Origin: Campylobacterales bacterium
GTDB lineage: Bacteria; Campylobacterota; Campylobacteria; Campylobacterales; Sulfurospirillaceae
NCBI GenBank assembly: GCA_016930915.1
Contig: JAFGFU010000030.1
Coordinates: forward strand, 1 to 54,369
Direction: 5' to 3'
DNA length: 54,369 nt
The translations under genes were made by a program, and so were the position numbers. The notes under the pieces are model-generated. The model was not told the DNA's origin and searched no databases. It saw only the letters and a program-made list of their open reading frames with translations. Below are positions 1 to 54,369 of this stretch, one piece after another. Numbering within the stretch: position 1 is the first letter of the stretch; every line of letters begins with the position of its first letter.

Positions 1-67
1 ATAACAAATCAGTGGAGCCAATAAATTACCCTGCGGGCAATTTATTGGCTCATTTTAAACGTTAGCT
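1..67 (+). other. attC-like integron recombination site (candidate)
   Basis: Seen: an imperfect hairpin. TAAC at 2-5 pairs with GTTA at 61-64. Nine unpaired bases follow on each side. Then 15-27 (GAGCCAATAAATT) pairs perfectly with 39-51, there is one mismatch (28/38), and 29-31 pairs with 35-37 around a three-base loop. An outer AAC/GTTA core, an unpaired spacer and an inner stem are the layout of attC sites of integron gene cassettes, and the outer bases TAACAAATC and CGTTAGC resemble known attC ends. The right core is GTTAGCT, which departs from the GTTRRRY consensus at one base. The left end is cut by the window. Inferred from structure only; an ordinary hairpin between genes is the alternative. 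Confidence 0.5.
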
Positions 68-354
68 TTATAGAGGAACTTTATGAAAATATTAAAATTC
101 AGGGGTCAGGGCTTTACTTTTAACTTTTTACACTAAACGACAAAATTTTTATAGTGAAGAGAATCCTAGAAAGGATGGAATGGTGTGTGGGAACTTGCTG
201 AAGATTTGAATATGAGTTAATACATGATGGAGTGTAGGACAAGCGATTTATTGAAGCTTTTAATGTGTTTCATATTATTTATTACCGTACAAAAAATAGT
301 GTTGAAAAGAATATTTTTTATTGCTTGTTGAAAACAAATCTATGAAAGTGATGT
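68..354. other. No intact gene; possible truncated cassette reading frame
   Basis: About 290 bases with no convincing gene. Just after the attC-like site, GAGGAAC at 73-79 precedes ATG at 83. This opens a 17-codon frame that stops at 136, right after it runs into the 28-bp direct repeat at 100-127. That looks like the beginning of a gene interrupted by the repeat-bearing element, but it is too short to prove. The rest is AT-rich and has no further motif that I recognise. Confidence 0.35.
100..127 (+). repeat. 28-bp imperfect direct repeat, left copy
   Basis: Bases 100-127 (CAGGGGTCAGGGCTTTACTT...) match 987-1014 at 26 of 28 positions, in the same orientation. The two copies bracket the broken toxin-antitoxin pair. 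Sequences of the form GGGGTCAGG-CTTTACTTTTAAC occur next to REP-associated or IS200-like tyrosine transposases in many bacteria, as I recall. No transposase is present here, so a link to a mobile unit is inference. Confidence 0.6.
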
Positions 355-627
355 TCAAGTCGTTGTTCGCAACTGAACACCGAGTGAATGTATGACTTTC
401 ATTACCGTTTCAAATTTAGGACTTGCACCATCACGAAATGATTTGTAAAGACTTTCACGCCCAAGTCCTGTATCTTTGGCAATTTGAGACATACCTTTTG
501 CTTTAGCAATATGCCCGATAGCTTGTAAAAATTCATCTGTATCACCATCGGCTAATACTTGAGATAAGTATTCTGCGATAATTTCTTTATTATCAAGATA
601 TTCCGCTATATCAAATGTTGTTGTCAT
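355..627 (-). CDS. HigA-like antitoxin of a type II toxin-antitoxin pair
   Basis: A 90-residue protein matching the putative addiction-module antidote family (HigA-like, helix-turn-helix). The N-terminus, MTTTFDIAEYLDNKEIIAEYL, is typical of that family. The HTH lies in the second half (SQIAKDTGLGRESLYKSF), followed by PKFETVMKVIHSLGV. I start at ATG 627-625 because the family begins there and because this ATG overlaps the stop of the upstream toxin remnant (ATGA). A longer frame from 696 would only read through toxin sequence. The frame is intact although the toxin is broken, so it is probably a solitary antitoxin and autoregulator of the upstream palindrome. Expression now depends on translation through a damaged toxin message. 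Confidence 0.8.
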   Translation of the reverse strand: MTTTFDIAEYLDNKEIIAEYLSQVLADGDTDEFLQAIGHIAKAKGMSQIAKDTGLGRESLYKSFRDGASPKFETVMKVIHSLGVQLRTTT

Positions 628-920
628 TTTTGTAATTCCTTTGCTATCTCTTTCGCTTTTCAATATCTTTAACTTGGGTTGATTTATCCCCACCATTCAA
701 TAAAAATACAATTTCATCCTGATATTTTGTAAAAATAGACACGGTATCCAGCACTAATATCTAAACGCATTTCACTCACATCATCACCTACCGCTTTGAC
801 ATCGCCAAAGTTTCCTTATCTCATCCGCTCAATGCGTCGAAGGATTGCAACTTTGGCTTTAATATCTTTGAGCTTATGTAGCCATTTTGAAAAAATTTCT
901 GTTTGTTTGATATTGTACAT
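624..920 (-). pseudogene. Broken HigB/RelE-type toxin (Gp49-like killer protein)
   Basis: Read from ATG 920-918, the frame begins MYNIKQTEIFSKWLHKLKDI, as in the RelE/HigB-type addiction-module killer family. It is broken in at least three places. A TAA at 818-816 sits where the family has Leu before GNFGDVK. An extra base near 718-720 shifts the frame. A missing A in the run at 657-660 shifts it back. Spliced by eye, the remaining blocks are EMRLDISAGYRVYFYKIS, then DEIVFLLNGGDKSTQVKDIE, then KAKEIAKELQK. The final TGA (626-624) overlaps the antitoxin ATG. The toxin is almost certainly inactive unless the two indels are assembly errors in homopolymers; the nonsense codon is not explained that way. 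Confidence 0.8.
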
Positions 921-927
921 ACGATTT

Positions 928-956
928 ATTGTATCCTAAAAGATACAGTTAGTCAA
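928..956 (-). promoter_or_regulatory. Toxin-antitoxin promoter with palindromic operator
   Basis: On the minus strand TTGACT (956-951), a 17-base spacer and TACAAT (933-928) form a strong sigma70-type promoter. The palindrome TGTATC-N6-GATACA (930-947) covers the spacer and part of the -10, as expected for an autorepressed toxin-antitoxin operon. The -10 lies only about 8 bases from the toxin ATG, so the transcript would be nearly leaderless. Confidence 0.7.
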
Positions 957-986
957 GAAAGAGTATTTGATAATCAACAAGAGATA

Positions 987-1014
987 CAGGAGTCATGGCT
1001 TTACTTTTAACTTT
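987..1014 (+). repeat. 28-bp imperfect direct repeat, right copy
   Basis: Bases 987-1014 repeat 100-127 with two differences, in the same orientation. This copy lies between the toxin-antitoxin promoter and the end of the YeiH-type gene, so it marks the likely right boundary of the accessory patch. Confidence 0.6.
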
Positions 1015-1055
1015 CTGAAATTTAATTTTTTACCTAAATCAGACTCTATCAGCAC

Positions 1056-2078
1056 TTACACCATCAACGACAATTTTACGATGTAAAATCCTCCAAAAAT
1101 GAGCCATGCAAATAAAATTCCTGCCAGATACAAAGGCTTCATTCCCACATTTTTAAATTTGTGAACATGCGTCTCCATGCCTAGCGCACTCATTGCCATG
1201 GTGAGTAAAAAGGTATCCAAAGCATTGATGTTTGCAACAAGCTCCGATGGCACCCAATGCAAAGAGTTAAACCCTGCCACCCCAATAAAATAGAGCGCAA
1301 ACCACGGAATCGCCACCGCTGTTTTTCCCCTACTTTTGGTGCTTGTTTTGGCTAACCAAAGACCGAGTAGAATGAGAAAAGGAGCTATCATCATCACCCG
1401 TATCATCTTCACAATGACCGCACTTTGCGCCACCTCTTCGCTAATGGCATTCCCCGCAGCCACGACGTGTGCGACCTCATGCACTGTCCCTCCTATGTAA
1501 ATGCCCATCATTTCAGGCGAGAGAGGCACTAAACCTAACTGATAGATAAAGGGATACAAAAACATCGCAAGACTGCCAAAAAGCACCACCGTTGAAACAG
1601 CCACGGTGCTTTTATAGGCTTCCCCTTTGACCACAGGCTCGGTTGCCAAAACCGCCGCCGCCCCACAAATGGAACTGCCCACACTGGTTAAGATGGTCGT
1701 GTCTCTGTCGAGTTTTAAAAGTTTGGTTCCCACAACATAGCCAATGAGAAAGGTTGAAGCTACCACACCAACACTCACCACAATGCCCATCATTCCCACA
1801 TGGGCTATCTCTTGAAAACTCACCCGAAATCCATAGAGCACAATGCCTGCCCTTAAAAGCGTTTTGGTGGAAAAAAGAAGACCTGCTTCCCACTCTTTGG
1901 GGAGTTTATGACGCAGGGTATTGGCATAAAACATTCCTAGAAGAATCCCCACGATTAGAGGGCTCATGCCCAAACGCTTCATCCATTCAAACTGGGCAAT
2001 GTAACTTGCACTCATGGCAAATAAAGCGACAAATAAAAGACCGCTTAGGGTATTGGAACGATTTGCTTTTTGAAACAC
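1056..2078 (-). CDS. yeiH: YeiH-family (UPF0324) putative sulfate exporter, inner membrane
   Basis: An integral membrane protein of about 340 residues with roughly ten hydrophobic segments. It carries blocks typical of the YeiH/UPF0324 family: PLIVGILLGMFYANT near the N-terminus, LRAGIVLYGFRVSFQEI, GSSICGAAAVLAT, GTVHEVAHVVAAG and ALGMETHV. Family members are annotated as putative sulfate exporters, but transport is poorly proven. I chose GTG at 2078 because AAGGA at 2089-2085 lies six bases upstream; the TTG at 2084 would touch the ribosome site. It is divergent from a LysR regulator that probably controls it. The sulfur setting of the region fits export of a sulfur oxyanion, which is inference. 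Confidence 0.85.
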   Translation of the reverse strand: MFQKANRSNTLSGLLFVALFAMSASYIAQFEWMKRLGMSPLIVGILLGMFYANTLRHKLPKEWEAGLLFSTKTLLRAGIVLYGFRVSFQEIAHVGMMGIVVSVGVVASTFLIGYVVGTKLLKLDRDTTILTSVGSSICGAAAVLATEPVVKGEAYKSTVAVSTVVLFGSLAMFLYPFIYQLGLVPLSPEMMGIYIGGTVHEVAHVVAAGNAISEEVAQSAVIVKMIRVMMIAPFLILLGLWLAKTSTKSRGKTAVAIPWFALYFIGVAGFNSLHWVPSELVANINALDTFLLTMAMSALGMETHVHKFKNVGMKPLYLAGILFAWLIFGGFYIVKLSLMV

Positions 2079-2084
2079 ACGCAA

Positions 2085-2318
2085 TCCTTAGCTTGTTTTC
2101 ACCAGAGCTCTTACAGAACTCTTGACACGTCTTTAAAGCAAAGCTTTCAAGACTACGTTAACACTGGGTTTTCTTCGGCAGAATGCCCACGCACCTTTGG
2201 TGCTTTTTCTTCTTGCAAACTAAGTTTGGCAAGAATTTTGAATTATAAACCCTTTTCTATCATAAGTAAAATAAATTATATTTGTTATAATAATGAATAT
2301 TTTTAATAAGAAGCTATC
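2085..2318. promoter_or_regulatory. Divergent control region between yeiH and the LysR gene
   Basis: No gene is seen in these 234 bases. TATAAT at 2286-2291 is a good -10 for the LysR gene, with AAGAAG just before its ATG. AAGGA at 2089-2085 serves yeiH. No clear LysR T-N11-A box could be assigned by eye. Confidence 0.45.
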
Positions 2319-3203
2319 ATGACACTCAAAGAATTAAGCCTTTTTTACCATCTTTGCGAAGAGACCCATCTGTGCAATCTCTCTAAAAAACTAGGCATCA
2401 CTCAGTCTGCCATCTCCCTTGCCATCCAATCTTTAGAGAAAAAAATAGGAGAGCCTCTGTTTGACCGTATCGGTAAAAAGTTGGTTTTAAGTGAAAAGGG
2501 AAGGCTTTTTTACGAAAAAACCTATCCGCACTTTGAAGCACTTAAAGAAGCCCAACTTTTTTTCTCCCACAACGCCCTTGCGGGAAGCCTCAAAATCGCA
2601 TCGAGTAAAACCATTGGTGAGTATCTGATGCCTAGCATTGTGTATGATTTTCGTCTCTCTCACCCTAACGTTACCATTCATAAAACCATTCAAAACTCAG
2701 CAGCGATTATTGAAATGGTACAACATGGAGAGATAGATATGGGGTTCATTGAATCCTCGTGCGAATTTAAAGAGATTTGCAAAGAGGTGATTGCTTATGA
2801 TGAACTTATCGTGGTGAGCAGTGACAAAGCGCTTCAAAATGCACGATGCTACATAGATGAGCTTTTTGATAAAAAGTGGATTTTGCGAGAAAAAGGCTCA
2901 GGCACACGGGAGGTTTTTTTAGAAGCCTTAGGGGAAAGTGCCAAAGTGCTTCCTCTCTTTTTAGAATTTAGCGAATTTGAAGAGGCAAAAACCTTGTTGC
3001 TTCGCTATCAAAACGCTATCACGTGTCTCTCTCGTGTGGTGGTGGAAAAAGAGCTAGAACGAAACGAGCTGTTTGAGGTCAACTTAAAAAACATTAGCCT
3101 CAAACGCCCTTTTTACTTAATCTATCACAAAGACAAATACGCCAGTAAGCTCTTTGGTGAGTTTAAGCGTTTTGTGCTTGAAGCATCTTCCGATAAGCAA
3201 TAA
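2319..3203 (+). CDS. LysR-family regulator, YeiE-like
   Basis: A 294-residue LysR-type transcription factor. The N-terminal winged HTH spans about residues 1-60 ([20 protein letters not shown], then [18 protein letters not shown]). The effector-binding domain follows ([40 protein letters not shown]). GSGTRE and the divergent yeiH partner fit the CysB/Cbl/YeiE-like group. YeiE in other bacteria is linked to sulfite and iron responses, so a sulfur signal is plausible but unproven here. Its last 41 bases overlap the end of convergent ribB. Confidence 0.85.
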
Positions 3204-3807
3204 TCTCATCAATACTCACCATAGGAAAGTCGTGTTTTTGCGCAAAAGAGAGTATCTCTTCTCCCACACTCATGGTTCCATCGGCATTGGTCATTTCACA
3301 CAGCACAGCGTAGGGTGAAAGCCCCGCTAGTTTCATCAAATCAACCGATGCTTCCGTATGACCCTCACGCTCTAAGACCCCATTTTCTCGTGCACGCAAA
3401 GGAAACACATGCCCTGGGGAGACGATTTTTGCTTTGCCATCCGCATGAATGGCGGCTTGAATAGTGGTGACTCTGTCTTTCGCACTCACGCCTGTGGTCA
3501 CGCCCTCTTTGGCTTCGATGGAGATGGTAAAACCAGTTTGAAATTTGGACTCGTTGTGAGAGACCATCATGGGAAGACCTAGTTCTTCCACTTTTTGGGG
3601 TGGTAAACACAAACAGACAATGCCACTGCACTCACGAATGAGAAGCGCCATTTGCTCAGGGGTTAAAGACTCGGCATGAAAGATAATATCGGCTTCATTT
3701 TCACGATCATAACGATCCATGACAATGACACCTTTTTTGTTTTGAAGCGCTTTTAGAGCAAGCGAAACGGAGTATTCTAACGAGAAATTCGCACACATTT
3801 GATTCAT
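3163..3807 (-). CDS. ribB: 3,4-dihydroxy-2-butanone 4-phosphate synthase (RibB)
   Basis: Converts ribulose 5-phosphate to 3,4-dihydroxy-2-butanone 4-phosphate and formate, supplying the four-carbon unit for riboflavin. At 214 residues it is a stand-alone RibB like that of E. coli, without the GTP cyclohydrolase II domain of RibBA. Diagnostic blocks are [55 protein letters not shown] (RibB signature) and [11 protein letters not shown]. It is preceded by an FMN riboswitch at 3899-4042, so it should be shut down by flavin. Its 3' end overlaps the LysR gene by 41 bases on the opposite strand. The C-terminal [10 protein letters not shown] lies wholly in that overlap. Confidence 0.95.
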
Positions 3808-3898
3808 GGTAAACCCTTTGGTTTAGAGTAAACTTGAATCAGGGCATTTTTAAATATAGCACTGAACTTGTCACAAACAATGGCAATCATAGACTACA

Positions 3899-4042
3899 TT
3901 CTCTCTCATCCGGACTTTAACCGTTGGTTTTGGCATCGCACCAAATCTGCTGACCTTTTAGCTTTACATGTAAAGACAAAAGCGCTCGCGGACTCTCTTT
4001 CAAAAAGATTACCGCCAGTAGGGAATCACACCCTGCCCTGAG
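3899..4042 (-). ncRNA. FMN riboswitch (RFN element) controlling ribB
   Basis: Read on the minus strand, the element runs from CTCAGGGCAGGGTG (4042) through ATTCCCTACTGGCGGTAA, GTCCGCGAGCGC, GCAGATTTGGTGCGATGCC and ends with AGTCCGGATGAGAGA (3899). These are the conserved segments of the FMN aptamer in correct order. A -10 TATAAT lies just upstream at 4065-4060. The variable arm between GAGCGC and GGTCAGCAGA contains the 12-bp palindrome TTTACATGTAAA (3963-3974), which would form that arm's hairpin. About 90 bases separate the aptamer from the ribB ATG, room for a translational or terminator switch. Confidence 0.93.
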
Positions 4043-4116
4043 AAATAAGTTTCGCCAAAATTATACATTTTATTTCTTAAAATTCTTTAAGGTAATTTTT
4101 TAACAAAGTGGCGTGA

Positions 4117-6385
<2,269 letters not shown>

Positions 6386-6386
<1 letters not shown>

Positions 6387-7111
6387 TAGCGTTTTTTGGC
6401 AATCACAAGGGTTGAAATATCCATAGAGAAGCTTTTGCAAAATTCTGTCTCAAACCCTGCGTCGCTCAGCTCTTTTTGAAGCATTGAAGCGGTGAGAAAC
6501 CCTTCAATGGAGTTAGGGAGATACTCATAGGCGGCTTTATTTTTAGAGATAAGTCCTCCTAAAATAGGAAGAACTTTGTTCAAATAAAAATCTTTCAGCG
6601 CAAAGAAAAAACCTTTTTTATCATCTTTGGTAAACTCTAAAATCACCACATAACCGCCAGTTTTTACCACACGGGCAAACTCTTTGAATGCGTCTTGACG
6701 CTTCACCACATTGCGAATGCCATAACTGATACTTAAAATATCCGCACTCTCATTCTCCAAAGGAAGCGCTGTTGCCTCAGAAATCACAAACTCAAATTCT
6801 GGAAATTTTTGTTTACCCACATCGGTCATGCCAACGGATGGGTCTACGCCTAAAATTTTTCCTATTTCACGTCCTGCTTTTTTCGCCTGTTTTGCCCAGT
6901 ATCCCATCATATCGCCTGTGCCACATGCCACATCTACAATGAGTTCGATGGGCTTTTGATACCGTGCAAACGTTTCATCGCAGGCGGTTTTGCGCCATTG
7001 AATGTCAATACCCATACTCAAAACACGGTTAGCAGTGTCATACGTTCCTGCGATTTCATCAAACATTTGAACAATTTTTTGCTGTTTATTTTCGTTGGTC
7101 TCCAAAATCAT
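6386..7111 (-). CDS. ubiE: Demethylmenaquinone methyltransferase (UbiE/MenG)
   Basis: SAM-dependent C-methylation of demethylmenaquinone, the last step of menaquinone synthesis and essential for quinone-linked sulfur respiration. It has 241 residues. Motifs are MFDEIAGTYDTANRVLSMGI at the N-terminus, DVACGTGDM (SAM motif I), GVDPSVGM (motif II), SISYGIRNV (UbiE signature) and GYVVILEFTK. It is the first gene of a pair with xseA. UbiE works downstream of either the Men or the futalosine route; the latter is usual in Campylobacterota. Confidence 0.93.
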
Positions 7112-7159
7112 CCCTTATACATCTAATTATCTCTTATTGTAGCAAATGAACATTTAATT

Positions 7160-7939
7160 TTAAATCAGCGCTTTTCTAAGCCTTTTTGCCACCAAAGCAC
7201 CCCCTTTTTTGTGCTTTCTTTTCAGTAAAAAAAGCAAGGGCATCTCACTCTTTTCTAAAAGATAAAACCCACTTTGCTCTCTTAAAAAAAAGTCCATATC
7301 CATCTTAAAGGTTTTATACGCCTCGGTATGAACAAAACGCAGTAAAAAAATCCTCTCTTTACATGTAAAGAGCGATAATTTCTCTATCAGACTGCCACAC
7401 AAAGAAGCATCAAATAAAGAGCTCCCTAACTCCAAAAGGGCGATACTCCTGCGTGCGCATAGACTTAAGCGTTTAGGGGCTTTTGCTTCATCTTCCAAAA
7501 GCTCTAAAATCGCATTTTCTAAAAATTTCATCTGCTGATAGAGCAACACTTTTAAGACTTTTTGGCTGCTCATACCGCCTCGTAAAGCAAATTCAAAAGA
7601 GTGCATTTTAGGTGCATCACACCGTTTAAAAACCTCCTCAAGCGAAAAGTCATAACGCTCTGGCAACCCAAATAAAGAGAGAAAACGATTTTTATAGCGC
7701 TTATCTTCACTCACCTCTTTGCAGATATACGCAGCACATACACGCTCAAAGAGACCTATCTCCTCAAGGTTTTCAAAACGAAGTCTCAAAACACCCAAAG
7801 GAGTCGAATACGAAATGTCATTTTCAAGGTAAAGCCCTAAAAAGAGCTTCTCATAAGAAGTAAAAGCAGTGGCAAAGGTGCGCACTGCTTCTTTGGGGTT
7901 TTGAAGAAGGTAGCGTTTTTTAAGCAGACTCTTTTTCAC
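7160..7939 (-). CDS. Hypothetical protein, unknown function
   Basis: I do not recognise this 259-residue protein. It is basic at both ends (MKKSLLKKRYLL at the start, RKHKKGGALVAKRLRKALI at the end), predicted cytoplasmic and mostly helical, with Leu-, Glu- and Lys-rich stretches and no obvious membrane segment. The start is GTG at 7939, ten bases after the ppaC stop, so it is probably in the ppaC transcript. It carries one exact TTTACATGTAAA at 7358, read as FTCK. The position between ppaC and ubiE gives no clear functional hint. Confidence 0.7.
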   Translation of the reverse strand: MKKSLLKKRYLLQNPKEAVRTFATAFTSYEKLFLGLYLENDISYSTPLGVLRLRFENLEEIGLFERVCAAYICKEVSEDKRYKNRFLSLFGLPERYDFSLEEVFKRCDAPKMHSFEFALRGGMSSQKVLKVLLYQQMKFLENAILELLEDEAKAPKRLSLCARRSIALLELGSSLFDASLCGSLIEKLSLFTCKERIFLLRFVHTEAYKTFKMDMDFFLREQSGFYLLEKSEMPLLFLLKRKHKKGGALVAKRLRKALI

Positions 7940-7949
7940 AAAAGCGCTT

Positions 7950-8867
7950 TTAAAACTGCTTTTCCATGACAGGAATCACCTGTTTTTTACGGCTTAAAAT
8001 TTTATCGACCCACATTTCATGGTTGAGTAATTTTGTGTTAAATGCGTTTTCAATTTTGCTCTCATCATCGCTTACCACTAAAAATTGAGAACCCTCAACC
8101 ATAATGTCTGTCAATAAAAGCATCACGGTGTGGCGATTGCCCTCTTCTTTGTAGGCTTTCATGTCGGCAAAAAGTGCTTCTTTCATCTCATCAAAGACTT
8201 TTAAATCCACTACTTCAAGCTGACCGATGCCAATTTTATTACCACCCATCTCAAAATCTTTATAATCACGAAGTAAGAGGGAACGTGGGCTTGCGCCTTT
8301 GACCGCTGATTTGACTAAAAACATCTCCATACCCAGTGCCTTAAAATCTTCCACACCCGCAATTTGCGCCAACTCTTTGACCGCTTTGGTATCGGCTTTG
8401 GTACATGTTGGGGATTTAAAGAGTACCGTGTCACTTAAGATAGCGAGCATCATCGCTCCAGCGATATCTTTTGGAATGTCGATTTTATAGTGGTCAAACA
8501 TCTCTTTGACAATCGTATTGGTACAGCCAACAGGGCGAATCCAACACTCAAGCGGTGTCGTGGTGGTAATGTCACCGAGTTTATGATGATCTACAATGCC
8601 TAAAATGTTCGTCTCTTTGAGATTGTGAGGCGCTTGTGCGAGGTCTGAATAATCCGTAATGTAGAGATTATCCCCTGAGAAGTCATTTTTGAGCATCGGT
8701 GCTTCAAGTTTAAAGGTACTGAGGATAAATTTTGTCTCGGGGCTAAGTTCGCCTTGACGTGCGGGTGTGCAGGTTTCACCCAATTTTGTTTTGAGATACG
8801 AGAGAGAAATCGCCGATACTATCGAATCAGAATCGGGGTTAATGTGTCCACATGCATACGTTTGCAT
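7950..8867 (-). CDS. ppaC: Manganese-dependent inorganic pyrophosphatase (family II)
   Basis: Hydrolyses pyrophosphate to drive biosynthesis. It is a DHH-type enzyme of 305 residues from ATG 8867. Metal and catalytic blocks are GHINPDSDSI (residues 7-16), ITDYSD, GIVDHHKLGDI and PVGCTNTIV in the DHH domain, with a C-terminal DHHA2 domain containing SPRSLLLRDYKDF and SRKKQVIP. The start at 8867 matches the usual N-terminus MQTYACGHINPDSD and has AAAGGA upstream; an upstream extension to 8894 lacks family similarity. Confidence 0.93.
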   Translation of the reverse strand: MQTYACGHINPDSDSIVSAISLSYLKTKLGETCTPARQGELSPETKFILSTFKLEAPMLKNDFSGDNLYITDYSDLAQAPHNLKETNILGIVDHHKLGDITTTTPLECWIRPVGCTNTIVKEMFDHYKIDIPKDIAGAMMLAILSDTVLFKSPTCTKADTKAVKELAQIAGVEDFKALGMEMFLVKSAVKGASPRSLLLRDYKDFEMGGNKIGIGQLEVVDLKVFDEMKEALFADMKAYKEEGNRHTVMLLLTDIMVEGSQFLVVSDDESKIENAFNTKLLNHEMWVDKILSRKKQVIPVMEKQF

Positions 8868-8924
8868 TGAAAAATCCTTTGAGTTTTTTCGCAATTATAA
8901 CCGATTTAACGCAATTTTAAAATG

Positions 8925-9422
8925 CTATTGGTTTTTGCCTTTGCCTTTGGATTTTTCTGTAAAATCATCCTCTTTATCTTTTTTAGCATTTGACTTTTGA
9001 TTTGACTTTTCACGAACGTCTTTTTTATCTTTGACATTTTTCTTTGAAACGCTGTCCATATCGTGTCCCGCTTTGAGTGCTTTAAACTCAGCAGAACCTG
9101 GTTTTATCCCCAAACTTTGCGCCAAAGCGCCCCATCCTTGATGTTTGTTCGCTTCATAACGCTTTAAAACCGCACTTGAACTAAGCCCTGACATCTCGGC
9201 TAATTTCAACACCATATACGCATCCGCAGGATTTGCCACACTCTTTACCACACTTGAAATCACGGCATCGCCGACATTAAATCGCTCATTAAGTCCCGAA
9301 TGAAGCCCTGTTGGATTGGACGAATAGCGTGTATTTAGCTGTGACATCCAGCCAAAATCAGCACCCAAAAGCATGGATGCACTCATCAATAAACCCATGA
9401 AAAAATACCTTAACACTTTCAT
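8925..9422 (-). CDS. Secreted small protein, unknown function
   Basis: A 165-residue protein with a clear signal peptide (MKVLRYFFMGLLMSASMLLGA, cleavage near residue 21), so it is exported. The mature part has a helical region with NVGDAVISSVVKSV, KRYEANKHQGWGALAQSLGI and KPGSAEFKALKAGHD, then a highly charged Lys/Asp/Glu/Ser tail of about 40 residues that looks disordered. Similar SLGIKPGS-EFKALK-GHD proteins occur in other bacteria as uncharacterised periplasmic proteins. An exact TTTACATGTAAA (9432-9443) lies immediately upstream and its last As run into the ribosome site AAAGGAG. Confidence 0.75.
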   Translation of the reverse strand: MKVLRYFFMGLLMSASMLLGADFGWMSQLNTRYSSNPTGLHSGLNERFNVGDAVISSVVKSVANPADAYMVLKLAEMSGLSSSAVLKRYEANKHQGWGALAQSLGIKPGSAEFKALKAGHDMDSVSKKNVKDKKDVREKSNQKSNAKKDKEDDFTEKSKGKGKNQ

Positions 9423-9431
9423 CGCATCTCC

Positions 9432-9443
9432 TTTACATGTAAA
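9432..9443. repeat. TTTACATGTAAA copy overlapping a ribosome site
   Basis: One of the intergenic copies of the palindrome family. On the minus strand it is followed directly by GGAG and, after a short spacer, the ATG at 9422 of the secreted protein gene. A hairpin here would lie beside the start region. Confidence 0.9.
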
Positions 9444-9547
9444 GATTTTCTAGCTTCATTATAACTCAATTTTAAACGGGCAGAAGGTTCTATTTAATAA
9501 CAATTTAAAATCTTTAGTTATGATACTTTTTTCGTCAAGGATTTACT

Positions 9548-9859
9548 ATGTTACGAAGCAGTTTAACAAGAGTGCGCCTCTTTAGTGCTATGGATGGACT
9601 CTCTTTTTTGGTTTTAATTGGTATTGCGATGCCTCTTAAATACGTCGCTGGAGACCCGACTTTTGTCAGGTATGTGGGGGTGACACATGGTGTTTTGTTT
9701 ATTTTATTTGTCGCTTCATTGTTCCATGCTTCCATGCGCTACCAATGGGCACTGAAATTTTCGCTCTTCTGTTTTGCCTGTTCACTCATTCCTTTTGCTC
9801 CTTTTTGGCTGGATGGTAAACTCAAACGCCTCAAAAATCATTCAAATGCTCTTTCGTAG
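9548..9859 (+). CDS. DUF3817 small membrane protein
   Basis: A 103-residue integral membrane protein with about three hydrophobic segments. The pattern LRLFSAMDGLSFLVLIGIAMPLKY in the first 35 residues, then VGVTHGVLFILFV, is that of DUF3817 (YdzA-type) proteins, whose function is unknown. AAGGA lies seven bases before ATG 9548. It stands alone, with the gene upstream on the other strand. Confidence 0.8.
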   Translation: MLRSSLTRVRLFSAMDGLSFLVLIGIAMPLKYVAGDPTFVRYVGVTHGVLFILFVASLFHASMRYQWALKFSLFCFACSLIPFAPFWLDGKLKRLKNHSNALS

Positions 9860-10052
9860 AGCTTCAAAACTAGCCTAGAAACATATTTATCATAAAATCA
9901 CATAACCTTAAATCTTTATTACATGTAAAATAAAATAATGCACTTCCTAATTCTCATAGAAAGCAACTTTTTTTCCCCTCCTGTTAAAGAAAAGATTACT
10001 TTTGAAGTAGTATACTTGATGATATTTTATAAATTAACATTAAGGTAAAAAT

Positions 10053-11117
10053 ATGGACTTGATAGACAAGCTTAACGCTATTGCAACAAAAGTAGAAAAA
10101 CAAAAAGCTACTATTAGTACTGAAGAAGCGACAAAGACATCTTTTATTATGCCATTTATTAGAGAACTTGGCTATGACGTTTTTGATGCAACAGAAGTCA
10201 TCCCTGAATTTACTGCTGATGTAGGAATTAAAAAAGGGGAAAAAGTTGATTATGCAATAGCTCTTGATGGTAAAATCATTATGCTCATCGAATGTAAAAT
10301 GATTGGTACTAAATTAGACGTTAATATTGAAAGCCAACTACACAGATATTTTCATGTAACAGAAGCACGTATTGGAATTTTGACGGATGGGTTAGTGTAT
10401 AAATTTTACACAGATTTAGAAGAGCCTAATAAAATGGATAATAAACCATTTTTAGAGTTTGCTTTAAATCAATTAGATGATTCTTTGATACAAGAGATTA
10501 AAAAGTTTTCAAAACAAACGTTTAATATTGACCAACTTTTACTTTCTGCAAACGAACTAAAATTCACCAAAGCAATCAAAGCATTCATAAATGAACAACT
10601 TTTAAATCCATCAGAAGATTTTATTCAATTTATACTCAAAAATATTTATACAGGAAGAATTACGGCGCAGGTCAAAGAACAGTTTACTCCGATTTTGAAA
10701 CGAGCTTCTGTTCAATTAATTAATGATAAAGTTAATGATAGATTAAAAAGTGCATTAGTCTCAACAACAGAACAAAGTCTTGAAATGAACATTTTAGAAG
10801 AGCCAATAAAAGAGAACGAAGAAAAAATCATAACAACAGAAGAGGAAAAAGAAGGATTTTACTCAATTAAAGCGATTTTAGCTGGTGTTGTTGATTTAGA
10901 GCGAGTTGTTTATAGAGATACACAATCATACATGGGTATTTTACTTGATGATAATAATCGCAAGCCAATTGCAAGGCTTTATTTAAATGGTAACAAAAAA
11001 TATTTGGCAGTATTTGACTCCGATAAAAAAGAGGAGAAATTTCCAATTACGACTATTAATGATTTATTTAATTATCGAGAAAATATTGTTATTTCATGCA
11101 AACATTATTTGGATTGA
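10053..11117 (+). CDS. HsdR-N-like PD-(D/E)XK nuclease domain protein
   Basis: A 354-residue protein beginning with a domain like the N-terminal nuclease domain of type I restriction subunit HsdR. Candidate catalytic residues are Asp66 (VDYAIAL), Glu80-x-Lys82 (IECK) and Gln95xxxTyr99 (the QxxxY motif of HsdR nucleases). The middle is helical, and the C-terminal region (about 265-354) ends in a compact beta-rich part. There is no helicase motor and no hsdM or hsdS beside it. It is flanked by AT-rich gaps, with a terminator-like hairpin after it. Such proteins are common in phage and genomic islands. Role unknown; an orphan defence or mobile-element protein is inferred. Confidence 0.8.
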   Translation: MDLIDKLNAIATKVEKQKATISTEEATKTSFIMPFIRELGYDVFDATEVIPEFTADVGIKKGEKVDYAIALDGKIIMLIECKMIGTKLDVNIESQLHRYFHVTEARIGILTDGLVYKFYTDLEEPNKMDNKPFLEFALNQLDDSLIQEIKKFSKQTFNIDQLLLSANELKFTKAIKAFINEQLLNPSEDFIQFILKNIYTGRITAQVKEQFTPILKRASVQLINDKVNDRLKSALVSTTEQSLEMNILEEPIKENEEKIITTEEEKEGFYSIKAILAGVVDLERVVYRDTQSYMGILLDDNNRKPIARLYLNGNKKYLAVFDSDKKEEKFPITTINDLFNYRENIVISCKHYLD

Positions 11118-11136
11118 AACTGTCTTAAATATAAAA

Positions 11137-11174
11137 AGTCAAGAAAGTCTTTGAAGATAAAAGACTTCTTGATT
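11137..11174 (+). terminator. Hairpin after the HsdR-N-like gene
   Basis: TCAAGAAAGTCTT near 11139-11152 pairs with AAGACTTCTTGA at 11161-11172, with one bulged A. The tail is T-rich but is not a pure T run, so it is a moderate terminator candidate. Confidence 0.45.
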
Positions 11175-11314
11175 GAATTTCACGTTTTTTGTTCCCTTTA
11201 ATTTAAACCTCTTACATCAAAACAATTTCAAATAAATCCAAAATTCTATGTAACCCCCGTTTTTCCTTTTTTTCTTCGTTACCATTTATTTACATAAAAA
11301 TTACGCTTAGCCTT

Positions 11315-11471
11315 TATAATGCCCCCAAGAGAAGTTGAAAAAATTTCTTAAGAAATGGTACTAAAGCGGTACCGTAAGTCTGGTGTGAAGAAGCTGTGAC
11401 ATTCATCCCCTTCTAAATATCACACAGACACATTATAATGCTCACAGTGAGAGTGAAAGAGGAAAGAGAGT
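11315..11471 (+). promoter_or_regulatory. Structured leader with two -10 boxes before the radical SAM gene
   Basis: TATAAT occurs at 11315-11320 and again at 11434-11439. Between them lies a folded segment: 11378-11388 (GTCTGGTGTGA) pairs with 11420-11429 (TCACACAGAC) with one bulge, and inside it AGAAG at 11389-11393 pairs with CTTCT at 11410-11414. TTTCTTAAGAAA (11344-11355) is a further palindrome. GGAAAGAGAG before ATG 11472 is the ribosome site. I could not match the fold to a known riboswitch. It may be a cis-regulatory RNA read from the first promoter, or an operator. Confidence 0.45.
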
Positions 11472-12737
11472 ATGAGAGAAAATCACGTTAAGATTATTAC
11501 CAATGCAACCAGTTATTTTATGCACCAATACACCAAACACTATTTACATGTCAAAAAGCCAGCCGATAGATTGCCTCCACCTCCTGAAGATAAAGAGTAT
11601 CTGTTATACATTCATGTTCCATTTTGTACGATGTTTTGCCCTTACTGCTCGTTTAATAAGTTTAACTACACCAAAGAAGCGGCAACGCACTACTTTAAAC
11701 ATTTGCGTGAAGAGATTTTACATGTAAAGGCATTGGGATATCGTTTTAACTACCTTGTTATCGGTGGGGGAACACCGCTTATTGATGAAGAGGAGCTTAT
11801 CAAAACCATTGAGCTGGTGAAAAAACTTTTTGACATCAAGCATGTTTCCTGTGAGAGTGACCCTAATCATATTCAACCCAAAACTGTGCTTCGCTTAGAT
11901 GGTTTGGTTGATCGCCTCTCTGTGGGGGTTCAAACCTTTGATGACACCCTTTTGAAAAAACTCGGACGCTATGAGAAGTTTGGCTCAGGCGAAGAGGTCT
12001 ATGCAAAAATTGCCTCGATGCTTGGTATTTTACCTATCACCAGTGTGGATTTAATTTTTAATTTTCCTAACCAAACCAGAGAAAATCTTTTGTACGATAT
12101 TGAAACGCTCACCAAACTCTCACCTGAGCAGAGCAGTTTTTATCCGCTGATGACCTCATCTTTGGTTAAAAACAGTGTCACCAAAACATTGGGGAAATTT
12201 AGCCTTACCAATGAGTATGAGTTTTTTAATATCATCAAAGAGTCTCTTCAAGAGTCTTACCCCTCCCGTCATGGTTGGTCGTTTTCCAAAGAGAAAGAGG
12301 CGATTTTTGATGAATACGTCATCGACAATGAAGAGTACGTGGGTGTGGGTTCTGGTTCGTTTAGTTTTCTCAATAACACGCTTTATCACAACGAATTTGC
12401 CCTCGATGCCTATGCAGAGTGTATTGAGCAAAGGAAAAGTGCCGTGGTGAAGGAGCGTACTTTTGATGTCAATTCTCGTATGTACTATCGCTTGATGGTC
12501 GATCTCTTCAACGGCAAACTCTCCAAGAAAAAGTTTAAAATCATGTTTGGCGCTAAAATCGAAGATGCCTTAAGAAAAGAGATTATGGCGCTTAAATTTG
12601 CCAAAGCAATTAAAGAGACCAAAGAGAGCATTGTGACCACGGAGTTTGGGGATTATCTCTTTTTGGTACTGATGAAAGAGTTTTACATGGGCATGGATAG
12701 AATCCGAAATGAAGCGAGAAAACACCTTAGCCTTTAA
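11472..12737 (+). CDS. HemW/HemN-like radical SAM protein
   Basis: A 421-residue radical SAM protein of the coproporphyrinogen-oxidase-like family. The cluster motif is HVPFCTMFCPYCSF (CxxxCxxC), followed by VIGGGTPL (SAM-binding GGGTP), SVGVQTF and a HemN-type C-terminal domain. True HemN has a different cluster surround, and HemW handles haem in respiratory enzyme maturation. This protein is HemW-like but divergent, so haem trafficking or another tetrapyrrole step is possible and oxygen-independent coproporphyrinogen oxidation is not shown. It contains TTTACATGTAAA at 11717 and a near copy at 11543. Its stop overlaps that of the convergent Cache gene by 11 bases. Confidence 0.82.
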   Translation: MRENHVKIITNATSYFMHQYTKHYLHVKKPADRLPPPPEDKEYLLYIHVPFCTMFCPYCSFNKFNYTKEAATHYFKHLREEILHVKALGYRFNYLVIGGGTPLIDEEELIKTIELVKKLFDIKHVSCESDPNHIQPKTVLRLDGLVDRLSVGVQTFDDTLLKKLGRYEKFGSGEEVYAKIASMLGILPITSVDLIFNFPNQTRENLLYDIETLTKLSPEQSSFYPLMTSSLVKNSVTKTLGKFSLTNEYEFFNIIKESLQESYPSRHGWSFSKEKEAIFDEYVIDNEEYVGVGSGSFSFLNNTLYHNEFALDAYAECIEQRKSAVVKERTFDVNSRMYYRLMVDLFNGKLSKKKFKIMFGAKIEDALRKEIMALKFAKAIKETKESIVTTEFGDYLFLVLMKEFYMGMDRIRNEARKHLSL

Positions 12738-13575
12738 ATGAGGCTAAGGAGAGACTCTCTTTCCACGTTAAAACAAAAAATCCAACATTTTCCCCATTCA
12801 AATCCATAATAGGTGTGTAAAGTACGTAGTTATCCCCTTTTTTAATGTAGCCTGTACCTTGAAAGTTCACCTCTTTAATAAAATGAAGCCCATTAATAGG
12901 CTGATTGACAATCGTATAATTATCGAGCATTAATTTTTCGTCATACACCACCGCATTAGCAATAGCGCAATACTCTTTTTTCATTAAGACATAAAACATC
13001 ACGCCATCTTTGGTAAAATAATCACTGAGCGCTTTAAAATCAACCACCGTTTCAAAGGTTCCTAAATACTCATTTTTTTCCATCACTGGAACAATCGCAC
13101 GTAAAAACATACCATGCCTTCCAATTTCAACCCCATCTATTGGACGTTTTGTGGCTTTAATTTTCTCTAACGCATGACGAAAAGCACTTAAATCATCATG
13201 ATGAGTATTGTCATAATCCCAAAGGCGCATAAAACTTTTAAACGTTTTGGTATGCAAATGAAAACGTGCATTTTCAAAGACATTGGCAAGGGCTAAAGTG
13301 TTTTTAATATCAATAAGATAGTCTAAACATGGCTCTTTTTTTTGCTCTTTTAAACACGCAATCACATAAGGATTTTTTGCTAAAACTACCGAGCTTGCTA
13401 AAGAAATAGTCGTAGTCTCTTTAATTTTATTGTGCAAGGTTAGAAGCAAAGAATCCATCTGCTTTTGCAGAGCCTCTTCCTCTTCATATGCCATAGACTT
13501 TTGGTACAAAAAAAGCAACAAAGCTCCAAATAAAAGCATCAATGTTGCACTTAAAAAAAACTTTTTCTCTTTCAT
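12727..13575 (-). CDS. Membrane-anchored double-Cache sensor protein (module 1)
   Basis: A 282-residue protein with an uncleaved N-terminal membrane anchor (residues about 6-25) and an extracytoplasmic double-Cache-type ligand-binding domain, most like dCache_3. Visible blocks are FHLHTKTFKSFMRLWDYD, DLSAFRHALEKI, GVEIGRHGMFLRAIVPVM and YLGTFETVVDF. No kinase, HAMP or methyl-accepting part follows, so it cannot signal by itself. It overlaps the kinase stop by four bases (ATGA), which suggests that it feeds the adjacent kinase. It is paralogous to 29441-30379. Ligand unknown; a sulfur compound is inferred from the upstream reductase genes. Confidence 0.82.
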   Translation of the reverse strand: MKEKKFFLSATLMLLFGALLLFLYQKSMAYEEEEALQKQMDSLLLTLHNKIKETTTISLASSVVLAKNPYVIACLKEQKKEPCLDYLIDIKNTLALANVFENARFHLHTKTFKSFMRLWDYDNTHHDDLSAFRHALEKIKATKRPIDGVEIGRHGMFLRAIVPVMEKNEYLGTFETVVDFKALSDYFTKDGVMFYVLMKKEYCAIANAVVYDEKLMLDNYTIVNQPINGLHFIKEVNFQGTGYIKKGDNYVLYTPIMDLNGENVGFFVLTWKESLSLASFKG

Positions 13576-14753
13576 GAAAGACCCTTTTTTTCATCTGTAT
13601 CAACAGAATCTAGCAATTTCTTTTTATCTCGTTGAAAAATATAGGTAAAACGTGAACCTCTGTTTTCATACGACTCTATTTCAATATCAATGTCATTTTT
13701 ATTGCAAATATTATGGACAATATTAAGACCCAATCCAAAACCGCCTTGCACAGAGTCTTCTCGCTCAAACCGCTGAAAGACTTTGTACAAATCTTTAATG
13801 CCCTGCCCATAATCTTGCACACTAAAAATACAATGTGTTTCATCTTTTTGCACTAAAGTAATCTCTACCTTACCTTGGTAAAACGAGTATTTAATAGCGT
13901 TTGACAGCGTATTGTCAATAATGCGTTGTAACTCAACCTTGCTCATATAAATCATCATTTTAGGTATAACATTCGCCACCAAAGTAATAGACTTTGAAAG
14001 CGCAATATCTTCGAAAAAAGCAATTCTTAGACTCAAATACTCGGAGAGATTAATCACCTCTTTGTTATAGGTCACTTTTTTATTTTTGATGTAATACTCC
14101 ACATCTTCATACGTCATTTGCATCTGTTTCGTGGCTGCTTTGATGCGCTGAAGATGCTTTGAAGGAGCGCTGTAATGCGAAAGCAGTTCAACATTGATGT
14201 TAATAACACCCAAAGGCGTTTTAAGCTCATGCATCGAATCATTAAAAAAATCATTCATATATTGTTGCGTTTTACGGTAAGGATAAATACTGGAGTTAAT
14301 AAAAATATGACTCATCACGTAAATTAAAAAAAGCACAATAAAAAAAAGCATGGTAGTTAAAAAAATAATCTTGGCATAATTGAGTTGCAATTGCACTACC
14401 AAATAATAAAGCCCCTCATTGGCTCGAACCTCTTTTTGATAATATAAAAAAGGATAAATAAACCGCACCCTAAAATTCAAATCGCTCAATGGCTCTTTAA
14501 TATCGTTGTAAAGCATGGTATGTTGTGCATCGTAAATATTGATGTGAAAACGCACACTGTACGGAATTTCAAATGATGTGGATGCAAAAATTGTTTTTTC
14601 ATGGGTTTCTATCCACTCAACAAGCTCATGGGTTGCTTTATACTTCTCTTCCATAATGGTACTTTGAATCGCAAAGTAACTGGGCACACAAAAAAGTGCC
14701 ATGACAATGAGCGTATAAATAAAAACCAAACGTAGCGGATTATACGACAACAT
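13572..14753 (-). CDS. Sensor histidine kinase (module 1)
   Basis: A 393-residue membrane kinase. TM1 is about residues 8-28, an extracytoplasmic loop of about 100 residues follows, TM2 is about 130-153, and a short linker without an obvious HAMP leads to the H box (MHELKTPLGVININVELL). The N box is RIIDNTLSNAIKYSF and the G boxes are DYGQGIKDLYKVFQRF and GGFGLGLNIVHNIC. All key kinase residues appear present. It overlaps the response regulator upstream by 14 bases and the Cache sensor downstream by four, so the three are translated together. It closely resembles the kinase at 31025-32164. Confidence 0.9.
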   Translation of the reverse strand: MLSYNPLRLVFIYTLIVMALFCVPSYFAIQSTIMEEKYKATHELVEWIETHEKTIFASTSFEIPYSVRFHINIYDAQHTMLYNDIKEPLSDLNFRVRFIYPFLYYQKEVRANEGLYYLVVQLQLNYAKIIFLTTMLFFIVLFLIYVMSHIFINSSIYPYRKTQQYMNDFFNDSMHELKTPLGVININVELLSHYSAPSKHLQRIKAATKQMQMTYEDVEYYIKNKKVTYNKEVINLSEYLSLRIAFFEDIALSKSITLVANVIPKMMIYMSKVELQRIIDNTLSNAIKYSFYQGKVEITLVQKDETHCIFSVQDYGQGIKDLYKVFQRFEREDSVQGGFGLGLNIVHNICNKNDIDIEIESYENRGSRFTYIFQRDKKKLLDSVDTDEKKGLS

Positions 14754-15411
14754 CGACTTTGTATCCTAAACCTCTGGAGGATTTGATGAAATGTTCATCC
14801 CCGACTTTAAGCCTAATTTTTCGAATGTACATTCGTATGTCTGCATAACTAATCTCTTTGCCTTCCCACACGTTTTCACGAATCATCTCAATATCGCAAA
14901 AACTGTTTTTTCGACGAATCAAAAAACGCACCAAATCTTGTTCTTTTGAGGTAAACGTCACAATCGTTTTATCCTCTTTTTTAAGCTCTCCTGTCTCGAA
15001 GTTAAAGATATACCCACATGCGAGTGTAAATTCACTCTCGGAACTGGTTTGATAATGCTTCTTAATCAGCTCTTTTACCCGAAGCTCTAACTCTTTAAGC
15101 TCAAAAGGCTTTTTGAGATAATCATTACAGCCAAGCTCATAGCCAATAGCGATATTGTCAATATCCACCAAAGAGGTAATGATAATAATCGGTGTTGTGA
15201 TATTCGCCTCTTTAATATATTTTATCAGTTCGTGACCGTTTAGTTTTGGCACTTTAACATCGAGTAAAAAGAGATAATAGGTCTTTTGCATAATCGCATC
15301 TAACGCACTCTCTCCATCAAAAAAAGCATCCACTTCGTAGCCTAGAAGTTCCAAATACTCTTTAATACTTTCGTTGTAGTTATAATCATCTTCTAACAAT
15401 AAAATTTTCAT
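14740..15411 (-). CDS. OmpR-family response regulator (module 1)
   Basis: A 223-residue two-domain regulator. The receiver domain has the acidic pair in LLLEDDYNY, phospho-acceptor Asp51 (FLLDVKVP), Thr/Ser in IIITSL and Lys in DYLKKPFEL. The C-terminal winged helix has FTSKEQDLVRFLIRRK and YADIRMYIRKIRLKVG, ending RGLGYKVDVVV. It starts three bases after the psrC-type gene, so it is the fourth gene of the reductase operon. OmpR-type regulators bind direct repeats about one helical turn apart; such repeats are seen at 26060-26080 and 29367-29388. Confidence 0.92.
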   Translation of the reverse strand: MKILLLEDDYNYNESIKEYLELLGYEVDAFFDGESALDAIMQKTYYLFLLDVKVPKLNGHELIKYIKEANITTPIIIITSLVDIDNIAIGYELGCNDYLKKPFELKELELRVKELIKKHYQTSSESEFTLACGYIFNFETGELKKEDKTIVTFTSKEQDLVRFLIRRKNSFCDIEMIRENVWEGKEISYADIRMYIRKIRLKVGDEHFIKSSRGLGYKVDVVV

Positions 15412-15414
15412 GCC

Positions 15415-16383
15415 TCATCCTAAATAAATTTGCCCTGCATAGACAATGTAATAACGTAAAATCAACACACCCACAATCACAACCATAGAGTTAATTACCA
15501 CGTAACTAATACGATACACATGACTTTTTAATGCAATCATGACCGTTAACAAAGGCAAACAAAGCCCTACGCCAATAACTCCAAACCAAAAAAGACCCGC
15601 CCAAAATCCTTGTGAAAGTGCGGCTTTTGCAGCATTTGCCGATTCAGCGCCTGCGTAAAACATCCCAATAAACAAAAGGGCTAAAAGTGGCAATTCTGTT
15701 AAAATAACCCGTAAATCAAGTACCAAAAGATACTTAATACTCTCCTCATTAATCGTACTTTTGAAAAAAAGTAATCCTATTAAAATATTGACTGCAATCC
15801 CCAAAGAGATACTGGATGTAATAAATAAAATAGGCAAAATCGGGCTATTCCATAAAGGAATCGCATACAAAGCTGAGAGTAAAAAGCCTGTATACGAACT
15901 AATACACAACGCTGTAACAAAGAGAAAATACTCAATTATTTTGGCATACGAGTGAAGCTCTTTAACCGCTTGAATCAAAGCAATTAAAGGTGATAAAAAA
16001 GTGTATTTCATGACACTTCGCTCAAAGACCAATAACATAAACACCATTACAATAGGCGTATAAAGTAGTAAAAAAAGTACACCCAAACTCATGACTGAGG
16101 TAATGTTATAACGAATTAAAAGCCAATAAAACGACAAAGGACGTCCTAAGTCAACCACCAAAAGTAACAAACCTAAAAGGATGGAAAGAGGTGCGACCAC
16201 CGCCCCTGATTTAATCATCGCATCCCAAATCGAAGAGTTGCTCCGCTCATGACGGTTCCATTTCACTAAAAGAGCCACCATAATAGAACCCGAACTAAGC
16301 CCCGCTAAAAAAAGGTAGACCGCAATCGCCCATGACCAATGCACCATCTCATATTGCGCCATACTTCCCCAAACAGGACTCAT
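15415..16383 (-). CDS. psrC: NrfD/PsrC-type membrane quinol subunit, second reductase
   Basis: A 322-residue integral membrane protein with eight or more hydrophobic segments, of the NrfD/PsrC family. It passes electrons between menaquinol and the periplasmic iron-sulfur and molybdenum subunits. WSWAIAVYLFLAGLSSGSIM at the start and YYIVYAGQIYLG at the end match the paralogue at 22169-23134 (WHWPIAVYLFLAGLSAGAAM, LYILYAGQTFIG). It overlaps the psrB-type gene by four bases. The substrate of the complex cannot be read from this subunit. Confidence 0.9.
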   Translation of the reverse strand: MSPVWGSMAQYEMVHWSWAIAVYLFLAGLSSGSIMVALLVKWNRHERSNSSIWDAMIKSGAVVAPLSILLGLLLLVVDLGRPLSFYWLLIRYNITSVMSLGVLFLLLYTPIVMVFMLLVFERSVMKYTFLSPLIALIQAVKELHSYAKIIEYFLFVTALCISSYTGFLLSALYAIPLWNSPILPILFITSSISLGIAVNILIGLLFFKSTINEESIKYLLVLDLRVILTELPLLALLFIGMFYAGAESANAAKAALSQGFWAGLFWFGVIGVGLCLPLLTVMIALKSHVYRISYVVINSMVVIVGVLILRYYIVYAGQIYLG

Positions 16384-16946
16384 GATTTCATTCCTTTACG
16401 TTTAGGGAGAAACGCAACTTTTGGCTTTGTTTTAAGATGTGCTTTGGGGAAAATGAGCGCTTCTTTGTGAGAGGTTTCATAGACTAAAGAATCACGTTCA
16501 TTCATATCACCAAACATCAATGCTTCCGTAGGACAAATACTCACACACACAGGCAATAACGCTTTTGAAACCCTACTTTCATAACAAAAATCACACTTCT
16601 CAACCACATTTTTTAGGGGGTTGACAAAACGGGCGTGATACGGACAGGCTAAAATACAATATTTACATGTAATGCATACCCGCTCGTCAATATGCACCAA
16701 ACCGTCTTTATCTTGAAAGGAGGCAAAGGTAGGACAAACACTCACACAAGGAGCATCTTCACACATCACACACGCCATTCGCTCATAACTCATTCCTAAA
16801 CGAGGGAAAACACCTTTAAGCTCCATGCGTACTTGAAGCCTAAAAAAATCCTCAGGAACACCGTGTTCTACACGACAGGCCACGCTGCACGCTTGACAGC
16901 CAATACACGCATTTTCATCATACAGTAACCGATACGCTTTTCCCAT
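16380..16946 (-). CDS. psrB: Four-cluster ferredoxin subunit PsrB-type, second reductase
   Basis: A 188-residue electron-transfer subunit with four [4Fe-4S] motifs: CIGCQACSVACRVE, CVMCEDAPCVSVCP, CITCKYCILACPYHARF and CDFCYESR...CVSICP. I start at ATG 16946 (MGKAYRLLYDENACIGCQAC), which aligns with the other PsrB. The frame open to 17003 would overlap psrA and has no family similarity. It lies eight bases after the psrA-type stop. A near copy of the 12-bp palindrome (16662) falls inside the third cluster motif and is read as ITCK. Confidence 0.9.
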   Translation of the reverse strand: MGKAYRLLYDENACIGCQACSVACRVEHGVPEDFFRLQVRMELKGVFPRLGMSYERMACVMCEDAPCVSVCPTFASFQDKDGLVHIDERVCITCKYCILACPYHARFVNPLKNVVEKCDFCYESRVSKALLPVCVSICPTEALMFGDMNERDSLVYETSHKEALIFPKAHLKTKPKVAFLPKRKGMKS

Positions 16947-16954
16947 TTCCAGCC

Positions 16955-19228
16955 CTATACTTTTGTAATCTTCACACCCACATTGGTAATCATTGACCCA
17001 CACACGGGCGCACTGCGTAATGAGAGAAGTTTTGAGGGATTCAGTCCTTTACCATGTGCACGTTTTAAAGAGGGAGCGTCTCTACCAAATCCCATATAGG
17101 CAAAAAGTGTATCAGGGCGAATTCCCTCAGTAATAAACACCGTTGCCTTCTCTTTAGCAATGCCATTTTCCACATAAAAAGCATCCCCCATTTTTAGCCC
17201 ATGCGCTTTTGCCGTTTGAGGATGCATCCAAATAGGATTATCAGACATAAGTTGATGCAAATAGGGAATATTATGCGTATGTCCATTGGTATGAATGGCA
17301 CTTTTACCACTCGTTAAGACATAAGGATACCCTTGTGTCACATCCATATCCACCGCACAAGGAAGCCCATACCCCTCAAAAATCTTTTCTACCATTTCAC
17401 AAAAAATTTCTACTTTACCAGAAGGAGTTTGAAGGGTATGAAAAAAATGACTAAAACAGCCCTCTTTACAAAGCAAAGCCTTACTCTTTGGATAATGCTC
17501 CACAAAACGCTCAACATCCTTGCTCTCTCTTAAAAAAAGTTCAGGAATACCAAACGTAGCAACGCCTCGCCTTAGCAATACTTCTAAAAAAGCATCATCT
17601 CCTTTGGCTTGATGCACACGAAGTTTTGCCATCGTATCCCACTTATAATTTTTATCTACCCCTAATTTTTGTGCCAAACTTCGTAAAATCTCCAAGGCAC
17701 TTTTCGTACCATATAAAGAAGGAATCACACAGTTTCGCATGGTATAACAAGGCACTTTATCGCTTTGATCACGAATTCCTTCATCCCTCTCCAAATAAGT
17801 GGCTTCTGGCAAAACCACATCTGCCATCATCGCTGTATCGCTGAGGTAAATATCATTAACAACAATAAACTCTAAGTTTTGTATCGCTTCTTTCATTTTT
17901 TGAGGATGTGCAAGGGTAATTAAAGGATTGTGACGGGTTAGAAACCACCCTTTAATCGCATAGGGTTTTTGCGATAGTATCGCCTCAGGAATGGCTTGCA
18001 ACACGCCATGTTCTTTAGGAACAAACACGTATGAGCCATGCTGACCTGCCCCATCTAAACGCTCCTCATTGGGAAACATTCTAGGATAAGCCTCATTAAG
18101 AGTAGGGATCATTTCATCAAAGGAGATAGCATTAATACGTTTAGCACTCTTGGGAAAATAAATCCCTCCTCTTTTTTCCACATTCCCCATTAAAATATTG
18201 GCAATCAAAATGGCTCTGCTTCGCTGGTACTCAGCAGGAGAAGTTGTTGCTTTATGTCCCCAATCAATAATACACCGAGGCGCTGCTTGGTAAACCTCAT
18301 CTGCAATGCGCTCTACCACACTGGCTTCAATACCCGTTAAACGCTCCTGCCATTGTGGGGTACTCTCTTTGAGTGCTTTTTCAAGTTTATCAAATCCAAC
18401 GCTATAGTGTTGCACAAAATTTTTATCGTATTTTCCATCACGAATCCATACATGTAAAAGAGCTAAAACAAACGCCAAATCGCTTCCTGCTTTAATGGGA
18501 TACCACTCATTCGCCTTAGAAGCCATCAGTGAAAAACGAGGATCAAACACAATGAGTTTCTTAGAAGGATTCGAAGCAAAACGAGCCATTGCTTTGGTAA
18601 GTGGAATGTCTAGCCCTTCAAAAAGGTTATGCCCAAAATTGAGGATGTAGTTCGCATTTTCAAAATCACGGTGCATGGTTTCACCAAAGGTATGCTCAAA
18701 CGCACTCTCAATCGCAATCGGACACGAACTCCAGTGAGAAAAAACATTGGGTGAGCCAAACGCATAGGCAAAGGAGCGTAACATATCGTAGGATTCACCT
18801 GTTTTGGAAGAAAAAATAACACTTCGTGCCCCATACGTTTTTTTCAAATGATTTAATTTGGTGGCGATATACTCTAAAGCTTCTTCAAGGCTAACCACAC
18901 GCCATTTATTTTCACCTCTTTTTCCAACACGTATTAGAGGTTGTGTGAGTCTTTGCTCATCATAAAGCTGTGAAATACCCGCAACGCCTCTTGCACACAA
19001 AGAAGTTCCCATAGCTTTATCATACGCATTGCCTTGCAAAGCAACGACTTTGCCATTAACCACGCGAGCCTCCATAGGGCATCGACTGCTACACATTTCA
19101 CACATAGATCGAATGGATTTATCTTCGCAACATAACGTAAGCTCTCCCATGGCGCCTAAACTACCAGGAATAAAAGGAGTTGCTGTAGCAATTTTTAAAA
19201 AATCTCTTCTGTTTTGAGCAAACAACAC
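16955..19228 (-). CDS. psrA: PsrA/PhsA-type molybdopterin catalytic subunit, second reductase
   Basis: A periplasmic molybdenum reductase of 757 residues in the polysulfide/thiosulfate reductase branch of the DMSO reductase family. The Tat signal is NRRDFLKIA. The [4Fe-4S] motif is Cys43-x2-Cys46-x3-Cys50-x27-Cys78, and Cys169 (HWSSCPIA) is the likely molybdenum ligand. Later blocks are GWFLTRHNPL, DTAMMADVVLPEATYLERDE and the cofactor-binding end LAYMGFG-like FAYMGFGRDAPS. The start is GTG 19228 with AAGGA close by; TTG 19225 is possible. It is clearly diverged from the psrA at 23719-26013, so the substrate may differ (polysulfide, thiosulfate or another sulfur oxyanion). Confidence 0.88.
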   Translation of the reverse strand: MLFAQNRRDFLKIATATPFIPGSLGAMGELTLCCEDKSIRSMCEMCSSRCPMEARVVNGKVVALQGNAYDKAMGTSLCARGVAGISQLYDEQRLTQPLIRVGKRGENKWRVVSLEEALEYIATKLNHLKKTYGARSVIFSSKTGESYDMLRSFAYAFGSPNVFSHWSSCPIAIESAFEHTFGETMHRDFENANYILNFGHNLFEGLDIPLTKAMARFASNPSKKLIVFDPRFSLMASKANEWYPIKAGSDLAFVLALLHVWIRDGKYDKNFVQHYSVGFDKLEKALKESTPQWQERLTGIEASVVERIADEVYQAAPRCIIDWGHKATTSPAEYQRSRAILIANILMGNVEKRGGIYFPKSAKRINAISFDEMIPTLNEAYPRMFPNEERLDGAGQHGSYVFVPKEHGVLQAIPEAILSQKPYAIKGWFLTRHNPLITLAHPQKMKEAIQNLEFIVVNDIYLSDTAMMADVVLPEATYLERDEGIRDQSDKVPCYTMRNCVIPSLYGTKSALEILRSLAQKLGVDKNYKWDTMAKLRVHQAKGDDAFLEVLLRRGVATFGIPELFLRESKDVERFVEHYPKSKALLCKEGCFSHFFHTLQTPSGKVEIFCEMVEKIFEGYGLPCAVDMDVTQGYPYVLTSGKSAIHTNGHTHNIPYLHQLMSDNPIWMHPQTAKAHGLKMGDAFYVENGIAKEKATVFITEGIRPDTLFAYMGFGRDAPSLKRAHGKGLNPSKLLSLRSAPVCGSMITNVGVKITKV

Positions 19229-19239
19229 ACTATCCTTAC

Positions 19240-22047
19240 TTAAAGATTCACATCAATCATAGGGGCTGGTTTACTAAATAAATACCCTTGAGAGAAGTTT
19301 ACATGTAAAGATTCCAGCAGCGCTTGAACTTTGGGATTATCCACAAACTCAGCAACAACTTCATACCCCATTTTATGGGCAAAAGAGACCATGGTATCGA
19401 CCATCATAAAATTGACATCATTGCTATTAATATCTCGAATTAATGAGCCATCTATCTTTAAGAAATCAACATCAAGCTTAACCAGATACGAAAAATTAGA
19501 GTAGCCTGTTCCAAAATCATCGATGGCAATGCGACACCCTAATTTTTTTGCCTCATGAATAAAATGAGCAATCTCATGAAAATTTTCAATACCTTCAGAT
19601 TCGACAATTTCTAAAATGACCCTATGCCCACATTGAAAATTTTTAATGTGCTCAAACAAAGACTCTTTCACAGAAGAAGAGAGAATATCACCTTTGGTGA
19701 GATTAATTGAAAAATCAAACGGCAAATCTTTAAAATAAGCAAACACCTTTTGAATCATAATCTTGGTCAGTTTTTCATACAACCTCGTTTTTTTCGCCTG
19801 CTCTAAAAAATGATAAGGACTTAAATAACTTCCATCCTCTTCTTGTAAACGCATCAGCACTTCGTACTTGGTAATTTGATGCAGCGTATTGTCATAAATG
19901 CCTTGAAAAAAAGGCACAATACGGTCATTTTCAATGGCATATTTTATCTTTTGAATAATATGCAAATTGTGTTTGGTTTTTTGTTTTAATCCCTCGTCTT
20001 CATCATGGTAAAAGAGTATCAGTTTATTCTCTTTTTTTGCTTCTTTTAGCGCAATATGCGAACGCATGTACACTTTTGCATCATTGCCCTCAGCCACACC
20101 CACATTGAGCCTTAGCACAGCATCATACCCGTGAATGGTGAAAACTTTTTTCTCTAACTCTTTCATACTTTTAGTAATAAACGTCTCTATGCCATCGTTT
20201 TCAAAATCTTTTCCACATAAAAGAATGGCAAACTCATCCCCATTAATACGAAACACAACATCGCTGTAATTATAAAAACTCGTCATTAAAAAATGAGCCA
20301 CCCTTTTTAAGAGCTCATCACCCACATCATAGCCCAAATAGTCATTAATCTCTGAAAATCCAACCAAATTAATCAAAACCAATAATTTAGGCTGATGGTC
20401 TAAATTTAAACGGTAAAAAAGGGCCTCTCTGTTTCCAAAACCTGTGAGTTCATCCTTAAAATGTTTCTCAATAATTCTCTCTTTAAGCACCAACTCTGTA
20501 ATATCAAAATGCGCACAAATATACTCTAAAATCTCCCCATTTTTATCCAAAATAGGCATAATCGTATTTTGCAAATAGTGCGTTTGCCCACTTTTATTAA
20601 CACCTTTGGTGATGCCTCTCCATATCTCTTTGCGACGCACTGTCTCCCAAAGCTCATCATACAAAGAAGGGTCAGCATCACTGGGTCTAAAAATACGGTG
20701 ACTTTGACCTAAAATCTCCTCTTTTGAAAAACCAGCCATTTCACAAAAAGGCTCACTGACATACGTAATTACCTTATCAACACTTACCTTAGAAACCATG
20801 CAACAAGCATCTAATATTTTTTTATATTGATTAAGAAAATTAACATTCACATCGAGTTCATGCTGGGTTGTGTTAACTAAATGGGTCAGTGATTTGAGGG
20901 TAGAACAGTGTACCTCTGGCTTTTTAGTCACCACATGACTCACCATAAAATCAGACTCACTCAGCCCCAAAACTGTGGTGGCAAGATTAAAAAGCTGATT
21001 TTTATGCTTTGAATGAAAAAACTCCCCATAGGTAAAAAATCCAGCCGTTGGCGCAATATTTTCTAAAAGCTCACACTCATACTTTAAATGCTCTTTGAGA
21101 AAAAGTTGTCGTGAGCTACACGAATAGACAAAAAGTGCTTCTACTGGTTTTTCATCCATCTTCTTCTGAAGCAAAAGTGCTTTTTGCATAATCTCTTCAA
21201 TATTTCCAATGGCAAAACGTATCTTATCTCCTACATTAAGGTGCCCTGCATAGCGCAAAGAACCATCTGTGTTTTGAGCAATTAAAGAACGGTACACTTC
21301 GATGCCATCAGACATTTTCATAAAGGGAAATTCCATTGCATTGTAAGGAAATTTTTTCACACTATCGCTTCCTAAATAGTGCTCATAAATCGACTTTACA
21401 GGCACACCATCAATTTCGTAAAGTGTATTTTTGTGTGCTTTGGTTACTACAAACTCTTTACCCACAGGTGTCCAACCCAAAGAGTATGCACTGTTTACAT
21501 GTAAAGATTTTCCACGTAAACCAACCAATACAATACCCCGCTCTACGATTTTATTTTCATAAATAATAGACGTTTTTTGAAGTAAAAACTCATCAGCAAC
21601 ATTACCCCCTGCTAAAGGAATATGTGAAGCGTGCATATTAAATCCTTCCAAAAAGGATTCACTATCATCCTCTCCAAAAGGGTGTGAAAAAGCGATGCAT
21701 ACTTTGGTATCATCCTCTAAAAGTGCTCTCGCGGCTTTTTTTCCATTTTCAAAATTGGCATCCTCAAAATAGTAAACTTTCGCTTGAGATTTTTCAAGAT
21801 GGCAAAAACTGATTTGTATCGAATTCGAATATATCACTCCCGACGCTATCTCTCCAGCGGTACTAGCACCAATCAGTACGCTATGAGAAAAAAACGATTT
21901 TAAAAAAGAGATAATAGAAGAGAGTTGATGGTGTTCGACTTCACCACAAAAAAGTTGAATGAGTAAGTGCTCATCGCCTTTAAAAGTACTTTTAACAAAG
22001 ACTTCTAACGCCTCAAGCGTTTGATAGGTATGGTTGATTAATTTCAC
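19240..22047 (-). CDS. FIST-PAS-GGDEF-EAL c-di-GMP signalling protein
   Basis: A 935-residue cytoplasmic protein. FIST sensory domains are about residues 25-370 (SVLIGASTAGEI, AFSHPFGEDD, LAGGNVAD), PAS about 405-520 (ITYVSEPFCEMAGFSKEEI), GGDEF about 535-680 and EAL about 690-930. The cyclase motif is altered to NGDEF (VVFRINGDEFAIL), so it is probably not an active cyclase. The EAL domain keeps YEVLMRL, INLTKGD, EIVESEGI, IDDFGTGYSN, LKIDGSLI, AEFV and QGY, so phosphodiesterase activity is likely. The start is GTG 22047. The stop is 11 bases before the second psrA, so it is probably the first gene of that operon. Paralogue-like in its second half to 32601-35123. Confidence 0.87.
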   Translation of the reverse strand: MKLINHTYQTLEALEVFVKSTFKGDEHLLIQLFCGEVEHHQLSSIISFLKSFFSHSVLIGASTAGEIASGVIYSNSIQISFCHLEKSQAKVYYFEDANFENGKKAARALLEDDTKVCIAFSHPFGEDDSESFLEGFNMHASHIPLAGGNVADEFLLQKTSIIYENKIVERGIVLVGLRGKSLHVNSAYSLGWTPVGKEFVVTKAHKNTLYEIDGVPVKSIYEHYLGSDSVKKFPYNAMEFPFMKMSDGIEVYRSLIAQNTDGSLRYAGHLNVGDKIRFAIGNIEEIMQKALLLQKKMDEKPVEALFVYSCSSRQLFLKEHLKYECELLENIAPTAGFFTYGEFFHSKHKNQLFNLATTVLGLSESDFMVSHVVTKKPEVHCSTLKSLTHLVNTTQHELDVNVNFLNQYKKILDACCMVSKVSVDKVITYVSEPFCEMAGFSKEEILGQSHRIFRPSDADPSLYDELWETVRRKEIWRGITKGVNKSGQTHYLQNTIMPILDKNGEILEYICAHFDITELVLKERIIEKHFKDELTGFGNREALFYRLNLDHQPKLLVLINLVGFSEINDYLGYDVGDELLKRVAHFLMTSFYNYSDVVFRINGDEFAILLCGKDFENDGIETFITKSMKELEKKVFTIHGYDAVLRLNVGVAEGNDAKVYMRSHIALKEAKKENKLILFYHDEDEGLKQKTKHNLHIIQKIKYAIENDRIVPFFQGIYDNTLHQITKYEVLMRLQEEDGSYLSPYHFLEQAKKTRLYEKLTKIMIQKVFAYFKDLPFDFSINLTKGDILSSSVKESLFEHIKNFQCGHRVILEIVESEGIENFHEIAHFIHEAKKLGCRIAIDDFGTGYSNFSYLVKLDVDFLKIDGSLIRDINSNDVNFMMVDTMVSFAHKMGYEVVAEFVDNPKVQALLESLHVNFSQGYLFSKPAPMIDVNL

Positions 22048-22130
22048 AAAAATGCCCCAGATAGTATTTTGTAATTCCTTTAAGGCGGCGATACATGAGA
22101 AATTCTATCACAATATGACTATTTTTACCA

Positions 22131-22158
22131 ATAAAACCCCCGAAGTATGGGGGCTTTT
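22131..22158 (-). terminator. Intrinsic terminator after psrABC
   Basis: On the minus strand AGCCCCC, a seven-base loop and GGGGG followed by TTTTAT make a strong hairpin with a U tail (22153-22149 pairs with 22141-22137). It lies just after the psrC stop at 22169. It separates the first psrABC operon from the FIST-protein operon that follows. Confidence 0.8.
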
Positions 22159-22168
22159 GACTATTTTT

Positions 22169-23134
22169 TTAGCCTATGAAGGTTTGACCTGCATAGAGAA
22201 TGTAAAGTCTTAAAAAAACAACACCTACAAGTACCACCACAGAATTGAGCAAAATGTAACCTACACGGTACGCATGGTGTTTCAATGCTGTCACCGCAAT
22301 TAAAAGTGGTGTAGCAATACCAATGCCAATGACACCTACCCAAAATACATATGCCCACACACCTGTGGTTAAGGCTTGAATAGCAACGAGTGTTTTATCG
22401 CCTCCTTGAAAGTACATGCCTACAAAAAGTGCAAATAAAAGTAATAACTCCATTGGTACCACTCTTAGATCAAGCTCCAAAAGGTATTTGGCATTTTTTT
22501 GATTGACCTCTGATTTGAAAAAGAGAAGCCCAAACAAAATGGAAGCCGCAACGCCTGAAGAAAGCCCAGAGGCTAGGAACAAAATCGGCAACAATGGTGT
22601 GTTAAAAAGCGGATAACTGTACATTGCTGAGAGCAAAAAGCCTGTATAGATACCAATAATTACTGCAAACAAGAAAAGGGTTCGCTCTAACCACGCTGGA
22701 TTGTCGCCAATACTGTCAATAATGCCTTTGAAAGGTTTTAGAAGTCCTGCAAAAGGACCTGTTTCAAATAACCACGGTTTAAACTTAATCGCTGCGTAAA
22801 TAAAACTGAGCGGTGTATAGATAAAAAGCCCTAAAACACCCAATGTCATGACGGAACTAAAGTTATAATGAATCAACAATTTCCAAAAATGAAGGGGTCT
22901 TGTTAAGTCAAAAATCAATAAAAACAGACCCAAACAAATCGTCAGTGGCGCTAAGAGCGCACCTGCTTTAATCAAACCATCCCAAGGCGCTTTGTTATTG
23001 CCTTCTATCCATTTTACCATTAAAGAGGTCATAGCCGCACCCGCAGAGAGTCCTGCTAAAAAAAGATAAACCGCAATAGGCCAATGCCATATAAGTGTTG
23101 AATATTGCTCTAATGAGCCTGCGATGTGATTCAT
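22169..23134 (-). CDS. psrC: Polysulfide reductase membrane subunit PsrC (NrfD family)
   Basis: A 321-residue membrane quinol-oxidising subunit with about eight transmembrane segments. WHWPIAVYLFLAGLSAGAAM opens the protein and LYILYAGQTFIG closes it, as in NrfD/PsrC proteins. It anchors PsrAB to the outer face of the inner membrane and takes electrons from menaquinol. It overlaps psrB by four bases. A transcription terminator follows at 22131-22158, so it is the last gene of the operon. Confidence 0.92.
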   Translation of the reverse strand: MNHIAGSLEQYSTLIWHWPIAVYLFLAGLSAGAAMTSLMVKWIEGNNKAPWDGLIKAGALLAPLTICLGLFLLIFDLTRPLHFWKLLIHYNFSSVMTLGVLGLFIYTPLSFIYAAIKFKPWLFETGPFAGLLKPFKGIIDSIGDNPAWLERTLFLFAVIIGIYTGFLLSAMYSYPLFNTPLLPILFLASGLSSGVAASILFGLLFFKSEVNQKNAKYLLELDLRVVPMELLLLFALFVGMYFQGGDKTLVAIQALTTGVWAYVFWVGVIGIGIATPLLIAVTALKHHAYRVGYILLNSVVVLVGVVFLRLYILYAGQTFIG

Positions 23135-23703
23135 GATTTGATCCCTCCCTTATGGTTTGGTACGATAAACATTTTTGGATTGGTTCCAAGACGTTCTTTT
23201 TGTTGATACGTCACACGCTCTGAAAGCACGGTGTTAATCTTGCTTTGTGGATCATTAAGATCACCAAAGACTAACGCTTCTGTTGGACACACGGTCACAC
23301 ATGCAGGCTCTTCGCCTCTGCTTAAGCGTGATTCGTAACAGAAAGTACATTTGTTAGGCGCTTTGGTTACTGGGTCAACGTAACGTGCTTGATACGGACA
23401 TGCCGCCACACAGTACAAACATCCCACACACAAATCCACATCCACTAACACAATGCCATCTTCATTTTTAAACGAAGCGTGGGTTGGGCAGACATTGACA
23501 CACGGTGTATTTTCACAGTGGACACAGGATTGGCGGTGGTATTCATAACCTAGTGTACCATTGGGATATTCCTCAGGTTTAATCCATACTTGTAAACGAT
23601 AGACTGATTCTGGTAGTTGATTTTCAGACCGACACGCAACATTACAGGCTTGGCACCCAATACATAAATTGCTGTCGTGAATCATTGCATATTTTTTTGC
23701 CAT
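23131..23703 (-). CDS. psrB: Polysulfide reductase iron-sulfur subunit PsrB
   Basis: A 190-residue electron-transfer subunit with four [4Fe-4S] motifs: CIGCQACNVACRSE, CVHCENTPCVNVCP, CVGCLYCVAACPYQARY and CTFCYESR...CVTVCP. It links the molybdenum subunit PsrA to membrane PsrC. It starts 15 bases after psrA and overlaps psrC by four bases. It lacks its own signal, as expected for a partner carried through the Tat system with PsrA. Confidence 0.93.
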   Translation of the reverse strand: MAKKYAMIHDSNLCIGCQACNVACRSENQLPESVYRLQVWIKPEEYPNGTLGYEYHRQSCVHCENTPCVNVCPTHASFKNEDGIVLVDVDLCVGCLYCVAACPYQARYVDPVTKAPNKCTFCYESRLSRGEEPACVTVCPTEALVFGDLNDPQSKINTVLSERVTYQQKERLGTNPKMFIVPNHKGGIKS

Positions 23704-23718
23704 TGTTCTCTCCTCCCC

Positions 23719-26013
23719 TTACGCTTTTTTAACTTTAACGCCAGCAATATGCAGGTTCATACCGCAATTTTGCGATACATGTGGCGAATAAAGCGCATTA
23801 CTATTCACACCTTTGCCATAGGCACGTTTTAACTCTTTACTGACATGACCAAATCCAAAGTAAGCAAACACCGTATCTTCTCTGACCCCTTTGGTCACGA
23901 GGGCTTTGCCTTTTTGGCTGGAGTATTTGTTGTAAACCTCAATATTATCGCCATTTTTAATCCCTAAACGCCCTGCAGTTTTGGGGTGAATCCACACCGC
24001 AGCATCATCTAAAAGGTTATTGAGCCAAAGGTTATTTCCATTATGACCATTGGTACGAACGGCTGATTTTCCATTGATAAAATAGAGCTCATCGTTCTCT
24101 TTGTATTTGTACGGCTCATAACTCAGCGCTCCTTTTTTGGAAACCTCTTCAAGTTTAGGACTAAAGAGCTTGATTTTGTGAGGAAAATCTATCGTGCCTT
24201 CCTCATTCACATGCACCACCGCACTTGGGAATTTTTTGACAAAATTTGCGACACTTTTTTTATCTTGTAATAAAAGAGGCACACCAAAACTCTCACTACC
24301 ATTGGCTTTAAGTTTAGCAAGTAAATCAATATTATCGCCGACTTGTTGCAAACGATAATCTTCAATATCTTTGTAGGGGAAATAAGCACTTAAACCCATT
24401 TTTTCACCTAACTCTTTTGCCACACGCCAACCTGGACGTGCATCGCCTATGGGCTCAACGACTTTTTGTCGACCTACACCATAACTTGGGTTTTTACTAC
24501 CACTGGCGGTAAACTCTTCATCTCTCTCAAGGTAAGTTGTATCAGGAAGAACGACATCCGCAAACCATGCCGTGTCAGAGACTTGAATATCATGAACCAC
24601 AACCAAATCCATCGCTTGAAGTGCTTTAATGACATTTTCCATATTTGATTGTGTCATCACAGGGTTATTACGGGCAATAAACCAACCATGAATTTTATAA
24701 CCCACACCAGGAAGCTCTGTAAGTGCTGCATGCGGTATTAGGGTAACGATTCCAGCTCCTTTACTCGCTAAGAAAAACTCACTGTCTTTCTCACCGATTC
24801 TATCAATGCGAGGAACACTCACTTTTGGATAGGCAGGAATTTTTGGTTTTTTAAGTTTAGGCGCTTTGGGGTCACCCTCGCCAATAAACTGATTGTAAAA
24901 ATCCGCACTTTTACCCAAATAATATCCACCCTCTTTCTCCACCGCACCTACCAATGCGTTGACCATCATCATCGCACGGCGAAGCTCCAACTCTTGGGGG
25001 GTAAACGTTACACGGTGACCGTAGTCAAACACCGCTTTAGGAGCTGCTTTGGAAAACTCTCTGGCTAAGCGTTTAATCGTATCGGCAGGAATGTCACACT
25101 CAACCGCCATTTTTTCAGGGGTATAAGGCTCAACGGAAGCTTTTAACTCTTCAAATCCTTCACAATACTTCTCAACAAATTTTTTATCGTAAAGATTTTC
25201 ATGAATCAACGTATGAATAAACGCTAAAACAAACGCTAAATCATGCCCTGGTTTAATCGCATGCCATTCGGTTGATTTGGCTGCCATGGTTGAGAGTCTA
25301 GGCTCTAACGTGACGAGTTTTGCACCATGAGAAAGAGCGTCCATGTAGGCACGAGCATAAGAGATAACGATTCCTTCAAAAACGTTGTGACCCATGTTGA
25401 TGATGTATTTGGCTTTGGCAAAATCACGTCCAATGCTTCCATGATTGTACACATCTTTCGCCGCCATACCATACGCCAATGGACAGGTCGCCTCATGCCC
25501 AAAAAGATTGTGAGAACCATAGGCTTGAGCAAGGTTATGAAACCATGTTTTTGTCCAACCGCTACGTGCGGTAAAGGCAACGGTGTGTGCACCGTATTTT
25601 TGTTTGATTTCATCCAATTTTTTAGCAATGAAAGCGTATGCTTCGTCCCAACTGACCTCTTTCCACTTTCCTTCGCCTCGCTCACCCACACGCATAATCG
25701 GTTTTACCAAACGTTGTGGGTCATACAACTGATTAAACCCAGCACTCCCTCTTGCACACACTTTTCCACCACGGCTTTTATCCTTTGGATTTCCTCGAAT
25801 AAACATTCCTTTGCCATCTTCTACCCGTGCTTCAATGGTACAAGAACTCGTACACATTTCGCAAATGCTAGGGGTAAACTTGGTGTTGCCTTTGTACTGT
25901 TTTTTCACTTCATCCATGGCACCTAAGGTTCCAGGGATGCTCGAAAAACCAGCAACTGCAGCAGCTGTTGAAGAGAGCTTTAAGAAACCTCTTCGGCTAA
26001 GCATTTGAGTCAT
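23719..26013 (-). CDS. psrA: Polysulfide/thiosulfate reductase catalytic subunit PsrA
   Basis: A 764-residue molybdenum enzyme exported by the Tat pathway ([17 protein letters not shown]). The iron-sulfur motif is Cys51-x2-Cys54-x3-Cys58-x27-Cys86. Cys177 ([10 protein letters not shown]) is the likely molybdenum ligand. Other blocks are [34 protein letters not shown] and [13 protein letters not shown]. It reduces polysulfide or thiosulfate in the periplasm in PsrA/PhsA relatives, and sequence alone does not separate the two. It heads the psrABC operon. An 11-bp-period direct repeat at 26060-26080 lies just upstream of a -10, suggesting control by an OmpR-type regulator. Confidence 0.9.
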
Positions 26014-26045
26014 CTTTCATCCTTTTCATAAGATTTGATAGTGGT

Positions 26046-26080
26046 ATCTTAGGAAAGCTATGTAAATTTTATGTAAATTT
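26046..26080 (-). promoter_or_regulatory. psrABC promoter with phased direct repeat
   Basis: ATGTAAATTT occurs at 26060-26069 and 26071-26080, an exact 10-bp repeat with 11-bp period. On the minus strand this is two AAATTTACAT units. TAAGAT at 26051-26046 is a plausible -10, and the repeat covers the position where the -35 would be. This is the usual arrangement of OmpR-family activator sites. Which regulator binds is not known. Confidence 0.55.
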
Positions 26081-26160
26081 GAAAGACGAATTTTAATTTA
26101 TATTTTTTTGTTTTATTTTAAACTAAGAGGCTTTTTGTGGGATTTGAAGTAGTTTTGTGA

Positions 26161-26193
26161 CGTAAAAACATAGTAAAATTTTATGTTTTTACG
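26161..26193 (-). terminator. AT-rich hairpin after the radical SAM fusion gene
   Basis: CGTAAAAACATA (26161-26172) pairs perfectly with TATGTTTTTACG (26182-26193) around a nine-base loop, directly after the stop at 26196. The stem is weak in GC and the run of Ts is inside it, so terminator function is likely but not certain. Confidence 0.5.
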
Positions 26194-26195
26194 TT

Positions 26196-27869
26196 TTACA
26201 TGTAAGATGTTTGATGCGCTCTTTCTATCTTTTTATCGCTCCAAACCAGATACGGGTCACGGTAAGGATGGCTTACATGTAAAGAGTTTGAACCCTCCAA
26301 CACTCTGGCAATAACCCCTTTCATGTCACTTCCCACGTAGTGAACCATTTCAACCTCAAACCCTGCTAAAATCAAAGCATCATGCACGGCTTGAAAAGAC
26401 GTAGAAGCCACCAAAACACCTGTGGGTTTAAGATGCGTTTTTAAGAGCTTGATAAACTCTAAACTCACCAACGAAGCATTGGTATGCTCCACAAATGGGT
26501 CAAGAAAAATGACATCAAACTGCTCTTCTAGCTCCTGCACACCATAACGTGCTTCCTTATTGAGAAACTCGACCTTCACACCATGTTCTTCATAACGTTT
26601 ACATGTAAAAAGTGCTTCCAACATCTTTACATGTAAAGAATCTACTACAACCTTAGCACTCTGTTGAAGAAGCATTTTATCGTGTTCCATCGCCTTTACA
26701 TGTAAAGAAAAAGCAGAGCATTTTTGTGCGATTTTTATCGCTTCAAGCGTGTTGTATCCCATGCCAAAACCAATGTCCAAAAGGGCAACATCGCCTTGCA
26801 AAAGACGCTCTTTAAGATGCGAACCCTCGACAAAAAGTGTGCATGCTTGCGTGTATGCTCCAGCTTTAGGGTGATAATAATCTTTGTAACGAGCGCTGTA
26901 AAATGTTGTACTTCCATCGTTTAAAGCTATGGATTGGGGTATTTCATCACTTAAGGGAGGCTGTGCTTCTAGCAAATCGCCTTGTTTGATGCCACGATAG
27001 CGCATCGTTTGCACCACATATTCACCAAACTCTCCTTTTTCCATCTGCCACAAAGGCGCTATAAGCTCTTTTTTGGGAGTATCGGTTGCAAGGCGAATGA
27101 TGGGAATATGCGAGGGAATGATACGCAAAAGCGCCATCAAGGCTTCAGCGTATGCATACTCACTCAAAACCTGAAACGGCTCTGCCTCATACTCACGAGC
27201 CAACTGCGTCCCAGAGATAATATGCAAATGATGCAATTTAATCCCATCAATCCCAGCCTCCACTAAGCCTTTCACACTGGCTTCCCACATAGAAAAGCTC
27301 TCATTGGGCAACCCAATAATCAAATGCGCATACACCTTTAAACCCTTTACATGTAAACGCTCAATCGCTTCAAGCGAAGCGTGTGCACTATGCCCACGGT
27401 TGATGCGCTTTAAACTTGCATCGTGAAGACTCTGTACGCCAAGTTCCACCACCACATCCAAACGGGTATTAAGTTCTGCTAAATACTCTAGCGTTGCTTC
27501 ACTCAAACAATCAGGTCGTGTGCCAATGTGCAGCGCTCTGAAAGGGTAAAGACTCAAAAGCCTCTCGTACGCCTCTTTTTGTTTCAACAATGAGGCAAAC
27601 GTGCCTGTATAGGCTTGAATGTAAAGCGCAAAAGAGGTGGCTTTGTAGCGTTTTTTAGCAAATAAAATCGCCTTTTCTATCTGCTCTTCCACACTCTTAG
27701 CATCGGCAATTTGGGCGGCACGAGCACCGTGTTCTGGGCAAAAACTGCATCCACCCGTGCCATCTTTTTCACGGTTAGGACAGCCAAATTCTAAATTAAC
27801 AGGGATACTATAAAGCGCTTCGCCATAACGGCGTTTCATCGCTTCTTTATGGCTAAGATAAGGGAGCAT
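26196..27869 (-). CDS. Fusion: TIGR01212 radical SAM + MnmC-type methyltransferase
   Basis: A 557-residue two-domain protein. Residues about 1-310 are a YhcC/YtqA-type (TIGR01212) radical SAM enzyme: EFGCPNREKDGTGGCSFC gives cluster cysteines 30, 41 and 44, then YIQAYTGTFA, IGTRPDCLS, VELGVQSLHD and HLIIGLPNES. Residues about 325-540 are a SAM methyltransferase of MnmC (DUF752) type: FYSARYKDYYHPKAGA, FVEGSHLKERL, LLDIGFGMGYNTLEA, DVIFLDPF and LILAGFEVEMV. MnmC methyltransferases finish mnm5(s2)U in the wobble position of tRNA. A combined role in that modification is inferred. It overlaps the upstream YgbA-like gene by one base. It holds four exact TTTACATGTAAA copies and two near copies, the densest cluster in the window. 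Confidence 0.85.
   Translation of the reverse strand: MLPYLSHKEAMKRRYGEALYSIPVNLEFGCPNREKDGTGGCSFCPEHGARAAQIADAKSVEEQIEKAILFAKKRYKATSFALYIQAYTGTFASLLKQKEAYERLLSLYPFRALHIGTRPDCLSEATLEYLAELNTRLDVVVELGVQSLHDASLKRINRGHSAHASLEAIERLHVKGLKVYAHLIIGLPNESFSMWEASVKGLVEAGIDGIKLHHLHIISGTQLAREYEAEPFQVLSEYAYAEALMALLRIIPSHIPIIRLATDTPKKELIAPLWQMEKGEFGEYVVQTMRYRGIKQGDLLEAQPPLSDEIPQSIALNDGSTTFYSARYKDYYHPKAGAYTQACTLFVEGSHLKERLLQGDVALLDIGFGMGYNTLEAIKIAQKCSAFSLHVKAMEHDKMLLQQSAKVVVDSLHVKMLEALFTCKRYEEHGVKVEFLNKEARYGVQELEEQFDVIFLDPFVEHTNASLVSLEFIKLLKTHLKPTGVLVASTSFQAVHDALILAGFEVEMVHYVGSDMKGVIARVLEGSNSLHVSHPYRDPYLVWSDKKIERAHQTSYM
26598..26706. repeat. Cluster of three exact TTTACATGTAAA palindromes
   Basis: Exact copies at 26598-26609, 26626-26637 and 26695-26706 lie within 109 bases of one gene. 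A fourth is at 27346-27357, and near copies are at 26195 and 26272. They are read in different frames (FTCK at 26598; LHVK at 26626, 26695 and 27346), so protein sequence alone does not explain them. Confidence 0.9.
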
Positions 27870-28216
27870 TATTTGAAGAAGAGTTTGCGTATTTTGGTTA
27901 AACCTAGCTGCATGCCACTAAAGCTCATCACCTTTGACATCTTTTTCCACATCGACTTCTCATAGCAAGGATTGGGACATTTACGGCAACTGGGTTTATG
28001 CTCATGTGGACAATTTTTAAGCCTTCCATAGGCATATATGAGTAGTGTCTCACACTCTTCGCAAAGATGATAGGGCAGTTCGCACAAAGACGTTTCTTGA
28101 AAAGCAACCTCCAACACACCCTTTTTTTTGGGAACATCATGGTGTTTTTTATCGCAATGAAGTTGAATAAAACGGTGTAACGTCTGGCTATCGCTTTGAA
28201 GTTTTTCAGGAGTCAT
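27869..28216 (-). CDS. YgbA-like protein (nitrous oxide-stimulated promoter family)
   Basis: A 115-residue Cys-rich protein matching the YgbA_NO family: LCELPYHLCEECETLLIYAY, then RLKNCPHEHKPSCRKC and PNPCYE. At least eight cysteines are placed for metal or iron-sulfur binding. YgbA in enterobacteria is induced by nitric oxide under NsrR, but its biochemical job is not settled. It is the first gene of a two-gene operon with the radical SAM/methyltransferase fusion (one-base overlap). Confidence 0.85.
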   Translation of the reverse strand: MTPEKLQSDSQTLHRFIQLHCDKKHHDVPKKKGVLEVAFQETSLCELPYHLCEECETLLIYAYGRLKNCPHEHKPSCRKCPNPCYEKSMWKKMSKVMSFSGMQLGLTKIRKLFFK

Positions 28217-28264
28217 TGTTTCTCTTTTTTTGTTTTATTATAGAGAAAAAGAGTAAAGAAAACC

Positions 28265-28276
28265 TTTACATGTAAA
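28265..28276. repeat. TTTACATGTAAA copy beside the tsdA terminator
   Basis: An exact intergenic copy of the palindrome, lying two bases from the tsdA hairpin (28279-28309) and upstream of the YgbA-like gene. Confidence 0.9.
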
Positions 28277-28278
28277 GA

Positions 28279-28309
28279 ATACGGTGCCCATTTTAACCAG
28301 ACACCGTAT
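28279..28309 (-). terminator. Hairpin after tsdA
   Basis: ATACGGTG (28279-28286) pairs with CACCGTAT (28302-28309) around a 15-base loop. On the minus strand it is followed by TCTTT, 14 bases after the tsdA stop, so it is a reasonable terminator. Confidence 0.6.
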
Positions 28310-28322
28310 CGAAGTTTATCCC

Positions 28323-29318
28323 TTATTTCGCAGGAATGATAATCCCTTTGTAAGGACCAAATTTGTGTTGGTGACGGGTGTGGTTTGTATCATACGGTCC
28401 CACATCGCTATCTGGCACTTTGACTTTTGTATCAGGAAAATCTTTTTCACGGTTTGCCTTTATAGGACGCAGTTTATCGTAATCGTTGATATATGCCGCA
28501 ACATCATACGCTTGCGCATCGGTTAAGATACGGTTGTGATTGTCCGCACCCAAAGGCATATTCGCTACAATCCAATCCGCCGCACGAAGCACACGGTACA
28601 TGCCCGCACCCGTGTTGTAACTATCTTTGCCCCAAAGTGCTGGGAACTCATAGCCATTGGCTTTACCTTCACGCTTCACACCCTCACCATTTTCACCATG
28701 ACAAGAAGCACAATGCTCTTTATACACTTTCTCACCCGCAATCGGATCAGCTGCACGGCTCATAACCATCTTGCGATCGACTTGTGGAAACTCTGCTCCC
28801 GATACTTTTGCACCTACAGGAATACCTTGCGCTAACCAGTGCATATACGTCACAATGGCTCGCATCTCTTTACCGTTTTCTGGTAAAGCTCTACCGTTCA
28901 TACTGCGCTCCATACAGCCATTGACTCGCTCCTCAATGCTACCAATGTTTTCATCACGGTTTCGGTATTGAGGAAAATTACCCATGGTTGCCATAAAAGG
29001 CGCTGACCACTTTTTCGTACCCGCTTCTTGGTGACAGGACGCACAAGCGAAATTATTGCCCGCATAACGCATTTTAGGATCAGCCACCTCTGGACCGATG
29101 TACTTATATGTCTCGCTCACCAACGCTTTTCCGTAGCGTACGGTATCACCAAAAAGGTTATTAGGAATCGTACTCTCATCAGGAGCCTTCCAATCTTTAA
29201 CCACCACAGGGGTAAATCCTTTATTGGCACGCTGATTGAGCGTTGCTACATCGAGTGCTAAAAGTGTACTTGTGCCCACAAGCAACACTGCCATAGAAAT
29301 AAGAGAAATATGTTTCAT
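28323..29318 (-). CDS. tsdA: TsdA-type dihaem cytochrome c (thiosulfate dehydrogenase / tetrathionate reductase)
   Basis: A 331-residue exported cytochrome. A signal peptide ends near residue 21. Two c-type haem sites are Cys92-x2-Cys95-His96 (ACASCHQEAG) and Cys203-x2-Cys206-His207 (HCASCHGENG). Family blocks are NFPQYRNRDENIGSIEERVN, GCMERSMNG, FPALWGKDSYNTGAGMYRVL and ANMPLGAD. Cys135 in GCMERS is plausibly the unusual cysteine haem ligand of TsdA. TsdA interconverts two thiosulfate and tetrathionate; in Campylobacter jejuni it acts as a tetrathionate reductase, so that direction is likely here. It is divergent from a Cache-regulator-kinase operon, whose control region it shares. Confidence 0.9.
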   Translation of the reverse strand: MKHISLISMAVLLVGTSTLLALDVATLNQRANKGFTPVVVKDWKAPDESTIPNNLFGDTVRYGKALVSETYKYIGPEVADPKMRYAGNNFACASCHQEAGTKKWSAPFMATMGNFPQYRNRDENIGSIEERVNGCMERSMNGRALPENGKEMRAIVTYMHWLAQGIPVGAKVSGAEFPQVDRKMVMSRAADPIAGEKVYKEHCASCHGENGEGVKREGKANGYEFPALWGKDSYNTGAGMYRVLRAADWIVANMPLGADNHNRILTDAQAYDVAAYINDYDKLRPIKANREKDFPDTKVKVPDSDVGPYDTNHTRHQHKFGPYKGIIIPAK

Positions 29319-29366
29319 AAAATGCCTCCTTTAAATTATTCTCATGGCTTAATCATAAGCTTTCAT

Positions 29367-29411
29367 CGTCACTTTTTCGTCAATTTTATACGGCTGCATT
29401 TAAGGTATAAT
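29367..29411. promoter_or_regulatory. Shared control region with phased direct repeat, tsdA and sensor operon
   Basis: CGTCA occurs at 29367-29371 and again at 29378-29382, each followed by a T-rich stretch (CGTCACTTTTT then CGTCAATTTTA), an 11-bp period. TATAAT at 29406-29411 is a -10 for the rightward sensor operon, and the repeat ends just where its -35 would lie. TTGACG on the minus strand overlaps the repeat and could serve tsdA. This fits an OmpR-type site controlling both directions. Confidence 0.5.
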
Positions 29412-29440
29412 TTGAAAGCAAGCCTCACAAAGGAGAACAA

Positions 29441-30379
29441 ATTAAAACAGTTCGTATTTACGTACTTTTGCTTATTTTGTGTCTACTCTCAATGCTGACA
29501 TTGGGAATTTTCATCTATAAAGTCAACCATAATCTCTACATTGAAGATGCAAAAAACAGTGTTGAGAGCGTTTTAGGACTTACCCAAGAGCTTTTGGAGC
29601 ATGAAAAACAATTAGCCCTTAGTATTGCGCTTATTCTGAGTAATAACGAAACACTGAAACAAGGTTACCTTCAAAACAACCGTACACTCCTTTTTCAAAC
29701 CCTCCAAAATGAACTTCCTAGCATTAAAAACTATTTGCATATGGATAACCTTGAAGTCCAATTACACTCTAAAGAAGGCAAAGCGCTGGTTCGAAGTTGG
29801 AACTTTCAAAGTTACGGTGATGAGCTACTCTCTTTTCGTAAAGGGATTAACCTCGTGCACGAGCATCAAACCCCTTTGGTTTCTATAGAACTTGGAAAAC
29901 GCCTCAACATTAAAGCACTTGCCCCTGTTTTCGAACAGAGTGAACGCATTGGCTCTTTAGAAGTTATTCTTAATTTTAATACAATTGCCCGTAAACTGAG
30001 TGATAAAAAAATTCACTTTGTCATTTTAATGGATAAAAAATTTCTCGATATTGGAGAGTGGATGAAAGATAAAACATCTATTAACGAATTTATCCTTCTT
30101 AATGATGATTGTGCTTATTGTATTCCAACCCTTGAGACGCTTATTCGTAAACAAACGCTCGAAGAAGGATTTGCTCGCTCAAACACCACTCTTTTTGGCT
30201 TTACGCCTCTTTTTGACATTGAAAACAAACAGGTAGGTTACATTGGGGTCTGGTTTGATGAATCTTTACTAAAAGAGTCTCTTTTGCTAAAAGCTTCACT
30301 GACCCCAACGCTTGAATCGTTACATGTAACCCGTTTACACCCAGAAATTCCAAAAAACCATGAGATAGAAATCCGATGA
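29441..30379 (+). CDS. Membrane-anchored Cache sensor protein (module 2), ATT start proposed
   Basis: A 312-residue protein with an N-terminal anchor and an extracytoplasmic Cache-type domain (LQLHSKEGKALVRSW-like block VQLHSKEGKALVRSWNFQ, DELLSFRKGINLVHE, VSIELGKRLNIKALAPVF, IGSLEVILNFNTI). Paralogue of 12727-13575 and likewise without a kinase part. The start is odd. Canonical TTG 29468 has no ribosome site and would remove the basic end of the anchor. AAAGGAG at 29429-29435 is five bases before an in-frame ATT at 29441, giving (M)KTVRIYVLLLILCLL, a normal anchor like that of the paralogue. It overlaps the regulator by four bases. Confidence 0.75.
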   Translation: MKTVRIYVLLLILCLLSMLTLGIFIYKVNHNLYIEDAKNSVESVLGLTQELLEHEKQLALSIALILSNNETLKQGYLQNNRTLLFQTLQNELPSIKNYLHMDNLEVQLHSKEGKALVRSWNFQSYGDELLSFRKGINLVHEHQTPLVSIELGKRLNIKALAPVFEQSERIGSLEVILNFNTIARKLSDKKIHFVILMDKKFLDIGEWMKDKTSINEFILLNDDCAYCIPTLETLIRKQTLEEGFARSNTTLFGFTPLFDIENKQVGYIGVWFDESLLKESLLLKASLTPTLESLHVTRLHPEIPKNHEIEIR

Positions 30380-31035
30380 AAATTTTACTTCTTGAAGATG
30401 ATTTTACCTATAAAGAGAGTATTCAAGACTCCCTAGAAGAGATGGGCTACAGCGTTGATGCATACGATGATGGTGAAAAAGCGCTTGATGCTCTATTTGA
30501 AAAACACTACCATTTAGCGCTTTTGGATATTCGGGTTCCTGGCATGGATGGCTATGAGATTTTAAAAGAGATTCGCAAAGCGAAACTGGATGTGCCCATT
30601 ATTTTTATCACGTCACTTACAGACATCAATAATCTCTCTTTAGGGTATGAGCTAGGCTGTAATGACTATTTGCGTAAGCCTTTTTCCCTCAAAGAATTAC
30701 AGTACCGTGTCAACCAAACCCTTAAAAGTTACCATTTTCATACCAATCTTGATGTGATTCCTCTCTCCCATGGCTTTTCCTATCACAATCATGACCAAAG
30801 CCTCTGGTTCGATACGGTGCAAGTTCCGTTAAGTAATCATGAACGAAAACTTCTTTTTGTTCTTCTTAAAAATAGAGGATATTTTATCTCTGCTGAACTG
30901 ATTCACGATGCGGTATGGGAAGGCAAAGAGATTGGGGAGAATGATATTCGGATGCTGATTAAAAAACTAAGAGATAAAACCGATAAAGATTTTATTATAA
31001 CTGCTAAAGGCATAGGATATAAAATTGAAAAATGA
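30376..31035 (+). CDS. OmpR-family response regulator (module 2)
   Basis: A 219-residue regulator with receiver and winged-helix domains. Acidic residues are in LLLEDDFTY, the phospho-acceptor is Asp51 (LALLDIRVPGMDGY), Thr/Ser is in IFITSLTD and Lys in DYLRKPFSL. The C-terminal domain has SNHERKLLFVLLKNRG and ENDIRMLIKKLRDK, ending in AKGIGYKIEK. Highly similar to the regulator at 14740-15411 along its length, so the two arose by duplication. It is the middle gene of the Cache-regulator-kinase operon divergent from tsdA. Confidence 0.92.
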   Translation: MKILLLEDDFTYKESIQDSLEEMGYSVDAYDDGEKALDALFEKHYHLALLDIRVPGMDGYEILKEIRKAKLDVPIIFITSLTDINNLSLGYELGCNDYLRKPFSLKELQYRVNQTLKSYHFHTNLDVIPLSHGFSYHNHDQSLWFDTVQVPLSNHERKLLFVLLKNRGYFISAELIHDAVWEGKEIGENDIRMLIKKLRDKTDKDFIITAKGIGYKIEK

Positions 31036-32164
31036 GACAAAAAGTGTTTTTGCATTTGCAATGATTTTAACTTTTTTAACCCTCCTTCTTGTCTCTTTTC
31101 CACTGCTAAATTACCTCTCTGTTTCCTTACGTCTCAATCAACTCACACAAGAAAATCAACTCAAAGCCTATGCCAAAGAGCTTGAGGTAACCATTCAAAA
31201 TATTATGCCTGTGCAAAAGACCTTTTTGTTTCCTCGCTCTATTCTCTATAAAGTTGCGCTTTTAGACGCAAACAATCATATTATTTTTTCACTGATTAAC
31301 GAAGCTATTCCACCTATTAATGACGCCTTTGTACGCAGTGGAAAAAGCCTTTTTTACCGCCATACCTTACCTCCTAATGTTTTACATGTAAAGCATTTAA
31401 TTATTCAAAAAGAGATAAGCCATTCAAAAGTTTTTTTTGACAGTTTGATTGTCATTGGGGTGGTGATTATTGGAATGTTTTTGCTTACATTTTTACTGCT
31501 AAAACTACTTTTGAAACCTTACATTGAGACTTCATCACGTATGAATCACTTTTTTACCGATGTCATGCACGAGCTAAAAACACCTCTGGGTATTATGCAA
31601 CTCAACCTTGAAGGATTGGTAAAAAAGTACAAAGATAAACGCCTCAATCGCTCACTAGCAGCACTCTCTACCCTCTCTACACTGTATGATGATTTGGAGT
31701 ACCTCATTAAATACAAAACCATTACCTACACCAAAGAGAATCTGCCTATTTCTGACTTTTTAGAAGAGCGTATTGCCTACTTTGAAGCACTTAGTTCCTC
31801 CAAAGAGATGTGCATACAAGCTTCCATTGAGCCTGAACACATGCTGTATATTAATCGTATTGAATTTCAACGGATTGTTGATAACACCATTACCAATGCT
31901 ATTAAATACTCTCCTGCTAAAACAAGCCTCTTTATTGCTTTATTACAAAACGATACGGGTCTTTATCTTTGCATTAAAGATGAGGGTATGGGCATTAAAG
32001 AGATTGATAAAATTTTTGAACGTCACTACAGGGGAGATATTTACAAAGGTGGATTTGGAATAGGTCTTAGTATTGTTAAAAGTATTTGTGATAAGTATAA
32101 AATCGAGATTGAAGTTAAATCAGAAGAGAAAAAAGGAACGGAGTTTATTTATAAATTAAAGTAA
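31025..32164 (+). CDS. Sensor histidine kinase (module 2)
   Basis: A 379-residue membrane kinase. TM1 is about residues 9-29, an extracytoplasmic loop of about 90 residues follows, and TM2 is about 140-162. The H box is MHELKTPLGIMQLNLEGL, the N box RIVDNTITNAIKYSP, the G boxes DEGMGIKEIDKIFERHY and GGFGIGLSIVKSIC. There is no clear HAMP domain, as in the module 1 kinase. The start is TTG 31025, with AGGA seven bases upstream inside the regulator's last codons. It contains TTTACATGTAAA at 31381, read as LHVK in the periplasmic loop. Confidence 0.9.
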   Translation: MKNETKSVFAFAMILTFLTLLLVSFPLLNYLSVSLRLNQLTQENQLKAYAKELEVTIQNIMPVQKTFLFPRSILYKVALLDANNHIIFSLINEAIPPINDAFVRSGKSLFYRHTLPPNVLHVKHLIIQKEISHSKVFFDSLIVIGVVIIGMFLLTFLLLKLLLKPYIETSSRMNHFFTDVMHELKTPLGIMQLNLEGLVKKYKDKRLNRSLAALSTLSTLYDDLEYLIKYKTITYTKENLPISDFLEERIAYFEALSSSKEMCIQASIEPEHMLYINRIEFQRIVDNTITNAIKYSPAKTSLFIALLQNDTGLYLCIKDEGMGIKEIDKIFERHYRGDIYKGGFGIGLSIVKSICDKYKIEIEVKSEEKKGTEFIYKLK

Positions 32165-32191
32165 AAAAAAGGAGGAGAAATTCTCCTCCTA
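32163..32191 (-). terminator. Intrinsic terminator after the cold-shock gene
   Basis: On the minus strand AGGAGGAGAA, a short loop and CTCCTCCT followed by eight Ts form a textbook terminator six bases after the cold-shock stop. It begins one base before the end of the convergent kinase stop codon, so it may act in both directions. Confidence 0.88.
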
Positions 32192-32196
32192 AAGTC

Positions 32197-32412
32197 TTAT
32201 AGACCTGTTACGTTCTCAGCTTGAGGACCTTTTGGACCTTCGCCTAGTTCATAAGTCACTTTTTGACCTTCTGCTAAAGAAACACGGCCGTAACCTGTTC
32301 TGTTCACTTGACGAAAGTGTACGAATACATCTTTTCCGCCATCATTTGGTTGGATAAAACCAAAACCTTTTTCATTGTTAAACCATTTAACGGTTCCCTC
32401 TAATAAAGCCAT
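32197..32412 (-). CDS. Cold-shock-domain protein (CspA family)
   Basis: A 71-residue single cold-shock domain. [17 protein letters not shown] carries RNP1 (KGFGFIQ) and VFVHFRQV carries RNP2; [11 protein letters not shown] and [10 protein letters not shown] complete the fold. It acts as an RNA/single-strand DNA chaperone. CTCCTG before the CAT on the plus strand is the ribosome site. A gap of about 190 bases upstream leaves room for a long 5' leader, as is usual for csp genes. It terminates at the strong hairpin 32163-32191. Confidence 0.95.
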
Positions 32413-32600
32413 TCTATGCTCCTGTTATAAGATCGAAAAGTAGAAAATTGAGTATTTTTGGAGTATTTAGGATGCTAACTAAAGGTCACGTATCACAAAA
32501 CTACCAAAGATGAACTCGAACCTCATCTTTCTAGGAAAATAGTGTATCTTATTTTTCAAAATAAAGCAAATATAAATTTTACTTGACCTATACTGAATGC

Positions 32601-35123
32601 ATGAAAATAGCAAAAACCTACACATTTTACACAACACTCATACTTTTGATAACCATCATACTTCTTGTGAGTGTATGGTTTGGCAAAAAAACAGAAGAAG
32701 AACGCCATATTGCACAAGAGCAAGTGAGCGTTTTTGAGCGTTACCATGCTGTACTTGCTTTAGAAAAAACATTAATTAAAAAAATTGTTTTTGACTACTC
32801 TATTTGGGATGAAATGGTTGATTTTGCAGATAAACCCGATCTTGCGTGGAGTAAAGACAATTTAGAACCCATGATTGAGACATTTAACGTTTCTTATATT
32901 TATGTCTATAACACAGAAAAAGAATTGGTCTACCATTTTAACCCCAAAACGCATCCTTTGTATACACCCAATTTAAGCTCTCTTTCTACCAAAACGCCTC
33001 AGTTTAAAGAGTTTTTTGAATTTCACGATGGAAAATGCATACAATTTTTTCTCGCCCCTATTCATGGGTACTTGGATGCAAAAAGAGAGAGCAAACCTTT
33101 AGGTTTTTTTGTGCTGGGTCGTATTTTAGATGAGGCTTTTTTTAAAAATATGGAAAAAATCACCTTGGGTCAATCCTTGCTGGTTGAAGCAAAAAATCAT
33201 CAACCAAACAGTGCCCCCTTTCATGTAGAATTACATTCACTCGATAATGAAACGGTTGGCTATATTGAGTTTGACTATCGTCCATTAGTCATTCTTTTTA
33301 TTGCAAAATTACAAAATTCCCTCGCACTTTCAGGCATTATTTTATTATCTATCTCATTTTTATTATTTTACTTATTAACAAAAAATACTCTTTTTAAACC
33401 CATTTATCTCATCTCTATGGCACTTAAGACACGCCATTTGAGCTATATTTTTTCCCTTTCAAAGAAAAATAATGAATTGGGAGAAATCGCACATCTTATT
33501 TACAAACATGAAAAACAAAAAAAACTTTTAGAAGAGTATAAAGAAATTATTGATGAGAATACGATTGTCTCAAAAACCAATAAAAAAGGGATTATTACCT
33601 ATGTCAATGATCAATTCATTGCCATGTCAGGTTACTCAAAAGAAGAACTAATAGGTAAACCACACAATATTGTCCGCCACCCTGATACACCTGCTCTTTT
33701 TTTCAAAGAGATGTGGAGTGTCCTTAAAGATGGAAAAATATGGAAAGGAATTATTAAAAATAGACGTAAAGATGGCAGTAACTACTATGTGAAATCTATT
33801 ATTATGCCTCTGTTTACTCTTGATGGTGAAATTGAATCGTATATGGCGATTCGACACGATGTGAGTGATTTATTTGAAAAACTTGAACTGCTTCAACAAG
33901 AAAGTTCTTTAGATTTACCAGGTCGTAAACATCTTTTTGAAAGTATTGAAAATGCGAAAGCTCCACATCTTGCGATTTTAAATATTTGTGATTTTAGAGA
34001 AATTAATACGCTCTATGGTCAATCTTTTGGTGATCTTTATTTAAAACAGCTAGCACACACTATCCAAAAACACCTTCCTGAGAACATACACTTTTTTCAT
34101 CTTCAAGGCGATGAGTTTGCGCTTTTTTCTGACGCATATATGACAGAGGAATCTTTTACTCAGTTTTGTCAAAATCTTTTAACAAACGTACATCAAGAAG
34201 GCATTCGTATTAACAATAAACCTTACACCTTAGCCCTTCGTATTGGGATAGCCAATGGACTCTCTTATCTTTACAATCGTGCTGAAATTGCCATTAAAGA
34301 AGCACGCAAAGAACACAAATCTTTAGTCATTTATGATGATAGTGAGGGGTTTAAAGAGCGCCTTCAAGAGGATATTCAATGGAATAAAACATTACGAGAA
34401 GCCTTAACACACAACCGTTTTACTATTTTTATGCAAGAAATTGTACCTTTACATGTAAAAGCCAATACTCGTAAAAAATATGAGATTTTAATTCGTCTTA
34501 TTGATGAAACAGGTCGCATTATTTCTCCATTTCATTTTATTGACCTTGCAAAACGTATGCATCTTTACGCACAATTAACCCAATTTGTTCTCAATGAAAG
34601 TATTCGTGTTGCTTTAGAGCTTGATTGTGATATTTCTATTAATATCACTAAAGAAGATATTTTAAACCATGAAACGACTATGCACTTATTCAATCTTTTA
34701 CATCAGCACCCTAATCTTAAAGGGCGTATTACGCTTGAACTTGTAGAATCAGAAGGTATTGAAGATTCCCAAGATGTGCGTTTGTTTCTTCAAAAAGCAC
34801 ATGCGAATGGCTGTCTTTTGGCTATTGATGATTTTGGTTCTGGATACTCCAATTTTGAGTACCTTATGCGATTATCGGTCAATTTTATTAAAATCGATGG
34901 TTCTCTGATTAAAAATATTGATAAAGATGGCAATGCCTATGAAACCGTTAAAACCATTACTAATTTCGCTAAAAATTTAAACATTCAAGTCGTAGCAGAA
35001 TTTGTTCACAGCAAAGAAGTCCTGCAAAAAGTTCAAGAGTTAAATATTGATTTTGCACAGGGCTTTTATCTCCATGAGCCTAGCCCTAAAAATAAATTAA
35101 AACATCCCTATGAACGCTATTGA
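32601..35123 (+). CDS. CHASE4-PAS-GGDEF-EAL membrane c-di-GMP protein
   Basis: An 840-residue membrane signalling protein. TM1 is about residues 9-30, an extracytoplasmic CHASE4-type domain follows (KKIVFDYSIWDEMVDFAD), TM2 is about 225-250, then PAS (ITYVNDQFIAMSGYSKEEL), GGDEF and EAL. The cyclase motif is altered to QGDEF (HLQGDEFAL), so cyclase activity is doubtful. EAL keeps YEILIRL, INITKED, ELVESEGI, IDDFGSGYSN, IKIDGSLI, AEFV and QGF, so phosphodiesterase activity is likely. I prefer ATG 32601; a TTG at 32583 is in frame. Neither has a good ribosome site. It overlaps the DUF309 gene by 14 bases. Confidence 0.87.
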   Translation: MKIAKTYTFYTTLILLITIILLVSVWFGKKTEEERHIAQEQVSVFERYHAVLALEKTLIKKIVFDYSIWDEMVDFADKPDLAWSKDNLEPMIETFNVSYIYVYNTEKELVYHFNPKTHPLYTPNLSSLSTKTPQFKEFFEFHDGKCIQFFLAPIHGYLDAKRESKPLGFFVLGRILDEAFFKNMEKITLGQSLLVEAKNHQPNSAPFHVELHSLDNETVGYIEFDYRPLVILFIAKLQNSLALSGIILLSISFLLFYLLTKNTLFKPIYLISMALKTRHLSYIFSLSKKNNELGEIAHLIYKHEKQKKLLEEYKEIIDENTIVSKTNKKGIITYVNDQFIAMSGYSKEELIGKPHNIVRHPDTPALFFKEMWSVLKDGKIWKGIIKNRRKDGSNYYVKSIIMPLFTLDGEIESYMAIRHDVSDLFEKLELLQQESSLDLPGRKHLFESIENAKAPHLAILNICDFREINTLYGQSFGDLYLKQLAHTIQKHLPENIHFFHLQGDEFALFSDAYMTEESFTQFCQNLLTNVHQEGIRINNKPYTLALRIGIANGLSYLYNRAEIAIKEARKEHKSLVIYDDSEGFKERLQEDIQWNKTLREALTHNRFTIFMQEIVPLHVKANTRKKYEILIRLIDETGRIISPFHFIDLAKRMHLYAQLTQFVLNESIRVALELDCDISINITKEDILNHETTMHLFNLLHQHPNLKGRITLELVESEGIEDSQDVRLFLQKAHANGCLLAIDDFGSGYSNFEYLMRLSVNFIKIDGSLIKNIDKDGNAYETVKTITNFAKNLNIQVVAEFVHSKEVLQKVQELNIDFAQGFYLHEPSPKNKLKHPYERY

Positions 35124-35424
35124 ATCTTTTTTAATGGTGGTTGAAAACAATCAGTTTGTAGATGGACATGAAGTGTTAGAAGAAGAATGGAAACGCCTCA
35201 AAAAAATTCCTGAATCTGAGAATGAAGCAAAAATTCTTAAAGGGCTTATTAATGCTTCTACCGCATTAGCCCTTGCCTGCAAAGGAAAAAAAGAGGGTGC
35301 AATGCGTGTTTGGCAAACCTATGAAAAATACGCACCTCTGATTGCACAAATACCTTTAGTACATACCCAACTTTACCAAAAAGCACAGAGCCTTTTAGCG
35401 GATAAATACACCCTTTACATGTAA
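35110..35424 (+). CDS. DUF309 protein
   Basis: A 104-residue protein of the DUF309 family, recognised by NNQFVDGHEVLEEEWKRLK near residues 14-32 and the helical region KGLINASTALALACKGKKEG. Function unknown. It is translated with the c-di-GMP protein (14-base overlap). Its stop TAA lies in a TTTACATGTAAA palindrome (35414-35425) that also holds the stop of the convergent TauE gene, so both proteins end in Tyr-Met. Confidence 0.85.
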   Translation: MNAIESFLMVVENNQFVDGHEVLEEEWKRLKKIPESENEAKILKGLINASTALALACKGKKEGAMRVWQTYEKYAPLIAQIPLVHTQLYQKAQSLLADKYTLYM

Positions 35425-35425
35425 A
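35414..35425. repeat. TTTACATGTAAA supplying both stops of a convergent gene pair
   Basis: Read rightward, the palindrome contains TAC ATG TAA and ends the DUF309 protein. Read leftward, it contains TTT TAC ATG TAA and ends the TauE protein. The two genes overlap by exactly 10 bases inside it. Confidence 0.95.
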
Positions 35426-36164
35426 AAGTTGAGTAAATCAAATAAAGCGATAAAACCCATAAAACAATGTTTAAAATCTTTTTATACAAAACTTCGTCAA
35501 TGTGGTCTTGCATGCGACTACCTATAAAAAATCCGCTTATGGCAATAAGAACATAAGGTGTAATGACTGTAACATTTTCAAACGTTAAATTGCCATGATA
35601 CGTAAAAATAAAAACCTGAAGTATCTTATTGGTAATAAAACAAAAGCTCATCACGCCAATAGCGCGCTTTTTCTCTAAGTTGAGCTCTAAAATTAAAATA
35701 ATCAAAACAGGAATCATAATATTAGCAATACCACCGACAATACCACTTAAAAAACCAAAAATCATGGTCATATAAATAGGGTGTGTTGCGACACTTCGTG
35801 TGAGTGAAATTTTGAGTCTTTCTTTATTGAGATAAAGTAGAATAACACTTGCCAAAACGAGTTTGTAATAAGGTGTGTAATAGAGCACCAATAAATTTGT
35901 CCCTAAAATACTTCCTACAATAACGCTCGCAATTAATAACCGATAGGCTCTCCAGATTTCTCCAAATGAATTATCTCGTTTTAGGCTTAAAAAATTAACG
36001 GCAATGGTAGGAAAAAGTGTAAAAAGAACCGCTTTTTTAAGGTCTAAAAAAAGTGCAAAAAGCGGTGTTGCCATCATAGGGAAACCAAAGCCTAAAGTTC
36101 CATGAACAATGCCTGCAAACAAAACAATCAGTGCTTCATACCAAAAAAAGTCATTACCAAACAC
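35415..36164 (-). CDS. TauE/SafE-family membrane exporter
   Basis: A 249-residue membrane protein with about eight hydrophobic segments. VLFAGIVHGTLGFGFPMMAT is the TauE/SafE signature, with SGIVGGIANIMIPVLI as the second internal repeat and SGFFIGSRM near the end. Family members export sulfite, sulfoacetate and other anions. Near sulfur respiration genes a sulfite exporter is plausible, because thiosulfate reduction releases sulfite; this is inference. The start is GTG 36164, overlapping the ribD end by 11 bases. The stop is shared with the palindrome at 35414-35425. Confidence 0.85.
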   Translation of the reverse strand: MFGNDFFWYEALIVLFAGIVHGTLGFGFPMMATPLFALFLDLKKAVLFTLFPTIAVNFLSLKRDNSFGEIWRAYRLLIASVIVGSILGTNLLVLYYTPYYKLVLASVILLYLNKERLKISLTRSVATHPIYMTMIFGFLSGIVGGIANIMIPVLIILILELNLEKKRAIGVMSFCFITNKILQVFIFTYHGNLTFENVTVITPYVLIAISGFFIGSRMQDHIDEVLYKKILNIVLWVLSLYLIYSTFYM

Positions 36165-37167
36165 GTTTATACCAACTCATCGTATCTTCACCAACCGCTT
36201 GGGAGAAAACTTTTTGAAGCCCTTTTGGTAAAGCTATTGCTTCGCCTTTTTTTTCGTGAGGCGATTGAAAAATTAAATACCACTCTACTTGATCTTCCAT
36301 TGCTTTAAGCATACCTGCTCCACCTTCAATCATCACCATCGAATAGCTCTTGATGCTTTCTAGCGTTGAATCCACAACAACATGACGATTAGGAATATGA
36401 AAAAGAGGGATACTCTTATCAAATTCAGGGCTATGTGAATAAATCAAAATATCAGGTGCTTTGCCTTCACACAAGCGTGCATCAAGCGTTGGACGATCGA
36501 TTCGAACAGTATTGCCACCAATGACCATTAAATCACAGCAATCCCTCAATCGATGTACCATCGTGCGAGAATCAAGCGAAGTTATCGTCCCGCCTGTCGC
36601 AACATTGTTGGCGCTCAAAGCCAATTTAAAAAAAATGAAAGGCTCTTGTTTTTCTTTACATGTAAAAGGAGTTAAAAGAGTATCACACGCCTCTTTAAGG
36701 CATCCAAAGCTGACATTAACACCTTTGCTTTGCAAATATACTCCACCCCCTTTGGCATTTTCACTCTCATCAAAAGAGCCAATGACTACACGCTTAATGC
36801 CTAAAGCTTCGATTAAAGAGGAACATGGAGGAGTTTTTCCAAAATGGTTACACGGTTCAAGCGTTACATGTAAAGAGAGATTTAAAAAGAGGTCTTGATG
36901 ATTTTCTTTTAAAAAAAGATGCAGTGCCATTGAATCACTCAGTGCTTCAATGCGTTTATCGTGGGTTAACGCAAGATACGCTTCTTTAAGCGCTAAAACC
37001 TCAGCATGTGGCAATCCTGCCTTGTGGTGCGCTCCAATGCCTAAAATCTCTCCAGCATCATTACTCACAACTGCACCTACAGCAGGATTAGGAAACGTCA
37101 GCACCTGATACGGCCACGCCGCATCCAATGCTTTTTGCATCAACGATGCATCAAATGGCATTACCAT
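36154..37167 (-). CDS. ribD: Riboflavin deaminase-reductase (RibD)
   Basis: Bifunctional riboflavin-pathway enzyme of 337 residues. The N-terminal deaminase has PNPAVGAVVSNDAGEILG, HAEVLAL (zinc and catalytic Glu) and TLEPCNHFGKTPPC (zinc cysteines). The C-terminal reductase begins near FIFFKLALSANNVATGG, with SRTMVHRLRDCCDLMVIGG and IEGGAGM. The start is ATG 37167, overlapping the rimP stop, or ATG 37161. It has an exact palindrome at 36655 and a near copy at 36863. Unlike ribB it has no FMN riboswitch of its own here and is read with the translation-factor operon. Confidence 0.92.
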   Translation of the reverse strand: MVMPFDASLMQKALDAAWPYQVLTFPNPAVGAVVSNDAGEILGIGAHHKAGLPHAEVLALKEAYLALTHDKRIEALSDSMALHLFLKENHQDLFLNLSLHVTLEPCNHFGKTPPCSSLIEALGIKRVVIGSFDESENAKGGGVYLQSKGVNVSFGCLKEACDTLLTPFTCKEKQEPFIFFKLALSANNVATGGTITSLDSRTMVHRLRDCCDLMVIGGNTVRIDRPTLDARLCEGKAPDILIYSHSPEFDKSIPLFHIPNRHVVVDSTLESIKSYSMVMIEGGAGMLKAMEDQVEWYLIFQSPHEKKGEAIALPKGLQKVFSQAVGEDTMSWYKRVW

Positions 37168-37589
37168 TCAAAATAAGTACGGGCTTTTTCAATCTCTTCA
37201 AGTGCAATCTCTTTTAACTCTTTTTCAATACGCACCTGAAGAGTATTGTTTTCAAAGCTTTCTAAAACACCAATAAATTTCTCTTTATTTTTAAGCTTAA
37301 TCTTCACTTTTTCACCCACAGAAGCACTAAAATGCTCAGGTTTAAGAAGCTTTCTCTCAATACCAGGAGAGCTCACTTCAAAAAGATATTCACCCTCCAA
37401 TGGAGGCTCAACGTCAAAAATAGGTGATAAAATACGACTGACTTCCGCACATTTATCTAAATTAATTCCCTCTTTAGAGGTGATGTAAATACGAAAAATT
37501 TTTTTATCAAATTCGCTAGCAACTTCTGTATCATAAAGGCTCACACCACAGCTCTCTACAATTTTAATAAGTTGTTCTGTATCAATCAT
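37161..37589 (-). CDS. rimP: Ribosome maturation factor RimP
   Basis: A 142-residue 30S maturation factor. The N-terminal domain has the block FDVEPPLEGEYLFEVSSPGI (the PGIER signature continues with ERKLLKPEHF). The C-terminal SH3-like domain has VKIKLKNKEKFIGVLESFEN and ends EIEKARTYFEW. It overlaps rbfA by eight bases and ribD by up to seven, so the operon is tightly coupled. Confidence 0.93.
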   Translation of the reverse strand: MIDTEQLIKIVESCGVSLYDTEVASEFDKKIFRIYITSKEGINLDKCAEVSRILSPIFDVEPPLEGEYLFEVSSPGIERKLLKPEHFSASVGEKVKIKLKNKEKFIGVLESFENNTLQVRIEKELKEIALEEIEKARTYFEW

Positions 37590-37959
37590 CGCTTTTTTTC
37601 CCTTTTTCTAACTCTTCTGCTACTTTAGCAAACAATGCATCCATCTTATTTTGACGCTCTAAGCTATCATCAAAGCGGAAACGAAAATGAGGACATCTAA
37701 ACCATCCCTCAACTTGCATGCAATGTGTTTGAATATGACGTTGCACACGGTCTAAATGTGAAAGAATATAACGTTTTTCCGCTTCATCATAGACAGAACC
37801 ATCCAAATAGACAATCGCATCGTATTTTCCACGGCTACACTCCACATCAATGACACAAACTCCCCGAAGCATCTCATCTTCAAGGGTGCTTATCGCTTCT
37901 GGGATGAGCTCTTTTAAAACACTCTGTGTACGTTGGATTTTAATACTTTTATCCATCAT
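37582..37959 (-). CDS. rbfA: Ribosome-binding factor A (RbfA)
   Basis: A 125-residue KH-type factor that assists 16S rRNA 5'-end maturation. Family features are KIQRTQSVLKELIPEAI at the start, VIDVECSRGKYDAIVYLDG and the C-terminal PHFRFRFDDSLERQNKMDAL. It lies between infB and rimP, with its start overlapping the infB stop by four bases. Confidence 0.93.
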   Translation of the reverse strand: MMDKSIKIQRTQSVLKELIPEAISTLEDEMLRGVCVIDVECSRGKYDAIVYLDGSVYDEAEKRYILSHLDRVQRHIQTHCMQVEGWFRCPHFRFRFDDSLERQNKMDALFAKVAEELEKGKKSDD

Positions 37960-40610
37960 AGTTTTGCTTTTTCTTCAACCTCTTTAAAGCTCTCGATATA
38001 ATCGCCCACTTTAATATCCGTGTAGCCCTCAATGCCTACACCACATTCATACCCTTTACCTACTTCTTTTACATCGTCTTTGAAACGTTTTAAAGAAGAG
38101 ACACTGCCTTCATAAATAATCACACCATCACGAATAACCCTGATTTTTACACCACGGTTAATCGTACCATCGGTTACGATACATCCAGCAATATGTCCTA
38201 GTTTTGGCACGGCAAACACTTCTCTAACCATTGCTTGACCAATATTTTCTTCACGAATTACTGGAGCCATCAATCCTGTAACAATATTGGTTACATCATC
38301 AATCAAATCATAAATAATATTGTACGTTTTAATTTCAACGCCTGAGCTTTTTGCTCTCTCTTTTACTGTACCTGTTGGGCGAACATGGAAACCTAAGATA
38401 ATACAATCTGAACTCGCACTAGCAAGCGCCACATCACTTTCTGTAATGCCACCAATACCTGCACTTACGATATTAACTTTAGTTTCAGCATTTCTGATTT
38501 TTTCCAAACTGCCTTTAATCGCTTCTAAACTTCCTTGAACATCCGCTTTAATAATCACTGGTAACGTTTTAAGTGCACCCTCAGCAATCATATCGCTTAG
38601 CTCATCAAGACTCACTTTGGTTGATTTGGAAAGCTCTTTTTGACGTAAATATTCTGCTTTTTTCTTTGCATATTCACGTGCAATTTTATCCGTTTTAACG
38701 CTAATGAGTGTCTCACCTGCACCTGGTACTTCACTGAGTCCCAAGACAACGACAGGTTCACCTGGTTTTGCTTCTTTCACAGCAATACCTCTGTCATTAA
38801 GAAGCGCTTTTACTTTACCAAATGCAACACCTGCAACGACAATATCACCGACTCTCATCGTACCATCTTCGACAACCACTGTTGCCACAGGACCTCGACC
38901 TTTTTCAAGTGAACTTTCAATCACCGTTGCTTTAACCTCACGGCTAGGATCCGCTTTGAGTTCTAATACATCTGCTTGTAATAAAATTGTCTCCAGTAAA
39001 TCTTCAATACCCATACCTGTTTTAGCAGATACTGGAACAAATTCATGTTCACCACCCCAATCAATTGGCGTAATACCAAGCTCTGCTAGCTGGGCTTTCA
39101 CTAAATCAGGATTGGCAGATTCTTTATCCATTTTATTGACCGCAATGATAATAGGAACGCCCGCTGCCTTAGCATGCTCAACTGCCTCTTTAGTTTGAGG
39201 TTTGACTCCATCATCTGCTGCGACAACCACAATAACAATATCCGTAACTTTTGCTCCACGAGAACGCATCTCCGTAAAAGCCTCATGACCCGGGGTATCA
39301 ATAAAGGTAATATTTCGACCATTTTTTTCAACCATATAAGCACCCACGTGTTGGGTGATTCCACCTGCTTCACCCGCAGCAACTTTTGCACTACGAATAT
39401 AATCAAGTAATGACGTTTTACCATGATCAACGTGACCCATAATGGTAATAACAGGTGCACGTTCAACAAGGTTTTGCTCACCTGCTTCGCCTTCTTCATC
39501 ATAAGCTTTAACGTAATCAAACGCTTCTTGATCATTGACAGTGGTAACATTCACTCCAAATGTGTCTGCTAAAATTTCAATCGAATCTTTATCAAGAAAG
39601 TCATTCTTTGTAAACATAACACCCAAAGAGAAAAGTTCCTTAATCACTTCGCCCACAGGTTTATTCATTTTTTCAGCAAATTCATACACGCGAATCTCTT
39701 CAGGAATTTCAATAGCACTAATAGCTTCTGCTTCTTGTGTCATTACGGTGCGTCGTCTTTTTTTACGGCCAACTCTTTGAATACCTTGCATAACAAAATT
39801 TGTTTTTTTCGTTGTTCTAATTTGACTAGGATCAATCTGCTTTTTCTTTTTGACTTCTTCTGTGACCTTAAGACCCTCATTTAAATCAGGCAAAACAATC
39901 ATATCTTCTTCATCTGAATCAATATGTGTATTGGTCATTTCAATATTTAAAGCAATATCAAGTTTTTCAGCATTTGTTTTTTTCTCAGCAGGTAACTTTT
40001 TAACTTTTTTCTTCTTTTTTTGTAAATCATTATTTAAAGCATTTGAAAACATTGATTCCATACTACGTGAAGATTCTCGCTCTTGAGAACCGTATGGTGT
40101 AACCATTTCACGTTTTTCTTCGATGATGCGTTCTTGAACTTCAGGTCTTTTTTTCTTAACAATCACCAAGCCTCTACGCTTTCGTACATTCGTAGGATCA
40201 CTTTTTTCATCCATTTCTGATTCTTCATTGTTCTCAGAGACTTCTTCACCTTTTTTATCGGCTAGAGATGACAAAGCAGGTTCTAATGTGACTGTCTCAA
40301 GCTCTTTTTCTTTAACTGTTTTTGTCTTATTTGGAGCAGTTACTTTTTCAACAGCAGGTTTTTCAATCACGGCAGGCTTTTCGACAATTTCAACCTTTTT
40401 AACCTCAGGAACTTTTGTTTCAGATGAAGGTTTACTCGCGTGTGCATTTTCTCCTGTCAATACATAATTCATTAATTTTTCGGCATCTTCTGTATTGATA
40501 GAACTGGAAGGGGCTTTAACATCAAGCCCCATATCAACTGCCTTTTCAATAATATCTTTACTTTTCATGCCTAGTTCTTTTGCTATTTCAGTTATGCGAA
40601 CCTTATCCAT
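37956..40610 (-). CDS. infB: Translation initiation factor IF-2
   Basis: A GTPase of about 884 residues that delivers initiator tRNA. I start at ATG 40610 (MDKVRITEIAKELGMKSKD), the usual IF-2 N-terminus; a longer frame adds sequence that overlaps ylxR only. A long, charged Lys/Glu-rich region of about 300 residues precedes the G domain: GHVDHGKTSLLDYIR (P loop), DTPGHEAFT (switch II) and NKMDKE. Domains II to IV follow, with GTVKERAKSSGVEI and the C-terminal fMet-tRNA-binding part GYECGVGIEGYTDIKVGD. It overlaps ylxR by eight bases. The frame contains no copy of the 12-bp palindrome. Confidence 0.96.
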   Translation of the reverse strand: MDKVRITEIAKELGMKSKDIIEKAVDMGLDVKAPSSSINTEDAEKLMNYVLTGENAHASKPSSETKVPEVKKVEIVEKPAVIEKPAVEKVTAPNKTKTVKEKELETVTLEPALSSLADKKGEEVSENNEESEMDEKSDPTNVRKRRGLVIVKKKRPEVQERIIEEKREMVTPYGSQERESSRSMESMFSNALNNDLQKKKKKVKKLPAEKKTNAEKLDIALNIEMTNTHIDSDEEDMIVLPDLNEGLKVTEEVKKKKQIDPSQIRTTKKTNFVMQGIQRVGRKKRRRTVMTQEAEAISAIEIPEEIRVYEFAEKMNKPVGEVIKELFSLGVMFTKNDFLDKDSIEILADTFGVNVTTVNDQEAFDYVKAYDEEGEAGEQNLVERAPVITIMGHVDHGKTSLLDYIRSAKVAAGEAGGITQHVGAYMVEKNGRNITFIDTPGHEAFTEMRSRGAKVTDIVIVVVAADDGVKPQTKEAVEHAKAAGVPIIIAVNKMDKESANPDLVKAQLAELGITPIDWGGEHEFVPVSAKTGMGIEDLLETILLQADVLELKADPSREVKATVIESSLEKGRGPVATVVVEDGTMRVGDIVVAGVAFGKVKALLNDRGIAVKEAKPGEPVVVLGLSEVPGAGETLISVKTDKIAREYAKKKAEYLRQKELSKSTKVSLDELSDMIAEGALKTLPVIIKADVQGSLEAIKGSLEKIRNAETKVNIVSAGIGGITESDVALASASSDCIILGFHVRPTGTVKERAKSSGVEIKTYNIIYDLIDDVTNIVTGLMAPVIREENIGQAMVREVFAVPKLGHIAGCIVTDGTINRGVKIRVIRDGVIIYEGSVSSLKRFKDDVKEVGKGYECGVGIEGYTDIKVGDYIESFKEVEEKAKL

Positions 40611-40854
40611 TCGTAGCTGTCTCCTTAAAAGTTTTACCAAAATCCATCATTGCTTTGTGATTTGTTTTGCATTTATTGTTGAGTATCTTCACAACTTTCT
40701 TTTCATTGTTTGTCATACATGCCTTGCAGATATAAAAGCTTCTTCCTGTTTTAGAAAAAAGTACGAGTTCTCCATTGATTATTTGCAATCTTTGTAAACT
40801 TTCTTGTAAAGCTCTTTGCCTACAAACAATGCACATTCGTATCGGTTGACTCAT
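40603..40854 (-). CDS. ylxR: YlxR (DUF448) RNA-binding protein
   Basis: An 83-residue basic protein of the YlxR/DUF448 family. PIRMCIVCRQRALQESLQRL carries the conserved CxxCR, and KTGRSFYICKACMTN carries a second Cys pair. It usually sits before infB, as here, and is proposed to bind RNA or regulate expression. It overlaps infB by eight bases. Campylobacter has the same arrangement. Confidence 0.92.
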   Translation of the reverse strand: MSQPIRMCIVCRQRALQESLQRLQIINGELVLFSKTGRSFYICKACMTNNEKKVVKILNNKCKTNHKAMMDFGKTFKETATNG

Positions 40855-40889
40855 TTTTGCGCCTGATTATATCAAAATTTAGCTGTTTT

Positions 40890-41774
40890 TCAGCTTTTTA
40901 CAATCTGAAATCCATGATTATCTAATTCAAAGATTTCAACCCTAAACATTTCAAAACTATTCTTAAGAGCCGTAGCTACTTTTAAAGCATCTTCACTTTT
41001 GACTAAATTAAAAAAAGAAGAACCGCTACCCGATAGCGTACTCATTAAAGCACCACTTTTTAAAGCAATATCCCGTACTTCAAAAAGCTCTTTCATCTGT
41101 TTCATCCGACGATGTTCATGCATACAATCCTTTGAAGAAACTCTTAGATAATCCCAATTTTCACTAAAAAATGCCGCTGTTAGTAAAGAAGCCCTCGATA
41201 GGTTGTAGACCACATTTTTCATCATATATGATTTTGGTAAAAGTGTTCTTGAGTGTGCCGTTGACATAGGACGATCAGGAATAAGCATCACCACTTTGAG
41301 TGCAGAGCTTAACTCTTTTTTTAATGTTTTCACTTTTCCATGTTCAACAATTGAACTTGTAAAGCCCCCAAAAACAGCAGGTGCAATATTATCAGGATGT
41401 GTTTCATATACAATAGCCTTATTTAAAATACTCTCTCTATTTACCTTAATACCCGCCATTGCATAGGCACTAGCAATCGCACCAACAATTACAGCTGAAC
41501 TACTCCCCATGCCTCTTGAAAAAGGTATATTATTATAAAATTCAAAACGAAAAGGGTCTTTTTTTCCCACTAATTCCTGATAAATATCATAAAAAATGGA
41601 AACAAAAATATTGTTCTTTTTTAACTTTATATTTTCTTCACCCTCGCCTTTCACTGAAATACTTTGATAACTCGAAGGTTTAATAGAGACTTCATTATAC
41701 AGGGCTATTGCCAGACCTAAACAATCAAATCCTGGTCCTAAATTTGCACTGGTTGCGGGAATTCTTATTTTCAC
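40890..41774 (-). CDS. thrB: Homoserine kinase (GHMP type)
   Basis: A 294-residue kinase that phosphorylates homoserine in threonine synthesis. GHMP signatures are IRIPATSANLGPGFDCLGLA-like opening (KIRIPATSANLGPGFDCL), PFSRGMGSSSAVIVGAIASA (ATP loop) and STLSGSGSSFFNLV near the C-terminus. It lies nine bases after tsaB. The order lpxC-tsaB-thrB-ylxR-infB is shared with Campylobacter. Confidence 0.94.
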   Translation of the reverse strand: MKIRIPATSANLGPGFDCLGLAIALYNEVSIKPSSYQSISVKGEGEENIKLKKNNIFVSIFYDIYQELVGKKDPFRFEFYNNIPFSRGMGSSSAVIVGAIASAYAMAGIKVNRESILNKAIVYETHPDNIAPAVFGGFTSSIVEHGKVKTLKKELSSALKVVMLIPDRPMSTAHSRTLLPKSYMMKNVVYNLSRASLLTAAFFSENWDYLRVSSKDCMHEHRRMKQMKELFEVRDIALKSGALMSTLSGSGSSFFNLVKSEDALKVATALKNSFEMFRVEIFELDNHGFQIVKS

Positions 41775-41783
41775 ACACGACTC

Positions 41784-42242
41784 CTAAACTGCTGGTAACA
41801 TATAAAGTGGTTCAATATCTTCACTGAAAAATGCTTCATTTAAAACATGAGGTAGCATAAATTTTTGTTCTATCTCATCATTAAAACGTTTTGTAACAAT
41901 AAGACCTTCTGCTTTAATAAAATAAAGATTACGCATTGCTCGAATGGGTCTGCCTTCATTAAACCTAAACCCATCACAGGCTAAAAGAGGAATATTTAAA
42001 GAGATACTCAATGTTTTTAAAAAAATATACGTTATTTTAATTGCCATAAAACTGCCGGGACCTCTAGCAAAAAAAAGTCTAACAGGACAATATTCTTTTA
42101 AGATTTTTTGAAAAAGTAAGGGTAAGGCTTCACTGGTTTGCTCTACCGTTTCAAATGTTTTAATCAGTTGATTATTTTCATAAATCCCTACATGTAAAGG
42201 TGAAGTAAGTGTAATAACAACAATGTCAACGGCCGTTTTTAT
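41784..42242 (-). CDS. tsaB: tRNA threonylcarbamoyladenosine protein TsaB, ATA start proposed
   Basis: The frame reads (M)KTAVDIVVITLTSPLHVGIY, continues with ENNQLIKTFETVEQTSEALP and reaches RLFFARGPGSFMAIKITY, the TsaB GPGSFT-like block. It would be about 152 residues, a normal length for short Campylobacterota TsaB. No ATG, GTG or TTG exists upstream of the conserved N-terminus: the frame is closed by a TGA at 42257. The only sensible start is ATA 42242-42240, which overlaps the lpxC stop (GCATAAAA). A G in place of the A would restore the common ATGA overlap, ATG for tsaB and TGA for lpxC. The ATG at 42047 would delete the first 65 residues. TsaB supports the t6A modification enzyme TsaD. 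Confidence 0.8.
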   Translation of the reverse strand: MKTAVDIVVITLTSPLHVGIYENNQLIKTFETVEQTSEALPLLFQKILKEYCPVRLFFARGPGSFMAIKITYIFLKTLSISLNIPLLACDGFRFNEGRPIRAMRNLYFIKAEGLIVTKRFNDEIEQKFMLPHVLNEAFFSEDIEPLYMLPAV

Positions 42243-43123
42243 GCGTATACCTTTTCAAACTCATATGCTTTTTCAGCACTCAAGGTTTTAATTTCATAAT
42301 TACTTGGATCTCTTAAAATCGCTTTTGTAAGCTCATGATTTAGATTATGACTTCCTGCATGAGATGTATAATCCCCTAAAAAAGGAGCCCCAAGCAAAGA
42401 GAGGTCCCCAATAGCATCTAAAATTTTATGCCTTACAAATTCATTGGAAAATCGCAATCCTTCAGGATTTAAAATCTTGGTCTCATCCATAACAACAGCA
42501 TTATCCAAAGATCCCCCTAACGCAAGACCACGAGAACGCAGCATTTGTACATCTTTTAAAAAGCCAAATGTACGGGCTTTTGCTATCTCTTCAATAAAAT
42601 TACGTTTGCTAAACTCAAAACTGTATTCTTGTTTACCAATAGAAGGATGATTAAAATCTATCATAAAATTATAAGTTGGTTTTAAACTCGGAGTCACCCG
42701 TACAAATTTTGTACCCTCACTCACTTCTACTTCTTTTTTAATAACCAATACCCGCTTTGTTGCCTCTAATTTTCGAATTCCAGCTTCATCAAGCATCATA
42801 CAAAAACTTGCACTACTTCCATCCATAACAGGAACTTCTGCACCATCCACAACAATGCGTATATTATCAATACCATAGGCATAGACAGCAGAGAGTAAAT
42901 GCTCAATCGTAGAAATATAATGGTTTGAATTCCCAATAACCGTTGCCATTTGTGTATTGACAACATTTTGTGGCAATGCCTGAACCGATAAACCAACATC
43001 GTCTCGATAAAAAACAATGCCACTATTTGCTTCCAAAGGCTCAAGCCGTATTTTAATAGGTTCACCTTTATGTAATCCTATTCCAATACCACTCACTGCT
43101 TTAGCTAATGTGGTCTGTTTCAC
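42239..43123 (-). CDS. lpxC: UDP-3-O-acyl-N-acetylglucosamine deacetylase (LpxC)
   Basis: A 294-residue zinc deacetylase, the committed step of lipid A synthesis. TTLAKAVSGIGIGLHKGEPI opens the protein. STIEHLLSAVYAYGIDN carries the first zinc His. MDGSSASFC, HKILDAIGDLSLLG (zinc His and Asp) and SHNLNHELTKAIL follow. It overlaps minC by four bases and the proposed tsaB start by four. Confidence 0.95.
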   Translation of the reverse strand: MKQTTLAKAVSGIGIGLHKGEPIKIRLEPLEANSGIVFYRDDVGLSVQALPQNVVNTQMATVIGNSNHYISTIEHLLSAVYAYGIDNIRIVVDGAEVPVMDGSSASFCMMLDEAGIRKLEATKRVLVIKKEVEVSEGTKFVRVTPSLKPTYNFMIDFNHPSIGKQEYSFEFSKRNFIEEIAKARTFGFLKDVQMLRSRGLALGGSLDNAVVMDETKILNPEGLRFSNEFVRHKILDAIGDLSLLGAPFLGDYTSHAGSHNLNHELTKAILRDPSNYEIKTLSAEKAYEFEKVYA

Positions 43124-43719
43124 ACTATTTCCTTTATTTCAATTACATGGTCGCGCATTATAATTTTTTGAAGTACGTTTTGTTTCAACGCTTCTCTATC
43201 AATAATTTCGCCATTAAAAATTAAATGTCCCCTTGGACTAATGCCACTTAGCACAATATACTCACCATCGCACTGGACTAATCCATCTATGATACCATAA
43301 ATACTCATACTCTCTTCACAAAAAACTTTAGCACCACTATTCACTCGACCAAAAATAACGATAGGCAAAGCTTCAATAATCTCTTCACCCGAACGAATAG
43401 GACGATCAAAAAGTTTTAATTTTAAGGCCACTTTTGTTTCGATGCTATCTTCGTGTAAAACACTCTCTTTTTGAGAAATATTTTCTACCAAAGGCTGCTC
43501 TTTTTTAATACCACCAAAACGAATATTACATTCATTAATTACTTTATAGCATACACCACTTTGTTCTAATACAAAAGCAATATTTTTTGTAATATTGCCT
43601 TCAACAAGCAAAAGAAATTCCTTTAAAAGGAGACTATTTTTTCTAAAATAGTCTAAAAAAACTGCTTCATCATCAATTTCAATATGAAACACTCGTACAT
43701 TTTTTTGTGCTACTTTCAT
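43120..43719 (-). CDS. minC: Septum-site determining protein MinC
   Basis: A 199-residue division inhibitor that blocks FtsZ rings away from midcell. The C-terminal MinC domain is clear: FDRPIRSGEEI, LPIVIFGRVNSGAKV, SIYGIIDGLVQCDGEYIVL and GHLIFNGEII, a beta-helix with MinD-contacting surface. The N-terminal half is divergent, as is usual. minD and minE are not adjacent. It overlaps the M23 peptidase upstream by four bases. Confidence 0.88.
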   Translation of the reverse strand: MKVAQKNVRVFHIEIDDEAVFLDYFRKNSLLLKEFLLLVEGNITKNIAFVLEQSGVCYKVINECNIRFGGIKKEQPLVENISQKESVLHEDSIETKVALKLKLFDRPIRSGEEIIEALPIVIFGRVNSGAKVFCEESMSIYGIIDGLVQCDGEYIVLSGISPRGHLIFNGEIIDREALKQNVLQKIIMRDHVIEIKEIV

Positions 43720-45086
43720 CGATCAATCATCTTCTTTGCAGCATCTATAATACTAAAAATACTCTCTTTAAGCCACACTTCATCCATCCACTCTTCAGGC
43801 CTCACATCCACACCTTGTACATACATACCAAAATGTAAGTGATCCCCTAGGGCAAGACCTGTAATACCTGTTTTTGCGATAGATTCTCCAGCCTTTACCA
43901 CATCACCCTCTTTGATCATATAGCTTGAACAATGTCCATAGAGAGAATAAACACCTAAGCCATGAGAAATAATAATATTATTGCCATAAATACCGTTTTC
44001 ACGAGCAAAAACAACAACACCATCATTAGACGTTTGCATAGATGCTTGTGCATTACTTGCAAAATCTAATCCTAAATGGAACGATTGACTCACAGGCTGT
44101 TTGTTATATTCATAAAAACGATGATCCCCAAAACTTGCAACAACCTGACCATTTCGTAACGGATAAAAAGCCTTAAGATGAAACTCTTTTATTAAATCTA
44201 GAGGGATATTGGAAGTTGCTTTTAAAATAGCCTCTTCATTACCTTTACGCATCTCTTCATTGACGTATTTAAATTTTTCTAATGCAGGAAGTGAAGATTG
44301 TGCTGGCGCCATTTCTGAAATAAGATCAGTAATTTTACCTTCTAAAAAACGATCACTTAGAGCAATCGTCGATGTTTTATATTTTTTATCTTGAAGGAAA
44401 TATGCAATATGTGATCGGCTGACATTTCCTGCTCGATCCGTAGCCACAATAGATGCACTAAAATTTTCAACCGTCGTAGGCCAAGCAACAAACGAAATAT
44501 AATAACCCTCTTTATAAAAAGGTGTTGGATAGAATTTTTTTCCAAAATTTGTCTCAATATACAACGATTTCATAGCTTCGTCGTATGCTCTAAACACAAC
44601 TGTAGCAACACCACCTTTTGTAATTTTATATGAGTTATTGACAATAGTCACTTCAGGACGTTTGGTATCGACCTTAATAACGGTTTTAGCATACGCACTA
44701 TTCCCTGCAAAAAAGTTCCATTTGCTTTTATCAACCACTTTAATACTCAGTTCAAATACTTTCTGATTAGGATTAAGTCCTGCTTTTGGGAACGTCACAT
44801 TTAAATCAATAATCTGTTGCATAGCAGTTATCTCTTTTGACTCAAGAACAACACTTTTCTCGCCATCAAACAAAGAAACCTCTACAAAACGAATACCACT
44901 TTCATCTGCAATTTGAATCTTAAGAGGCTCTTTTAAATTCCATTCAATCTCTTTTGGAAAAGCAATTTCAGGAACTTCTCTTTCAAAAGAACTTGAAGTA
45001 AAAATATAAATTATTCCCCCTAAAAGTGTTACAAGAATAAATCCTAAAATCCATGCTGCTACCGCAGATTTGCTTTCTCTTTTCAT
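43716..45086 (-). CDS. M23 family metallopeptidase (cell-wall endopeptidase)
   Basis: A 456-residue peptidase with one N-terminal membrane anchor (AWILGFILVTLLGGIIYIF), a long periplasmic beta-rich region and a C-terminal M23 domain. Zinc ligands are visible in SQSFHLGLDFASNA (HxxxD) and GDHLHFGMYV (HxH); DGVVVFARENGIYGNNIIIS and YGHCSSYMIKEGDVVKAGE complete the lysostaphin-like fold. It cuts peptidoglycan peptide crosslinks. Campylobacter Cj0131 occupies the same place beside lpxC and is the likely orthologue. It overlaps its neighbours on both sides by four bases. Confidence 0.9.
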   Translation of the reverse strand: MKRESKSAVAAWILGFILVTLLGGIIYIFTSSSFEREVPEIAFPKEIEWNLKEPLKIQIADESGIRFVEVSLFDGEKSVVLESKEITAMQQIIDLNVTFPKAGLNPNQKVFELSIKVVDKSKWNFFAGNSAYAKTVIKVDTKRPEVTIVNNSYKITKGGVATVVFRAYDEAMKSLYIETNFGKKFYPTPFYKEGYYISFVAWPTTVENFSASIVATDRAGNVSRSHIAYFLQDKKYKTSTIALSDRFLEGKITDLISEMAPAQSSLPALEKFKYVNEEMRKGNEEAILKATSNIPLDLIKEFHLKAFYPLRNGQVVASFGDHRFYEYNKQPVSQSFHLGLDFASNAQASMQTSNDGVVVFARENGIYGNNIIISHGLGVYSLYGHCSSYMIKEGDVVKAGESIAKTGITGLALGDHLHFGMYVQGVDVRPEEWMDEVWLKESIFSIIDAAKKMIDR

Positions 45087-46027
45087 AAAGCTTTCATCCT
45101 TTTTATTTTTTCTACAATCTCATTTCGAAGTATTTTTGGGTCACACGGTGCCACTTCAAAACCAGCAGCTGTTTTATGACCACCCCCATGGTATGCTAAA
45201 GCAATTTGTGCAACATTGAGGTCTTTACTACGTAATGAAATTTTATATCCACCCTCTTTTTCTTCTAAAATCATAATGGCTATTGTTACATTTACAATAC
45301 TTCTAAGCATATTGACAATATTTTTCGTATCATGTCGCTTTGCACCTGTTGCTTCAAGCGATGCTTTATCAAAAATAATCGTAGCAATCGTTCCGTTTTC
45401 ATGTAAATCAAAATGATTCAACATATAGCCATACAAACGTATTTTAGAAAGAGGCTCTCGTCGTTTAACCTTAGAAGCAATCTCTTTAGGATTGGCTCCA
45501 CACTTTACCAATTGCGAAACGATTGAAAAGGTTAATGCATCCATATCACCGTATAAGAAAAAACCTGTATCATCGGCAATAGCTGTGTAAAGAGATGTTG
45601 CGCACGCCTCGCTCATTTCAATACCATTCGCCTTTAAAAGCTCATAGACTACCATACCTGCACTGCTAAAATGATCTATTACCACATCAATCGTACCAAA
45701 ATAGTGATTGGTTAGATGATGGTCAATATTCACAATATCATAATTACCTTGAGGAATTTTAAGCCTATCAAATGTTGAACAATCACAACTGATGACCAAA
45801 TCAAACTCTTTGGGTAATATATGCTTTACTTTTGCGAAGTTTGGCAAAAAATCATAACAAAGAGGTAGCTCTTTTGATGCATTATAGAGTGTCACTTTTT
45901 TACCTGCATTCGTTAATGCAGCATACAAAGCAAGAGCACTTCCTAATGTATCCCCATCGGGATGTACATGCGAGACAATTACACTATGCTTAGCTTCTAG
46001 CATACGTTTCCACGCCTGTTTGTACAT
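45083..46027 (-). CDS. DHH/DHHA1 phosphoesterase (NrnA-like)
   Basis: A 314-residue DHH phosphoesterase resembling NrnA, which degrades short oligoribonucleotides and pAp. Metal motifs are SHVHPDGDTLGSALAL, VISCDCSTFD and VNIDHHLTNHYFG; the C-terminal substrate-binding block is YHGGGHKTAAGF. In organisms without Orn this enzyme often finishes RNA decay. pAp clearance also links it to sulfate assimilation. It overlaps the M23 gene by four bases. Confidence 0.9.
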   Translation of the reverse strand: MYKQAWKRMLEAKHSVIVSHVHPDGDTLGSALALYAALTNAGKKVTLYNASKELPLCYDFLPNFAKVKHILPKEFDLVISCDCSTFDRLKIPQGNYDIVNIDHHLTNHYFGTIDVVIDHFSSAGMVVYELLKANGIEMSEACATSLYTAIADDTGFFLYGDMDALTFSIVSQLVKCGANPKEIASKVKRREPLSKIRLYGYMLNHFDLHENGTIATIIFDKASLEATGAKRHDTKNIVNMLRSIVNVTIAIMILEEKEGGYKISLRSKDLNVAQIALAYHGGGHKTAAGFEVAPCDPKILRNEIVEKIKRMKAL

Positions 46028-46093
46028 TTCAACTCCACTTTATTAAAAATGCAGATTATACTTAATTTTTACTGAAAAGTTATTGAGAGTTTG

Positions 46094-47152
46094 TTATCGT
46101 GCTTTATTTGAACTTTTATAAACAAAGGCCAAAACCTCAGCAACGGCTTTGTAAAGGTTCTCTGGAATCATTTCGCCCATATTGCATTTTTTATACAATT
46201 CTCGTGCTAAAGGAGGATTTTCAACAATTTGAATATTATAATTCATCGCAATTTCTTTAATACGAAGAGCGACCAAATCGGTTCCTTTTGCAATCACTTT
46301 TGGAGCTGCCTCTTTTTCTTGATTGTAACGAATAGCGACTGCATAATGCGTTGGGTTTGTGATAACAACATCCGCCCCAGGAATCTCTTGCATCATGCGT
46401 TTTCGAGTCATTTGCATTTGAATTTGACGAATTTTTGCTTTAATTTTTGGATCCCCTTCCATTTGCTTATATTCATCTTTAATCTCTTGCTTGCTCATGC
46501 GTAACTCTTTGAAATAGTTATAACGCACAAAAAGAAGATCAGCTAAGGCAAGTACTAAAAAAATAATTAAAATAACTGCTGCTAAAATAAGCATTTTCTC
46601 CTTTAGCCAGGATAACTGATCAAACAAAGGAAAATAAATAACCGTAGGAAGCTCTTTCGTAAAATCCCATAAAAAAATATATGAGACACCCATAACAACA
46701 CTTACTTTTAAAAGTGTTTTAATCGTTTCAATCAATTTTTTAAGCGCAAAAAGATTTTTAAATCCTTTAATGGGATCCAATTTACTAAAATTGGGCATCA
46801 AAGGTTTAGTCGTAAATAAAAATCCCGTTTGCATAACATTGGCAAGAATACCTGCAATAGCAACAGCTAAGGCTAAAGGAATCACCATAAAAATAACTTC
46901 TCTTAAAGAAATCATAGACATTTGTAAGGTAACTTCTTTGGTGATTTCTGTTCCAATTAAGGATTGATAGTAGTGATAAAGGTAAATAATTCGAGATTCA
47001 ATCCATGACAAAAGGGCAAGAAAAGATCCCAACGCAACCACAAGGGTTATAAAAGCACTGGTATCTTGGCTTTTGGGGACATTTCCGTCTTTTCTGGCAT
47101 CTTCTATTTTTTTAGAGGTGGCTTCTTCTGTCTTTTCTTGATCATCTGCCAC
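46094..47152 (-). CDS. flhB: Flagellar export switch protein FlhB
   Basis: A 352-residue inner-membrane component of the flagellar type III export gate. DDQEKTEEATSKKIEDARKD opens the protein, four transmembrane segments follow, and the cytoplasmic domain contains the autocleavage site NPTHYAVAIRY (between Asn and Pro). The product therefore implies a flagellated cell. It lies 18 bases after nadC-side sequence on the same strand. No other flagellar gene is in the window. Confidence 0.95.
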   Translation of the reverse strand: MADDQEKTEEATSKKIEDARKDGNVPKSQDTSAFITLVVALGSFLALLSWIESRIIYLYHYYQSLIGTEITKEVTLQMSMISLREVIFMVIPLALAVAIAGILANVMQTGFLFTTKPLMPNFSKLDPIKGFKNLFALKKLIETIKTLLKVSVVMGVSYIFLWDFTKELPTVIYFPLFDQLSWLKEKMLILAAVILIIFLVLALADLLFVRYNYFKELRMSKQEIKDEYKQMEGDPKIKAKIRQIQMQMTRKRMMQEIPGADVVITNPTHYAVAIRYNQEKEAAPKVIAKGTDLVALRIKEIAMNYNIQIVENPPLARELYKKCNMGEMIPENLYKAVAEVLAFVYKSSNKAR

Positions 47153-47170
47153 GGTACACTGTTCCTAAAA

Positions 47171-48001
47171 CTAACGCACAGTTTTATGGGTGATTTTCAT
47201 TGAAAAATCAAGCCAAACTGCTTGGTGAATAAGACTCCCACTGCTAATAGCATCCACACCTGTTTTTGCATACGCAATGATATTTTGTTGCGTAATATTT
47301 CCACTTGCTTCTAAAAGAACATGTGAAAAATGCTCATTTTTATAAGCCACAACGGTTTTGATATCCTCATGAGACATATTATCACACATCACAATATCCG
47401 CTCCACACTGCATCGCAAACTTAGCAAATTCAACATCTTCACACTCAATTTCAATCTTACATGTAAAAGGGAGTTTAGATCTAGCTTCCACAATAAATTG
47501 CTTCAAATCATCAATCGTTTTTAAATGGGTATCTTTGAGCATCAAACAATCATCCAATCCCATACGATGATTACTCCCACCGCCACAGCGAATAGCATAT
47601 TTTTCAAAAACTCGAAGGTGCGGTCTTGTTTTTCGGGTATCTAACAATTTAAGAGAATACCCTTCAATTACTTTTTTATAGTGTGAAACATTTGTTGCAA
47701 TACCACTGGCGTGTTGCATTAAATTCAAAATAGTACGTTCACAACGTAAAATATTTTTTGATTTTCCTTCAATAAGTGCGACTAAATCCCCTTTTTGAAG
47801 CGTATCGCCATCATCAAAATAGAATTTAACATCCAGTTTATTCATCTTACACAGAGCTTTGACGTAAGGTTTTCCCGCAAAAATACCCACATCTTTACAA
47901 ATAATATTAGCACTAGCAAAACTGTCTTTTCCAACAAGTGAAAAAAGATCTCCTCTGCCCACATCCTCTTCAAGTGCTTTTTTAACAAATTTTTTAATCA
48001 T
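47171..48001 (-). CDS. nadC: Quinolinate phosphoribosyltransferase (NadC)
   Basis: A 276-residue enzyme that makes nicotinate mononucleotide from quinolinate and PRPP. Diagnostic blocks are EEDVGRGDLFS, RTILNLMQHASGIAT, LLDTRKTRPHLRVFEKYAIR, GGGSNHRMGLDDCLMLKDTH and LEASGNIT. It overlaps nadA by four bases, forming the NAD de novo pair. A near copy of the 12-bp palindrome lies at 47456, read as FTCK. Confidence 0.95.
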   Translation of the reverse strand: MIKKFVKKALEEDVGRGDLFSLVGKDSFASANIICKDVGIFAGKPYVKALCKMNKLDVKFYFDDGDTLQKGDLVALIEGKSKNILRCERTILNLMQHASGIATNVSHYKKVIEGYSLKLLDTRKTRPHLRVFEKYAIRCGGGSNHRMGLDDCLMLKDTHLKTIDDLKQFIVEARSKLPFTCKIEIECEDVEFAKFAMQCGADIVMCDNMSHEDIKTVVAYKNEHFSHVLLEASGNITQQNIIAYAKTGVDAISSGSLIHQAVWLDFSMKITHKTVR

Positions 48002-48990
48002 ATCTCAAACATCCTATTGAGTGCTTCATACGCCCATTTTCGAGTCTCTTCAGAAATACTTATCTCATTTTCAAAACGCCCCTCTTTAATACTCATCAAC
48101 GTATTATAAACGTCTTGAATGGTAGTTTCATTCATCGTTGGACACTCAGGTTTAGACGAGGAAAGTACATATGTATTCTCTTTGCGTAGACGTTGAATCA
48201 TGTTGTATTCTGTACCAATGGCTACTTTTTGCTCAAGAGGGAGTTGCTTCACATAATCAATAATTTGGCTGGTTGAGCCCACAAAATCAGAAGCATCACA
48301 CACTTCCACTTTGCATTCAGGATGCGTTGCAATTAAAATATCAGGATACTTTGCTCGATAAAATGCAATATCTTCTACATCAAAAAGTTGATGGACTGAG
48401 CAAAATCCATTGTAACAGATAATATCAGCCTTCCTAGGATCACTACCATCTCCCACAATGCAAGACTGAAGCCCCATTTCTTTCGCAATATTTTGCCCCA
48501 AACAACGATCAGGAACAAACAAAATCTTTTTCCCGCTCTCTAAAGCTTTGGTAATAATTTTCTTCGCATTAGAGCTCGTACAGACAAATCCGCCCATCTT
48601 CCCCACAGCAGCCTTAACCTCAGCAGAAGAGTTAATATAGGTCACAGGTAAAATATCGGATTTTGCAATACCTGACTGCTCAAGTAACATAACATTTTGA
48701 TCAAAATAATCTACATCAATCATCCGAGCCATTGCACAACACGCAATTTTTGGCATAAAAACACGTTTTTGGGGTGCTAAAATCTTCACGCTTTGTCCCA
48801 TAAAGCCTACGCCACAAAAAATTAAATAGGGATTAGCATCTTTGGCTGCCCATTGAGCAAGTTGCAAAGAGTCTCCCATAAAATCTGCTAGTTCAAACAC
48901 TTCATCTTTTTGATAAAAATGCGCCACAATACTTACATGTAATTCTTGTTTGAGTTTGAAAATTTCTTCTTTTAATATTTCATTATTCAC
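47998..48990 (-). CDS. nadA: Quinolinate synthase (NadA)
   Basis: A 330-residue [4Fe-4S] enzyme condensing iminoaspartate with dihydroxyacetone phosphate. Blocks are VAHFYQKDEVFELADFMGDS, LIFCGVGFMGQSVKIL (first cluster Cys), VCTSSNAKKI, PDRCLGQNI, THPECKVEV (cluster Cys) and SSKPECPTMNETT. It is upstream of nadC with a four-base overlap. nadB is not seen here, so iminoaspartate must be supplied from elsewhere in the genome. The start, ATG 48990, leaves a 100-base divergent gap to plsY. Confidence 0.95.
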   Translation of the reverse strand: MNNEILKEEIFKLKQELHVSIVAHFYQKDEVFELADFMGDSLQLAQWAAKDANPYLIFCGVGFMGQSVKILAPQKRVFMPKIACCAMARMIDVDYFDQNVMLLEQSGIAKSDILPVTYINSSAEVKAAVGKMGGFVCTSSNAKKIITKALESGKKILFVPDRCLGQNIAKEMGLQSCIVGDGSDPRKADIICYNGFCSVHQLFDVEDIAFYRAKYPDILIATHPECKVEVCDASDFVGSTSQIIDYVKQLPLEQKVAIGTEYNMIQRLRKENTYVLSSSKPECPTMNETTIQDVYNTLMSIKEGRFENEISISEETRKWAYEALNRMFEI

Positions 48991-49090
48991 CCTAAAATCC
49001 TTTGGCTCTATCGAAGATATGCATTATAGCGTTAAAGAAATAATAACAAAATTATTGCTATACTGTCCCATTTTCGATGAAGGATTTTGT

Positions 49091-49717
49091 GTGGATTTTC
49101 TTTTTAATATTAACGTTCAATTTTACATTTTAAGTTATCTTGTGGGTGGTATTCCTTTTGGTTTACTATTTGCAAAACTCTTTACAGGTAAAGACATTAG
49201 GGAAAGTGGAAGTGGAAGTATTGGAGCTACCAATGTTTTACGTGTTTTAAAAGAAACCAACCCAAAATTGGCAAAAAAACTCGCCATCTTAACAGTTGTT
49301 TTAGATGCATTCAAAGGCATTATTGTCCTTTTAATTGGTAGAATAATTGGTTTAGATATTTCAACACTTTGGGCCATTGCCATTTTTTCAGTTCTCGGTC
49401 ACTGCTACAGCCCTTATTTAAAATTTGAAGGCGGAAAAGGTGTTGCTACAGGTGCGGGCGTTCTTTTAGTGATGCTTCCCATTGAAACGCTTATAGCGTT
49501 TGTGACATGGTTTGTTGTTGGCAAAGTGCTTAAAATCTCTTCGCTTTCCTCTTTGCTTGCTCTTGTAGCGCTTATTGTTTCATCGTATGTTATCCATTAT
49601 GATTTAGAAGGCATCCAAACGCACGCTCCCTTATGGATTATTGCTTTTATTATTGTTTATAAACATATTCCTAATATTATTCGACTCTTTCAAGGTAAAG
49701 AAGTTAAAGTTATCTAA
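49091..49717 (+). CDS. plsY: Glycerol-3-phosphate acyltransferase PlsY
   Basis: A 208-residue membrane acyltransferase using acyl phosphate for phospholipid synthesis. Signatures are YLVGGIPFGLLFAKLFTGKD, RESGSGSIGATNVLRVL, GHCYSPYLKFEGGKGVATG and KHIPNIIRLFQGKE. I choose GTG 49091, preceded by GAAGGA six bases upstream, because the protein then has normal length; the frame is open from 48950 but that extra part overlaps nadA and is not family-like. It overlaps folB by one base. Confidence 0.93.
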   Translation: MDFLFNINVQFYILSYLVGGIPFGLLFAKLFTGKDIRESGSGSIGATNVLRVLKETNPKLAKKLAILTVVLDAFKGIIVLLIGRIIGLDISTLWAIAIFSVLGHCYSPYLKFEGGKGVATGAGVLLVMLPIETLIAFVTWFVVGKVLKISSLSSLLALVALIVSSYVIHYDLEGIQTHAPLWIIAFIIVYKHIPNIIRLFQGKEVKVI

Positions 49718-50043
49718 TGCGTATTCACATTAAAGATTTGAGTTTTGAGGCGATTATCGGCATTCTTGAAGAAGAGCGTCACACGCCTCAAAAAGTGCTT
49801 TTACATGTAAAAATAGATTACAATTACAACGAGGGAAATTTCATTAATTACGCAACGGTTGCTCAGTTTTTAAAAGAGCAAATGCAAGAGATGCGCTACG
49901 CTCTTTTAGAAGATGCCTTAGAAGATTTATCCCAAAAATTGAAAAATTTGTATCCGCAAATTTCCACCTTAAAGCTAAAAATTCTAAAGCCAACAATTCT
50001 TTCAAACGCCTTAGTTGGGGTGTCTCACAGCATAAAATATTGA
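49717..50043 (+). CDS. folB: Dihydroneopterin aldolase (FolB)
   Basis: A 108-residue folate-pathway enzyme. IHIKDLSFEAIIGILEEERH carries the conserved Glu region, NYATVAQFLKEQMQ and LLEDALEDLSQKL follow, and LKILKPTIL matches the C-terminal Lys-Pro block of the family. It is translationally coupled to plsY (TAATG). An exact TTTACATGTAAA at 49800 is read as LHVK. Confidence 0.88.
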   Translation: MRIHIKDLSFEAIIGILEEERHTPQKVLLHVKIDYNYNEGNFINYATVAQFLKEQMQEMRYALLEDALEDLSQKLKNLYPQISTLKLKILKPTILSNALVGVSHSIKY

Positions 50044-50093
50044 GAAAAATTAAAATTTCATTAAAAAAACTTTAAATCTAGCTAAAATTGTGA

Positions 50094-50099
50094 TATAAT
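50094..50099 (+). promoter_or_regulatory. Promoter -10 before the CosR-like gene
   Basis: TGATATAAT (TATAAT at 50094-50099) is a good extended -10 in the 89-base gap after folB. AAGGA at about 50122-50126 is the ribosome site for ATG 50133. Confidence 0.6.
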
Positions 50100-50132
50100 C
50101 CCGTTTAAATTTTAGCAACTAAGGAATTTATA

Positions 50133-50804
50133 ATGCGAATTTTAATCGTTGAAGATGAAGTAACCCTCAATAAAACTATTGCAGAAGGCTTACAAGAGTT
50201 TGGATACCAAACTGATAGCTCAGAAAATTACAAAGATGCAGAATACTACATTGGTATTCGTAATTATGACCTCGTTTTAACTGACTGGATGCTTCCAGAC
50301 GGTGATGGTGTTGATTTAATCAATCTTATTAAACAAAAATCTCCTCGTACCGCAGCAGTTATCATCTCTGCAAAAGATGATAAAGAGAGTGAAATCAAAG
50401 CCCTTAAAGCAGGTGCGGATGATTATATTCGTAAACCATTTGATTTTGATATTCTCGTTGCTCGTATTGAAGCTCGTCTTCGTTTTGGTGGCACAAATGT
50501 CATTAAAATTGATGATTTAACCATTGATCCAGATGAAGAAAAAATTACCTATAAAGGTCAAGAAATTGAGCTTAAAGGTAAGCCATTTGAGGTATTAACA
50601 CACCTTGCACGCCACAGTGACCAAATCGTCTCTAAAGAGCAACTCCTTGATGCAATCTGGGAAGAGCCAGAGCTTGTTACACCCAACGTTATTGAAGTTG
50701 CTATTAACCAAATTCGTCAAAAAATGGATAAACCATTGGAAATCTCAACAATTGAGACCGTTAGACGAAGAGGTTATAGATTTTGCTTTCCCAAAAAAGT
50801 ATAA
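50133..50804 (+). CDS. cosR: CosR/HsrA-type OmpR-family regulator
   Basis: A 223-residue regulator that strongly resembles Campylobacter CosR and Helicobacter HsrA (YDLVLTDWMLPDGDG, ALKAGADDYIRKPFDFDIL, KGQEIELKGKPFEVLTHLAR and the C-terminal ETVRRRGYRFCFPKK). CosR is an essential regulator of oxidative-stress and core metabolic genes. CosR and HsrA are described as atypical orphan regulators that work without phosphorylation. Here the receiver looks complete: acidic VEDE, Asp51 (LTDWMLP), Ser in IISAKDD and Lys in IRKPF. A kinase gene overlaps its end by 22 bases, so this copy may be phosphorylated. Confidence 0.93.
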   Translation: MRILIVEDEVTLNKTIAEGLQEFGYQTDSSENYKDAEYYIGIRNYDLVLTDWMLPDGDGVDLINLIKQKSPRTAAVIISAKDDKESEIKALKAGADDYIRKPFDFDILVARIEARLRFGGTNVIKIDDLTIDPDEEKITYKGQEIELKGKPFEVLTHLARHSDQIVSKEQLLDAIWEEPELVTPNVIEVAINQIRQKMDKPLEISTIETVRRRGYRFCFPKKV

Positions 50805-52093
50805 GAGAAAGTTTTATATTACAATTGGTGTCCGCTTCGGCGACACTGATTGTAATCTTTTCCGTTATCCTCTACAACTACATTAAAATCTCCATTTTTG
50901 AAGATATTACCCAAGAACTCACCAAACAAGCCCAAATTATTGCATCCTCACGAACAAGTTCAGTAGAATACATGGGAATCAATATTTTCAATCCTTCACT
51001 AAGTTCCATTAATAATCCATCTGAAATTCAAGTAACAATTGCTATTAGAGTGAATCAAGGCAACAGTATCTCTTTCGAGCACAGTGAAAAAAACAACCAA
51101 AAACTTCTTACTATTTATTATCCTTTAGAAAAACGACCTCATCACTTTGTTTCGATCACAAAAAATATATCTAACACGGATGTTTTACTGGACAAAATTT
51201 TTAAAAATGTTCTTATCATCAATTTAACAGCCATTTTCCTCATTCTTTTTTATGCGCTTTTTCTCTCCCGCATGCTTGTTCTTCCTATTCGCTCGCTTAC
51301 AAATAAACTTGCCAATATGAATGAAAACTTTTTACAAATTATCGATATACAAAAACTTCCCAATGAATTTCAACCGTTAGGTTCTAGCATAAATAAATTG
51401 GTTGAGCGTATTCAAATTTTTGTAAACTCACAAAAAGAGCTTTTCATTGGTGCCGCACACGAACTCAAAACACCCTTAGCGGTTATGAAAACAAAAAATG
51501 AAGTCACCCTTCTCAAACCTAGAGAAGCAGAAAAATATATTGAAACACTTAAAAGTAATAATCAGACAATTAATGACATGAATAAAATGATTGGTAATAT
51601 TTTAGAAATTGGCAGACAAGAAGGGGCGCAGTTTGAAAAGCCTATTGAAATTGATTTAGTCAAATTTTTAAAAGAGCAAATTAACAACTACACCATTCTA
51701 GCAAAGATGGAAGAAAAAGATATCGTAGCAAGAATTGCACCAAAATATTACAAAACAACGATTCAACTGACGCTATTGGTACATATTTTGCAAAATTTCG
51801 TCCAAAATGCCATTAAATTTACACCAAAATATGGAAAAATAACGGTTCAAGCCCATCTGAATACAGAAGGTTTTTTTATCTACGTCATTGATGAGGGGAC
51901 AGGTATTGATGAGAGTAAAGACCTTTTTGCTCCTTTTAAACGCTATGGAAATCAGACTGGCGCAGGGTTGGGACTTTTCCTTGCTAAAAATGCAGCGGAC
52001 GCACTAGGGGCAAAAATAACTCTTAAAAATCGTGAAGATGCACAAGGTACCATCGCAACTCTTTTTCTTCCTTCAAGAAAACATGCTCTTTAA
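50783..52093 (+). CDS. Sensor histidine kinase paired with the CosR-like regulator
   Basis: A 436-residue membrane kinase. TM1 is about residues 14-36, a periplasmic loop of about 110 residues follows, then TM2 (NLTAIFLILFYALFLSRML) and HAMP (LPIRSLTNKLANMN). The H box is GAAHELKTPLAVMKTKNEV, the N box ILQNFVQNAIKFTP and the G boxes DEGTGIDESKDLFAPF and TGAGLGLFLAKNAA. The TTG start at 50783 lies inside the end of the regulator gene, so the two are translated together. Signal unknown. Confidence 0.88.
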   Translation: MLSQKSIRESFILQLVSASATLIVIFSVILYNYIKISIFEDITQELTKQAQIIASSRTSSVEYMGINIFNPSLSSINNPSEIQVTIAIRVNQGNSISFEHSEKNNQKLLTIYYPLEKRPHHFVSITKNISNTDVLLDKIFKNVLIINLTAIFLILFYALFLSRMLVLPIRSLTNKLANMNENFLQIIDIQKLPNEFQPLGSSINKLVERIQIFVNSQKELFIGAAHELKTPLAVMKTKNEVTLLKPREAEKYIETLKSNNQTINDMNKMIGNILEIGRQEGAQFEKPIEIDLVKFLKEQINNYTILAKMEEKDIVARIAPKYYKTTIQLTLLVHILQNFVQNAIKFTPKYGKITVQAHLNTEGFFIYVIDEGTGIDESKDLFAPFKRYGNQTGAGLGLFLAKNAADALGAKITLKNREDAQGTIATLFLPSRKHAL

Positions 52094-52160
52094 ATTTCGT
52101 TAAAGTATTTTTAGTGTATAAACTCGTCAATAAATTTGACTTCAATAAAGGAAAATAAGT

Positions 52161-52412
52161 ATGTCTTTAATGATTACGGAAGAGTGTATTGCGTGCGATG
52201 CTTGTCGCGATGAGTGTCCAAATGGAGCAATTGAAGAGTCTGATCCAATCTATATCATTGATCCAGATATCTGTACAGAATGCGTAGGACATTATGATGA
52301 ACCAGCATGTATTTCAGTTTGCCCAGTTGAATGTATTGTGCCTGATCCTGATAACATAGAAAGTGTTGAAGAGTTAAAACTCAAATACGAACAACTTAAT
52401 AGCGACAATTAA
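52161..52412 (+). CDS. Ferredoxin with two [4Fe-4S] clusters (YfhL type)
   Basis: An 83-residue ferredoxin. The first cluster motif is CIACDACRDECP near the N-terminus. The second, CTECVGHYDEPACISVCP, has the widened Cys-x2-Cys-x8-Cys spacing of YfhL/Alvin-type ferredoxins, which have low redox potential. AAGGA lies about 11 bases before ATG 52161. It is coupled to ppx by a one-base overlap. Confidence 0.92.
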   Translation: MSLMITEECIACDACRDECPNGAIEESDPIYIIDPDICTECVGHYDEPACISVCPVECIVPDPDNIESVEELKLKYEQLNSDN

Positions 52413-53878
52413 TGTCCAAGCGTACAGCCATTATTGATATAGGTTCTAACTCAGCAAGAATGGCGATCTTTGAAAGAAGTAGCCGTTTTGCTTTTCATTT
52501 AATCAATGAAACAAAAGCCCGAGTAAGAATTGGAGAAGGGGCTTATAATTTTGGTGGTTTTCTGCAAGAACCCGCTCTTAAACGAGCGTTTAACACTTTA
52601 GAAGAATTTAATGCAATTATTAAAAGTTACAAATGCAACAAAGTGCTTTGTATTGCAACCTCAGCCCTTAGAGATGCTCCTAATGCAGCTACATTAATTA
52701 ATAAAATTCGTAATGAATTGCATATAAATATCAAAGTGATAGATGGCAAAAAAGAGGCATACTATGGAGCCATTGGAGCACTCAATTATCTAAAAGAAAT
52801 TCAAGAAGCTGTTACCATAGATATTGGGGGAGGCTCTACAGAGCTTGCAAAAATTGAGAAGGGTATTATCGTTGATACTATCTCATTAGATATAGGAACA
52901 GTTAGGCTCAAAGAACTCTTTTTTGACAAAAAAACACCTTTAAATGAGATTCGCTCTTTTATTACAGAGGTCATTGAAAAGATTCCTGAACATTTTACAT
53001 GTAAAGACATTATTGGTATTGGGGGGAGCCTTCGTTCTCTCTCAAAAATCATTATGGAACGAACCAATTACCCACTTAAAACTGTTCATGGATTTGAATA
53101 TGAACTTTCTGAACACATGCCTTTTATTGATAAAATTATTAGTGCAGATGTCTTAGGTTTAAAAGCCCTCGGTGTACGCAAAGATCGCTATGATACAATG
53201 AGAGAGGGGTGTATCATCTTTCAAGCAATTACTCAAAAATTTGAAGCCTCTACACTGATTACAAGTGGTGCGGGCATTAGAGAAGGGGCTTATTTATCTG
53301 ATTTATTGCGTTCAAATCAACACAAATTCAATTCGGATTTCAAGCTGAGTTTAAAAAGTTTAAAAGATAGATTTTGCTTTACAGAAAAAGAGAACCTTTA
53401 TATTAAACGTTTAGCTATATCTCTTTTTGACACCTTGTCTCCATTACACGGCATTAATCCTTCATTTAAATATGAATTAGGTGTTGCGTGTGAGCTTTAT
53501 AATATTGGTATCTCTTTAGGATTTTATCAGAATCAATTGCATAGTTTCTATTTTGTTCTTAATAATCTCAATTATGGATTTTCACATCAACAAAAAATAC
53601 TAATCGCAATGCTGATTAAATATCATACCAATAAACTTCCTACAGAAGAAGATATTTTGCCCTACAAAATGCTTTTGCCTGATATTAAAACATTAAATTG
53701 GCTCAGCTTTTTGCTTTCACTCGCAAAAGCTATCAGTAATGATAAAACGCAAAGTAACATAGCCTTTGGCTATCAAAACCACACTCTTACGATTGAATCA
53801 GAGAGAAAACTTTTTCTTGCACGAGATCAAATCAAGCAATTACTTAAACCTGCTTCATTTGCTATTATTATTAAATAA
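52412..53878 (+). CDS. ppx: Exopolyphosphatase / pppGpp phosphohydrolase (Ppx/GppA)
   Basis: A 488-residue enzyme of the actin-fold Ppx/GppA family that degrades polyphosphate and/or pppGpp. AIIDIGSNSARMAIF is the first phosphate loop, CIATSALRDAPNA follows, then VTIDIGGGSTELAKI (second phosphate loop) and IGIGGSLRSLS. A C-terminal HD-like helical region of about 180 residues follows. Substrate preference cannot be read here. The frame has one exact palindrome copy at 52994, read as FTCK. Confidence 0.92.
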   Translation: MSKRTAIIDIGSNSARMAIFERSSRFAFHLINETKARVRIGEGAYNFGGFLQEPALKRAFNTLEEFNAIIKSYKCNKVLCIATSALRDAPNAATLINKIRNELHINIKVIDGKKEAYYGAIGALNYLKEIQEAVTIDIGGGSTELAKIEKGIIVDTISLDIGTVRLKELFFDKKTPLNEIRSFITEVIEKIPEHFTCKDIIGIGGSLRSLSKIIMERTNYPLKTVHGFEYELSEHMPFIDKIISADVLGLKALGVRKDRYDTMREGCIIFQAITQKFEASTLITSGAGIREGAYLSDLLRSNQHKFNSDFKLSLKSLKDRFCFTEKENLYIKRLAISLFDTLSPLHGINPSFKYELGVACELYNIGISLGFYQNQLHSFYFVLNNLNYGFSHQQKILIAMLIKYHTNKLPTEEDILPYKMLLPDIKTLNWLSFLLSLAKAISNDKTQSNIAFGYQNHTLTIESERKLFLARDQIKQLLKPASFAIIIK

Positions 53879-53902
53879 GATTAGAATATTTACGAAAGAG
53901 AC

Positions 53903-53930
53903 GAAGAAGAGAGGCTCTTCTTCATTTTAA
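53903..53930. terminator. Terminator between convergent ppx and bamA
   Basis: GAAGAAGAG (53903-53911), a three-base loop and CTCTTCTTC (53915-53923) form a nine-bp stem followed by ATTTT on the plus strand. It lies 24 bases after the ppx stop and can also serve the convergent bamA gene. Confidence 0.65.
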
Positions 53931-53939
53931 AAGTAGTCA

Positions 53940-54369
53940 TTAAAACTTCTGACCAATAGTAAATTCAAATGATGCTTTATCATCACCACTTTTATCCATA
54001 ACAGGTTGTGCAAAAATCAAACCGATAGGTCCAAGCGGTGAAATCCACTCAAGTGCCACACCTGTACCGCCTCGTTTGATATTAAGATCATCCTCTCCGA
54101 TCATACCATAATCAAAGAAGAGCGCTCCTCGCATTTTAAGTCTCTCAACCAATGGGAAACTAAGTTCAATTGAGTTGACAAACATGGTATTGGCACCAAG
54201 TAAAACATCTGTACCTGGAATTTTTGGGGAAAGTGAGTTTGATTCATATCCGCGAACGGTTCGAACACCACCCATGTAAAACTTCTCACCAAAAGAGTAT
54301 TTTTCATCCGCATCATCAATAGCAAGGTATTTAAATTGTGCTTTATAACGGAAAATCAAATCATAATCA
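53940..54369 (-). CDS. bamA: Outer-membrane assembly protein BamA, C-terminal part (cut by window)
   Basis: The frame is open to the window edge and reads DYDLIFRYKAQFKYLAID at its visible start, so this is the C-terminal part of a longer protein whose beginning lies beyond 54369. Features are GEKFYMGGVRTVRGYESNSL (the VRGF/Y strand-loop of Omp85 proteins), SIELSFPLVERLKMRGALFF, GVALEWISPLGPIGLIFAQP and the terminal beta-strand signal ending ...FTIGQKF with C-terminal Phe. BamA inserts beta-barrel proteins into the outer membrane. Confidence 0.93.
   Translation of the reverse strand, partial: DYDLIFRYKAQFKYLAIDDADEKYSFGEKFYMGGVRTVRGYESNSLSPKIPGTDVLLGANTMFVNSIELSFPLVERLKMRGALFFDYGMIGEDDLNIKRGGTGVALEWISPLGPIGLIFAQPVMDKSGDDKASFEFTIGQKF

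Follow-up and report, generated by a model that had tools for sequence, protein, structure and literature searches.

A predicted two-domain tRNA wobble-uridine enzyme of Sulfurospirillum that joins a TIGR01212 radical SAM domain to an MnmC2-type methyltransferase

Results

The window, that is, the whole 54,369-nucleotide stretch of DNA analysed here, belongs to a genome that was assigned to Sulfurospirillum on the basis of named close relatives. It carries a gene in which a radical SAM domain is followed by a methyltransferase domain. The initial annotation had proposed such a one-gene fusion without giving a strand; a single open reading frame encoding both domains was indeed found, on the minus strand. 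The features of the locus are as follows.

26196..27869, minus strand: fusion gene, 557 aa, radical SAM (TIGR01212) plus MnmC2-type methyltransferase; single ORF with ATG start
26970..27854, minus strand: radical SAM domain, residues 6-300 (TIGR01212; Radical_SAM and Radical_SAM_C), from profile matches and an Elp3 fold match
27738..27782, minus strand: cluster-binding cysteines C30, C41 and C44 (CPNREKDGTGGCSFC), invariant in 41 homologues
26913..26969, minus strand: inter-domain linker, residues 301-319, of varying length among homologues
26199..26912, minus strand: MnmC2/MnmD-type methyltransferase domain, residues 320-557 (Methyltransf_30), from profile and fold matches
26751..26771, minus strand: SAM-binding loop GFGMGYN, residues 367-373, from alignment
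26493..26504, minus strand: LDPF, residues 456-459, with D457 aligned to Asp178 of E. coli MnmC
27869..28216, minus strand: YgbA-like protein (nitrous oxide-stimulated promoter family), immediately preceding the fusion gene in 14 of 14 genus genomes

The YgbA-like gene, a member of an NO-response family that is kept upstream of the fusion gene in Sulfurospirillum, overlaps it in the window, its stop codon sharing the sequence TAATG with the start of the fusion gene. It is possible that an iron-sulfur tRNA enzyme is co-regulated with nitrosative stress. Downstream (22169-26013, minus strand) are three genes that, named by eye, resemble the membrane, ferredoxin and catalytic subunits of a molybdopterin oxidoreductase of the polysulfide/thiosulfate reductase type. 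A tRNA scan of the window found no tRNA. The palindrome TACATGTA, usually as TTTACATGTAAA, occurs 31 times in the window against 0.7 expected from dinucleotides, a 45-fold excess (for example at 26197, 26274, 26600, 26628, 26697, 27348 and 28267). It is often intragenic (the fusion gene holds six copies, which encode a repeated LHV(K)) and is dense in many Sulfurospirillum loci; none was present in the Arcobacter, Malaciobacter, Sulfurovum and Desulforhopalus loci examined. This motif appears to be a highly iterated palindrome of Sulfurospirillum.

Residues 6-300 of the fusion protein scored 251 bits against the profile TIGR01212 ('tRNA modification radical SAM protein MnmL/YtqA'), above its cut-off of 180, and Pfam Radical_SAM, Radical_SAM_C and Methyltransf_30 each exceeded their gathering scores in the protein. 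Every residue conserved across TIGR01212 is kept, including the three-cysteine cluster motif (C30-X10-C41-X2-C44), whose cysteines are invariant in all 41 homologous sequences; the family and motif read from this half at the outset were thus both recovered. Structure prediction of the two domains, which had been proposed as a check, gave a confident two-domain AlphaFold2 model (41 homologues, mean pLDDT 92.6, pTM 0.91). When the model was compared with solved structures, the N-terminal part matched Elp3 (Z 18-25) and the C-terminal part showed the MnmC2 fold, its best match being Aquifex MnmC2 (3vyw, Z 28.7 over 251 residues), followed by E. coli MnmC (3ps9, Z 21.8) and 2qy6 (Z 21.3). An identity as ordinary Elp3 was ruled out by the ELP3 profile score of 72 bits, far under the cut-off of 350, together with the absence of any GNAT/acetyltransferase domain in the fusion.

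The methyltransferase half (residues 324-509) matched the MnmC2 profile NF033855 with 83 bits (83-86 across searches; E 2e-23), short of the cut-off of 136. Stand-alone MnmC2 of Campylobacterota likewise remains below it (112 bits), which indicates that this cut-off suits bifunctional MnmC. The GFGMGYN and DPF blocks noted in the initial annotation are present, and in the alignment Glu395 (replaced by Asp in some homologues) and Asp457 correspond to Glu101 and Asp178 of E. coli MnmC, which are acidic SAM contacts (PMC3648344). After the catalytic Asp, the Campylobacterota fusion members have S-L-V instead of the usual E-L-W. With dN/dS about 0.1 for the radical SAM domain and about 0.2 for the methyltransferase domain, both are under purifying selection.

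Both halves occupy separate positions in their trees. The radical SAM domains of the fusions form, with unfused forms from Kiritimatiellota and Lentisphaerota, one deep clade (100/100, branch 0.78), apart from Bacillota MnmL (including the MnmM-linked L160 and L162), from YhcC and from the stand-alone type of Campylobacterota; a grouping with MnmM-linked MnmL, indicative of orthology, was not seen in this tree. The methyltransferase domains of the fusions likewise group together (92/99), on a long branch that is separate from both stand-alone and bifunctional MnmC2. The unfused relatives number eight and come from Kiritimatiellota, Lentisphaerota and one Paceibacterota MAG. In four of these eight loci (L120, L125, L126 and L127, the first at L120:4290-5897), from Kiritimatiellota/Lentisphaerota MAGs, the gene for the epoxyqueuosine reductase QueH lies directly before the radical SAM gene or is fused to it. 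Neither MnmC2 nor MnmM was detected in the genomes of L120, L125 and L126, the three searched. As QueH is itself a position-34 enzyme, its association with unfused members of the clade again points to tRNA position 34.

A search for the same fusion, suggested by the initial annotation, found it in many genomes. In a survey of 298 genomes of the class (family names being our own reading of the groups), each of the 14 genomes from the window's genus carried it, as did two sister genera and, within a single Arcobacteraceae genus, four genomes. Among named records there were 33 full or near-full fused loci from at least five phyla: within Campylobacterota, the carriers are Sulfurospirillum, Malaciobacter halophilus, Arcobacter sp. 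CECT 8985, Sulfurovum and other Campylobacterota MAGs; beyond it, Desulforhopalus and Desulfogranum (Desulfobulbales), Kiritimatiellota, a Spirochaetia (Spirochaetota) and a Planctomycetota MAG. Its occurrence in unrelated phyla suggests that the fusion has been passed on horizontally. Both domain trees are compatible with a single fusion event followed by splitting, or with the opposite order of events.

The window's own genome encodes MnmE. Profile searches of it revealed no MnmC1-type FAD domain (the strongest hit was a partial, nucleotide-binding one of 35 residues with E 1.3e-6) and no MnmC2 besides the fusion, and the fusion protein itself has no C-terminal MnmC1 FAD oxidase domain. A separate complete MnmC elsewhere in the genome, which would have spoken against the original proposal, is therefore absent. 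The genome has no match to PF06962 and hence no MnmM (PF06962 / NF053511), so that a hidden MnmM was ruled out as the methyltransferase. The same holds throughout the genus for MnmC: none of the 14 genomes has an MnmC1 above the cut-off or an MnmC2 besides the fusion. A stand-alone TIGR01212 gene accompanies the fusion in 12 of the 14; that of the window's genome (L004:1486-2439, G000:C18) follows purF and belongs to the YhcC-side clade. The other two, G240 and G265 (the latter 99% complete and in a single contig), have no TIGR01212 protein besides the fusion. In three carriers from Kiritimatiellota and Spirochaetota (G306, G307 and G308) it is both the only TIGR01212 protein and the only MnmC2, with no MnmC1 at the cut-off. 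With no second TIGR01212 protein in these five genomes, no candidate other than the fusion was seen there for the two steps. The Arcobacteraceae carriers possess, in addition to the fusion, MnmC split into an MnmC1-like and an MnmC2 gene.

Across the class, Campylobacteraceae have bifunctional MnmC and almost throughout lack a full TIGR01212 match (the exception is G232), and in other families MnmC2 and MnmC1-like proteins are encoded by separate genes, usually together with a stand-alone TIGR01212 gene. Six genomes from one genus (G204, G219, G221, G225, G264 and G285) have both MnmC parts without TIGR01212, and 15 Helicobacteraceae genomes have TIGR01212 and MnmC2 with zero MnmC1 matches. 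In Helicobacteraceae loci L190, L191, L192 and L028 the gene order is purF, TIGR01212, MnmC2, with genes touching or overlapping and no MnmC1 over the cut-off in the genomes; the two functions are thus associated there independently of the fusion. From these patterns, radical SAM and FAD oxidase look like alternatives in several lineages of the class, not everywhere. In Bacillota loci MnmL adjoins MnmM, in agreement with the earlier statement that YtqA-type proteins of Bacillus sit beside a methyltransferase of the same pathway. A ThiO (thiamine glycine oxidase) identity was also considered for the FAD proteins of 375 aa in other Campylobacterota and was rejected (153-160 bits for MnmC1 against 65-75 for ThiO). 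A separate observation concerns G061, in which a stand-alone MnmC1-like FAD protein (L206:1346-2470, minus strand) was found and MnmC2, TIGR01212 and MnmM were undetected; nm5U is possibly the end product there.

Discussion

In E. coli MnmC, cmnm5 is oxidised to nm5 by the FAD domain, after which the methyltransferase domain adds the methyl group (PMC3648344, PMC9976899). Given that Sulfurospirillum has the fusion and lacks the MnmC flavin enzyme, the fusion most likely finishes the same wobble modification there without a flavin step. Family matches and gene context lead us to expect both steps of the fusion, and we consider it probable that it is a bifunctional tRNA wobble enzyme converting cmnm5(s2)U34 to nm5 through its radical SAM domain and on to mnm5 through its methyltransferase. 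MnmE/MnmG would form cmnm5(s2)U34, from which the N-terminal domain would strip the carboxymethyl group to leave nm5(s2)U34: a 5′-deoxyadenosyl radical may abstract a hydrogen from the glycine-derived CH2 (the carboxymethyl carbon), and the resulting radical may be oxidised to an imine and then hydrolysed. The C-terminal MnmC2-type domain would use SAM to convert nm5 to mnm5(s2)U34. The protein would thus resemble an E. coli MnmC with a radical SAM module for the flavin oxidase and with no need of oxygen. Substrate, product, step order and radical chemistry are all inferred. MnmL is reported by Jaroch et al. in 2024 to perform the cmnm5-to-nm5 step in Bacillus and Streptococcus, in an abstract said also to mention fusion proteins. 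A 2025 review, whose cited source we take to be Jaroch et al., presents MnmL as an alternative route, besides MnmC, to nm5s2U34 (PMC12548931).

Three observations would allow a division of labour or another product: the second TIGR01212 gene, which could perform the first step, the position of the radical SAM domain in a clade of its own, and the Arcobacteraceae that hold a split MnmC beside the fusion. The long branch of the methyltransferase domain and its score below the MnmC2 cut-off also count against the two-step reading. The stand-alone TIGR01212 gene after purF might be the organism's MnmL, with the fusion's methyltransferase completing mnm5 and its radical SAM domain having some other wobble-related job or serving only certain tRNAs or growth conditions. 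That 12 of the 14 genus genomes hold two TIGR01212 genes, that the stand-alone type is the neighbour of MnmC2 in Helicobacteraceae, that the fusion's domain lies in a clade of its own and that Arcobacteraceae hold the fusion together with split MnmC1-like and MnmC2 genes would all agree with such an arrangement; but G265 and G240 retain the fusion without the stand-alone gene and G306, G307 and G308 have the fusion alone, and we regard it as rather unlikely. That the fusion defines a radical SAM subfamily distinct from MnmL and YhcC, found in several phyla with its MnmC2-type partner, and either produces some U34 side chain different from mnm5 or demodifies tRNAs beyond the reach of MnmC1 and MnmL, seems unlikely to us; other products or targets of this kind would account for the Arcobacteraceae keeping the fusion beside split MnmC. 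Another reading, in which the radical SAM domain alters the U34 side chain differently and the methyltransferase completes a related, perhaps undescribed nucleoside rather than mnm5(s2)U, is in keeping with the depth of the radical SAM clade, with the divergent, long-branched methyltransferase and its S-L-V for E-L-W in Campylobacterota members, and with the full MnmC1/MnmC2 set beside the fusion in Arcobacteraceae. Nevertheless, the residues conserved throughout TIGR01212 are all kept, and in the genus and in the Kiritimatiellota/Spirochaetota carriers the fusion replaces MnmC rather than being added to it, and we regard this reading as quite improbable.

Two further explanations were considered. 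MnmEG of E. coli also yields nm5 directly from ammonium (PMC3936742), so methylation alone could yield mnm5, the methyltransferase being the only half that matters and the radical SAM half vestigial or structural. Yet it is this supposedly idle half that is the better conserved (dN/dS about 0.1 versus 0.2) and whose cluster cysteines never vary among the 41 homologues, and we judge this explanation very improbable indeed. An assembly or frameshift artefact joining two genes is hardly conceivable and was excluded, since the identical architecture recurs in many independent genomes (the 33 named loci of at least five phyla and the 14 of 14 genus genomes). The preferred reading remains the two-step enzyme acting from cmnm5(s2)U34 to mnm5(s2)U34.

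Both individual activities are already known. In the literature searched, neither the MnmL::MnmC2 fusion with its present distribution nor its replacing MnmC in a genus was found; the MnmL paper of Jaroch et al., which lay outside the search, may list the fusion. Cho et al. (2023) pointed out that an orphan MnmC methyltransferase domain without the FAD domain implies that another cmnm5-to-nm5 enzyme is likely encoded (PMC9976899). A TIGR01212 radical SAM protein joined to or adjoining such a methyltransferase is a candidate for that missing enzyme in some of these organisms. The fusion also shows that a flavin oxidase and a radical SAM enzyme, unrelated in their chemistry, are each joined to the same kind of methyltransferase, the radical SAM version being presumably oxygen-independent and found in anaerobes and microaerophiles.

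Among known systems, MnmL/YtqA of Bacillota, with its MnmM partner, shares with the fusion a profile score above the cut-off, the cysteine motif, the family-wide residues and the tie to an nm5(s2)U methyltransferase, but the methyltransferase of the fusion is of MnmC2 and not MnmM type and its radical SAM domain forms a separate deep clade. YhcC of E. coli is also of the TIGR01212 family, in another clade and in an organism that also has MnmC; to our knowledge, it has no established function. Elp3 is the nearest solved radical SAM fold and is likewise a radical SAM enzyme of U34 C5 side-chain chemistry, whereas the fusion lacks the acetyltransferase domain and would trim the side chain instead of building it as Elp3 does. 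Stand-alone MnmC2/MnmD (Aquifex aeolicus DUF752, 3vyw) resembles the C-terminal half in fold, in the SAM-binding acidic residues and in the Methyltransf_30 match; the fusion differs in scoring below the NCBIfam MnmC2 cut-off, in its long separate branch and in being joined to a radical SAM domain. In bifunctional MnmC of E. coli and Campylobacteraceae, a demodifying domain and an MnmC2 methyltransferase also share one polypeptide and, as we infer, the two steps are the same as in the fusion. The initial annotation had placed the radical SAM enzyme in the position of the FAD domain, which does not hold: E. coli MnmC has an N-terminal methyltransferase and a C-terminal FAD domain (PMC3648344), and the order in the fusion is the opposite. 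The fusion differs from bifunctional MnmC in having no FAD domain, in this reversed order and in a methyltransferase of independent lineage.
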